Assembly: GCA_028066245.1 (NCBI GenBank)
Contig: JALCBR010000043.1
Location: 1-38,570, forward strand
Source of the DNA: Pirellulales bacterium
GTDB lineage: Bacteria > Planctomycetota > Planctomycetia > Pirellulales > S012-138
DNA: 38,570 nucleotides
Direction: 5' to 3'
Part shown: positions 1 to 38,570 of the stretch, piece by piece
How positions within the stretch are numbered: position 1 is the stretch's first letter
How the letters are laid out: the number at the start of each line of letters is the position of its first letter
Position numbers and translations under genes: made by a program
Notes under the pieces: generated by a model
The model's database searches: none
The model's input: only the letters and a program-made list of their open reading frames with translations
What the model was told of the DNA's origin: nothing

Positions 1-1
1 A

Positions 2-655
2 CCGAGCTTTTGGGTTGTGCGATTGGGGGAGATGCGTTTTACGTTAGGGCTCTCCGGCTGGACAGCCAACGACTGGACAGGGGGAACGGCGCTTGATGCC
101 CTGCTCCCGCCAGTTGAAGTGGACACGAGCGTTGCGGATAAGATCGCACACAGCCTGCAATCTCACCGTCAGGCGACGTTGGCGGACCTGCAAGCCACAG
201 GTGCTGACGACAATGAGGTTTTCGCAATCTTGATGCGGCTCGCGCGAAACGGTCAGGCAATCTTCGACCTGGGTGCCGAACTCTTCCGTTGGAGGCAGAT
301 CCTGCCAGCACCAGTCGACTGGGCCCAACTGGAGGAAACGAGCCCCGAACGCGCTGGAGCCAAAGCCATCATTCGTGATCGACAGGTTTCGATCAACCGC
401 TGTGACAGATCCGACACGGGTATTCAGATTTCGGGCCTTAGCGGCGGTCGCGATGTCGAAATCCGCATTGACGCAGACGGCCGACTGACCGGCGGCAAAT
501 GCAATTGTTCGCATCATTTCCGCAACGGGTTGCGAAAAGGCCCTTGCCGACACTTGTTAGCGCTGTATCAACTGAATGCGGCCCAAAGGGAAGATGCGAA
601 GGAACGAGCATCAATTTGGAGCAGCTTCATCTTCGTACGCAATTCGGCTCGCTGA
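2..655 (+). CDS. SWIM zinc-finger protein, 3' part (5' end cut by window)
   Basis: The frame is open from the first base of the window to the TGA at 653-655, so the true start lies upstream. The C-terminal third carries a SWIM-type zinc-binding pattern: Cys-Asn-Cys followed about 12 residues later by Cys-Arg-His (CxC...CxH), encoded near 497-555. SWIM domains are known from bacterial proteins that often sit beside SNF2-type helicases or MoxR/VWA genes and are thought to bind DNA or protein. The upstream part (around 150-300) looks like a helical winged-helix-like stretch, but I cannot assign it. The gene converges with the reductase gene ending at 694. The exact role is unknown; the SWIM call rests on the Cys/His spacing. 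Confidence 0.75.
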   Translation, partial: PSFWVVRLGEMRFTLGLSGWTANDWTGGTALDALLPPVEVDTSVADKIAHSLQSHRQATLADLQATGADDNEVFAILMRLARNGQAIFDLGAELFRWRQILPAPVDWAQLEETSPERAGAKAIIRDRQVSINRCDRSDTGIQISGLSGGRDVEIRIDADGRLTGGKCNCSHHFRNGLRKGPCRHLLALYQLNAAQREDAKERASIWSSFIFVRNSAR

Positions 656-693
656 CAGCGTGTCAAAAAGGTATGCGCCGGCATTGGCAAGAT

Positions 694-1674
694 CTAGATT
701 TCGACTTCGCGACCCCACCCTTCACGTTCGGCCGTTCTCAGTACATCGATGGCACAAATGATATCTTGTGCCGCGTTGCCAACCGATTTGAAGAACGTAA
801 TCTTGTCTGTGGAAGTTCGACCAGGCCGTTGTTTGAGCAGCACCTCCCCAAGTTCGGCCGGCTGGAAATCACTGGGCAGCATCCCGCGTTCAAGTGGAAT
901 GACGAGATCACCGGCTTCCGCAAGTGCCGCGGCGCGTTGATCGACGAAGACGTCAGCCCGGGCAACAGTCTCAGCAGGCACTTCAGCAGCATCCCGGGTG
1001 AACGAACCGATTCCATTGATGTGAGTTCCTGACGAGATGTGTTCATCATGAAAAAGCGGTGATCGACTTGTGGTTGCTGCGACGATGACTCCGCAGTCCT
1101 TGAGTGCGTTTGTGTCTTGGGTCGGCACAAGCTGACAGTTTCCGTTGAACTGGCCTTGATGTCGTTCGCAAAATACACGTGCCTTGCTGGGATCGCGCGC
1201 GAAAACGGAGACTCGCTCCAACGGTATGACGCAAAGGAGTGCTTCAAGCTGCATAGCAGCTTGCCCGCCCGTTCCAAAGAGAGCTGCTTGAGTCACGTCT
1301 TGATTCGCCAGCAATCGCGTTGCCAGCCCTGTCGCTGCCCCGGTCCGAATCGCGGTCAGGTATTGCGCATCCATCAGAGCCATGGGTAGCCCTGTTTCTC
1401 CGTTGTTCAGCAGCATCAAACCCGTGGTCACCGGCAGTTGTCGAGAGGTATTGCGGGGAAAAACGGAGACAGCTTTGATACCGAACGTACCCTGAGACCT
1501 CCATAACACGGGCTTGTATAGCAGTGTGCCGGTGTCATTGTTGACGTTGGTTCGCACAGGCGATTCGATTTCTCCCGAGGATAATGCCGAGAAGGCATTT
1601 TCCATGAGTTCAATCACCCGCGACATTGCCAAAGCACGTCGCACATCCTCCTGGGAAAGCAATCGGATCTTCAT
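694..1674 (-). CDS. Ornithine cyclodeaminase/mu-crystallin family; probable delta1-pyrroline-2-carboxylate reductase
   Basis: The 326-residue protein matches the ornithine cyclodeaminase/mu-crystallin family across its length: an N-terminal substrate domain with the GIKAVSVFP block, an MDAQYLTAIRTGAATG segment, and a Rossmann nucleotide-binding motif (ALFGTGGQA) near residue 130, followed by the VAATTSRSPLF block. Members of this family either deaminate ornithine or reduce cyclic imines such as delta1-pyrroline-2-carboxylate (Pyr2C) to proline with NAD(P)H. Its ATG overlaps the stop of the upstream racemase-family gene as ATGA (1671-1674), so the two are translationally coupled. Because that neighbour looks like trans-3-hydroxy-L-proline dehydratase, whose product is Pyr2C, reduction of Pyr2C to L-proline is the most economical role. 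Family is certain; substrate is inferred from the pairing. Confidence 0.88.
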   Translation of the reverse strand: MKIRLLSQEDVRRALAMSRVIELMENAFSALSSGEIESPVRTNVNNDTGTLLYKPVLWRSQGTFGIKAVSVFPRNTSRQLPVTTGLMLLNNGETGLPMALMDAQYLTAIRTGAATGLATRLLANQDVTQAALFGTGGQAAMQLEALLCVIPLERVSVFARDPSKARVFCERHQGQFNGNCQLVPTQDTNALKDCGVIVAATTSRSPLFHDEHISSGTHINGIGSFTRDAAEVPAETVARADVFVDQRAAALAEAGDLVIPLERGMLPSDFQPAELGEVLLKQRPGRTSTDKITFFKSVGNAAQDIICAIDVLRTAEREGWGREVEI

Positions 1675-2711
1675 CGCAGCAGAAAGCCTGTTCGCAGTGG
1701 GTCGTTCGGGTCCAGGAAGAATTCATTTCGTCCGGTGAGATGTGCCTGCCCGGTGACTCGTGGCACAATGGCCTGATATGGCCCAAACTTGACCTCACGT
1801 ACAATTTCAACGTCAAAGCAAGTGCCCAAGACACTCTCAATTCTTATTCGATCACCGCGGCTCATCTCTTGCCGGGCATGATGAATGGTTGCTCGCCCGG
1901 AAACACCGGTTCCGGTCGGCGAACGATCGACCTCGCCCTCCGCAAAAATACAACAATTGCGGCTGTGGTTGTCCGGCTCCAATGGAGGCCCCGTGAAAAT
2001 CACTCCATAGAGGAAACTCAGGTCCGCTTCAAACGGATGAACGATCTCCCGAGAACTTGCGACCGCTTGCTTGATTCTTTTCCCGAGCGCAATCATCCGT
2101 TCGATCTCACCGGGCATGCAACGGATGGGCGGATCAAACTGGTTGCCATCCACGTATGCGTAAAATGCTCCGCCGAAAGCGAGGTCGTAACGCACCTGAC
2201 CAAGCTCAGGCACTTTGACGTCGCAGTCCAGTTCGACAACGAATGAGGGAACATTGTCAAAAGAAACACCAGTCAACTGCCCATCAAGGAGATTGGGCGT
2301 AGCCTCAACGCGTCCCGCCGGCGTGTCAATGCTAATCACCCTCTCCGGCTCTGGTGGCAACGCCCCGGTTTCAATCAACGCTGAGACAACAGCAATAATC
2401 CCATGGCCGCACATGGAGCTATAGCCTTCATTATGCAGAAACAGTACACCGAAGTCGGCGTCGTCTGACTCCGGGGGAACGATCAGGCAGCCGTACATAT
2501 CGGCATGCCCGCGCGGCTCCCACATCAACGCCGTGCGAAGGTGATCGAGATGCTCACGGGCGAAAGCTCGACGGTCCAGAATCGTGTGACCGGGAATCTC
2601 TGGGTAGCCGGCGAGCACGATCCGCAACGGCTCTCCAGCGCAATGCGCGTCCAGCGTGACAATCCGCTGCCAATGTTCAGGCGGAGACCAATTTGAAGCC
2701 GTCTTGAGCAT
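1671..2711 (-). CDS. Proline racemase family; probable trans-3-hydroxy-L-proline dehydratase
   Basis: The 346-residue protein belongs to the proline racemase/hydroxyproline epimerase fold. The first catalytic cysteine is present in MCGHG (Cys101). The second catalytic position, normally Cys in the DRSPCGTG motif of racemases and 4-hydroxyproline epimerases, is Thr266 here (DRSPTGTGVSGR). In this family the Cys/Thr pair is the known signature of trans-3-hydroxy-L-proline dehydratase, which eliminates water to give delta1-pyrroline-2-carboxylate. The downstream gene, overlapping by 4 bp, is of the family that reduces that product to L-proline, which supports the call. Transcription runs away from the secreted LVIVD gene across a 410-bp intergenic region. 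The remaining uncertainty is substrate preference. Confidence 0.88.
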   Translation of the reverse strand: MLKTASNWSPPEHWQRIVTLDAHCAGEPLRIVLAGYPEIPGHTILDRRAFAREHLDHLRTALMWEPRGHADMYGCLIVPPESDDADFGVLFLHNEGYSSMCGHGIIAVVSALIETGALPPEPERVISIDTPAGRVEATPNLLDGQLTGVSFDNVPSFVVELDCDVKVPELGQVRYDLAFGGAFYAYVDGNQFDPPIRCMPGEIERMIALGKRIKQAVASSREIVHPFEADLSFLYGVIFTGPPLEPDNHSRNCCIFAEGEVDRSPTGTGVSGRATIHHARQEMSRGDRIRIESVLGTCFDVEIVREVKFGPYQAIVPRVTGQAHLTGRNEFFLDPNDPLRTGFLLR

Positions 2712-3121
2712 GGAAAAGAACGCTTGTCGGTGGTTGTGTAACGAGAGGACTCGGTTGTTTGGCCAGCAGCCTACGTCACGCTTGTAACGATTGGATCACT
2801 CCAAAGATAATGGCGACGAAGCTCAGCGAAACAAACCGCGAAGTCTATCGATCCATGGATTCAATGTCACGGCTTTTCGACGCGAGTCCGTCAGCTGGGT
2901 TGGGGGCGTAGATCGGAAGAACTGGGGAATCACCGTATGCCATCAACTGCTCAGCCGGATTGATTGCAATTCGCGCGTATCGACATTAACCTTTACTGCC
3001 AGTTCTAATAGTCTTCCGTAAGCCTTTCCACGGCCTGGACGTGATGGAGCTTCTCCGCCTGTGCTCTTGTCCCGGACGCCAAACCCTGCGGTCATCCCAT
3101 TCTGTTGCGTTGGAGGATTCC
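2712..3121. other. Divergent intergenic region between hydroxyproline genes and LVIVD gene
   Basis: This 410-bp stretch separates two divergent genes and must hold promoters for both. An ATCCATGGAT palindrome lies near 2870. A good Shine-Dalgarno (GGAGG, 3112-3116) sits 5 nt before the ATG at 3122. I found no convincing sigma-70 -35/-10 pair, RNA gene or coding frame; the in-frame upstream ATG near 3041 lacks a ribosome-binding site and would put unrelated residues before the signal peptide. Confidence 0.5.
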
Positions 3122-5158
3122 ATGAAAACTCGACCGTTTGCCACCGCGTTAGGATTCATTGCGATTGCCTTGATCCTCAGTTCCGCCGCCGTTTCCCAAG
3201 ACGGTAGTCAAGACACGCAACCGGCGAAAGTTGTCGTTTCGCCAGAGAAGCTGGAAATAAAAGTCGGCGAATCGGCCCAGTTAACGGCCAAGGTTCTGGA
3301 CAAGAATGGCAACGAACTGCAAACCCCTGTCACGTTTTTCTCACTCTCTCGTCGGCAACTTACGGTCACACGGGAAGGGCAAGTGACAGCGACAAGGCCT
3401 GGCGAGTTTTCCGTGCTTGTCATGCCAGCTAGTGCGGGCGGACGTCGCAGTGCCCGTGGCACAGGAACAGGCCGTGGGAACTCGAATCCGTTGCGGGTGA
3501 CAATTCCCGTCAAGGTTGCATTCCCGCCAGTGACCGAGGTGAGCCTGACAACAAACACCGCCAAGCTGTATGCCGGTTTGAGTACGCCGATGCAGTTGAG
3601 TGTGAAAGATGAAATGGAGAATGACCGAAACGACGTCAATGTGAGCTATGAGAGCAGCGCACCGGATGTGGCGGAGATGGATCCGTTTGGGAACCTGGTC
3701 GCCCACAAGCCAGGTCGCTTCACAATCACGGCCACGGCGGAAAACGTCACTGGCACGTTCAGCGGTGAAGTTGTCGCACTGCCCATCAAATCCTTCAAAC
3801 TGGAAGTCAGCGAAACGACCGCTCGGACCGGCGATGTCTTGAATCTCAAAGCAATTGTCACGGATGCGGATGGCAATGAAGTTCCGGATTTGCCGATCAC
3901 CTACGCATTCACGCAAGACCGCCAAGGGCAATACACGTCCTACGGCGGTGCAGGGCAGATTGAGAACAGCGGGCGATTTGTGGCGGAAGTTCCTGGCGCG
4001 TACACGTTGATCGCTCAATGCGGGCCCTTCGGAGCCAAAGCCGATGTTGAAATCACGCCCCGCAATGTGCAGCGGAGGCTGGAAGTGGTTGGGCGAGGGG
4101 CTGTCACGGATACACACACGTCGGATTTGTGGGTGTGGGAAGGCGTGGATGGACGCGACTATGCCGTCACCGGAACTTGGGGGGCGAACGGAGATGCACA
4201 CTTCTTTGACGTGACTGATCCAGAAAACATTCGCCGTGTTTCCACGGTCACTGTCGATGCTCGCACGGTGAATGACGTCAAAGTTTCTGAAGATGGCCGG
4301 ATTTGCATCATCAGTCGTGAAGGTGCTTCAAATCGCCGCAACGGAATCGTGATTTATGACGTCAGCGATCCGACCCAACCGGAGTTGCTCTCGGAATTCA
4401 ATGACAATCTCACCGGCGGCGTTCACAATCTGTTTATCAGCAACAATCACGTCTATGCCATCAACAACGGCACAAGCTATGACATCATCAACATTGATGA
4501 TCCCCGCAATCCTCGCCGCGTCGCGGAGTACGAACTTGAGACGCCGCGGCATGCCGTGCATGACGTGTGGGTCGTGGATGGCTTAGCCTACTCTTCCAAC
4601 TGGGCCAATGGTTTGCACGTCGTCGATGTCGGCAACGGCATCAAAGGCGGCTCACCCGCGAACCCAGAATTGGTCTACAGCTACATTCCACCGAACGTGG
4701 CTCACCACGCTGCGTTTCCGTACACCAGCTCTCAAACGGGGAAAAAGTATGTGATCTGTGGTGATGAACGATTCCCATTTGGCCTGTCCACAGAGAACTC
4801 TCCGACGATCGCCGGTGGCTATCTCCACTTTGTGGACGTGACTGATCCGGAGAACTGCCGTGAAGTTGCTCGATATGAGGTTCCGGAAGCTGGCAGTCAC
4901 AACTATTGGGTGGAGGGCGACATCCTCTACGCGGCGATGTACAACGCTGGCGTCCGCGTCGTCGATATTTCCGGTGACCTGATGGGTGACCTCGGTCGGC
5001 AAGGGCGCGAGATCGCACAGTTCAAGTCGTTTGATCATGAAGGTTACATTGCCAACGCGCCAATGGTTTGGGGTCCACAGCCGTACAAGGGGAACATTTT
5101 CTTCTCTGACTGGAACACGGGATTATGGTGTGTCAGGCTTAGCGAAGGCCGACGGTAA
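3122..5158 (+). CDS. Secreted Ig-like and LVIVD-repeat beta-propeller protein
   Basis: The start at 3122 is chosen because GGAGG lies 5 nt upstream and the protein then opens with a clean signal peptide (MKTRPF, hydrophobic run to about residue 24, cleavage near AVSQ). The 678-residue product has three bacterial Ig-like segments (about residues 34-130, 137-222 and 225-315; the first starts with the typical SPEKLEIKVGESAQL pattern), then a C-terminal propeller (about 320-678) built of LVIVD-type units, seen as repeated FFDVTDPEN, IYDVSDPTQPE, INIDDPRNPRR, FVDVTDPEN and VVDISGD blades. Such proteins are exported and probably bind surface or extracellular partners; no enzyme motif is visible. 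The gene is followed after 195 bp by another secreted propeller gene, and the two may be co-transcribed. Function unknown. Confidence 0.85.
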   Translation: MKTRPFATALGFIAIALILSSAAVSQDGSQDTQPAKVVVSPEKLEIKVGESAQLTAKVLDKNGNELQTPVTFFSLSRRQLTVTREGQVTATRPGEFSVLVMPASAGGRRSARGTGTGRGNSNPLRVTIPVKVAFPPVTEVSLTTNTAKLYAGLSTPMQLSVKDEMENDRNDVNVSYESSAPDVAEMDPFGNLVAHKPGRFTITATAENVTGTFSGEVVALPIKSFKLEVSETTARTGDVLNLKAIVTDADGNEVPDLPITYAFTQDRQGQYTSYGGAGQIENSGRFVAEVPGAYTLIAQCGPFGAKADVEITPRNVQRRLEVVGRGAVTDTHTSDLWVWEGVDGRDYAVTGTWGANGDAHFFDVTDPENIRRVSTVTVDARTVNDVKVSEDGRICIISREGASNRRNGIVIYDVSDPTQPELLSEFNDNLTGGVHNLFISNNHVYAINNGTSYDIINIDDPRNPRRVAEYELETPRHAVHDVWVVDGLAYSSNWANGLHVVDVGNGIKGGSPANPELVYSYIPPNVAHHAAFPYTSSQTGKKYVICGDERFPFGLSTENSPTIAGGYLHFVDVTDPENCREVARYEVPEAGSHNYWVEGDILYAAMYNAGVRVVDISGDLMGDLGRQGREIAQFKSFDHEGYIANAPMVWGPQPYKGNIFFSDWNTGLWCVRLSEGRR

Positions 5159-5187
5159 GCTAAGCTGTGATTGACTTCTGGAAGACC

Positions 5188-5241
5188 ATGAGCTTGAGAG
5201 AGATCATGGAGCTTGAAAGGAGGCGGCCATGTGGCGAATGA
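5188..5241 (+). CDS. Possible 17-residue leader ORF
   Basis: An ATG at 5188 follows a modest GGAAG element and reads 17 codons (MSLREIMELERRRPCGE) to a TGA at 5239-5241. It overlaps the start of the next small ORF at 5229. It lies 29 nt after the stop of the LVIVD gene. Nothing but position and the overlap supports it, and chance is quite possible for so short a frame. Confidence 0.2.
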   Translation: MSLREIMELERRRPCGE

Positions 5242-5357
5242 AGAAATCGCCACGTGTGCCGCGTTCGCCGGACACTAGTCGTGGCTCGGACATTGGTGCA
5301 CCGACTTGTGTGACCAATTTGAACAGAACTCACTTTCGTCAAGAGAGTTTCCCATGA
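5229..5357 (+). CDS. Small basic ORF (42 aa) translationally coupled to the next gene
   Basis: An ATG at 5229 is preceded at 5 nt by AAAGGAGG (5216-5223), one of the best Shine-Dalgarno sequences in the window. The frame encodes 42 residues, beginning MWRMKKSPRVPRSPD and ending in RQESFP, and its TGA (5355-5357) overlaps the ATG of the His-rich propeller gene as ATGA. That gene has only a weak purine stretch of its own, so translation of the small ORF could deliver ribosomes to it. The peptide is basic and shows no domain or membrane segment. It may be a leader peptide rather than a functional protein. No homology is claimed. Confidence 0.42.
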   Translation: MWRMKKSPRVPRSPDTSRGSDIGAPTCVTNLNRTHFRQESFP

Positions 5358-6772
5358 ATCGTTTGTTCACAAACTCGGGACGAGGTTTGACCGCACTGAC
5401 CGTTGCATTCGGTTTGCTTGTGGCCGTTGCGTTTTGTGCGCCGGCGCAAGCCTCGGAGATGCCCGTTGTGTGCAACTCGGCGACAACCTCCTATTACGCC
5501 TACATTGCCTGTGAGTCCGAGGATGAAGTCGCGTTGGTGCGTTTGATCGCTCCGGAAAACGGCGCCCCTAAGTTAGAGGTCGTCGAACGGATTCGAGTTG
5601 GCATCTATGACTTGGAAATTGAAGGTCCGCATGGGCTGGGGATCAGCCTTGACGGTGAGCACTGGTTTGTCTCGATTGCGCACGGGCGGCCGTTCGGGCT
5701 GCTGTATAAGTACTCCACGAGCACGAATGAACTCGTCGGTGAGTTGGAGTTGGGGATGTTTCCAGCTTCCATGCAGGTTTCAGAGAAGACGGGCTTGATG
5801 CATATCGTCAACTTCAATCTGCACGGCGGACACGAACCAAGCACGGTTTCCATCGTTGAGCCTGATGCGATGGTGGAACTGGAGCGAATCACGACCGGCA
5901 TCATGCCACATGGTTCACGGTTCTCACCTGGCGGTGCAAAACACTATTCACTCTCGATGATGACCGACGAGTTGTTTGAAATTGACGCCGTCAAGCTGGC
6001 GATTACTCGCACGCTGAACGTGCATTCCGGAGAAGGCGTCATGCGCATGATGAAAGGTTCTCACGGTCAAGGAGGGCATGGCTCACACGACAAGGGGCAT
6101 GGCTCTGGGCATCAAACGGGTCACAAAGCTGATGCCGGCACAATGCACGACAAGCACGGCTCCACCGGCCATGGCGATCACAAGAAAGATCAGCAGATGG
6201 GTGGCCAGCATAAGTCAGGTCAGCATCAAACTGGTCAACATGGCGATGCCAAGCACGCCGCACAACATGGTGGACAACACTCGTCCGGACAGCATGGTGG
6301 TGATGCACAGCATGGCGCGCATCACCACGCCATCGCCAAGCCCACCTGGGTCCAATTACACCCGACGAAGCCACTGGCGTATGTGGCCAACAATGGTGCG
6401 GCGGAAGTGGTGGAAATCAACCTGGATGAGTGGAAGATCACGCGGCGATTTTCCACCGGCAAAGGCCCTTACAATGTGGAAGTCACGCCGGATGGAACCA
6501 AGTTTGTCGTCACGTACAAGTCAGACGCCGCGACTGGTATCTGGGATATTGAGAGCGGCAAGGAACTTGCTCGTGTGGAAAACAGCCGCAAGGTACCGCA
6601 TGGGATTGCTATTACGCCAGATTCGCGTTTCGCGATTGTTTCCGTAGAGGGGATCGGTGGAGAGCCCGGCGGTGTTGATGCGATTGATTTGACAACGCTC
6701 AAACGCGTGGACGTTGTCAACATCGGTAAGCAAGCCGGTGGGATCGTCTTCTGGAAGATGGAGGAAGAGTAA
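5354..6772 (+). CDS. Secreted YncE-like beta-propeller with His-rich insert
   Basis: The start at 5354 gives a signal peptide (MNRLFTNSG, hydrophobic core, PAQA-S cleavage near residue 36). The remainder resembles YncE/cytochrome-d1-type beta-propellers: blades such as GPHGLGISLDGEHWFVSIA, MPHGSRFSPGGAKHY, PYNVEVTPDGTKFVVTY and PHGIAITPDSRFAIVSVEG. Between the blades, at about residues 235-326, lies a low-complexity stretch of roughly 92 residues with 21 histidines in GH, QH and DKH steps and ending HHH, which looks made for binding metal ions such as Ni, Cu, Zn or Co. Total length is 472 residues. The ATG overlaps the stop of a small upstream ORF. Likely an exported metal-binding or metal-buffering protein; no enzyme residues are recognised. 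Confidence 0.83.
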   Translation: MNRLFTNSGRGLTALTVAFGLLVAVAFCAPAQASEMPVVCNSATTSYYAYIACESEDEVALVRLIAPENGAPKLEVVERIRVGIYDLEIEGPHGLGISLDGEHWFVSIAHGRPFGLLYKYSTSTNELVGELELGMFPASMQVSEKTGLMHIVNFNLHGGHEPSTVSIVEPDAMVELERITTGIMPHGSRFSPGGAKHYSLSMMTDELFEIDAVKLAITRTLNVHSGEGVMRMMKGSHGQGGHGSHDKGHGSGHQTGHKADAGTMHDKHGSTGHGDHKKDQQMGGQHKSGQHQTGQHGDAKHAAQHGGQHSSGQHGGDAQHGAHHHAIAKPTWVQLHPTKPLAYVANNGAAEVVEINLDEWKITRRFSTGKGPYNVEVTPDGTKFVVTYKSDAATGIWDIESGKELARVENSRKVPHGIAITPDSRFAIVSVEGIGGEPGGVDAIDLTTLKRVDVVNIGKQAGGIVFWKMEEE

Positions 6773-7011
6773 CGGAATGAACGCTGGGCTGCCTTCACAC
6801 GTACGGGTAAAATTCTCATCGTTCTAGTTCGTGGCCGTTCGCCGGGTGAACGGTAAGCCAAGGTCAATCACGTAGCTTATCTACAGACCAAGGTGGCTCG
6901 TGACTTGAAGAAGATTGGCCAGGCGGTGACCGCTGAAGAAGCAGCGGCGCCTTGGGAGAATTCTCGCGAGCGCTGGATGCCAAGTCTCCTCGGTGGTCGG
7001 CGGAGAGCTTC
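6773..7011. other. Convergent intergenic region with possible coding remnant
   Basis: This 239-bp stretch lies between two convergent genes. A frame open from 6857 to a TAG at 7013-7015 translates to a plausible-looking basic stretch (KVARDLKKIGQAVTAEEAA in its middle) but has no good start and may be the tail of a lost gene. At 6800 the string cgtacgggtaaaatt weakly resembles the core of the repeat at 18147 and 38433. No clear terminator hairpin was found. Confidence 0.3.
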
Positions 7012-7848
7012 CTAGAACTTATGCCCTTCCTTGGGCCCTTGTTGAGTCATGGTCAGGACTTCTGGGCCTTGCTCGGTCATCAAGATCGTGTGCTCAAACT
7101 GTGCTGTGAGTTTGCCGTCGGCTGTGCGGACCGTCCAGCCATCGGGATCATCGCCACGTGTTCTCCAGACGCCGACGTTGATCATGGGTTCGATAGTGAA
7201 GCACACACCAGGGTCGATCCGTGTGCGATCCCCTTCCTGTTCAAAATGGTGGATGTCTGGCTTTTGGTGGAACCGGCGTCCTAGTCCATGGCCTTGATAT
7301 TCCTGGACGACAGACAATCCGAGCTGGTAGGCATGGCGTTCAATCGCACGGCCGATGTCGTTGACCTTGCCGCCGGGCTTGATCGCGCGAATGCCCAGCC
7401 ACATGCAGTCAAAAGCCGCTTGGGTCACCTTGCGCGCTTCCTCGGAAACATCACCAATTAAGAAAGTTTCCGATTGATCCCCGTGCCAACCGTCAACGAT
7501 CGTCGTGAGATCGAGATTGACGATATCGCCTTCGTGCAGTTCATACTCAGAAGGAATCCCGTGGCAGACCACTTCATTCACGCTGGTGCAAATTGACCCC
7601 GGAAAAGGAGGCGTACTCCGTCCCTGCTGATAGCCAAGGCAGGCAGGAGTATGCCCATGGTCCATGGTGTATTCGTATGCCAGCTTGTCCAAAGCGATGG
7701 TCTTGATGCCAGGCTTGGCATGCGGTCGAAGAACATCCAGCAACTCAGCGTTAAACCGCCCGGCCCTTCGCATGGCGTCCCGCTCCTCCTCATTGAGTTG
7801 CGGCCCGCCTGAGGAAAAGACTCGATTCTTGTGGCGCGTCAAGTTCAC
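7012..7848 (-). CDS. map: Methionine aminopeptidase, type I
   Basis: This enzyme removes the initiator methionine from new proteins using two metal ions. All ligands and the catalytic histidine are present, numbered from the GTG start at 7848: His96 (VCHGIP), Asp113 (GDIVNLDLT), Asp124 ([10 protein letters not shown]), His187 (YQGHGLG), Glu220 (FTIEPMI) and Glu252 (AQFEHTI). The frame extends upstream to 8037 but without family similarity; GTG at 7848 is preferred because AGGAAA precedes it by a few bases and the protein then has the usual short N-terminal arm before [17 protein letters not shown]. Length 278 residues, normal for type I. It is transcribed alone, on the minus strand, after a 377-bp gap. 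Confidence 0.95.
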
Positions 7849-8225
7849 GGGTTTCCTGGAGAGAGAAGGGTACTGGTTCCCATGTATCTTATCTTGATGG
7901 CTGACTGCGGGGAAAGTCAACGCCCCCTGCGCGCGACGTTGTCTCATAGTGCACCGTAGCTCATCACGGAGTGATGCGCACCAACGGTTTGGGCTGGGCA
8001 AAATCTCACTCTCACCTAATTGTGGGCAATTTACCATGGAACCGTGGCAGCACGGTGAATTCCGATATCGAAGGCAATTCCAGCATCGGAGAGTTAGGAA
8101 CCACGAGCCGGACCGGTCATTGAACGAGCCTGCCGTCCGCCGAACTGTCGGTGCCGTTCAGGCATCGACCGAATCCAACCCCGGAGTTAACCGCTGACTG
8201 AAGGTTTGCCAGGCTGCCAGCGGAG
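7849..8225. other. Intergenic region between map and the ferredoxin gene
   Basis: Both flanking genes run on the minus strand, so this 377-bp region holds the 3' end of the ferredoxin transcript and the promoter of map. A compact hairpin (8041-8056) is the only secondary structure I noted. No convincing coding frame, RNA gene or sigma-70 promoter could be identified by eye. Confidence 0.4.
8041..8056. terminator. Small hairpin, possible terminator of the ferredoxin transcript
   Basis: ACCGTG and CACGGT form a perfect 6-bp stem around a GCAG tetraloop. There is no U-tract on either strand, so it is at best a weak or Rho-assisted terminator, or a leader structure for map. Confidence 0.25.
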
Positions 8226-8573
8226 CTAGCTAAAGAAGTTCTCGCCGTAGAGATTCATGGGCGGCTGCGTGATCACGTCAATATCTCCTTCAACTTTGGT
8301 CTGGCAGGAGAGGCGCATCTCGTCCTCATGGCCAATTGCGGCCAAGGACATTTTCATCCGCAGCTTCTCGACGGCGGACTTCTTACCGGTGTTTTCAATC
8401 CCTTTGGGAATCAACACGCGGCACGTGCCACAAGCCCCCAATCCTCGACAATGCAAGTAGTTGTCAGGAAACTTGTAGAGTTGAATGCCATGCTTGCGAG
8501 CTTCTTTTCGCAGGTTGGCTCCTTGGGGGACTTCGATCTGCTTCTTCTCATTGACGAAGTTCACCGTTGGCAT
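8226..8573 (-). CDS. [2Fe-2S] ferredoxin
   Basis: The 115-residue protein is a plant/vertebrate-type ferredoxin fold, an electron carrier of the cytoplasm. Cluster ligands are Cys42, Cys48, Cys51 (HCRGLGACGTC) and Cys90 (RLSCQTKV). The first spacing is CX5C rather than the CX4C of plant ferredoxins, so it resembles adrenodoxin/bacterial-type [2Fe-2S] proteins in that respect. The N-terminal ubiquitin-like strand pattern (PTVNFVNEKKQIEVPQG) fits the fold. It lies 165 bp downstream of rph on the same strand. The redox partner is not evident from the neighbours. Confidence 0.93.
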   Translation of the reverse strand: MPTVNFVNEKKQIEVPQGANLRKEARKHGIQLYKFPDNYLHCRGLGACGTCRVLIPKGIENTGKKSAVEKLRMKMSLAAIGHEDEMRLSCQTKVEGDIDVITQPPMNLYGENFFS

Positions 8574-8738
8574 TTCGCAACCTGTTGCAAACTTACGAGT
8601 TAGGTGTCGGTATGCGGGGGAGCTCCCAACAAGCTGGTCCCGGACATTGTGAAAGTTGTCACACGGTCATGATAGCGATTTGGCGGAATCGAATCCAGCG
8701 ACGTCCCATTCGGATTTCACGAATGACGAGGAGAAACT

Positions 8739-9488
8739 TCAATCGATGGGCCATCGCTTCTTCAGAGCCCGTTTTTGGATGGCTGTGAGCTCTTTAATTC
8801 CTGACTTCGCTAAGCCCAGCAGTTGCGTCAGTTCTTTTTCGCTGAAAGTTGCTTCCTCGCCGGTTCCCTGAACTTCGATAAACTGTCCTCGACCGGTCAT
8901 CACCACGTTCATGTCCACGGTCGCACCAACATCTTCTACGTAGTCCAGATCCAGGACAGGCGCTCCGTCAACGATTCCTACACTGATCGCCGCGACGTTA
9001 TCTCGGAGCGGTCGGCGATCCTTGAACGGCCAGTCACGAACGGTCGCCAAGCAGTCCACAAGCGCAATGAACGCTCCCGTGATACTGGCGGTCCGCGTGC
9101 CTCCGTCCGCTTCGAGAACATCACAGTCGATGGTAATTGTTCGTTCCCCCAACGCTTCCATGTCGATCACCGCACGAAGACTGCGGCCGATCAGCCTTTG
9201 GATTTCCGTCGTGCGACCATCAACTTTCCCACCGCGCTCGCGCGGTTTGCGCGGGCTGGTACTCCCGGGCAACATATTGTATTCCGCCGTGACCCAGCCG
9301 CGCCCTTGATCACGCATCCAGGGAGGTACGTCGTCTGCCAGGCTTGCGGTGCAAAGCACGGTTGTCCGACCGGCTTTCAACAAGACGCTTCCCGGAGCGG
9401 CTGACGTGTATTTGCGTTTGATGGAGATCGGACGCAATTCTGATTGTTGTCGTCCGTCATGGCGAGGAGGTTGGGCTTTGCGTTTCAT
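8739..9488 (-). CDS. rph: Ribonuclease PH
   Basis: Phosphorolytic 3'-to-5' exoribonuclease that trims tRNA precursors. The protein shows the family landmarks in order: [22 protein letters not shown] at the N-terminus, [14 protein letters not shown], the [16 protein letters not shown] block, the [16 protein letters not shown] phosphate-binding region, and [18 protein letters not shown] place the start at 9488 ([13 protein letters not shown]) because AAGGA precedes it at the right distance; an in-frame ATG 48 bp further up has no such site. Length 249 residues, usual for the family. The ferredoxin gene follows 165 bp downstream. Confidence 0.95.
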
Positions 9489-9622
9489 GAAGTCCTTGGT
9501 TCTTTCCGTGGCACATTGAATGGCGTGCGGATTCACATGATAATCACAACGTACTTTTTGTCTCCCCGTGTTCGAGACTTTTGGCAGCGAGACAGACTCT
9601 TTCCTTTCGGGAAATGATTATC

Positions 9623-10579
9623 ATGAAAACATCTCGCGTCCTTGACCACTTTGGCCGTGGCAGCAAAAGGCCATTTCGATCCTCCTGGGCGGCCACACTC
9701 GCCACAGTGTTTACGGTGAGTCTGGTGTCCAGCGCATCCGCAAACGCACAAGTCACGCTTGAGCGCGCCGAGGACACGTTGGACATCAAGATCGACGGCG
9801 AACTCTTCACCACATATCGCTTCTCAGACTCGCTCCCTAAGCCGTACTTTTGGCCGGTGCGGTCAGTCGGAGGAGCGGTCGTCACGCGCCCAATCAAAGA
9901 TCCGGAGGATCACCCGCACCACAAGGGAGTTTGGATCGCGGTGGATGAAGTCAACGGCATCAAGTTCTGGGGGGAGCAAGGGAGAATCGTCAATCGTGAA
10001 CTTGAGATCCTCCGCCCCGCGGGCGTGACAGCCTCGTTTCGGGCAACCAATCAATGGGAAGACCGGAACGGAAAGGCAGTGCTGATCGAAACGACGACGT
10101 TTACGTGTTCGACCTCTCGATTGTTGTCACTTGACATTTCGCTGGCGCCAGCGGGAGCTGAGGTGACCTTCGAGGATACCAAAGAAGGCCTTGTCGGTAT
10201 CCGGCTCCCCAATGGCATGCGTGAAGCTGACGCTGGACGTGTTTTCAATGCGGATGGTTTGAAGACTGCCGCCCGCTGCTGGGGACAGCCGTCAACTTGG
10301 GTCAACTATGCCGGCCCCGTGAATGGTGAAACTCACGGCGTGGCGCTGTTCGACCACCCTGACAACCCTCATCCGGGCCGGTACCACGTCCGTGACTATG
10401 GGTTATTCAGCGTGAACCCCTTTGGCGACCGAGCCTATAGCAACGGGAAGAAGGATCCTTCGCACGTTCATCTCACATCTGGTGAATCTTACCGGTTGCG
10501 GTATGCGCTCTTTGTGCACGCGGGAGCGGGCGAACCTGCCGAGATCAACTCCGTCTTTGGCAGTTGGGCCGGCAAATGA
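9623..10579 (+). CDS. Secreted DUF6807 (PmoA-like) family protein
   Basis: The product (318 residues) begins with a long signal peptide (MKTSRVLDHFG, hydrophobic region to about residue 46, ANAQ cleavage) and then matches the DUF6807 family, once labelled 'methane oxygenase PmoA' although it is unrelated to membrane methane monooxygenase. Diagnostic segments are PYFWPVRSVGGAVVTRP, DHPHHKGVWIA, KFWGEQGRI and HPDNPHPGRYHVRDYGLFSVNPFG. The family is abundant in Planctomycetota, often beside sugar dehydrogenases, and is of unknown function. I prefer ATG 9623, with GGGAAA about 9 nt upstream, over ATG 9614. The SDR gene follows after 57 bp and may share the transcript. Confidence 0.87.
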   Translation: MKTSRVLDHFGRGSKRPFRSSWAATLATVFTVSLVSSASANAQVTLERAEDTLDIKIDGELFTTYRFSDSLPKPYFWPVRSVGGAVVTRPIKDPEDHPHHKGVWIAVDEVNGIKFWGEQGRIVNRELEILRPAGVTASFRATNQWEDRNGKAVLIETTTFTCSTSRLLSLDISLAPAGAEVTFEDTKEGLVGIRLPNGMREADAGRVFNADGLKTAARCWGQPSTWVNYAGPVNGETHGVALFDHPDNPHPGRYHVRDYGLFSVNPFGDRAYSNGKKDPSHVHLTSGESYRLRYALFVHAGAGEPAEINSVFGSWAGK

Positions 10580-10636
10580 ACACGTGTGGCCCCTCACCAG
10601 CAAACTTCTCTCCACTCGACTGACCACCGCTGGCTC

Positions 10637-11410
10637 ATGTCCTACCTTTGTGAACTCTTCAGTCTGGCAGGGAAAACCGCGGTCGTCATTGGTGGGACGG
10701 GCACGCTGGGCGGAGCGATTGCCGTAGGGCTGGGCCGCGCAGGCGCCAACATCGTGGTGGCCGGTCGGAATCAAGAACGCGGGGAAGCCAAAGTGGCTGA
10801 AATTGCCGGGCATGGGGGACATGCGCAATTTCTGCACGTCGATGTCGATTCTCGTCAATCAATTGACGAACTTTGCCAGGCGGCTATTAAACGAAACGGG
10901 CAGGTTGACATCCTTATCAATTCGGCCGGAGTCAACCACGCCTCACCCTACCTGGAAGTTGATGATGCAGATTGGCAACGAGTGCTGGACAGCAACCTGA
11001 CGGCTGTCCATCGCACGTGCCAAATCTTTGGTGCGCAGATGAAAGATGCTGGCGGAGGTGCCATCGTCAACATCGCCAGCGTCACTTCAGATAAGCCGCT
11101 TTCGCGCGTCTTCGCTTACTCCGCATCAAAGGCCGCCGTGGCCAACCTCACACAGAATGTGGCCCGTGAATTCGCACCTGATAAGATTCGTGTAAACGCA
11201 CTCTGCCCGGGCTTTTTCCCTGCTGAGCTAAACAGGGCAATTTTGGACAAAGAGCGCGTCGCCCATATCATGGCCCAAACACCGTTGGCAAGGTTCGGCG
11301 AGCCGGAAGAGTTGGTGGGCGCGACTTTGCTACTGGTTGCTCCAGCGGGCAGTTTTGTCACAGGCACCTGTGTTTATGTCGATGGTGGGTTCACCGGCAT
11401 GCGGTTTTAA
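10637..11410 (+). CDS. SDR-family NAD(P)-dependent oxidoreductase
   Basis: Classical short-chain dehydrogenase of 257 residues: cofactor motif GGTGTLGG (from residue 19), the NSAG variant of NNAG at 95-98, and the catalytic Ser148, Tyr161 and Lys165 (YSASK). The C-terminal CVYVDGGFTGMRF is typical. The opening LFSLAGKTAVVIGGTGTLG is like that of the gluconate 5-dehydrogenase/D-mannonate oxidoreductase group, so a sugar-acid substrate is plausible. I take ATG 10637 as the start because residues encoded from the alternative GTG at 10586 do not look like the family. It follows a DUF6807 gene, which fits a carbohydrate-related pair; substrate unproven. Confidence 0.9.
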   Translation: MSYLCELFSLAGKTAVVIGGTGTLGGAIAVGLGRAGANIVVAGRNQERGEAKVAEIAGHGGHAQFLHVDVDSRQSIDELCQAAIKRNGQVDILINSAGVNHASPYLEVDDADWQRVLDSNLTAVHRTCQIFGAQMKDAGGGAIVNIASVTSDKPLSRVFAYSASKAAVANLTQNVAREFAPDKIRVNALCPGFFPAELNRAILDKERVAHIMAQTPLARFGEPEELVGATLLLVAPAGSFVTGTCVYVDGGFTGMRF

Positions 11411-11468
11411 CCAAATAGGTTCCACCGGATCTCTTACGTGGAGAATCGCGGCGCGAGCCAAGCTCTGA

Positions 11469-11489
11469 GACTGCTATGGGAGAGCAGTC
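11469..11489. terminator. Hairpin between convergent genes, possible bidirectional terminator
   Basis: GACTGCT (11469-11475) and AGCAGTC (11483-11489) form a perfect 7-bp stem with a 7-nt loop, midway between the convergent SDR and esterase genes. No U-run follows on either strand, so intrinsic termination is uncertain. Confidence 0.35.
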
Positions 11490-11523
11490 ATCGATTGGGC
11501 TGATCTTCCGGAAAACTGAATTG

Positions 11524-12579
11524 TCACTCTGACGTGTCCATCAGTTCCAGCATCGTCTGAGCCATGGCCTTGCCAATCCGGTTGAACCAAATGGCGCTCC
11601 CCAGGTAGTGGTAGGCGCGGTCACCGCCGACTTTCTGCCACTCTTCGACGTGATCCTGCCAATCGGGATAGAGCTGTTCAGCCGTTTTGTCCACCAGCAC
11701 ATCAGTGCGGATCGCTTTAACCGTACCGTGGAATTCTGGGACCTTGTTCATGGCAAGTTGTGCCTGCTGAACGACAAGCATTGCGCCTTGGGCTGGCTGA
11801 GAGCCGTTTTGCCCCATCACGCCGATCACGATTGGCAACTTTGGGCGTTTGAGATCGCGACGTACATCATTGATGAAGTGGATCATGTTCGATTCATATT
11901 CGCCTTCAGAACCGTACTGGTCATTCCAACCTTGAAACCAAACCAGCCCGGCAATTTCCAGCGTTTCGCCCTGCAACTCTGGAAAGAGAGTCTCATAATC
12001 CGCCATCACGCCATCAATTTCCGTGAGCATATTGCGATACGACGCTCCGTAGGCAGACGTGATGTGATCTATCGTGGGCAACGGATTGTCTCTGCCGCTC
12101 TTCGCGTTGTTCTTCCTTACTCGCTCCTGAGCTTGGGCGAGTTCCTTCTGTAGACCTTCCTCCGAAGGCATGCCTGCTGATGGCGGGCGAAAGTTGCGGA
12201 ACAGGGAATGGCCACCCCAAGCGGTCTTGATGAGCAGGACAGGCTCGTCAAAGTGTTCGCCCAACACGGTTCCGAACTCCAACTCGAGACCTGTCCGCTT
12301 GCGAGAACCGTAGCCCAGTGTCAGCTTGCCATGGCGATTGAGATACTTAATGAAGACATCGTTGCGGATAACCCACTCACCATCTTTCCGCAGATGGGCA
12401 AAGAGAGCTTTTGTTTTTGTGTCAGTCGCTTGATGCTCGTAAAGCGCGTTGGGGGCTTGCCCTTCCGCGTTAGATTGTCCGGCGATAATGAAGACTTTGG
12501 CCGGATCTTGAGCGGCAGTTGTGGAGGAAAACGCAACCAGGCAGAGAATCCAGCCGGCTATCAAGGAGCGAAGTGCCAT
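11524..12579 (-). CDS. Secreted sialate O-acetylesterase-like (SASA domain) hydrolase
   Basis: A 351-residue exported protein with a signal peptide (MALRSLIAGWILCLVAFSSTTAAQ) followed at once by the SGNH-type block IIAGQSNAEGQ that carries the nucleophile serine. Further SASA landmarks are LLIKTAWGGHSL, the long GLVWFQGWND block, and the C-terminal YHYLGSA with the probable catalytic histidine. The family removes acetyl groups from carbohydrates, and Planctomycetota carry many paralogues, often near sulfatases and glycosidases. Here it is alone, converging with the SDR gene and followed upstream on the same strand by a small BFD-like gene 45 bp away. Substrate unknown. Confidence 0.88.
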   Translation of the reverse strand: MALRSLIAGWILCLVAFSSTTAAQDPAKVFIIAGQSNAEGQAPNALYEHQATDTKTKALFAHLRKDGEWVIRNDVFIKYLNRHGKLTLGYGSRKRTGLELEFGTVLGEHFDEPVLLIKTAWGGHSLFRNFRPPSAGMPSEEGLQKELAQAQERVRKNNAKSGRDNPLPTIDHITSAYGASYRNMLTEIDGVMADYETLFPELQGETLEIAGLVWFQGWNDQYGSEGEYESNMIHFINDVRRDLKRPKLPIVIGVMGQNGSQPAQGAMLVVQQAQLAMNKVPEFHGTVKAIRTDVLVDKTAEQLYPDWQDHVEEWQKVGGDRAYHYLGSAIWFNRIGKAMAQTMLELMDTSE

Positions 12580-12624
12580 ATCTCGACCTCTTGCTAAGTA
12601 GAAGGAGTTGAGACGTCTTCCCGG

Positions 12625-12918
12625 TCAAACATCATCAATGGGAGTTGCTCCCGGCGGAGGGGTCCCGCCACCAGCGCGGATGTAGCTCGCGCGGCTGCGA
12701 GCATATTCCTCGGGAGTTGGATCATCCACTGCTGTCTGGCCGGGCTTGGCCGCGGCAAAATAGGCGGCCAACGTGTCTCGACACCATCCGCACCCAGTCC
12801 CCGCGCCTTCACACTCGGAAATCTGACTGACCACACGCGGCTGATGCACGCGGATAAAGTTCAAGATCTTCCGCTTGCTCACATGAAAGCACAGGCAGAC
12901 GTTGTCGTCGAGTTGCAT
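12625..12918 (-). CDS. BFD-like [2Fe-2S]-binding domain protein
   Basis: A 97-residue protein whose first half matches the bacterioferritin-associated ferredoxin (BFD-like) domain: Cys8 and Cys10 (VCLCFHVSKRKI) and Cys43/Cys46 (TGCGWC) as cluster ligands. BFD domains deliver electrons, for instance to release iron from bacterioferritin, or form part of NAD(P)H-dependent reductases. The tail from about residue 60 is Pro/Gly/Ala-rich and looks disordered (GGGTPPPGATP). It precedes the SASA esterase gene by 45 bp on the minus strand, but no functional link is obvious. No bacterioferritin gene lies in the window. Confidence 0.85.
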   Translation of the reverse strand: MQLDDNVCLCFHVSKRKILNFIRVHQPRVVSQISECEGAGTGCGWCRDTLAAYFAAAKPGQTAVDDPTPEEYARSRASYIRAGGGTPPPGATPIDDV

Positions 12919-13064
12919 CTTGCGCTTGGCTATGCGGAATGTGAATGGGAGCCACCTGAACTATAGCTGAGATGCATTCTATTGCATCCGGAGCAGCCCG
13001 TGAAATCAGCTCATGCCCATCGAAGTGGTCGCGTGGTGTTGGGCCATTGAATGGATCGGGTCTG

Positions 13065-16000
13065 CTAACTTGGCTGTGCCGGCATCTCGGCCAAGACTTT
13101 CTCCAGCGTTTGCACCAGCCGGTCAGCATCGGCGTGTTGAAAACACAAGGGTGGCTTGATCTTGATGACGTTGTGCAACGGGCCATCGGTTGAGAGGAGG
13201 ATGCCGTGCTCTTTGGCACGCTCGACAATGTAGGTCGCTTGTCTCGCCGCTGGGTCACGCGTTTGACGATCGTTGACAAACTCGAGTCCCAGGAACAATC
13301 CCTTGCCGCGTACGTCACCCACCAGCGGAAACCGGCTCATCAGCTCGACAAACCGTGCTCTGAGTGAATTGCCGACCTCTAAGGCGTTTGCTTGCAACCC
13401 TTCATCACGGATGACATCGAGAACTGCGAGTCCGACTCCGCAGGACACAGGATTTCCGCCGAAGGTATTGAAGTATTCCATCCCGTTGTCGAACGCCGCG
13501 GCGATCTCCGGGGTGGTGACAACGGCGCCCAGTGGATGGCCACCACCGATGGGTTTGCCCAGCGTGACGATATCCGGCACCACATCTTGCAATTCAAACC
13601 CCCAGAATGCCTCTCCCACACGGCCGAACCCGACTTGGACTTCGTCAGCGATGCAGACTCCGCCCGCAGCATGCACGGCCGCATAGGCATTTTGCAGATA
13701 ACTTTCCGGTAGGACGATCTGCCCCCCGCAGCTCAAGATCGATTCGCAGATGAAAGCGGCGGGCGGAGTTCCTTGCTGGCGAAGGCTTTCTACAGCTTGG
13801 GAAACGTGTTCAGCGTATCGAGCGCCGGCGTCGGTTCCGCGATGTTGTCCACGGTAGACATCAGGCCCGGGCACAATGGTCGTCTTAGCACCGGGCCCCT
13901 CACCGCCTGGACCGTTGCACTTATAGGCACTGATCTCAATCAGCGATGACAGGTTTCCGTGGTAAGCGTGATCCACGGCGATCACATGCCTGGCTCCTGT
14001 GGCAGCCCAGGCGAGCCGTAACGCCAGGTCATTGGCTTCACTGCCACTATTGACGAAAAAGCAAACGGACAGCGGATCGGGAAACAACTCGGTGAGTTGC
14101 CGTGCGTATTTAACAATTTGAGGGTGCAGGTAGCGGGTGTTGGTGTTGAGCAGCGCCTGCTGGCGTTTAGCGGCATCAACGACGTGCGGATGACAATGGC
14201 CGACGTGTGCCACATTATTGACACAGTCCAGATATCGACGCCCTTGGCTATCCAAAAGGAATTGCCGATGGCCGCGAACAATTCTTAGCGGCTGTTGATA
14301 GGAAAGGCTGAGGTTGCGGCCCAGCTTGTCGCCACGCTGCTGGCGAATTTCCGTGGTGGATGTTTCGCCATAGGTGGCTTCGTCGTGCGAGAGCCGCAAC
14401 ATCAATGCAGGGTTTGGCGAAAGGCTGTGCCAGAGTGCGCGATCGCTCCCGCGGCCAACTCCGGGAAAATCGCCAGTGGCATCCAGAGGATCAACAATCA
14501 ACTGAAAGTGCAAATGCGGCGGCCAACCACCATTGACGGGCAGATCGCCCAGCGTCGCAATTTGTTGACCGCGTGTGATCTTTTGGCCAACTGTCAACTT
14601 GTCGAGTGATTCACAGCTCAAATGTCCGTACAGTGTCCAGAAGGAGATCGTGGCATATTGGTCGCCTTGTTCGGCAGCGGGAACATCGTGACGGAGAATG
14701 ATTGTCGGACCATAGTCCAGCGGATTCGCATTGTTCTGCATTCCATAGACGACACCGTCGCAGGGTGCAAAGACAGGGGTTCCTGCGACCGCAAAGAGGT
14801 CGATGCCGACATGAATCGTCCGCCATTCCGCATTCGGATTGCCGGCCGGGGCGAACACATCTGACGCATAGACGGTCCGCGGTTCATCGTACCGTCCGAT
14901 TCCCAGTGGCACACCGGACTGCTCCATCATGCCAAACATGGCGGCCGTCAATTGTTCCGGATCGGCCATCTGTTCAAACGAGTCGAAGTCACCGCTGGCG
15001 ACGGACAAATCAAACGTCATCCGCGGACCGGTCATCAACTCCGCTGGCAACACATATGCAAATTCATTTTGTTGTTGCCGGATCCAATTCGTGACAGATG
15101 ATGACTGCTGGCAAGGTTCAAGTCCGCAGACAAGGCGAAATCGATACTCTGCCCAACGGGGGTGGATGCTTCGCAACTTTTTCAGTGCCTGCCAGGCTGA
15201 CTGTTGCGAGACAAGCAGGTATTCATTTTCCGTCGCCTGTGACCCTTGCCGCGCGGACATGCAAACGCTTACGCACAGACGCAGGCAGATGAGATCAAAA
15301 ATGACCGCCAACTCGTCGGCAGTCAGGGGAAGCACTTCATGATAGCCGGCGACAACATCGCAGGCGGTTGCCAGGGGATCATCTTTGTCCAACAACGCAT
15401 ACGCGCAACCGACGGCAACTTCGCAGACAAGCGCCGTATGGACGATGTCGCCTAGATCAATCAGCCCTGTGATGGAAAGGCCGTGAGCTTCACCGGCGTC
15501 GCTAGAACGGCCACCATCTCCCGGGGCAGGACATTGGAATGACGCAAGCAAGTTGTAGTCATTGCCGTCATTGTGAATGATCGATTGTCGTAGACCGGCC
15601 AAGCGTTGCGAAAGTTCAACTTCAGCAAACCGTTGAGTGAAATGGGCAACAATTGCCTGCTGGTCTGGCGCAATGATGTGGTTTGCGTTTTCGGCAATCG
15701 TCTGCTCACCACGCCGCAGATCCCAGAGAAACTCGCGATGAGCGGCAGGATGTTCAAATCCTACCAATGCCTGATCGACCTCCGCCAAGGTCCGACCAAC
15801 CTGCTTCATCAACGCGGAAGAATGAGGAGTAACACGCGCCAGCGGCGTGCCAGGCAAGTATTCCAGCAAGCGAACCGTTAGCTTTTGCGGGCCGAGGTCA
15901 ACAACGTCAACCAACGTGCTACCAGTTGTCGAGGGAACAATTCTTGGCGTCAAACGCCGTGGAAGTTCGGTCGTCAGCCGCTCCAGCATCGCGTTTTGGC

Positions 16001-16205
16001 ATTCTAGCAAATCGCGAGAGGCAGCCGGGTGAGCGATCTTCAGCACATATTGCTGCTCGTCATCGCAAGAAAGCTGGAAGTTGCGGTCGCGCTCGCTGTC
16101 CAACTCCTTGACCGAAATGACATTCAGCCCGAAGTGTTCCAAGGCGATCTGGCTCGCCTGTTGCTGACTAACGGCGGGCCGGTCTCGAATATCTTCAATG
16201 ATCAT
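13065..16205 (-). CDS. Trimodular fusion: APH-type kinase, M23 peptidase, class III aminotransferase/phospholyase-like
   Basis: One uninterrupted 1046-residue frame holds three domains. Residues 1-360: aminoglycoside-phosphotransferase/hydroxylysine-kinase-like fold with the catalytic HNDGNDYN loop (His211, Asp213, Asn218) and the metal-binding Asp250 (LIDLGD). Residues about 440-605: M23/LytM zinc peptidase with a full ligand set (His465/Asp469 in HVGID, His528 in YGHLS, His564/His566 in HLH). Residues about 620-1046: PLP class III aminotransferase with NSGSEAND, Asp854 ([11 protein letters not shown]) and Lys884 ([11 protein letters not shown]). The last is closest in look to the AGXT2L phospholyases acting on phosphoethanolamine or 5-phosphohydroxylysine, so kinase and lyase could act in sequence on one amino alcohol or amino acid. 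The peptidase's part is unclear. The gene lies 48 bp downstream of an inositol-phosphate-synthase-like gene. Confidence 0.9.
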
Positions 16206-16253
16206 GGACGTCGATTTGACAGTCGTCTGGAGCGATGGCCAATCGATAACTTG

Positions 16254-17561
16254 CTAAGCACCGTTCTTCGCTTCTTGAGGTGGGTGCGAACCGTTTCTCT
16301 CCGCCACCACGCCATTTTGTTCCGCACTGCCGGATAGGCCGTTCTGGGATGAGGCCTTGGCGGTTTGCTGGGCCCACTCTGTCAGATGCTGGAACTGCTG
16401 GGAAAACTCAACGGGGCCTTCCCCCATCGGGCTCTTGAAGAAACTTCCCAAGTGCGACAGCACTCCGGTTTCACCCGATCGCCCAGCACGCTCCGTGAAA
16501 CGAACGAGGTCGAGTACCAAGGGGGCAGCCAACAAAGAATCACACCCCTGCCAGGTGAACTGCAGCGTCATGGGTGTGCCGAGAAAGCCACGGAAATGAA
16601 CGTGATCCCAGGCTGTTTTCCAATCGCCTAAACTTTTGATGTATTCGATGCTGACCAGCGAATCCGGAGCATAGCCAAGGATTTCAGCGAGCAACTTGTC
16701 TTTGCTGGCGACCTTGGCTTGCTTGTTCGCAGGATCATTCAGCACAACACCATCCATGTTGCCGAAGATGTTGTGTCCGACCCAACTCATAACCTCCAGG
16801 TGGCGGGCTGCAAACATCGGCGCAAGCACGCTCTTGAGCAATGTTTCGCCAGTCTTTCCGTCACGCCCGGCATGGCACTGACCATGAAGTTCCGCCAGTT
16901 CACACATAGCCGGAAGGTTTGACCCAATCGACGGAGTGAAGTTGACGTACGAGCACTTGGCCCCAAAAGCCGCGATGGCATAGAGCGAACTCGCCGGCAG
17001 CGGGCACTCGTTCTGTGCCAGCGAAGCCTCCACAGCCTCCCAGTTGGCAGGCACCTCCACGTCAAATGGCGGCTCCGTTGACGCTACGTTGACCACAACA
17101 ACGTGCCGCAAATTGTGATTCGTGCGGAATTCTTCCAGGTCATCACGCAGGCGGCTCACCGCGTCACGCGGAGTCTCTGATTGACGAGTATCCGCATCGG
17201 CCAGGTTTTCAATCGTCGGGCCGACATTGTGAAGCGTGCCAGGACGGAAGTTCGACTCCAAATCCTGGAGGTCAACTTGGCAAGCTTTCAATAACCGTTC
17301 GTCAAAAACGCGACTGTTTGAATGCAAAGTCACCGCTTCGTCATAGAGCGAAGCGCTGCGGATGTCATGGCCGCCGACGACAATTTGGTCCCAGGGAACA
17401 AGATCAAGAGCAGCGAATTGCGGCAAGCTGCTGACCAACCCCACGTTGTCCGCCAATTCACGCCTGAGCGCCTGCAATCCCAGCGCGACAGTGGTAGCGA
17501 CTCCTCCCTTAGCGCCAATCAACCAGAGACCAACGGAACCTTCCGCCATAGGGAGTATCAC
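16254..17561 (-). CDS. Inositol-3-phosphate synthase family protein
   Basis: The family converts glucose 6-phosphate to inositol 3-phosphate through an NAD-dependent cycle. Visible landmarks: the Rossmann entry WLIGAKGGVATTVALG, the VVVNVASTEPPF block, PSIGSNLPA, the long GHNIFGNMDGVVLNDPANK region that in the canonical enzyme is NNDG-like, and KSLGDWKTAWDHVHFRGFLG followed by CDSLLAAPLVLDLVRF. It differs enough from the canonical enzyme that substrate should not be taken for granted. The last ~35 residues are Asn/Gly/Ser/Gln-rich and probably disordered. Starts are GTG 17561 or ATG 17549 (MAEGSVGLW); neither has a strong Shine-Dalgarno. It likely shares a transcript with the kinase-peptidase-aminotransferase fusion 48 bp downstream. 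Confidence 0.85.
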   Translation of the reverse strand: MILPMAEGSVGLWLIGAKGGVATTVALGLQALRRELADNVGLVSSLPQFAALDLVPWDQIVVGGHDIRSASLYDEAVTLHSNSRVFDERLLKACQVDLQDLESNFRPGTLHNVGPTIENLADADTRQSETPRDAVSRLRDDLEEFRTNHNLRHVVVVNVASTEPPFDVEVPANWEAVEASLAQNECPLPASSLYAIAAFGAKCSYVNFTPSIGSNLPAMCELAELHGQCHAGRDGKTGETLLKSVLAPMFAARHLEVMSWVGHNIFGNMDGVVLNDPANKQAKVASKDKLLAEILGYAPDSLVSIEYIKSLGDWKTAWDHVHFRGFLGTPMTLQFTWQGCDSLLAAPLVLDLVRFTERAGRSGETGVLSHLGSFFKSPMGEGPVEFSQQFQHLTEWAQQTAKASSQNGLSGSAEQNGVVAERNGSHPPQEAKNGA

Positions 17562-18471
17562 TTTCCGGAAATGAACCGAGAATGACGAGGGTGGGGACTA
17601 ACCTCCGGCGGCCTTATTGCAAACGGCTTGCCATTTGAGATCAATCGAGATTCTGGAGAGATAAGGAGGACCTTCGTTTGCAGTCAGCTTAGGGATCGCC
17701 AAGCCCTGAGGGCGACCCCCTATCATGAACCCCGGCGCGCTACGGCGTCAAGCGGCGGAATGGGGATTGCAACTATCGAGTTCTGCCGGGGGCTCAACCA
17801 AGCAATCGAGCAGAGATTCTCTCGCCTGAAAATGAACGGCTATTCGTGCCCAAGTTGGTGTCGATTGGCGCACAGATGCGTTACTTGGCGCGACAGGAAG
17901 GTGGCTTTCACGCACGATCAAAGGCGCCCTCACCAAGGCTACACCAGCAAGCTAGAGCGCTTTCTTGTCGACGCTCCGTCGCAGCAATGGCGAATTCGGA
18001 TGTTGTTGAAGTGTTGGAAACGGCAACGGATGCGAGCAGAACAGAAATCAATAAAGCGCTCGATGAACATCTCTCTGATGGTGTTCTTTCGTCGGCAGTT
18101 CCCATCGCTTCGCGGACGTGAAACTGAATTGCCGCGGCGTTCCGCGCGCCCTGCTCTGATGCGTACGGGCGAAATTGACATTGGTCAAATTTGGGGGGTG
18201 TTTCGTGCCGCCCTGCGCGCTGCTGAGCGCCATAGGGGGTTGACGGTTAACATGCTACTGAACGTAACGTCAAGGTTGTCGGTGATGTTTGCGGTCCCGT
18301 TGCTGGCCCATTGCACGGGCGTGAAGCGTTTGCGCCACCCCCCTGGAGGATGGAAAAATTGACCAATGTCAATTTCGCCCGTACGCATCAGAGCAGGGCG
18401 TGTGACATTCCATCGCGGGATGACTCGACAGCGTCCGTTCGGACGAGCGGAACAGCAATCGGACAGGCGCT
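17562..18471. other. Long intergenic region carrying an inverted-repeat element
   Basis: This 910-bp stretch between two minus-strand genes is the largest non-coding region in the window. Its right half holds the inverted repeat described separately. The left half (17562-18146) shows a GC-rich imperfect dyad near 17690-17735 and a short frame at 17987-18121 (44 codons from MANSDVVEVLETATD) that looks protein-like but has no ribosome-binding site. A 244-codon frame on the plus strand (17628-18362) runs through it, but its composition (many Arg, Cys, Trp) is that of non-coding sequence. It must also hold the rtcB 3' UTR and the promoter of the inositol-phosphate-synthase-like gene. Confidence 0.5.
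18147..18400. repeat. 254-bp inverted-repeat element with perfect 42-bp arms
   Basis: Bases 18147-18188 and the complement of 18359-18400 are identical over 42 bp (core cgtacgggcgaaattgac then attggtcaa). Inside, GGGGGGTG (18193-18200) pairs with CACCCCCC (18336-18343), and TTGACGGTTA (18240-18249) pairs with TAACGTCAA (18265-18273) with one bulged G, so the whole unit could fold into a long hairpin. Open frames of 67 codons run arm to arm on both strands (18159-18362 plus, 18185-18388 minus), both opening MRTGEIDIGQ because the arms are the same. The partial copy at the window end has AGG where this ATG is, which argues against coding. No transposase is present, so a MITE-like or structured-RNA unit is most likely. 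Confidence 0.88.
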
Positions 18472-18475
18472 CTAG
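18359..18475 (-). repeat. Right arm plus ~89-nt outer flank, reaching into the rtcB stop codon
   Basis: Read on the minus strand from 18475, the sequence starts ctagagcgcctgtccgat and continues 89 nt to the conserved core at 18386. The same flank, of nearly equal length (90 nt) and roughly 70% identical by eye, precedes the core of the copy at 38433. The unit therefore extends beyond the perfect 42-bp arm. The TAG of rtcB (18472-18474) is part of the terminal ctagag. A CGTCCG/CGGACG mini-hairpin (18432-18445) lies within. Confidence 0.75.
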
Positions 18476-19935
18476 CCTTTGATCACTCCAATTGGGCGCA
18501 TGCGGGCAACTTTCTTGGCCAAGCCGGCGGTGTGAACGACGTCTACGACGGTATCAACGTTCTTGTAGGCGTCAGGCTGTTCTTCCGCGAGCCCCTTCCA
18601 ACTGCGAGCCCGTGCGACGACGCCTTGTTGCAACAACTCTTGATCAATCTTGCGTCCCTGAGCGTGCTTGATAGCCTTGGTACGGCTCATCACACGACCG
18701 GCTCCGTGGCAAGCCGTGCCGAACGTTTGTTCCATGCTGCCGACTTGCCCTGCCAGCACCCAACTTGCCGTACCCATATCACCAGGAATGATGACGGGCT
18801 GGCCGATGGCTTGATACGGTTCGGGCGTTTCCGGATGCCCAGGAGGAAAAGCGCGGGTTGCGCCCTTGCGGTGCACCCACACGTGCTTCTTTTGGCCGTC
18901 CACGTCATGCTCTTCACGCTTGGCGATATTGTGAGCGACGTCATAGATCAGCTCCATGCCAAGCTGCTCCCAGTTGCGGCCAAAGACCTGCTCAAAGACC
19001 TCGCGCGCCTGCCACATGAGCAACTGGCGGTTGCACCATGCGTAGTTCGCGGCGGCACACATGGCGCCCAGGTATTCCTGACCTTCCGGGCTGTTGATCG
19101 GCGCACAAGCGAGTTGCCGATCAGGAAGCTCAATGCCGTACTTGGCCGGAGCGCCGCGGAGGTTCTTCAATGCGTCATCACAGACCTGGTAACCCAATCC
19201 GCGCGAGCCGGAATGGATCATCACGCAAACCATGTCTTTTTCCAGCCCCATGGCTCGTGCCGACTGTTCATCAAAGATCGCATCCACGATCTGCACTTCC
19301 AGGAAGTGATTTCCTGACCCGAGCGTGCCGCACTGGCTGCTGCCACGTTCGAGCGCGCGATCACTGACCAAATCCGGCTCTGCGTCATCGATGCAACCGT
19401 GAGCCTCGGTAAAGCGGAGATCCGTTTCGGTTGCCAGCCCCCGCTCTTTCAAGTAGCTAGAGCCTTTGAGCATCAGCTCCCGCAGTTCCTTCTTGTTAAA
19501 CGTGTAGCGACCATCACGGCCCACGCCTGTCGGAATCGCGCCAAAGAGCGCGTCAACCAACGGCTTTTGGCGTTGCTTCGCATCTTGGTAGAACAAGTCA
19601 GTCCGCATCAATCGGACGCCGCAGTTGATGTCATAACCGACGCCACCTGGGGAGATCACGCCGCCTTCGTTTGGGTCTGTTGCCGCGACACCACCGATGC
19701 AGAATCCGTATCCCCAGTGAATGTCCGGCATCGCCATAGATGCGCGTTGGATTCCCGGCAAAGTGGCGACATTGGCCACTTGCTCAGGTGCTTGATCAGC
19801 ACGGATGAGTTCAATCATCGCATCATCCGCAAAGATCAAACCGTCAACGCGCATCTCCGGCTTGTAGCTCTTGGGGATCCGCCAGAGGGTTTCGTTGACC
19901 TTTTCCAACGGTCCTTTGTATGTCGCCTTTGGCAT
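18472..19935 (-). CDS. rtcB: RtcB-type RNA-splicing ligase
   Basis: RtcB joins RNA 2',3'-cyclic-phosphate or 3'-phosphate ends to 5'-OH ends with GTP and Mn2+, in RNA repair or tRNA splicing. The 487-residue protein shows the family hallmarks: MPDIHWGYGFCIGG, SPGGVGYDINCGVR with the metal-binding Asp102 and Cys105, LGSGNHFLEVQ, MIHSGSRGLG, YDVAHNIAKRE, and FGTACHGAGRVMSR with the guanylylated histidine. The C-terminal VARMRPIGVIKG is typical and complete. Its stop codon coincides with the outer end of a repeat element. It follows coaD by 142 bp on the same strand; no archease or RtcA gene is in view. Confidence 0.96.
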   Translation of the reverse strand: MPKATYKGPLEKVNETLWRIPKSYKPEMRVDGLIFADDAMIELIRADQAPEQVANVATLPGIQRASMAMPDIHWGYGFCIGGVAATDPNEGGVISPGGVGYDINCGVRLMRTDLFYQDAKQRQKPLVDALFGAIPTGVGRDGRYTFNKKELRELMLKGSSYLKERGLATETDLRFTEAHGCIDDAEPDLVSDRALERGSSQCGTLGSGNHFLEVQIVDAIFDEQSARAMGLEKDMVCVMIHSGSRGLGYQVCDDALKNLRGAPAKYGIELPDRQLACAPINSPEGQEYLGAMCAAANYAWCNRQLLMWQAREVFEQVFGRNWEQLGMELIYDVAHNIAKREEHDVDGQKKHVWVHRKGATRAFPPGHPETPEPYQAIGQPVIIPGDMGTASWVLAGQVGSMEQTFGTACHGAGRVMSRTKAIKHAQGRKIDQELLQQGVVARARSWKGLAEEQPDAYKNVDTVVDVVHTAGLAKKVARMRPIGVIKG

Positions 19936-20077
19936 GGTGGGCTCTGGTTGCGAGTGACACGGTGGAGACGAAAGTTGGGCGTCCAGGTGAATTCTCTTGC
20001 AGAGCCAGACACGACATGAAGGAGCAGGTTCGCTCTGCCGCGACCAGATCAGGACGGGCAGGAAGCAGGAACTTGCC

Positions 20078-20584
20078 CTAGGAATCCATCTTTTCCCGTA
20101 ACGCCTTGATCACCAGCGGCGGCAAGAATTTCTCCAGCGATTCATCACTGGCCAACGGCGCAATTTGTTTAATCAGAGAACTCGAAACATGCGAATACGT
20201 GGTGTCAGCCATCAAGAAAACCGTCTCAATATCCTCGTCCAGCTGGCGGTTGGCGAGCATCATTGTGAACTCGGCCTCAATGTCTGTAAGCGGGCGAACA
20301 CCACGCAACATGATGCGAGCTTTGCATTGCCGGACGAAGTTGACCGCAAGCCCCGTGAAGGAAGCAACCTCAACGTTCTCCATGCCAGAGGAAGCGATAA
20401 CGCGGCTGAGCAGATGAACGCGTTCTTCTGAGGAGAACATGGCCGTCTTCTCAACGTTGATGCCCACGCCGACAACCAATTTGTCAAACAGACGGCTGCC
20501 GCGCTCGATGACGTTCAAATGCCCGAGTGTGATCGGATCGAATGATCCCGTGTAAACGGCCGTGTGAAATTGAGCGGCGGGCAT
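20078..20584 (-). CDS. coaD: Phosphopantetheine adenylyltransferase
   Basis: Catalyses the fourth step of coenzyme A synthesis, transferring AMP from ATP to 4'-phosphopantetheine. The nucleotidyltransferase motif TGSFDPITLGH (residues 12-22, the T/HxGH box at its end) opens the protein, and YSHVSSSLIKQIA near residue 127 matches the family's second nucleotide-binding block (ISSTxVR-like, here SSSLIK). NRQLDEDIETVFLMAD is the usual middle block. Length 168 residues is normal. The gene is 24 bp downstream of the HEAT-like membrane-protein gene, suggesting a shared transcript. Confidence 0.95.
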   Translation of the reverse strand: MPAAQFHTAVYTGSFDPITLGHLNVIERGSRLFDKLVVGVGINVEKTAMFSSEERVHLLSRVIASSGMENVEVASFTGLAVNFVRQCKARIMLRGVRPLTDIEAEFTMMLANRQLDEDIETVFLMADTTYSHVSSSLIKQIAPLASDESLEKFLPPLVIKALREKMDS

Positions 20585-20608
20585 AGACAGACCGTTGTGA
20601 GAAATGCT

Positions 20609-21667
20609 TCAGGGCGACCGTTCTCGAAGCACATTGAGAAGCTGTGTGGCTTGCTGATTCAGACGGACGGGTAAACCCTCAACCGATTGCAATTTCTTCA
20701 CCACTGGCGGCAGTGATGACAGATCGATCTCTGGGTTTTCCTTGGCCAGCAACTCCGCCCCTTTGATTCCGTTGGATCGCATCATCCACCGCTTCAGATC
20801 ACGGGCTTCGGGGATTTCCTCATCCTCAAGCGGCGCGATGGTGTCAGGATCGATCATTTCAACCAAAGTCTCCAAACACTCAGGTGCTCCCCAGCGTGCT
20901 ACGCCGGTCGCAGCGTTGAAACGTGCATCGGCATACAACTCCAAGGTCAGCATCTCTTTCAACCTGACCACGGCTTGATCCCCTCCGAGCACACCCAGTG
21001 CGTAGGCAGCGCGAGAGCGGATTCGTCCTAGTTTTTTGTCGGCCGCGCCGCCTTCACGGGAGCGAGCTTCGAGAAACTCAAATATCTGACCCTCGGGCAA
21101 ATCTCCTCCCGCGGCGCGAACCTTGTGAATGACCAGGGCAATGGCTTCAATCGACGCCTGACGGACATCCAATCCTTCTTCTTCCGTGCCAGTCTGGGGC
21201 GGCGTTGCCGCAAGATAAAGGGCCGGTAAACCGCCAGGAATATCGAATTCGCCCAGGCATTTACAAAGGAAGACACGCAGCTTGATCTCCGCATTGAGCT
21301 CGTCCGCGTCACCAGCTGGAAGCGGGTCCTGCAATTTGCGTTGGAGAAACGCCGCCATGCGCGCATTGAACTTCTCGTTGCTGCGCAACTCATCGCTGCT
21401 GCGCAGCTCGTTGGCGATACTCTCAGCTTCTTGCCAAGCGTTCGCCGATCCCCGCTCGATGGCGGCGAGCCGTTCCATGGGATCGCCACCCATACTGACA
21501 AGAGCTGTCACGCCTAGTACCAGAAGGACGACGATAAAGACAATGATCCCGGGCACAAAAAATAGCTTGAGGATTAAGCCAGGATCTGGCGGTTCAACAG
21601 GGGGCAGCGCGTCCGCGGCACGGATGGAATCGGCAGAGGAGGATGACGGCTGATCAGATTCTGACAC
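20609..21667 (-). CDS. HEAT-like repeat protein with one N-terminal membrane segment
   Basis: The 352-residue protein starts with a Ser/Pro/Asp-rich cytoplasmic stretch (about 1-30), then one strong membrane segment (LKLFFVPGIIVFIVVLLVLGVTALV split here as residues ~33-57), then an all-helical region with repeated Ala/Leu-rich units such as VRQASIEAIALVIHKVRAA, RSRAAYALGVLGGDQAVVRLKEML and ARFNAATGVARWGAPECLETLVEM, the pattern of HEAT/armadillo repeats. It is probably an anchored scaffold or adaptor. It lies directly upstream of coaD (24 bp). No enzyme motif; function unknown. Confidence 0.8.
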   Translation of the reverse strand: MSESDQPSSSSADSIRAADALPPVEPPDPGLILKLFFVPGIIVFIVVLLVLGVTALVSMGGDPMERLAAIERGSANAWQEAESIANELRSSDELRSNEKFNARMAAFLQRKLQDPLPAGDADELNAEIKLRVFLCKCLGEFDIPGGLPALYLAATPPQTGTEEEGLDVRQASIEAIALVIHKVRAAGGDLPEGQIFEFLEARSREGGAADKKLGRIRSRAAYALGVLGGDQAVVRLKEMLTLELYADARFNAATGVARWGAPECLETLVEMIDPDTIAPLEDEEIPEARDLKRWMMRSNGIKGAELLAKENPEIDLSSLPPVVKKLQSVEGLPVRLNQQATQLLNVLRERSP

Positions 21668-21919
21668 GAGATCTCCTCGAAGAAGGGTCCTTCGCCGTTC
21701 ACGCGACGGACATCATCATGCGGCGATCCATCACCGCCTGAGAGATGCTTGAGTGACGATACCCCAAGCGGGCGATGCGTCACCAAGTTTAGCGCGCTGG
21801 GTTAGAGCGTCAAGGACCGTCAAATCGACTGTTTAATGGCCAGCCAACTTCTCAGCCATTACGAGGCAAGTCCTGCCAACCCGTTAAAGATTCCATCAAT
21901 TGCAAAACCCAAACCCGCA

Positions 21920-22135
21920 TCATGAGTCATCATCTGAGACAGCAGTCGCTTCAGTGATGTGCAGGACTGAGTTGATGGGAATGAGGATACTCCCGCGATT
22001 ATTCCGCTGGTGGATGCGAACGAAATGCTCGTTGCCCGCCTCCAACTTGCCCAAGACGGTGACGGACATTTCGCCTTGCAGAACCACGGCGACATCCTGA
22101 CCAATGAAGTCTTTGAAGAGATCTTCGCTATTCAT
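21920..22135 (-). CDS. Small Sm-like (LSm-pattern) protein
   Basis: A 71-residue protein starting at ATG 22135 (MNSEDLFKDFIGQ); an in-frame GTG two codons up is less likely. The strand pattern FIGQDVAVVLQG, VTVLGKLEAGNEHFVRI and SILIPINSVLHI is that of a small Sm/LSm barrel: hydrophobic-alternating strands with a central Gly in GKLEAG and an IPINSVLHI last strand. That fold binds RNA in Hfq, but some bacterial members have other roles, and I see no Hfq-type KH or YKHA motif. The C-terminus is acidic (VSDDDS). It is divergent from the secreted TPR gene and 252 bp upstream of the HEAT-like gene. Fold is inferred from pattern only. Confidence 0.62.
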   Translation of the reverse strand: MNSEDLFKDFIGQDVAVVLQGEMSVTVLGKLEAGNEHFVRIHQRNNRGSILIPINSVLHITEATAVSDDDS

Positions 22136-22376
22136 AAGCACGCCTGCTTGTCCACTGGCCGTTTCCTATTATCCTAAATTTGCCTATTTCAACAAGCAGG
22201 TTCCCATTGATTTAACGTTTGGAGCGGAACGAGTTCACACGCGCGTAAGTGGTTTTCTCTTTGTTCTTTGCGTCACGGGCGCACCAACGGTACAAGAACA
22301 ACAAAGAGGGCAATTACTGCGAGTACTCCCTTTGGCCTGGTACCGCCTGCCAATCGAATGAATCGGAGTGACACGA

Positions 22377-22886
22377 ATGTCAAAATCTTCCCGCGCATTG
22401 CCTGTGTTTGCTTTCCTGGTCGCCACAGCGCTGTGTGGCAATTTTGCCACTGCACAGGATCAGGGAGTTTCGCAAGCGGATCTGGCGCAGATTTACGGTC
22501 TCGGCGTGCACGCATACTTTGCTGGCAAGTACGCGGAAGCGGAGGCGGTCTTAACCACTGCCGTTGACGGTGATAGTCGTGACCCCCGAGTGTATTACTT
22601 CCGGGGCCTGGCTCGATTACACCAAGGCAACAAGGAAGGCGCGACTGCGGATTTCAAAACCGGCGCTCAGATTGAGGCCAGTCCCAACCGATCACCCGTC
22701 AACGTCAATCAGGCGTTGATGCGCATTCAAGGCGTGGCTCGCATGCAGATTGAAAAGGTCCGCGCAACCGCAAAGCAGGAGGCTGCCGAGCAACATCGGC
22801 GAGAGCAAGAACGGCGATACAACCGAACCAAGCCCAATGGAAGGCGAGTGCTAGATCGGTCTCGGAGCGGCGGTACAACTTCTTAG
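22377..22886 (+). CDS. Secreted tetratricopeptide-repeat protein
   Basis: A 169-residue product starting at ATG 22377 with GGAG about 9 nt upstream. The signal peptide (MSKSSRALPVFAFLVATALCG, cleavage near TAQD) is followed by one or two TPR-like units: IYGLGVHAYFAGKYAEAEAVLTTAV and PRVYYFRGLARLHQGNKEGATADFKTG. The C-terminal 45 residues are rich in Arg, Gln, Glu and Lys (a likely coiled or disordered basic tail ending SRSGGTTS). TPR proteins mediate protein contacts; no partner is identified. It converges with the MFS gene, whose stop lies 6 bp away. Confidence 0.82.
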   Translation: MSKSSRALPVFAFLVATALCGNFATAQDQGVSQADLAQIYGLGVHAYFAGKYAEAEAVLTTAVDGDSRDPRVYYFRGLARLHQGNKEGATADFKTGAQIEASPNRSPVNVNQALMRIQGVARMQIEKVRATAKQEAAEQHRREQERRYNRTKPNGRRVLDRSRSGGTTS

Positions 22887-22892
22887 TCTTGT

Positions 22893-24350
22893 TCAAGACG
22901 GAATGGGGGCCTTTGGGGCGTTGCGACCAAACCGGCGCGACAGCCAATCTTTCCATCGAACGGCGCCTGGCTCGATCAGCACGATTAGAAAAACGACGCC
23001 AGCGGATCTCAAAACCCAGCCACAAAAGAACAACACACGTTCAGCAGGCATAAGGTATCTCCCGAAGGTCCAAGCCTCCTGCTCACGCAGTTCATCAAAC
23101 ACGTAGCCGCCGGCAATCGTCGCGATCGCGTAGATCAGTCCTGAGATGGCGAAATAGGTCGCGATGTATGCGGCCTTCGATTCTCCTCCGAGTTTTAGCA
23201 TCAGGTTAGGCAAGCCGATGTTGAGTCCGGCAAATGCTGCCCAAGCAATCCACGCGCCCCAAATCCACCAAGGGTGTTCCGGTGACGCCAACAGATAGAA
23301 CATAGGTCCAAGTGCTACAACCGCTTGGCAAAGGATCAGAGCGGGGCGATTTCCCAAACGGTCGCTTAACTTTCCGAGTGGACCGCTGACACCAAACTGG
23401 CCGAGCAGCATGCTGATTCGCATCGCGGCAAGTGTCCCCAGAGAGATTCCATAGGCCTTATTGGCATAGTTCTGGGCTGATTGTGTGATCCCGTTGGCGA
23501 TGGCAACAAAACATCCGTAGGCGAGCAGCCGTAAAAACCGGCTGTCCCGGAAAGGTGCAGTCGAATACCCCATTGACGGGACCTTTCGTCGCGGTTGAGG
23601 TTCGCCGACCACAGATTGACTCTGGAGCGTCAACTTTGCTGATTCGGTCGATGCTCTCTTCGCATGACTCGAGATGCGAATCTTGATGAGAGGAATGAGC
23701 GATACCAGCAAGAGCACTGCGCCAATCGATGTCGCAATCACGTAAGCCCAAGCGGCGTTGCTGGAGCTCCCCGCGGTGAGGTGTTGTTGCCAAGCGTCAA
23801 CAAACCACCCCGACAACAAGAGCGTGGGAGCTAAGGCCGCGATTTGCCATCGGACACGGCGAGCAAAAAATCGACCACGTACCCGAGATGGCACTAGGTC
23901 TGCTGCCCAAGCCCAGAAACCAACCACACCGACATACTCCATCAGTTGATGCAGGGCTAAGACGACGATGAGCGCGCTCACACCTGTTGTTCCGTTTGAC
24001 AGCTGCATCGCCGGCATCGCCAAGAGTGGGATGCCCCAAACGATCGCATAGGAAACACCCCACGCAAGCAAACAGGTGCGTCGAGCGGAGCCAAAGAAGC
24101 GGATCAGTTGCGGAGAAAACATTCGCAACAGCCCAACCAGTGCAGGCGCGGCCAAGATCCACCCGATGTCGCTGCCGGTGGCGCCCAACTTAAATGCGAG
24201 ATAGTAGATGACGGCGCCACTGGTGAGCCCATTTCCCGCAGACCAAAAGGCGCCATTGAACAAGAGCATGCGGAGCGCATGCCGCCGGTCAGAACCTCGG
24301 CTGGTAACGAAGGCTGGCGATAAAGTTCGCCTACGACTATGCTGCCCCAC
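22893..24350 (-). CDS. MFS transporter
   Basis: A 485-residue polytopic membrane protein with about 12 hydrophobic segments in two halves separated by a polar loop of about 45 residues (near 225-275). The DLVPSRVRGRFFARR stretch after the fourth segment matches the MFS 'RxxRG/A' style cytoplasmic loop, and GPLGKLSDRLGNRP resembles the conserved GxLxDrxGRR loop between helices in the second half. Substrate cannot be named. It begins divergent from the RDD gene, with a dyad at 24451-24490 in the shared region, and converges with the TPR gene. Confidence 0.87.
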   Translation of the reverse strand: MGQHSRRRTLSPAFVTSRGSDRRHALRMLLFNGAFWSAGNGLTSGAVIYYLAFKLGATGSDIGWILAAPALVGLLRMFSPQLIRFFGSARRTCLLAWGVSYAIVWGIPLLAMPAMQLSNGTTGVSALIVVLALHQLMEYVGVVGFWAWAADLVPSRVRGRFFARRVRWQIAALAPTLLLSGWFVDAWQQHLTAGSSSNAAWAYVIATSIGAVLLLVSLIPLIKIRISSHAKRASTESAKLTLQSQSVVGEPQPRRKVPSMGYSTAPFRDSRFLRLLAYGCFVAIANGITQSAQNYANKAYGISLGTLAAMRISMLLGQFGVSGPLGKLSDRLGNRPALILCQAVVALGPMFYLLASPEHPWWIWGAWIAWAAFAGLNIGLPNLMLKLGGESKAAYIATYFAISGLIYAIATIAGGYVFDELREQEAWTFGRYLMPAERVLFFCGWVLRSAGVVFLIVLIEPGAVRWKDWLSRRFGRNAPKAPIPS

Positions 24351-24428
24351 GAATTATCCCTTTCCGGGCATTGGATTCCCAAGATTTCAATCAACCGCTC
24401 GTTGCGAGCCGAATGGGATTGCGCGATA

Positions 24429-24434
24429 ATTGTA
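24429..24434 (-). promoter_or_regulatory. Candidate -10 box of the MFS transporter gene
   Basis: On the minus strand TACAAT matches 5 of 6 bases of the sigma-70 -10 consensus, about 80 nt upstream of the ATG. The -35 region at 17 bp (CTAACT) is poor and falls inside the dyad at 24451-24490. Confidence 0.3.
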
Positions 24435-24450
24435 CACACTGCTGCCACCA

Positions 24451-24490
24451 GAGTTAGCAGTTGATTGATTGATCAACAACTGCATGACTC
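24451..24490. promoter_or_regulatory. 40-bp dyad, candidate operator
   Basis: GAGT-ta-GCAGTTG (24451-24463) is mirrored by CAACTGC-atg-ACTC (24477-24490) around a 13-nt centre that itself contains TTGATTGATCAA-like symmetry. It lies in the divergent region just upstream of the MFS -10 candidate, a position fitting a repressor site; a transcribed hairpin is the alternative. Confidence 0.4.
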
Positions 24491-24658
24491 CCGAGGACAG
24501 GGCTCTAAGTTGCCTCGCAAAACCGCGATCTGTGAGTCGCGCGAGAATACTCTTTGCACACTCTGCTTGGATTGAAGATTCACGACGACGCTTGGGACGG
24601 ACTGTTCGGTGCGTTTAGGAAAAGATCTCATAGACCAAAGACCGCAACGCTGTCTCGC

Positions 24659-25525
24659 ATGAGTAGTTCCGCGCCGAATTCACCCCGGGGGGAGCAGTTT
24701 GATACGGCGATCGACATCGTCACGCCGGAGAACATTGCTTTCCAGTACCGGCTGGCGGGCCCCTTTCAGCGGGCGCCTGCCTATATCATTGATACCATTA
24801 TTCGATCGACCGTGACCGTCGTCCTGGGATGCCTGGGAGGCTTTGCGACACAGTCGCTCGCCCCGCTGCTGATCTTCCATTTTGCGTTAGAATGGTTCTA
24901 TGGCGGTGTGTTCGAGGCGCTTTGGCATGGGCAGACACCCGGCAAGCGGCTTTTCCGGTTGAGGGTGCTGACGATTCACGGCCAGCCGATCAATGGGCTG
25001 CAGGCCATTATGAGGAATATCCTCCGTGCCGCGGACATGATGCCCGTCTTCGACCAAGCGCGAGACATCCCAATCTTGGGGCAGTTTGGCTATACCTTCC
25101 AGCTTGGGGTCTTGAGTTGCCTGCTCACCAGCCGCTACCAGCGTTTGGGGGATCTCGCTTGTGGAACGATGGTCGTGGTCGAAGAACCACAGCGACTCTA
25201 CGGCGTGATTCGCATCGATGAGCCAGAAGCACATCGGCTGGCGGCGGAGCTGCCGCCCGGTTTTCAGGTCACGCGCAGCCAAGCGAGGGCGCTTTCACAA
25301 TATGTGCAACGTAGGCGGGGCTTTCCCTGGCCACGGCGCGAGGAAATTTGCCGCCACATGGGGGAACCGTTGCGACAAAAGTTCGGCCTTGCTTCCGGGA
25401 TCAGCTATGACTTGTTGATTTGTGCCCTGTATTTGAAAGTGTTTGTCGAAGAGCATCCGGACTATTTGTCGGCTCCCCCGCCGCTCGTCTCCGCACCAAA
25501 TTTGCCCCCAGAACTCCGCGGCTGA
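24659..25525 (+). CDS. RDD-family membrane protein
   Basis: The 288-residue protein matches the RDD family: QYRLAGPFQRAPAYIIDTIIR at residues 17-45 (the R...D of the name), two or three membrane segments (VTVVLGCLGGFA, LLIFHFALEWFYGGVFEALW), then the characteristic GQTPGKRLFRLRVLTIHGQPI and RYQRLGDLACGTMVVVEE. The C-terminal third is cytoplasmic and not recognised. RDD proteins often sit with SpoIIM, MoxR and DUF58 genes, as here. ATG 24659 is chosen because the family similarity begins soon after; its Shine-Dalgarno is weak. First gene of a seven-gene plus-strand cluster. Confidence 0.88.
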   Translation: MSSSAPNSPRGEQFDTAIDIVTPENIAFQYRLAGPFQRAPAYIIDTIIRSTVTVVLGCLGGFATQSLAPLLIFHFALEWFYGGVFEALWHGQTPGKRLFRLRVLTIHGQPINGLQAIMRNILRAADMMPVFDQARDIPILGQFGYTFQLGVLSCLLTSRYQRLGDLACGTMVVVEEPQRLYGVIRIDEPEAHRLAAELPPGFQVTRSQARALSQYVQRRRGFPWPRREEICRHMGEPLRQKFGLASGISYDLLICALYLKVFVEEHPDYLSAPPPLVSAPNLPPELRG

Positions 25526-25622
25526 TATCCTCCGCTGCTAGTCAGTCACAGCATGCGGAAGACAGCCCCTCGTTGAAATTGCCCTGTTCTTGACTTCCTT
25601 ACCGTGAGAGTATGATCGACTG

Positions 25623-26666
25623 ATGAAAGTTGCTGATCTCCTTGCGGCGAGAAGCCAAAATTGGGCGGAGCTCCAGCATTTGTGCTCGCTGATGGACCGT
25701 CGCAACAAGCGACGGATCCCGCCAGAATCCATCAATCGTTTTGCCGCCTTGTACCGATCCGCCTGCGCGGACCTTGCGTTGGCGGATGCGTACCATTTGC
25801 CTCCTAATACAGTCGCTTACCTGCATCAGCTCGTGGCACGGGCGCACAACCAATTGTACCGTTCCCGAGGAATCGACTTCGGCGCGGGGATGAAGGAGAT
25901 CTTCGTTACCACGCCGCAACGGTTGTTCAATGACAACTCGCTTCGCCTGGCCTTCTTCCTCTTCTTTGGCCTGTTTTTCCTCTCATATTATTTGGCGTAC
26001 TACCTGCCCGACTTCGCGAATTCCGTAATCAATTTCGATGGAACAACCACCCAAACGGATGCGCTGCGAGAAATGTACGCCCAAGGTTTTAAGGAGTCGC
26101 GCAGCTGGACAGAGAATTCCTCGATGGCGGGCTTTTACATTTCCCACAACGCATCAATCGGAATCGTCTGCTTTGCCAGTGGACTGCTTTTCTTGGGAGT
26201 TGGCGGGCTCCCGGCACTGACGTTCAATGCGATCTTCTTGGGGGCTGTTTTTGGATATATGGACACCACTCCCCAGTCGCAGAACTTTAGTGAATTTGTC
26301 ACCGCCCATGGCCCTTTCGAGTTGACGGCCATTGTGCTTTCCGCAGGCGCTGGAATGCGATTGGGGTTCTCTCTGCTGAATACGCAGGGGCTTTCGCGCA
26401 TGGCGTCTTTGAGGAAGTGCGGTCGCGAGACAACACCCATGATCGCCGCCGCAGTGATGCTCTTCATTGGCGCGGCTTTCATCGAAGGCTTCATCTCTCC
26501 CTCTGCTGCGCCCTATGCATTCAAGGCGATTGTGGGCGCCGCGAGCAGCTCTCTCCTGTTGTTCTATTTTGTTTTTCTCGGTTGGCCGTGGAAAGAAAGC
26601 CTCGGTGAGAACGAAGTGACCCCACACCCTGCGGGGTCATGGGAATATGCTGTCACCAAGGATTGA
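25623..26666 (+). CDS. SpoIIM-family (stage II sporulation M-like) membrane protein
   Basis: The 347-residue product has a soluble helical N-terminus (ESINRFAALYRSACADLALADAYHLP) and then several membrane segments (LRLAFFLFFGLFFLSYYLAYY, FYISHNASIGIVCFASGLLF, PALTFNAIFLGAVFGY, FELTAIVLSAGAGMRLGF, and two more), matching the SpoIIM/DUF95 layout with its 'NN' style FYISHNASI and HGPFELTAI blocks. In non-sporulating bacteria these proteins accompany RDD, MoxR and DUF58 genes; their role is unknown. A TGACCCC/GGGGTCA hairpin (26617-26639) lies inside the last codons and may reduce read-through to downstream genes. Confidence 0.88.
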   Translation: MKVADLLAARSQNWAELQHLCSLMDRRNKRRIPPESINRFAALYRSACADLALADAYHLPPNTVAYLHQLVARAHNQLYRSRGIDFGAGMKEIFVTTPQRLFNDNSLRLAFFLFFGLFFLSYYLAYYLPDFANSVINFDGTTTQTDALREMYAQGFKESRSWTENSSMAGFYISHNASIGIVCFASGLLFLGVGGLPALTFNAIFLGAVFGYMDTTPQSQNFSEFVTAHGPFELTAIVLSAGAGMRLGFSLLNTQGLSRMASLRKCGRETTPMIAAAVMLFIGAAFIEGFISPSAAPYAFKAIVGAASSSLLLFYFVFLGWPWKESLGENEVTPHPAGSWEYAVTKD

Positions 26667-26748
26667 GCATCGCCGTGTGAGAGATGGCCTCGTAAGACAT
26701 CATCCATGAACTGACCATCCCCTGATCCAAGAGTCTCGGCCAAGTTTC

Positions 26749-27588
26749 GTGCAGCTTGATCAAACGCGCATCCCGATTCGCGAACGCAGCTATCTGGAGC
26801 TGCTCGACCTGGCTTTGCACATCGTGCGCCGTCACGGGATGGCGCTCTTGTTTCTTAATGCGTTGGGGGCCGCACCTTGGTTTGTGTTCAACTTCTGGGT
26901 TCTGAAACCCTATGCGCCGCACGATGTTTCTTCCGACAGTTCGTTCGCGAGTGATCTCTTTGAATACTACGCGATGATGGCGTGCCTGTTGGTTTGGGAA
27001 TTGCCGATGGCCTCGGCTTTTGCAACGCGCTATTTAGGTCTGGCCCTGTTTGTTGATCGCCCACGCCTGGGAAACGTTTTTGTCGATGTTTTCAAATCCT
27101 TGCCGCAGTTGGTTATCGTCCAGCTTGTATTGCGGGGGATTCTGACGCTGTTTTGTGTGACGTGGCTTGTCATGTTCTGGCTTTGGCCTCATATGAATGA
27201 GATCATTTTGCTGGAGCGCAATCCGCTGTTTCGCGGAAGATCACAACCGATCTCCACGTTCAGCCGCTGTGGCAGCTTGCATGCGTACAGTTCAGGCGAA
27301 CTGCTTTCGCGATGGTTAATGAGTCTGTTGGTGGCGATCCCTTGGGTTGCCATGTTGTTCCTCGCGATGCTCTTCCTCCAAACGATGGTCACGGGTGAAT
27401 TCCACTTCGGGGCTTCGATTTGGGTACTGATGCTTCCTGTGGTGATTTGGATGGTGATTGGCTACTTTAATGTTGTGCGGTTCCTGGGCTACTTGGACCT
27501 CAGAATTCGCCGCGAGGGTTGGGAAGTTGAACTGCGCATGCGGGCCGAGGGGGCTCGATTGCAACAGGAGATGGAGTTGGAACTGTAG
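26749..27588 (+). CDS. Multi-pass membrane protein of the MoxR-type cluster
   Basis: A 279-residue protein, probably from GTG 26749, with about five or six membrane segments (MALLFLNALGAAPWFVFNF, MMACLLVWELPMASAFA, IVQLVLRGILTLFCVTWLVMFW, WLMSLLVAIPWVAMLFLAML, WVLMLPVVIWMVIGYFNVV) and a charged C-terminal tail (RREGWEVELRMRAEGARLQQEMELEL, Glu/Arg/Gln-rich, likely helical, shown here as its residues 254-279). I do not recognise a named family. It sits between the SpoIIM-like and DUF4129 genes, the latter starting 8 or 41 nt after its stop, so it belongs to the same operon and presumably the same membrane complex. Confidence 0.75.
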   Translation: MQLDQTRIPIRERSYLELLDLALHIVRRHGMALLFLNALGAAPWFVFNFWVLKPYAPHDVSSDSSFASDLFEYYAMMACLLVWELPMASAFATRYLGLALFVDRPRLGNVFVDVFKSLPQLVIVQLVLRGILTLFCVTWLVMFWLWPHMNEIILLERNPLFRGRSQPISTFSRCGSLHAYSSGELLSRWLMSLLVAIPWVAMLFLAMLFLQTMVTGEFHFGASIWVLMLPVVIWMVIGYFNVVRFLGYLDLRIRREGWEVELRMRAEGARLQQEMELEL

Positions 27589-27595
27589 TTTCTCA

Positions 27596-28462
27596 ATGAA
27601 GCAACGATCGACCAGCTTGAGCTGCTGCATGATGACCCGTGGTCTGAGAGCCATTCTCAGGGCAGCGTGTCTCTTAGTGTTGGTGATCGGTGCGCCTGTG
27701 GATGACGCACAAGCGCAACAAACTGATGCATTGGACGATGAGCGTGCCGACGAGCACGTTAAGACAGGACAGGAGATTCTCGGTGGCGGTTTTGTCGGAA
27801 CCAACCATCCCTGGTACAGCAGTGAGACGGATGATGCGACGCTGATTCCTCTCACGCCTCCGAAGCCCAAATCGACCGGTACGTCGTGGTTTGAGCCGTT
27901 CGGTGATTTCTTTAGCTGGCTCATCGAAGGCGGCTTTCGGTTTTCGCTTTTCGGGAAGGAGATCCACATCAGCCCTTTGATGATCTTGATGTTCATCATC
28001 ATCATGGTGCCCATCATTTGGCTGTTATGGAAACTGTATAAAAATCGAGGCACGGCTCGGACTTCGACATCTTTGGGACTAGATGATGACGAACTGAGAA
28101 CCGATGCGGAACGCGTTGAGGCGCTTCCCTTCGATATCGAACCAGCGGACAACCTGCTCGATGTCGCCCGTAAGTTCGCTGAGACAGGACGATACGGAGA
28201 TGCGATCATTTATCTGTTCAGCCATCAGTTGGTTGAGCTTGACCGGGCTCATTTGATTCGATTGACCAAAGGCAAGACAAATCGCCAGTACCTGCGTGAG
28301 ATTCAAACCAGCAAGATGCGTTCGTTGATGGAGCAATCGACTGTCGCCTTTGAGGACGCGTTTTTTGGCCATTACGAGATCAACAAAGATCGGTTTGAAC
28401 GATGTTGGTCGCGGATTGATGAATTCCAATCCTTGGCTTGGAGCGGGAGGGGGGCTGGATGA
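27596..28462 (+). CDS. DUF4129 domain membrane protein
   Basis: Signal peptide or anchor at the N-terminus (ILRAACLLVLVIGAPVDD), a second membrane helix (ILMFIIIMVPIIWLLWKLY, residues ~125-143), then a cytoplasmic C-terminal DUF4129 domain: DNLLDVARKFAETGRYGDA, IIYLFSHQLVELDRAHLIRL and KGKTNRQYLREI, the family's diagnostic order. Start codons at 27596, 27629 and 27632 are all in frame with no strong Shine-Dalgarno; 27596 gives 288 residues. The TGA overlaps the next gene's ATG as ATGA, so DUF4129 and DUF4350 are translationally coupled. DUF4129 proteins recur with MoxR and DUF58 genes across bacteria, function unknown. Confidence 0.85.
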   Translation: MKQRSTSLSCCMMTRGLRAILRAACLLVLVIGAPVDDAQAQQTDALDDERADEHVKTGQEILGGGFVGTNHPWYSSETDDATLIPLTPPKPKSTGTSWFEPFGDFFSWLIEGGFRFSLFGKEIHISPLMILMFIIIMVPIIWLLWKLYKNRGTARTSTSLGLDDDELRTDAERVEALPFDIEPADNLLDVARKFAETGRYGDAIIYLFSHQLVELDRAHLIRLTKGKTNRQYLREIQTSKMRSLMEQSTVAFEDAFFGHYEINKDRFERCWSRIDEFQSLAWSGRGAG

Positions 28463-29691
28463 ACCTCGGTGGAAGACCATGCGGAACCAGCTTGCCGCTT
28501 GTGTTGATTGTTGCTTGCGCGCTGAATCTCTTCTCAGGCTGTGATTCAAGCAATCAACTGGAAACCTGGTACGGATCTTCAACGCCCTTGCGGGGTGATA
28601 CCAGTGTCAATGGGCTGGGCGTTTTCAGTCAGATGTTTTCCGCCGCAGGTCATGATGTCGCTTCCACAACAATCCTCAGCCCCAGGGCGGAGGAACTGGC
28701 AGATGTCATCGTCTGGGCTCCGCGCGATTTCGGCCGCCCTTCTCAAGATGCTGTCGATTGGATCGAGAACTGGCTCGCTCAGGGTCCGGATCGCACTTTG
28801 ATCTACATCCATCGTGATTATGACGCTGGGCCGGCATACTGGCGTGAAGTCGGCCCAACCGCGCCGGCCAACGTTCAAAACGAAGTTAAACGTCAGACTA
28901 CCTTGGCGAGCAACGATTTTCTGGGGCGTCGAGCGAGCCTGCCTGTGGGGCAAACAGATTTCACCTGGTTCACAGCAACTGGCGGAAGCAAGCCCCGCAC
29001 CGTCACTTCTCTGCAAGGTCGTCCTGAGTGGACATCAGCCATTGATGCCACGAAGTTGGAAATCGAATTGATTGGCGACATCAAGCCGGCGCCGGGAGGG
29101 AGCGCCGCACTTTCGTCCGGCGCGGGCGAGCCACTCGTCATTCAGGAGCAATGGCTCGGCCGCCAAGTTCTGGTGCTGGCCAACGGCTCCTTTGTCCTGA
29201 ACTACCCGCTGATCAATCCTGAACATCGCAAGCTCGCGGGAAAGGTGGTCGATTCCGTAGGGGAAGATCGCTACGTCTTGTTCTTGGATGCGACGTCCTC
29301 GCCGACAGTTTCCGATGAAGATCCCGTCACAAAAGTCCCTTCAGCGTTTGCTTATTTGTTTGTCCCGCCGATCAACTATGCCCTGCTGCATTTGATTTTG
29401 TTTGGGTTGATCTTGTGTTTTGCTCGGTATCCAATCTTTGGCATTCCCCGAGAAGACGCTCCCGATGACCTGTCCGATTTCGGCCAGCATATCGAGGCAC
29501 TCGGCTCGCTGCTCGCCAAGACTGACAACGAGGCCTATGCCATCGAGCGACTGCGTGCCTATCGGGCACTCGTGCGCGGAGACCACGCGGCAGCGCGGAA
29601 TCTGTCTTATGCCACATCAAATGAAGCCAAACGGACGGAAACAACATCCTCACCAGGAAATTCACCAGAAGGCCTCTCCACTGACGAATAG
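28459..29691 (+). CDS. DUF4350 family lipoprotein/membrane protein
   Basis: ATG 28459 overlaps the preceding stop and follows a GGAGGGGGG tract, a good Shine-Dalgarno. The 410-residue product has a lipoprotein-like signal (LVLIVACALNLFSGC, Cys at about residue 28), then the DUF4350 pattern ETWYGSSTPLRGDTSVNGLGVF / MFSAAGHDV / DVIVWAPRDFG, in which the N-terminal part looks like a glutamine-amidotransferase-like sugar-binding fold, and a second membrane helix near residues 295-315 (YALLHLILFGLILCFARYP). The C-terminus is cytoplasmic and ends in a Ser/Thr/Glu-rich tail. Member of the MoxR cluster. Confidence 0.85.
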   Translation: MNLGGRPCGTSLPLVLIVACALNLFSGCDSSNQLETWYGSSTPLRGDTSVNGLGVFSQMFSAAGHDVASTTILSPRAEELADVIVWAPRDFGRPSQDAVDWIENWLAQGPDRTLIYIHRDYDAGPAYWREVGPTAPANVQNEVKRQTTLASNDFLGRRASLPVGQTDFTWFTATGGSKPRTVTSLQGRPEWTSAIDATKLEIELIGDIKPAPGGSAALSSGAGEPLVIQEQWLGRQVLVLANGSFVLNYPLINPEHRKLAGKVVDSVGEDRYVLFLDATSSPTVSDEDPVTKVPSAFAYLFVPPINYALLHLILFGLILCFARYPIFGIPREDAPDDLSDFGQHIEALGSLLAKTDNEAYAIERLRAYRALVRGDHAAARNLSYATSNEAKRTETTSSPGNSPEGLSTDE

Positions 29692-29794
29692 CTCCGCAGT
29701 TGATTCGCCAAGATCGGCAGTTGGCCTTGACCGCAGCACCCAATCACACGTTAGCGCACCATTTGTCCACCCTCAGTGAGCGGAAGAAAGAAAT

Positions 29795-31210
29795 ATGTCC
29801 AGCGGAAGCGCATCATCTCAGGTCACAGTTGAGTTCCGATGCCAAAAGTGTGGCGCCAAACTCCGCTCCGGAGCTTCTTTCGCCGGACAAAAGACAAAGT
29901 GCCCCCAGTGTTCCGCCGAGGTTGTGATCCCGTCCCCCAACTCTCCGACTCAGCAAGATGGCTCAGGGGCAGAAGTCTCGCCGAATTCAAGTTCTCTTGG
30001 ACAAACAGCTGCGGAATCTAGTGCCGGTCTGGTGAAATCACCTCCCAGTGCTGTTGACGGAAACACGCAGTCGGAATCGGTGGCAAATGCCACCAGTCAA
30101 CCACCAGTTGGTACATCTCCGTTCGCCCAAACCAACGCTCCGCCCGTCAGTCAGCCAGGTGTCAATCCACCGGTGGTTGCGCATTCCCCCGCTCCTGCAG
30201 ATCCCAAGCCAGCTGGGACACCCAAGCTCTCGCTAGATTCCGTCGGTGCCGCACACGAGTCTCCGACCAGGGAATTGGTCGAGCGTGTGATGACGGAGCT
30301 GCGCAAGTTGTATGTCGGTCAGGATGAACTTGTGCTGGGCACTTTGGTTGCCCTGTTTTCCAGCGGCCACGTGTTGATTGAGAGCTTTCCTGGTTTGGGA
30401 AAAACGTTGTTTGTGCGATCGTTGGGAAAGATCCTCGGCTGCGATTTTGGCCGCATTCAATTCACCGCGGACTTGATGCCTTCGGACGTGACGGGTTCTC
30501 CGATCTTCGACATGAAGACGCAAGAGTTTCGTTTCCGTCCAGGGCCTGTCTTCACGCAATTATTGCTCGCCGATGAGATCAACCGTTCGCCGGCCAAGAC
30601 CCATGCCGCCCTGCTAGAAATCATGCAGGAATATCACGTTACCGTTGACGGTATCACGCATGAGATCAGCCGTCCATTTCTCGTCTTAGCGACGCAGAAC
30701 CCCATCGAATCGGAAGGGACGTATAATCTTCCTGAAGCTCAGCTCGACCGCTTCATGTTCAAACTTGTCGCCGGATATCCTTCCGCAGTCGAGGAGATGA
30801 ACATCCTCAAGATGCATGGTGGCCAAGAGGAAGTTGATGATCGCTTGGAGGACGAAGTTGAGACGGTCACGTCCCCGGAAGAGATCACGCAGATCACGCA
30901 AGACAACGGCAACGTCACCGTGGATGAGCGGTTGATCGATTACATCAACACTGTTGTTCGCCGGACCCGTGAATGGCCGCAATTTCATATGGGAGCTTCT
31001 CCCCGCGCGGGCATCGCTCTGATGCAGGGCGCTCGGACTCTGGCATCGTTCCGTGGTCGAGACTACGCGGTCCCGGATGACATCGTTGAGTTGGCACTCC
31101 CCGCCTTGCGGCATCGCGTGATGCTCACGGCCGAAGCGGAAGTCGAAGGTCGAACCGCGGATGATTTGCTCACAGAATTGATCCGCACCGTCGAGGTTCC
31201 GCGACTGTGA
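29795..31210 (+). CDS. MoxR-family AAA+ ATPase with N-terminal zinc ribbon
   Basis: The 471-residue protein begins with a zinc ribbon (Cys16, Cys19, Cys36, Cys39: CQKC...CPQC), followed by a Pro/Ser/Gln-rich linker (about 45-150), then a complete MoxR/AAA_3 ATPase: Walker A PGLGKT (residues 199-204), LMPSDVTGSPIFD, Walker B LLADEINRSPAKTHAALLEIMQE, sensor-1 region LVLATQNPIESEGTY and the winged C-terminal lid domain with ASPRAGIALMQGAR. MoxR ATPases act as chaperones that load cofactors or assemble VWA-domain partners. A GGAAGAAAG stretch precedes the ATG. The stop TGA overlaps the next start, so it is coupled to the DUF58 gene, its usual partner. Confidence 0.93.
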   Translation: MSSGSASSQVTVEFRCQKCGAKLRSGASFAGQKTKCPQCSAEVVIPSPNSPTQQDGSGAEVSPNSSSLGQTAAESSAGLVKSPPSAVDGNTQSESVANATSQPPVGTSPFAQTNAPPVSQPGVNPPVVAHSPAPADPKPAGTPKLSLDSVGAAHESPTRELVERVMTELRKLYVGQDELVLGTLVALFSSGHVLIESFPGLGKTLFVRSLGKILGCDFGRIQFTADLMPSDVTGSPIFDMKTQEFRFRPGPVFTQLLLADEINRSPAKTHAALLEIMQEYHVTVDGITHEISRPFLVLATQNPIESEGTYNLPEAQLDRFMFKLVAGYPSAVEEMNILKMHGGQEEVDDRLEDEVETVTSPEEITQITQDNGNVTVDERLIDYINTVVRRTREWPQFHMGASPRAGIALMQGARTLASFRGRDYAVPDDIVELALPALRHRVMLTAEAEVEGRTADDLLTELIRTVEVPRL

Positions 31211-32601
31211 TGGATAACGCCGTCTTTATTTCCCTGGTTGCCATCGGCGCTGTGGGTATTGCGCTGGGATTGCAGGCCCGGATCGCACGTATTTACCCAG
31301 GCAAGCTACTCACCGGCCTGTTCTTTGTGCCGATTGCCCTGACCACGCTCTACCTCGTCTGGCCTGGGTTCCTAGGGGTCGCGCTCGCGATCGATTTTTG
31401 CTTGTTGGTGCTGGCCCTAGTTGATCTGTTCACAATGCCCAGCCGCGCCAAGATCAGTGTCACGAGAGAAATGGGCGGAACGGCGTCACTCAAGAAGAAA
31501 CACCCGGTCACGTTGCGGGTCTCCAACTCCTTTCGGTCAGGTGTGGCCTTGGAAATCAAGGATGGCGTTGATCTCCAACTTCACGCAGATCCGGCGGAGT
31601 TCGAGATTTTTCTTCCTGCACATAGTCGCCGATCATTGGAATACAACCTGAATCCAACTCAGCGAGGATCATTCACCCTCACAAGGGTCTTTGTGAGAGT
31701 TTCCAGCTTGCTGCGGCTTTGGCGGCGCTATGTGGATGTTCCTCAAGAGTCCACGTTGCACGTCTATCCGGACATGAAGCAACTGGCGGAATACGAAGTG
31801 TTGGCCCGTAGCAACCGCTTGAGTTTGATGGGTGTCCGCCGCACACGCCGTATTGGGCAGGACAACGAGTTCGAACGCTTGCGCGACTACACGCAAGATG
31901 ACAACTTCCGAGCCATCGACTGGAGAGCGACTTCTCGGCGGCGGAAATTGACCGTCAAAGATTACCAATCCAGTCAAAGCCAAACGCTGATGTTTCTCGT
32001 TGACTGCGGCCGGATGATGACCAATGAAGCGGGCGGAATCAGCTTGCTCGACCACGCGCTCAATTCCATGTTGATGCTGAGCTATATCGCGTTGGCGCGC
32101 GGAGATAGCGTGGGCATGATTGCTTTCTCAGAGAGTATCCATGGATTTGTCCCACCCAAAGGCGGAACGAAGCAGATGAACCGACTGCTTCACGCTTCCT
32201 TTGATCGATTCCCTAAACTCGTTGAGTCCCGGTACGACCAGGCCTTCCTGTACCTCAATCGCCAATGCCGCAAGCGGAGCCTGGTGATCTTCATTTCCAA
32301 TTTGATTGACGAAGTCAACGCGAACCAGGTTCGCCAATACATGACCAACATGGTGGGCAAGCACCTGCCGTTGGGAGTCTTGCTGCGTGACCGGCGACTG
32401 TTTGATGCCGTGGACGTGAGCGCGCCGCGGGGCGAGGCATTGTTTCGTGCCGCCGCGGCGGCGAATATTCTCACTTGGCGGCACCACGTGCTGGCGGATA
32501 TGAGCCGCGCCGGCGTTCTGAGCGTTGACGTGTTTCCCGAGGAAATGACCGCCCCGCTGGTGAATCAATATTTAGAGATCAAGGCCCGGCATTTGTTGTA
32601 A
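31210..32601 (+). CDS. DUF58 (VWA-like) membrane protein
   Basis: Two N-terminal membrane segments (AVFISLVAIGAVGIALGL and LTGLFFVPIALTTLYLVWPGF), a beta-rich middle, then the DUF58 block REFRAIDWRATSRR-type (here RAIDWRATSRRRKLTVKDYQ) followed by a VWA-like strand MFLVDCGRMM whose MIDAS-type motif is degenerate, as is usual for the family. Length 463 residues from ATG 31210; a GTG one codon up is possible. The start overlaps the MoxR stop (TGATG). With MoxR it forms the core of the cluster: ATPase chaperone plus VWA partner. Last gene of the plus-strand run begun at 24659. Confidence 0.93.
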   Translation: MDNAVFISLVAIGAVGIALGLQARIARIYPGKLLTGLFFVPIALTTLYLVWPGFLGVALAIDFCLLVLALVDLFTMPSRAKISVTREMGGTASLKKKHPVTLRVSNSFRSGVALEIKDGVDLQLHADPAEFEIFLPAHSRRSLEYNLNPTQRGSFTLTRVFVRVSSLLRLWRRYVDVPQESTLHVYPDMKQLAEYEVLARSNRLSLMGVRRTRRIGQDNEFERLRDYTQDDNFRAIDWRATSRRRKLTVKDYQSSQSQTLMFLVDCGRMMTNEAGGISLLDHALNSMLMLSYIALARGDSVGMIAFSESIHGFVPPKGGTKQMNRLLHASFDRFPKLVESRYDQAFLYLNRQCRKRSLVIFISNLIDEVNANQVRQYMTNMVGKHLPLGVLLRDRRLFDAVDVSAPRGEALFRAAAAANILTWRHHVLADMSRAGVLSVDVFPEEMTAPLVNQYLEIKARHLL

Positions 32602-32645
32602 ACCTGATTGCACGTTACGTGCGAATGTGACGTTTCAACAAGCGG

Positions 32646-33557
32646 TCAATTCCACTGTACCGACATACGGCGTGCTGTCCGTAAGAACGGCTCCAAGCTT
32701 TCCGCTTCTTGCGGTTGCTGCTGCACATACGGTTCCAAGATCTCCAGCGCCGGCCAGGGATTGCCCGTCCGAACCAGCAGCAAGCCCAGATCGCGTTGTT
32801 CGTCAGAAAACTCCGGCAGCAACGCCACCAAACGCCGTTGAACTAGTAAGGCGGCATCCCATTGATCCAGCCGTGCATAGGCTTCCTTGAGATTTCGCAA
32901 CACCCGCGCGGCGATTGTCAGATGGGAAGCCGGCCGGAAAACTCGCTCATCCCAAACCGACTCGCCAGTTTGTCGCTCAAGTTTAGCTTCCAGCTCAGAT
33001 TGCGAAAGGATCTCCGCCGAGAACGCGTCCACATATAGCGGTTCTCCTGCGGAGTAGGCTAACACAAAATGACCCGGCGTGCTCACGCCGTGGAGTATGA
33101 TCCCGCAGCCTGACGCAAGTTCTTGAAACAGAATCGCCAGGCTGATTGGGATTCCTTTCCGGCGCTCAATTACTCGGTGCAGATAGCTGTTGTCAGGGCA
33201 GTAGTAATCGTCTGTATCGCCTTCAAATCCCAGAGTCTGCCGAAAGATGGCCAAGGCGGCCATTAGCAGCAGGTGAGCATCAGCACCCCCAAACGCTGCC
33301 GTATGACACACATCAGTCGCTTGTATGTCATTTTGTTGATCCACCCATGGAACAAACAGCTCTTCCAGGACTGGCCGTAATAGCTGCCGAAATTCAAATC
33401 GCAGCCGGTTGATTTCCGTTCGAAGTTCTGAAATGTCATGGTTTGGGGCTGCGTCGCGAGCGAATTCTGACATCAGGCCGATGAGATCGACTTCGGATGC
33501 TCCCGCGCACAGGCGTTGGAAGTGAAAGTCTCCCTCGAATTGCATTTTCTTATCCAT
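32646..33557 (-). CDS. SirB1-family (transglutaminase-like/TPR) protein
   Basis: The 303-residue product matches the SirB1/transglutaminase-like family: DNSYLHRVIERRKGIPISLAILF (the family's most conserved block), VSTPGHFVLAY and LYVDAFSAEIL, followed by a C-terminal TPR region (ARVLRNLKEAYARLDQWDAALLVQRRLVALLPE). Family members lack proven activity in most cases; some are annotated as regulators. I start at ATG 33557 (MDKKMQFEGD). A GGAGG lies 16 nt upstream, too far for normal use, whereas TATAAT ends 7 nt before the ATG, so the mRNA may be leaderless. A longer form from 33620 is possible. Divergent from the UvrA-like gene. Confidence 0.88.
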   Translation of the reverse strand: MDKKMQFEGDFHFQRLCAGASEVDLIGLMSEFARDAAPNHDISELRTEINRLRFEFRQLLRPVLEELFVPWVDQQNDIQATDVCHTAAFGGADAHLLLMAALAIFRQTLGFEGDTDDYYCPDNSYLHRVIERRKGIPISLAILFQELASGCGIILHGVSTPGHFVLAYSAGEPLYVDAFSAEILSQSELEAKLERQTGESVWDERVFRPASHLTIAARVLRNLKEAYARLDQWDAALLVQRRLVALLPEFSDEQRDLGLLLVRTGNPWPALEILEPYVQQQPQEAESLEPFLRTARRMSVQWN

Positions 33558-33564
33558 GTGTGCG

Positions 33565-33570
33565 ATTATA
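33565..33570 (-). promoter_or_regulatory. TATAAT box immediately upstream of the SirB1-type gene
   Basis: A perfect -10 consensus on the minus strand whose 3' end is 7 nt from the ATG at 33557, so a start site 6-8 nt downstream would fall at or next to the ATG. The -35 region is not recognisable. It could be chance, but perfect TATAAT is rare in sequence this GC-balanced. Confidence 0.35.
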
Positions 33571-33649
33571 GCACCTCCTTTCCCTGCGGCACGTCTCGGG
33601 TTTGAATGCGAGCGGGCCATAGGAGAGCCTTTCGTCTCGCTTCGATGCC

Positions 33650-36595
33650 GTGAAGACCAAGACCGCTAGCAAGCAGCCTCCCCATGTGCAGCAGCAAATT
33701 TCGCTGCGAGGCGTTGCCGTACACAACCTCAAGCACATTGATCTCGATTTGCCACGGGGGCGATTGATCGTCTTTTGTGGCTTGTCCGGATCGGGAAAAA
33801 GTAGTCTGGCATTTGAGACACTTTATGCCGAAGGGCAACGGCGATACGTGGAGACGCTTTCCTCGTACGCTCGCCAGTTCCTCGATGTCTTTGAAAAACC
33901 GGCGGCCGAGAGCATCGAGGGGATTCCGGCATCCATTGCTGTGAGTCAACAAGGGGCGGCCAAATCCAATCGATCCACTGTTGGCACATCGACGGAGATT
34001 CACGATTTCTTGCGGTTGTTGTTTGCCCGAGTTGGTGACGTGCATTGTCCAGTCTGTGGCGTGCAAGCCATTGAGGACACTCCCCAAACTGTCTCACAAC
34101 GGCTCACCGCTCTCCCGGCAGGCTGCCGCGCAATGATTGGTTTTGCTTTCCCTATCGGCGAATCCGTGCAGGAGATTCGCTCCGCCGTCGGCAATCTTAA
34201 AGCTGACGGCTTCTTGCGATTGATCGCAGGCGGAACGGTGCTGGCACTGGATGGGGAAGTCGCCAAGCTGGCGGAGCAATTGAGCGCAATCGGCGATCAA
34301 TCGGCAACGTCGTTGCGTCATGAATCCCCATCAATCGTGATCATGGACCGCATTGCCGTTGGCCGCGTCGATCAGAAGCGATTGCGAGATTCGCTGGAGA
34401 CGGCGTTTCGCCGCAGTGAAGGACCGTGCGTTGTCCTTGTGGAAACAAGCGAGACGTCTGACGGGGCACCTGAGCAGATACTTGACCATGATACGGCTCC
34501 CGCAGCTGGTTCAACGACTGTGACGTCCACGGTTGACGGCAAACCATGGGACGTTTGGCGATTTGCCAGTGACAACCGGTGCGTTGAGTGCGGGCACGAG
34601 CTGCCTGATCTAGAGCCGAGACTCTTCAGTTTCAACCACCCCTTAGGTGCTTGCCCAACGTGTGAAGGATTTGGTGACACGCTGGAAGTGGACATGGATA
34701 AAGTCGTCCCGGACCGCGCCAAGTCTTTACGAGAAGGAGCGATCAGTCCTTGGACCAAACCTGCGTATAAGCACGAGTTGGATGAACTTCTCGCCTTGGC
34801 GGATGACTACAACATTCCCGTCGATATTCCCTATGCGAAGTTGGATGAACGCTCTCTGGGATTGATTGAGCACGGCGTTCCCGAACGAGATTTTGGCGGC
34901 TTGGACGGGTTCTTCGTCTGGTTGGACCGACGGCGCTATAAACCGCATCTACGGGCATTTCACAATCGCTACCGTAGCGAGCGAACCTGCGCCGACTGTG
35001 AGGGGACTCGCTACCGTGCGGAAGCGCTCGCCGTCACGCTCGGCGGCAAGTCCATCGCAGAGGCGTCCGCATTCAGCGTGCGAGACGCAATCACCTTCTT
35101 CGAAAATCTGGAATTGTCGGAAGAGAAAGCTCACATCGCCCGGACCCCTTTGCAGCAACTGATTGCCCGCTTGCGTTTTCTCTCCTTAGTTGGCTTGGAT
35201 TACCTGTCGCTGAATCGGGCCATGCGAACACTTTCTGGCGGCGAAGCACAACGCACATCACTCACTTCCGCGTTGGGGTCAAGTCTGGTCAATGTCTTGT
35301 ACGTGTTTGATGAACCAACGATCGGTCTGCATCCCGCTGATACGCGGCGACTGATTGACGCCATCACCGCGTTGCGCGATCGCGGCAACACCGTCGTCGT
35401 CGTCGAACACGAAGAGGAGTTTATCCGTGCCGCCGATCACGTCGTTGAAATCGGGCCCGAAGCCGGCGACCGAGGAGGCAAGGTCACCTTTGAAGGCACG
35501 CCTACCGAATTGCAAGCGGCCGAGGGGGTGCTCACCGGCGACTACCTCTCCGGTCGCCGCAACGTCCGTCCACGTGCGGATCAGCGTCGTTCGGCTCGGG
35601 GTTGGATCGAACTGCGCGGCGCGCGGAAACACAACCTGCAAAACCTGGAAGCACGTTTTCCGTTGGGCGTTTTCTGTGTTGTCACCGGTGTTAGCGGATC
35701 CGGCAAGAGTACACTGGTGCAAGAGACGCTCTATCCGGCACTGCGAGCCAGACTCGCCCATCAACCCTGGGCGATTAGCGCATGCGATGAAATCCTGGGC
35801 GCGGGACAGGTGAATGACTGCGTGCTGGTTGATCAGTCCGGCATGGCCCGTTCGCCACGCTCAAACCCAGCGACCTACGTTAAGGCGTTTGACGAGATCC
35901 GCTCGATCTTTGCCGCGACTGTTGACGCCAAGACAAGGAACTACAAAGCCGGTCAGTTCAGTTTCAACACCGCAGGCGGACGCTGTGATACCTGCCAAGG
36001 CGCCGGATACTTGCAGGTTGATATGCAGTTCCTGGGTGACGTCTTCATGAAATGTGAAGCCTGCGGAGGCTGCCGTTTTCGCCCTGAGATTTTGGACGTC
36101 AAGCATCGTCAACGGAGTATCGCTGAAGTGCTAGAGATGACCGTCCGTGAAGCCTTCGCTTTCTTCCGTGGTAAGACCAAGCTGCAGGCCAAGCTCAAGA
36201 CGTTGCTGGACGTGGGGTTGGGCTACGTTCAGTTGGGCCAGCCGGCCAACACGCTTTCCGGAGGCGAGGCGGGACGTTTGAAGCTGGCCAGCTTTTTGGC
36301 CGGGTCCGCCAAACACCGAACGCTGTTTCTGCTCGATGAACCGACGACAGGGCTCCACTTTGCCGATGTCGTCCGGCTGATCGATTGTCTGGAATCGCTC
36401 TTGGCCGAAGGTCATTCGTTGATCGTGATTGAACACAACATGCAGTTGATGCAGTTTGCCGATTACGTGATCGACCTGGGGCCGGGCGCGGCTGACAAGG
36501 GAGGCCGCATCATCGCCACGGGAACGCCGGAAGAAGTTGCCGCTTGTACAAACTCCAAGACCGGAGCAGCGCTGGCGGAAGTACTGAATCGCTGA
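33650..36595 (+). CDS. UvrA-like excinuclease ATPase, atypical
   Basis: Two ABC-ATPase halves with UvrA zinc modules. First half: Walker A GLSGSGKSS (Lys50), QRRYVETLSSYARQFL, signature LSGGEAQR, Walker B YVFDEPTIGLHP. Zinc modules: CVECG...CPTCEGFG and CDTCQGAG...CEACGGCRF. Second half: Walker A GVSGSGKST, signature LSGGEAGR (Gln-to-Gly at the last-but-one position), LLDEPTTGLHFADV. The UvrB-contact region (about residues 120-260) and the central insertion are diverged from canonical UvrA: 'VVRGRKG'-type and GSG-type blocks are missing, and SPIGRTPRSNP reads SGMARSPRSNP. Length 981 residues against the usual ~940. It may be the repair UvrA of a divergent lineage or a UvrA paralogue. Start GTG 33650 has no clear Shine-Dalgarno. 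Confidence 0.88.
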   Translation: MKTKTASKQPPHVQQQISLRGVAVHNLKHIDLDLPRGRLIVFCGLSGSGKSSLAFETLYAEGQRRYVETLSSYARQFLDVFEKPAAESIEGIPASIAVSQQGAAKSNRSTVGTSTEIHDFLRLLFARVGDVHCPVCGVQAIEDTPQTVSQRLTALPAGCRAMIGFAFPIGESVQEIRSAVGNLKADGFLRLIAGGTVLALDGEVAKLAEQLSAIGDQSATSLRHESPSIVIMDRIAVGRVDQKRLRDSLETAFRRSEGPCVVLVETSETSDGAPEQILDHDTAPAAGSTTVTSTVDGKPWDVWRFASDNRCVECGHELPDLEPRLFSFNHPLGACPTCEGFGDTLEVDMDKVVPDRAKSLREGAISPWTKPAYKHELDELLALADDYNIPVDIPYAKLDERSLGLIEHGVPERDFGGLDGFFVWLDRRRYKPHLRAFHNRYRSERTCADCEGTRYRAEALAVTLGGKSIAEASAFSVRDAITFFENLELSEEKAHIARTPLQQLIARLRFLSLVGLDYLSLNRAMRTLSGGEAQRTSLTSALGSSLVNVLYVFDEPTIGLHPADTRRLIDAITALRDRGNTVVVVEHEEEFIRAADHVVEIGPEAGDRGGKVTFEGTPTELQAAEGVLTGDYLSGRRNVRPRADQRRSARGWIELRGARKHNLQNLEARFPLGVFCVVTGVSGSGKSTLVQETLYPALRARLAHQPWAISACDEILGAGQVNDCVLVDQSGMARSPRSNPATYVKAFDEIRSIFAATVDAKTRNYKAGQFSFNTAGGRCDTCQGAGYLQVDMQFLGDVFMKCEACGGCRFRPEILDVKHRQRSIAEVLEMTVREAFAFFRGKTKLQAKLKTLLDVGLGYVQLGQPANTLSGGEAGRLKLASFLAGSAKHRTLFLLDEPTTGLHFADVVRLIDCLESLLAEGHSLIVIEHNMQLMQFADYVIDLGPGAADKGGRIIATGTPEEVAACTNSKTGAALAEVLNR

Positions 36596-36672
36596 AGGGC
36601 CTGGCGGTGCCCGGGAGCATTGACTGAGAGTCCCTATGAAATGAGAGCTATCTCTTCATCACCCGATGAACT

Positions 36673-38385
36673 ATGACCAACGCAGAAATCGCCGCCATCT
36701 TTGATGAGATGGCAGATATCCTCGACTTTCAAGGTGCAAACACTTTCCGCGTCCGGGCGTACCGCAACGCCAGTCGCACCGTTAAAGACTTGGGTGAGTC
36801 CCTCGCTCAAATGAGGGCTGCTGGCGGAAAGTTCATGGATATTGACGGTATCGGTAAAGATCTAGCTGAAAAAATCACAACTCTGCTGGAAGCGGGGCAA
36901 TTGCAGCAGCACCAGGAGTTACGGGCTGCCGTGCCTGCCAAGGTGTTGCTCATGTTGCGGATTCCTGGGCTTGGACCGCGAAAAGCGGCCGTCTTGTACA
37001 AGGAACTGGGCATCACCACCCTGGAGATGCTCCGCGAAGCGTGTCATGAACGTCGCGTCCGCGACCTCAAAGGTTTTGGTGCCAAGACGGAAGACACCAT
37101 CCTCAAGGGATTGGCTTTTGTCGAAACGGAGGAAGACCGCATCTATTGGTCCGAGGCCGATATCTACGCGCAAGAGTTACTGCAACATATGCGTGGCTGT
37201 ATGGCCGTCAGGCAGGTGGAAGTTGCCGGGAGCTATCGCCGCGGAAAGGAAACCATTGGCGACCTGGACGTCCTTGTTGATGGAAACGATTCGGAATTGG
37301 TCATGGATCACCTGGGAATCTTTCCAGGCGTAGACGACGTTCTTGCCCGGGGTGAAACCAAGATGTCAATTCGCCTGGCAAGCGGAATTCAGGTTGACCT
37401 GCGCGTGGTTCCGGAAGAATCCTTCGGAGCGGCGTTGCAGTACTTCACTGGCAGCAAGGAACACAACGTCATCCTTCGCAGCAGGGCGAAGGCGCGTGGA
37501 CTGAAGATCAACGAATGGGGCGTCTTCCGCGATGACAAGTATTTGGGAGGCAGGACAGAAGAAGAAATCTATGACGCGATGAATCTCCCCTGCATGCCAC
37601 CGGAATTACGGGAAGCCCGTCGTGAATTCGACTGGGCCGACATGGACGATATCCCCGAGTTGATCGAACTGCGAGATATCCGTGGTGACTTGCACATGCA
37701 CACGACCGAAACCGATGGCAAGGCAACATTGGAAGAAATGGTCGCCGCAGCAAAGGAGAAAGGTCACGAGTACATCGCAATCACAGATCATTCCAAACGC
37801 GTCACCATGGCCAACGGATTAGACGGTCCGCGATTGATTAAACAATGGGAACAAATTGATAAGCTGAATCAGGAACTCACGGGCATCACCGTCCTCAAAG
37901 GCGTGGAAGTGGATATCCTGGAGAAGGGCGGGCTGGATCTTGAGGATGAAATTCTCGCCCAAGCTGATTGGGTCGTCGCCAGTATTCACTTCGGTCAGAA
38001 TCAGTCACGAGCGCAGATTACTCAACGAATCGTTGACGCCTTGGCCAATCCTCACGTCTGCGCGATCGCTCATCCCACCGGCAGGTTAATCAACCGTCGC
38101 AAAGCCTACGAGGTAGACCTAGACGCGGTCTATCAGGCTGCCAGTGAACACGGCAAGATGTTGGAATTGAACGCAAATCCGGCACGGTTGGACTTGAACG
38201 ACGTCGCCTGTATGACGACCAAAGATCATGACATTCCCATTGTGATTTCAACTGACGCACACAGCACGGAACGCTTAAACGGCATGCGGTACGGTGTGTT
38301 GCAGGCACGCCGCGCTGGCCTCACTCGATACGATGTCGCCAACACGAGAACGTGGAATCAGTTGCAACGGATGCTGGGACGATAG
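36673..38385 (+). CDS. polX: DNA polymerase/3'-5' exonuclease PolX
   Basis: Family X DNA polymerase fused to a PHP phosphoesterase, a gap-filling base-excision-repair enzyme. Order: two helix-hairpin-helix units ([13 protein letters not shown], residues 56-68; [18 protein letters not shown], 97-114; [11 protein letters not shown], 134-144), the nucleotidyltransferase [15 protein letters not shown] with Asp197 and Asp199 and third acid Asp242, then the PHP domain with metal-binding [12 protein letters not shown] (His341, His343), ITDHSK (Asp372, His373) and later VEVDI, ASIHFG, AHPTGR and STDAHS blocks. Length 570 residues is typical, and all acidic and His ligands are intact. It lies 77 bp after the UvrA-like gene, possibly co-transcribed. 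Confidence 0.96.
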
Positions 38386-38397
38386 CGACCGATCAGT

Positions 38398-38429
38398 CCC
38401 GTTGGGTGGCCAAGTGCAATGCCAGCGGG
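38398..38429. terminator. Hairpin downstream of polX
   Basis: CCCGTTGG (38398-38405) pairs with CCAGCGGG (38422-38429) through 8 bp with one G·U, around a 16-nt loop, starting 13 nt after the polX stop. No U-run follows; it directly precedes the repeat flank at 38433. Confidence 0.35.
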
Positions 38430-38432
38430 CCG

Positions 38433-38570
38433 CTAGAGGACCTGTCCGAGTGCGCTGTTCCGCTCGCCCACGAATTCTGTGAAGTCACCCCGAAGACGGG
38501 AGCTCACACACCTGCCTCTCAGGCGTACGGGCGAAATTGACATTGGTCAAATTTGGGGGGTGTTTCGTGC
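38433..38570 (+). repeat. Third arm of the repeat family, truncated by the window end
   Basis: Starts ctagaggacctgtccgag, 48 nt after the polX stop. The first 90 nt correspond, by eye at about 70% identity and almost equal length, to the outer flank of the rtcB-side arm (18475 down to 18387). The next 48 nt (38523-38570) are identical to 18161-18208, including the GGGGGGTG tract. The rest of this copy lies outside the window. The ATG found in the other arms is AGG here. Confidence 0.82.

What the first reader, a model, noticed from the sequence alone, without database searches (positions are those of the whole stretch)
18147..18400. Long perfect inverted repeat that could fold into one 254-bp hairpin
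Two 42-bp arms match without error although the 170-bp interior does not code for a recognisable protein. Internal complementary tracts (GGGGGGTG/CACCCCCC and TTGACGGTTA/TAACGTCAA) continue the pairing inwards. Perfect arms in non-coding DNA imply recent origin, active copying or selection on structure. No transposase, integrase or known riboswitch pattern is present. It could be a MITE-like non-autonomous element or a structured RNA.
Basis: seen in the sequence. Interest (0 to 1): 0.7.

Follow-up and report, generated by a model that had tools for sequence, protein, structure and literature searches.

The report
Multicopy IS630-type MITE with internal hairpin
The hairpin is the middle part of a roughly 520-base non-coding "hitch-hiking" transposon present in about a hundred copies in this one bacterial genome, probably moved by an IS630-type transposase and inserted here exactly in the stop codon of the rtcB gene; its hairpin core appears to flip and to be shuffled between copies.

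Summary
The inverted repeat is real: 46-nt arms, 98% complementary. It is the core of a larger element. Window 17955-18472 (518 bp, between TA duplications) is one copy of a dispersed non-autonomous IS630/Tc1-type MITE: 103 + 99 arm matches in this genome, control 0; the arm pattern is absent from 395 other genomes of the order. Ends read C-TA-GAGC...GCTC-TA-G and resemble those of broken IS630 copies in the same genome. Here it sits in the rtcB stop codon; four relatives' rtcB end at the same residue. 22 of 81 insertions sit at stop codons, near the share (16 of 77) of available CTAG sites. Structured RNA and coding are not supported. Unusual: the core is less diverged than the outer parts, its alleles are shuffled between copies (293 of 325 site pairs show four gametes), and the interior is inverted in 13 of 72 copies, the window's included. 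I infer hairpin-driven gene conversion and inversion. Near-perfect arms are the exception: 10 of 59 copies reach 95%. The assembly looks short-read, a caveat.

The parts
17953..17954 (.). left TA target-site duplication (in CTAG 17952-17955)
   Evidence: homology ends here over 106 ends of the family, bases outside near random
17955..18472 (-). complete MITE copy (518 bp between the TAs); outer parts lie on the - strand relative to the family consensus, interior inverted relative to them
17955..18149 (-). outer right part (OR, about 198 bp with the flanking CTA), terminus GAGCGCTTTTCTTG-type
   Evidence: OR 1-198 matches 18149-17952, 86%
18147..18192 (+). left arm of the internal inverted repeat
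18193..18354 (+). 162-bp interior, no coding or RNA-fold signal across copies
   Evidence: the 40 scored copies of the core are 85-100% identical to this one
18355..18400 (-). right arm of the internal inverted repeat
18402..18472 (-). outer left part (OL, about 76 bp with the flanking CTA), terminus GAGCRCCTGTCCGATTGCTGTTCC, shared with an IS630 remnant
18473..18474 (.). right TA target-site duplication; also the TA of the rtcB stop codon TAG
18472..19935 (-). rtcB; its stop TAG is the TA of the duplication plus the terminal base of the MITE
   Evidence: PF01139, profile 1-426 of 426, protein 52-487 of 487; four relatives end at the same residue
38433..38570 (+). second, incomplete copy cut by the contig end (OL 38433-38502, arm 38511-38554, first 16 nt of the interior), canonical orientation

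Best explanation
It is one of about 100 copies of a non-coding, non-autonomous IS630/Tc1-mariner-type MITE (outer-left 76, arm 45, interior 162, arm 45, outer-right 198). Shown by sequence: many copies, sharp ends, TA flanks with C..G preference, ends resembling IS630 remnants of the same genome, insertion at the native stop codon of rtcB. Inferred: an IS630 transposase moved it into CTAG-type sites; insertion in a TAG stop is tolerated because the element begins with G and so rebuilds TAG. Inferred and less certain (about 0.55): the internal 45-bp inverted repeat makes the core a recombination hot spot (hairpin or cruciform broken and repaired from another copy), which homogenises and reshuffles the core, sometimes makes the two arms of a copy alike, and flips the interior; the window copy is both flipped and arm-homogenised.
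For: Copies: 103 + 99 arm matches with up to 3 mismatches, control 0; 78 distinct copies with interior in the loci held. Ends: 63 OL and 43 OR ends; C at 46 of 63 and 31 of 43, then TA, then GAGC; near-random outside. IS630: PF13358 in two loci; a deleted IS630 (L151) begins with 30 of 34 bases of the MITE left end (best in 20 shuffled windows 22); right ends of L151 and L086 agree with the MITE's at 12 and 13 of 14 terminal bases. Stop codon: rtcB ends ...GVIKG* in the window and in four relatives, whose genomes gave no match to the element; 22 of 81 insertions end an ORF of at least 150 codons exactly at the element, other frames 2 and 0 (at 100 codons 23 against 6 and 3). Core: rare letters per 1000 cells 13.5 interior, 9.8 and 13.9 arms, 28.0 OL, 27.4 near OR; in 20 loci found by their OR end mean identity is 0.924 arms, 0.854 interior, 0.789 OL, 0.788 OR; 293 of 325 pairs of polymorphic interior sites show all four gametes, r2 0.22 under 10 bp, 0.09 at 10-25, 0.05-0.06 beyond; pairs 15-46 bp apart, 93 of 97; 41 haplotypes in 59 copies at ten sites; flips 13 of 72, not clustered on the outer tree; 10 of 59 copies with arms at least 95% alike against 3.7 expected, P 0.0006. 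Rare variants in the interior are spread evenly (variance/mean 1.13).
Against: No intact IS630 transposase was found here: the two PF13358 loci are split over frames; an intact multicopy IS could also be lost from a repeat-broken assembly. L086's left end has only 23 of 34 bases in common with the MITE's, against 22 by chance. Most arms are about as alike within a copy as between copies (0.884 against 0.877 permuted, P 0.009, all of it from the 10 alike copies). Rare variants in the arms are less even (variance/mean 1.27 and 1.91). Contig ends overlap by exactly 55 bases in 3 pairs (others 46, 43, 43, 33, 26, 23), which suggests a k=55 short-read assembly; misjoins could mimic some flips and long-range shuffling. 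Most copies were found through the core; of the 28 loci found by their OR end I used 20, and one of the 8 left out (L177) has a badly diverged core. The outer tree has one starred branch, and starred branches force only 2 changes of the flip label. SbcD: only a partial match under the cut-off (49.6 against 77.65 bits).
Confidence: 0.85

Rival explanations
1. A structured non-coding RNA (or a regulatory hairpin) whose pairing is kept by selection in each copy.
For: Core better conserved than outer parts; arms at least 76% alike in each of 59 copies; strong fold of the window copy; variable paired columns of a consensus fold change mostly by wobble on the + strand.
Against: No Rfam match at gathering scores in the window. 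Interior: mean single-copy z +0.32 and +0.12, consensus z -0.5 and -1.2 on the two strands. Arms: without the 10 homogenised copies, within-copy identity (0.866) is not above permuted (0.871). Rare variants evenly spread in the interior.
Confidence: 0.07
2. The core is conserved by purifying selection at the DNA level, for instance a protein-binding site in the arms, not by gene conversion.
For: The inner arm (GTACGG.CGAAATTG.CATTGGTCAA) varies little across copies and holds TTGACATTGGTCAA, itself an inverted repeat; core less diverged than outer parts; rare variants in the right arm are uneven (variance/mean 1.91).
Against: Shuffled common alleles, flips and arm homogenisation are not predicted; rare variants in the interior are nearly Poisson (1.13).
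Confidence: 0.2
3. The flips and mosaics are artefacts of short-read assembly of a 100-copy repeat.
For: Contigs end inside the element; three pairs of contig ends overlap by exactly 55 bases.
Against: Four-gamete pairs are common within 15-46 bp too (93 of 97), inside one 55-base word. An outer-arm-interior junction (45 plus a few bases each side) also just fits in one 56-base word (inference). Flips appear also in contig-end copies (L039, L159).
Confidence: 0.15
4. The core is itself an independent mobile element (arms as its terminal repeats) that inserted into an older MITE, in either orientation.
For: Core in both orientations; core less diverged than outer parts.
Against: The copies without core that I looked at (L125, L153, L161, L174) are deletions that keep scraps of arms or lose part of OR, not clean empty sites; of 78 cores only one (L032) lacked any recognised outer part.
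Confidence: 0.05

Closest known systems
RUP of Streptococcus pneumoniae (proposed to be mobilised by IS630-Spn1)
   Same: Non-autonomous, 108-110 copies, TA target, ends like those of a resident IS630 element (PMC3049150 and PMC2229807, passages seen)
   Different: RUP is 107 bp with 9-bp terminal repeats; here about 520 bp with an internal 45-bp-arm inverted repeat whose interior flips
Correia/NEMIS elements of Neisseria
   Same: TA-ended MITE with stem-loop potential (PMC2229807, passages)
   Different: about 107 or 155 bp, with 24-bp terminal repeats; the long repeat here is internal
YPAL/RU-2 of Yersinia
   Same: inverted repeats are internal (PMC2229807, passage)
   Different: 168 bp, no TA ends, target duplications of 3-26 bp
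IS630 / ISY100 (Tc1/mariner family)
   Same: TA duplication (PMC2170065, abstract and passages); CTAG preference of IS630 (title of Tenzen and Ohtsubo 1991 in its reference list)
   Different: encode a transposase; the MITE shows no coding signal

Membership tests
IS630/Tc1-type MITE | short, no transposase gene, no coding content | tested here: met
   518 bp; no Pfam match (E up to 0.01) of the 244-aa ORF across it; core synonymous fractions 0.26-0.33 against 0.26-0.30 expected in six frames
IS630/Tc1-type MITE | multiple dispersed copies with constant ends | tested here: met
IS630/Tc1-type MITE | TA target duplication, CTAG preference | tested here: met
   TA at both end types, decayed in part of the copies. 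rtcB of four relatives of other genera ends at the same residue without the element; these are not empty alleles of the same species
IS630/Tc1-type MITE | terminal inverted repeats | tested here: met
   short and imperfect: GAGCRCCTGTCC / GAGCGCTTTTCT
IS630/Tc1-type MITE | ends shared with an IS630 of the genome | tested here: met
   L151 30 of 34 left-end bases; right ends 12-13 of 14; only broken IS630 copies seen
IS630/Tc1-type MITE | mobilised in trans by that transposase | not testable with these tools
   needs a transposition assay
structured RNA family | covariation or consensus fold better than shuffled | tested here: not met
REP/BIME palindromes | 20-40 bp palindromes tied to a RAYT transposase | not tested
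   element size and ends differ; no RAYT search was made

The most novel reading that the evidence does not exclude
A bacterial MITE family whose internal inverted repeat works as a recombination engine: about 100 dispersed copies exchange core sequence so freely that linkage is largely lost within about 25 bp, and the interior inverts in place, while the flanking transposon ends diverge normally. A natural record of hairpin-induced ectopic gene conversion between dispersed repeats in a bacterium.
Probability: 0.5. Interest if true: 0.6.

Novelty: new member of a known kind. Interest (0 to 1): 0.4.

Why it matters
It explains the hairpin and contig breaks of this genome, shows a burst of an IS630-type MITE seen in only one of the genomes searched, and shows how a CTAG-targeting element can sit in a stop codon without changing the protein. 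If the shuffling of the core is confirmed with long reads, the family offers about 100 natural replicas for measuring hairpin-driven gene conversion and inversion between dispersed repeats.

Tried and rejected
Structured RNA: Rfam at gathering threshold, 0 matches in the window; consensus and single-copy folding of the interior no better than shuffled on either strand; arm covariation not above permuted partners outside 10 homogenised copies. A consensus fold of the whole core showed mostly wobble changes at variable paired columns on the + strand, which looked promising until the column-shuffle control.

Coding: one frame of the consensus core is open throughout, but synonymous fractions are near expectation in all six frames; no Pfam match of the 244-aa ORF.

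Stop-codon targeting as an active preference: 22 of 81 insertions at stops looks striking against other frames (2 and 0), but 16 of 77 CTAG sites outside ORFs are stop codons anyway (21% against 27%), so target sequence plus survivorship suffices.

Selection on base pairing as the reason for near-perfect arms: rejected. Independent core element: copies without core are deletions.

Other genomes: exact arm patterns gave 0 in genome contigs (42 bases; 26 bases) and 0 in viral contigs (26 bases); 3 of 56 relatives gave only 29-35-base matches at E 0.003-0.004, taken as chance. Papers: no paper holds the five terms; of the 6 papers I saw passages of one (PMC3733652) and the others in the listing. 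Passages were also seen of PMC3049150, PMC2229807 and PMC2170065; the rest in the listing only. Nothing is claimed about print beyond these searches. SbcCD: weak partial match only.

Rows dropped before counts: one of 60 two-armed copies; 8 of 28 OR-end loci (core missing, cut or, in L177, badly diverged; L169 lacks most of OR); segments under 70-75% of full length. Flaw: the all-against-all BLAST failed on a typing error; its printed flanks were used, its coverage lists were empty.

Full report
OBSERVATION. The 268-nt stretch 18140-18407 folds with z about -11 on both strands. No Rfam family reaches its gathering score in the window.

COPIES. The core with short flanks (291 bp) finds many other places in the same genome, the best at 95% identity; only 40 of 152 first-look candidates were scored. 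A 29-base arm pattern with up to 3 mismatches gives 103 forward and 99 reverse matches, 0 in the reversed control, so about 100 copies. Many lie at contig ends. Among 34 contig-end loci and the two window ends, three pairs overlap by exactly 55 bases (others 46, 43, 43, 33, 26 and 23), which I take as the mark of a k=55 short-read assembly broken at repeats (inference). In the non-redundant loci held, 78 copies with interior were told apart, 60 with both arms.

ANATOMY. Aligned copies show conserved sequence well outside the arms. The element is outer left (OL, 76), arm (45), interior (162), arm (45), outer right (OR, 198). Of 45 copies with both outer parts, 39 measure 514-530 bp, the other six 358-498. 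Over 63 OL and 43 OR ends the bases outside are near random, then C (73% and 72%), TA, GAGC: a TA duplication in a CTAG-type target, decayed in part of the copies. In the window the TAs are 17953-17954 and 18473-18474 and the element is 17955-18472. A second copy begins at 38433 and is cut by the contig end.

TRANSPOSON KIN. PF13358 (DDE_3) rings in two loci, C16 and C60, each split over frames. The C16 copy (L086) begins CTAGAGCGACTCTTTGATTGCTGTTCC and ends GGAAAAACGCTCTAG. A deleted IS630 on C166 (L151) begins with 30 of 34 bases of the MITE's left end, against at most 22 in 20 shuffled windows; L086 has 23 of 34, little above chance by itself; right ends agree at 13 (L086) and 12 (L151) of 14 terminal bases. 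In one MITE copy (L127) an IS630 fragment abuts the OR part, which is cut at position 114. DNA relatives of the IS are found in 10 of 53 other genomes searched. Insertion of an IS630-family element into TA is documented for ISY100 (PMC2170065, abstract and passages); CTAG preference of IS630 is known to me here only from the title of Tenzen and Ohtsubo 1991 in that paper's reference list.

STOP CODON. The right TA is the TA of the rtcB stop TAG; the MITE supplies the G. The window's rtcB ends KKVARMRPIGVIKG*, and four relatives (75-79% identical over the match) end at the same residue; their genomes gave no match to the element. The Pfam profile also ends there. Genome-wide, 22 of 81 insertions (deletion derivatives and the IS630 remnant L151 counted in) have an ORF of at least 150 codons ending exactly at the element, against 2 and 0 in the other frames; at 100 codons 23 against 6 and 3. 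But 16 of 77 CTAG sites outside ORFs of 120 codons or more, in about 279 kb, are stop codons, so a preference beyond the target sequence and selection against gene disruption is not shown.

DISTRIBUTION. 0 of 395 other genomes of the order have the arm pattern (144 genera with the own one; no other species of the genus was among them). Exact patterns found nothing in genome contigs and viral contigs (records near the window's genome may be left out there).

THE CORE BEHAVES ODDLY. (a) Orientation: in 72 copies with a clear outer orientation (43 of them from both sides) the interior is canonical in 59 and inverted in 13 (10 of the 43), the window among them; 5 more had mixed outer parts and 1 none. 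On a tree of the outer parts (44 copies) the 10 flips need 9 changes, as shuffled labels do, but starred branches force only 2. (b) Divergence: in 20 of the 28 loci found by their OR end, mean pairwise identity is 0.924 for arms (32 rows), 0.854 interior (13), 0.789 OL (8) and 0.788 OR (15); among the 8 left out, L177 has a badly diverged core. In the core-found set, rare letters are 13.5 per 1000 cells in the interior, 9.8 and 13.9 in the arms, 28.0 in OL and 27.4 near OR. (c) Mosaics: 26 interior sites have a second allele at 20% or more; 293 of 325 pairs show all four combinations at least twice; r2 falls from 0.22 under 10 bp to 0.09 at 10-25 and 0.05-0.06 beyond. Pairs 15-46 bp apart show it in 93 of 97 cases, within one 55-base word. 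(d) Arms: within-copy identity 0.884, permuted 0.877 (P 0.009); 10 of 59 copies reach 0.95 against 3.7 expected (P 0.0006); the other 49 show nothing (0.866 against 0.871). The window copy (0.98, flipped) is one of the ten.

READING. A plain MITE family should diverge evenly along its length. A core that is less diverged, largely unlinked and sometimes inverted between older ends points to exchange between copies. The long inverted repeat offers a cause: hairpin or cruciform formation, breakage, repair from another copy, with the arms allowing either orientation. The causal step is inference; only a partial SbcD-like match under the cut-off was seen. Purifying selection on the core would explain (b) but not (a), (c) and (d), and the even spread of rare variants in the interior (variance/mean 1.13) speaks against site-specific constraint there; in the arms the spread is less even (1.27 and 1.91), so some constraint on the arms is not excluded. 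The interior has neither a coding signal nor a fold better than shuffled.

KNOWN KINDS. Closest is RUP of the pneumococcus, a MITE of 107 bp proposed to be mobilised by IS630-Spn1 (passages). By the tests made, this is a new family of that kind, unusually long and with an internal inverted repeat. I found no report of this family in the searches made, which cover openly licensed papers only.

Noticed in passing
window 13065-16205 (-): One 1046-aa ORF joins APH phosphotransferase, peptidase M23 and class-III aminotransferase domains.
   Followed up: no
window 18175-18188 and 18359-18372: Each arm holds TTGACATTGGTCAA, itself an inverted repeat (TTGAC-N4-GTCAA), little varied across copies; it resembles FNR/FixK-type boxes, as recalled, from no call.
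   Followed up: no
L125, L153, L161, L174: Deletion derivatives of the MITE that lost the hairpin core, some keeping scraps of the arms.
   Followed up: partly
L030, L068, L072, L090, L150: Composite copies with conflicting outer parts around or beside one core.
   Followed up: no
L127 (C69): An IS630 fragment abuts the truncated OR part of a MITE copy.
   Followed up: no
window 38433-38570 and the contig-end loci: Contigs of this genome often end inside the element; three pairs of ends overlap by exactly 55 bases.
   Followed up: partly

Follow-up and report, generated by a model that had tools for sequence, protein, structure and literature searches.

The window, which is the entire 38,570 bp contig C67 of the draft genome of an uncultured planctomycete (Pirellulales), harbors two copies of one repeat (Table 1). 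The complete copy, referred to here as the 18040 copy, adjoins an rtcB-like gene, the stop codon of which is supplied by the CTAG of the right end of the element. The second copy follows polX, a gene whose closest named relatives come from Pirellulales (Bythopirellula, 64%; Aeoliella, 63%), and is truncated, comprising the last 138 bases of the contig (38433-38570), with the contig end falling inside it. Across the family, the element spans about 525 bp and consists of a left flank (LF, about 199 bp), two inverted arms of 46 bp, an interior of 162 bp between them, and a right flank (RF, 75 bp); the central module of 230 bp is formed by the 34-bp inverted arm cores together with the interior that they enclose. 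The end of the interior that starts with TTCCCGCCTCC is denoted Q, and the end that starts with GGGGGGTGTTTCG is denoted P.

Table 1. Features of the two repeat copies in the window
Feature	Positions	Strand	Remarks
Outer element, complete copy, 524 bp, minority interior orientation	17952..18475	+	CTAG at both ends (17952-17955, 18472-18475)
Left flank LF, composite	17952..18146	+	unit of about 110 bp bounded by IS630-type ends of its own (to about 18063), followed by left end of main element
Left inverted arm, 46 bp	18147..18192	+	conserved core 18159-18192, ANGCGTACGGGCGAAATTGACATTGGTCAAATTT
Interior, 162 bp, P end (GGGGGGTGTTTCG) adjoining LF, flipped form	18193..18354	+	as in 11/66 complete copies
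Right inverted arm, 98% complementary to left arm	18355..18400	-	core 18355-18388
Right flank RF, CTAG at end	18401..18475	+	minus-strand rtcB frame terminates at the same CTAG
RF flank, second copy	38433..38508	-	48 bp past polX stop
Arm, second copy	38509..38554	-	sequence match to arm of the 18040 copy
Interior start, 16 bp, P end adjoining RF, common form	38555..38570	-	contig end cuts here

The first-pass annotation of the window described the copy after polX as a combination of the outer flank of the rtcB side with the interior of the opposite arm, and the alignments agree with this description. The terminal 138 bases open with CTAGAGGACCTGTCCG, which matches the outer flank on the rtcB side, RF (58 of 73 positions identical between 38433-38508 and 18401-18476), and farther in, 38516-38570 (the arm at 38509-38554 plus GGGGGGTGTTTCG) is 96% identical to 18154-18208 over 55 bp, with 38495-38554 being an inverted repeat of 18355-18414. 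The copy runs through the arm into GGGGGGTGTTTCGTGC, a sequence that in the 18040 copy adjoins the opposite flank. One of the two explanations that were initially offered for this arrangement, namely, that both outer flanks were once homologous and belonged to a full inverted repeat of about 130 bp per arm, is not supported in that form: LF and RF are different sequences, and the similarity between 38433-38508 and 18071-18147 (41 of 69 positions) is no better than that obtained with shuffles. The exception to this rejection of homology along the whole length is a weak similarity of the outer termini, over about 32 bp, in line with the weak traces that had been noticed in the left flank. Positions 108-142 of LF resemble the reverse-complemented RF end (about 24 of 32, a score reached in 11 of 1000 shuffles), a likeness that fits short outer terminal repeats.

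Size, distribution, and kind of the repeat family

Searching the genome that contains the window at the DNA level yielded an initial 40 scored copies, and the arm pattern led to further sites; about 110 stretches were fetched, and LF, arm, interior, and RF were each modelled separately. The family encompasses about 200 arm sites, or roughly 100 copies, in a single draft genome of 4.9 Mb (4.94 Mb, 186 contigs), where an arm 18-mer with at most 3 mismatches occurs at 107 and 104 sites (0 and 1 for the reversed control) and the 28-mer arm core at 104 and 99 sites (0 for the control), far more than chance would give. Many other contigs likewise terminate within the module. Conservation across the family is bounded by CTAGAGCGCT... 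and ...GTGCTCTAG, that is, it starts and stops at CTAG, and on the window contig, the LF model matches 17952-18158. The composite make-up of LF is a family-wide feature, with about a dozen copies starting at LF positions around 103-112, where terminus-like sequence lies inside LF, and showing unrelated DNA upstream; in the 18040 copy, the main element starts on its left side with CTCGATGAACATC... at about 18059. Three copies (L072, L121, and L124) have in common an internal LF deletion that joins gttgatgttccgtc to ...AATTGAT and represent a structural subfamily. Outer elements empty of the module were not found among the 40 LF-scored places.

The family was absent from 56 relatives, and no copy was detected in a further 396 genomes from the class, in the GTDB 220 genomes (from which the source genome itself was possibly left out), or in the viral contigs and plasmids searched; 396 genomes of the same order gave just short, chance-like matches. 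Within these searches, the family appears to be confined to this lineage, near relatives of which are possibly missing from the genomes searched.

The termini indicate what kind of element this might be. Transposons of the IS630 group insert at the TA in CTAG, and CTAG or a near variant terminates both sides of many copies, with the left end of the element reading CTAGAGCGCTTTTC and the right end, read inwards, CTAGAGCACCTGTCCGATTGCTGTTCCG. Decayed IS630-type DDE_3 remnants are present in the same genome (C16:19096-19486 and C60:38994-39399), and the adjacent sequences CTAGAGCGTTTTTCC and CTAGAGCG...GATTGCTGTTCCG match the two ends of the element. Both remnants (L091 at C16:19096 and L090 at C60:38994) are IS630-type transposase genes that have decayed into several frames, and these transposases are the probable former source of transposition for the copies. 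The element itself lacks a transposase gene; its consensus contains some open frames, yet the common variants of the module hit all codon positions. A coding interior was considered as well and rejected, given that the common variants mostly alter codons and 1-base indels are frequent. The copies are best seen as an old, transposase-free MITE of the IS630 type with an unusual center. As with other bacterial MITEs of the IS630/Tc1 type, they are short, numerous, devoid of transposase, and bounded by CTAG, and carry end motifs like those of a decayed IS630-type element in the same genome; unlike these, they contain at their center an inverted-repeat module that occurs in both orientations and has diverged much less than the remainder.

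Interior orientation and divergence of the module

Among the 66 complete copies, Q adjoins LF in 55 and P adjoins LF in 11, at different loci; when arms are counted, with partial copies included, there are 63 LF-Q, 62 RF-P, 11 LF-P, and 13 RF-Q. The genome therefore holds both combinations of flank and interior rather than the single fixed one that the first-pass annotation had named as a refutation, and copies do differ from one another by a genuine flip. The second of the initial explanations, inversion of the interior relative to the flanks, is borne out by these counts; it is the 18040 copy that has the flipped, rarer form, not the 38433 copy, which has the common one. All 54 copies in which both flanks were recognised pair LF with RF, with no case of LF/LF or RF/RF, which places the flip inside an element and argues against assembly joins via the arms as well as against free crossing-over between copies.

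On the trees, the orientation label changes 10 times, compared to 10.3 times for shuffled labels, and well-supported branches force 3 changes. A single clade of flipped copies is compatible with the flanks (p-AU 0.14) and rejected by the modules (p-AU 0.004). Given these few forced changes and the compatibility of one flipped clade with the flanks but not with the modules, repeated flipping or transfer is likely, although not proven. Of the 66 copies, 11 are flipped, and the flanks have changed by about 14% from the consensus, so that flips, reckoned per copy, are about as infrequent as substitutions reckoned per base. The designation "dynamic element" that was initially attached to the repeat holds on the evolutionary scale only.

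The flanks have diverged independently in the different copies and much further than the module, with mean pairwise distances of 0.41 for LF and 0.33 for RF versus 0.135 for the module, and the module distance correlates with neither flank (Mantel p 0.25 and 0.71). Mismatch of the flanks to the consensus is 10-19% and flat up to the arm, whereupon, within a few bases, distances drop to near 0 in the arm core; homogenisation ends at the arms. In one pair, a flipped copy (L015) and a common-form copy (L065) have modules identical at 229 compared sites, whereas their LF differ at 26% and their RF at 29%. Common two-allele sites of the module are near linkage equilibrium, with all four gametes present in 87 of 91 pairs, and linkage within the module declines with distance, r2 being 0.34 for sites no more than 3 bp apart and about 0.045 past 20 bp; flank sites show no linkage, short range included, and module alleles show no association with orientation (all p >= 0.06). 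Because the distances are uncorrelated, the alleles are near equilibrium, and modules can be identical between copies with divergent flanks, the simplest reading is that the module has been copied and reassorted between copies, irrespective of their flanks and of orientation. Homogenisation of the two arms within a copy is slight (0.869 vs 0.861; 12 of 2000 permutations).

Private changes in the module number about 1.35 per copy, whereas the rate of the flanks (14% of 230) predicts about 32, a deficit that is explained by copying among about 100 copies and that strong selection would explain as well. Where module sites tolerate several alleles, third and fourth alleles still amount to 3.5%, compared with 6.6% in the flanks; homogenisation is therefore incomplete, and there is room for some constraint. 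Rates within the module are strongly heterogeneous, with 70 invariant sites, and CGTAC is invariant in 66 of 66 left arms while adjoining a free position. Three exceptional copies bear on the dependence on the arms, anecdotally. In L159 (C121:16203-16385 and on), the left arm and interior are deleted, and the remaining arm core has decayed, with several substitutions; in L179 (C98:25650-26178), the arms are direct repeats, and a strongly diverged interior stands next to an LF that agrees with the consensus at 91%; L074 runs counter to these two, since its arms are intact and its interior has diverged nonetheless. A structured RNA was rejected as an identity for the module, the covariation term being unfavourable on both strands and conserved structure being absent outside the arms; no Rfam match for the module was obtained at E up to 5.

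Proposed hairpin-provoked repair and the competing explanations

These patterns are probably accounted for by rare inversion and copying that are confined between the inverted arms and proceed via ordinary hairpin and repair recombination, with no phase switch involved. In this scenario, an IS630-like transposase would have spread the outer element, with its decayed remnants persisting in the genome. The center of the element is an interrupted palindrome, with two inverted arms of 34-46 bp separated by 162 bp, and the strong arm hairpin, computed at -89.4 kcal/mol as single-stranded DNA (z -12.9), would stall or be cut during replication. Strand invasion or template switching inside the arms, with the same or another copy as the donor, could then bring about repair and leave the interior either inverted or overwritten by the sequence of another copy. 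Since the two arms are inverted relative to each other, either orientation of a donor would serve, so that flips and copying become two outcomes of one process, a slow by-product of the repeat structure rather than a regulated switch. The hairpin and repair steps are deduced from sequence patterns, and the explanation as a whole, an old IS630-type MITE with hairpin-repair flips and copying in its central interrupted palindrome, seems to us somewhat better than an even bet.

Precedents exist for parts of this scenario. In E. coli without SbcCD and RecA, rearrangements arise at interrupted palindromes 85 and 246 bp in length (PMC3315005), although that work deals with inverted chromosome duplications and not with inversion of the spacer. 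Small inversions in chloroplast genomes are associated with stem-loops (PMC3123225) and resemble the present case in that the segment inside a hairpin-forming inverted repeat has inverted time and again while the outer flanks stay fixed; the difference here is that about 100 copies are dispersed in one bacterial genome and, in addition, copy from one another. Several observations weigh against the scenario. Gene conversion of the ordinary kind would be expected to spill over into flanks that once were near-identical, so that flat flanks require both initiation and tracts to be restricted to the module. The incomplete homogenisation seen in the third and fourth alleles, the diverged interior of L074, and the possibility of just one flip, in a master copy, which the flanks do not reject, all count on the same side.

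The last of these would also suit a functional module, an orientation-independent binding site or RNA under purifying selection in each copy, with the mixing of haplotypes and the few orientation variants predating or accompanying the MITE burst. We regard this as rather unlikely, though it would accommodate the paucity of private changes, the rate heterogeneity with its invariant sites, the constancy of CGTAC next to a free position, and the decay of the broken copies L159 and L179. However, there is no conserved RNA structure past the arms and no Rfam match, the common variants are not coding-like, the ancestor would still need exchange specific to the module while the flanks were uniform, and neutral copying among about 100 copies likewise predicts invariant sites.

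A site-specific recombinase acting on the 34-bp arm cores, which would invert or exchange the module as a cassette, is decidedly improbable. The sharply conserved cores in both arms are of the size of a recombination site, flips do occur, and in the genome the tyrosine-recombinase model has 26 matches and the serine-recombinase model 4. Yet no linked recombinase was found: the element has no room for such a gene, none is among the named genes beside the window copies, which the gene-neighbour check covered, and the matches are located elsewhere in the genome. Furthermore, about 200 active sites predict LF/LF and RF/RF junctions, of which there are 0 in 54, the orientations stand at 5:1 instead of near balance, and exchange by itself yields no two identical copies. 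The tyrosine-recombinase matches (26 in 4.9 Mb; L216-L225 and others) include several that cluster on contig C80. Slighter still are the chances of the broader proposition that the 230-bp module constitutes a cassette served by dedicated machinery of its own at the 34-bp cores, inverting and being copied among about 100 fixed sockets provided by the old MITE, independently of the outer element. Short-read assembly artefacts at the repeat are the least probable source of the flips and shuffled interiors. The draft state of the genome, with 186 contigs, many of which end within the module, speaks for them, but random joins via the arms would produce LF/LF and RF/RF as often as LF/RF (0 of 54 observed), and at near-identical copies, the assembler mostly broke contigs instead of joining them.

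Phase-variable invertible segments of the Hin, FimB, or Mpi type lie between inverted repeats and occur in two orientations. The module resembles them as a segment bounded by inverted repeats and present in two orientations, here at different loci, and differs in that no linked recombinase and no promoter or coding role came to light and that flips look rare. There is a warning in this likeness: such modules break assemblies and may pass for phase switches. With about 100 copies in one genome, the family amounts to a natural experiment on the DNA between inverted repeats, in which the rate of flipping and short-tract copying, along with its limits, can be read against the neutral clock of the flanks.
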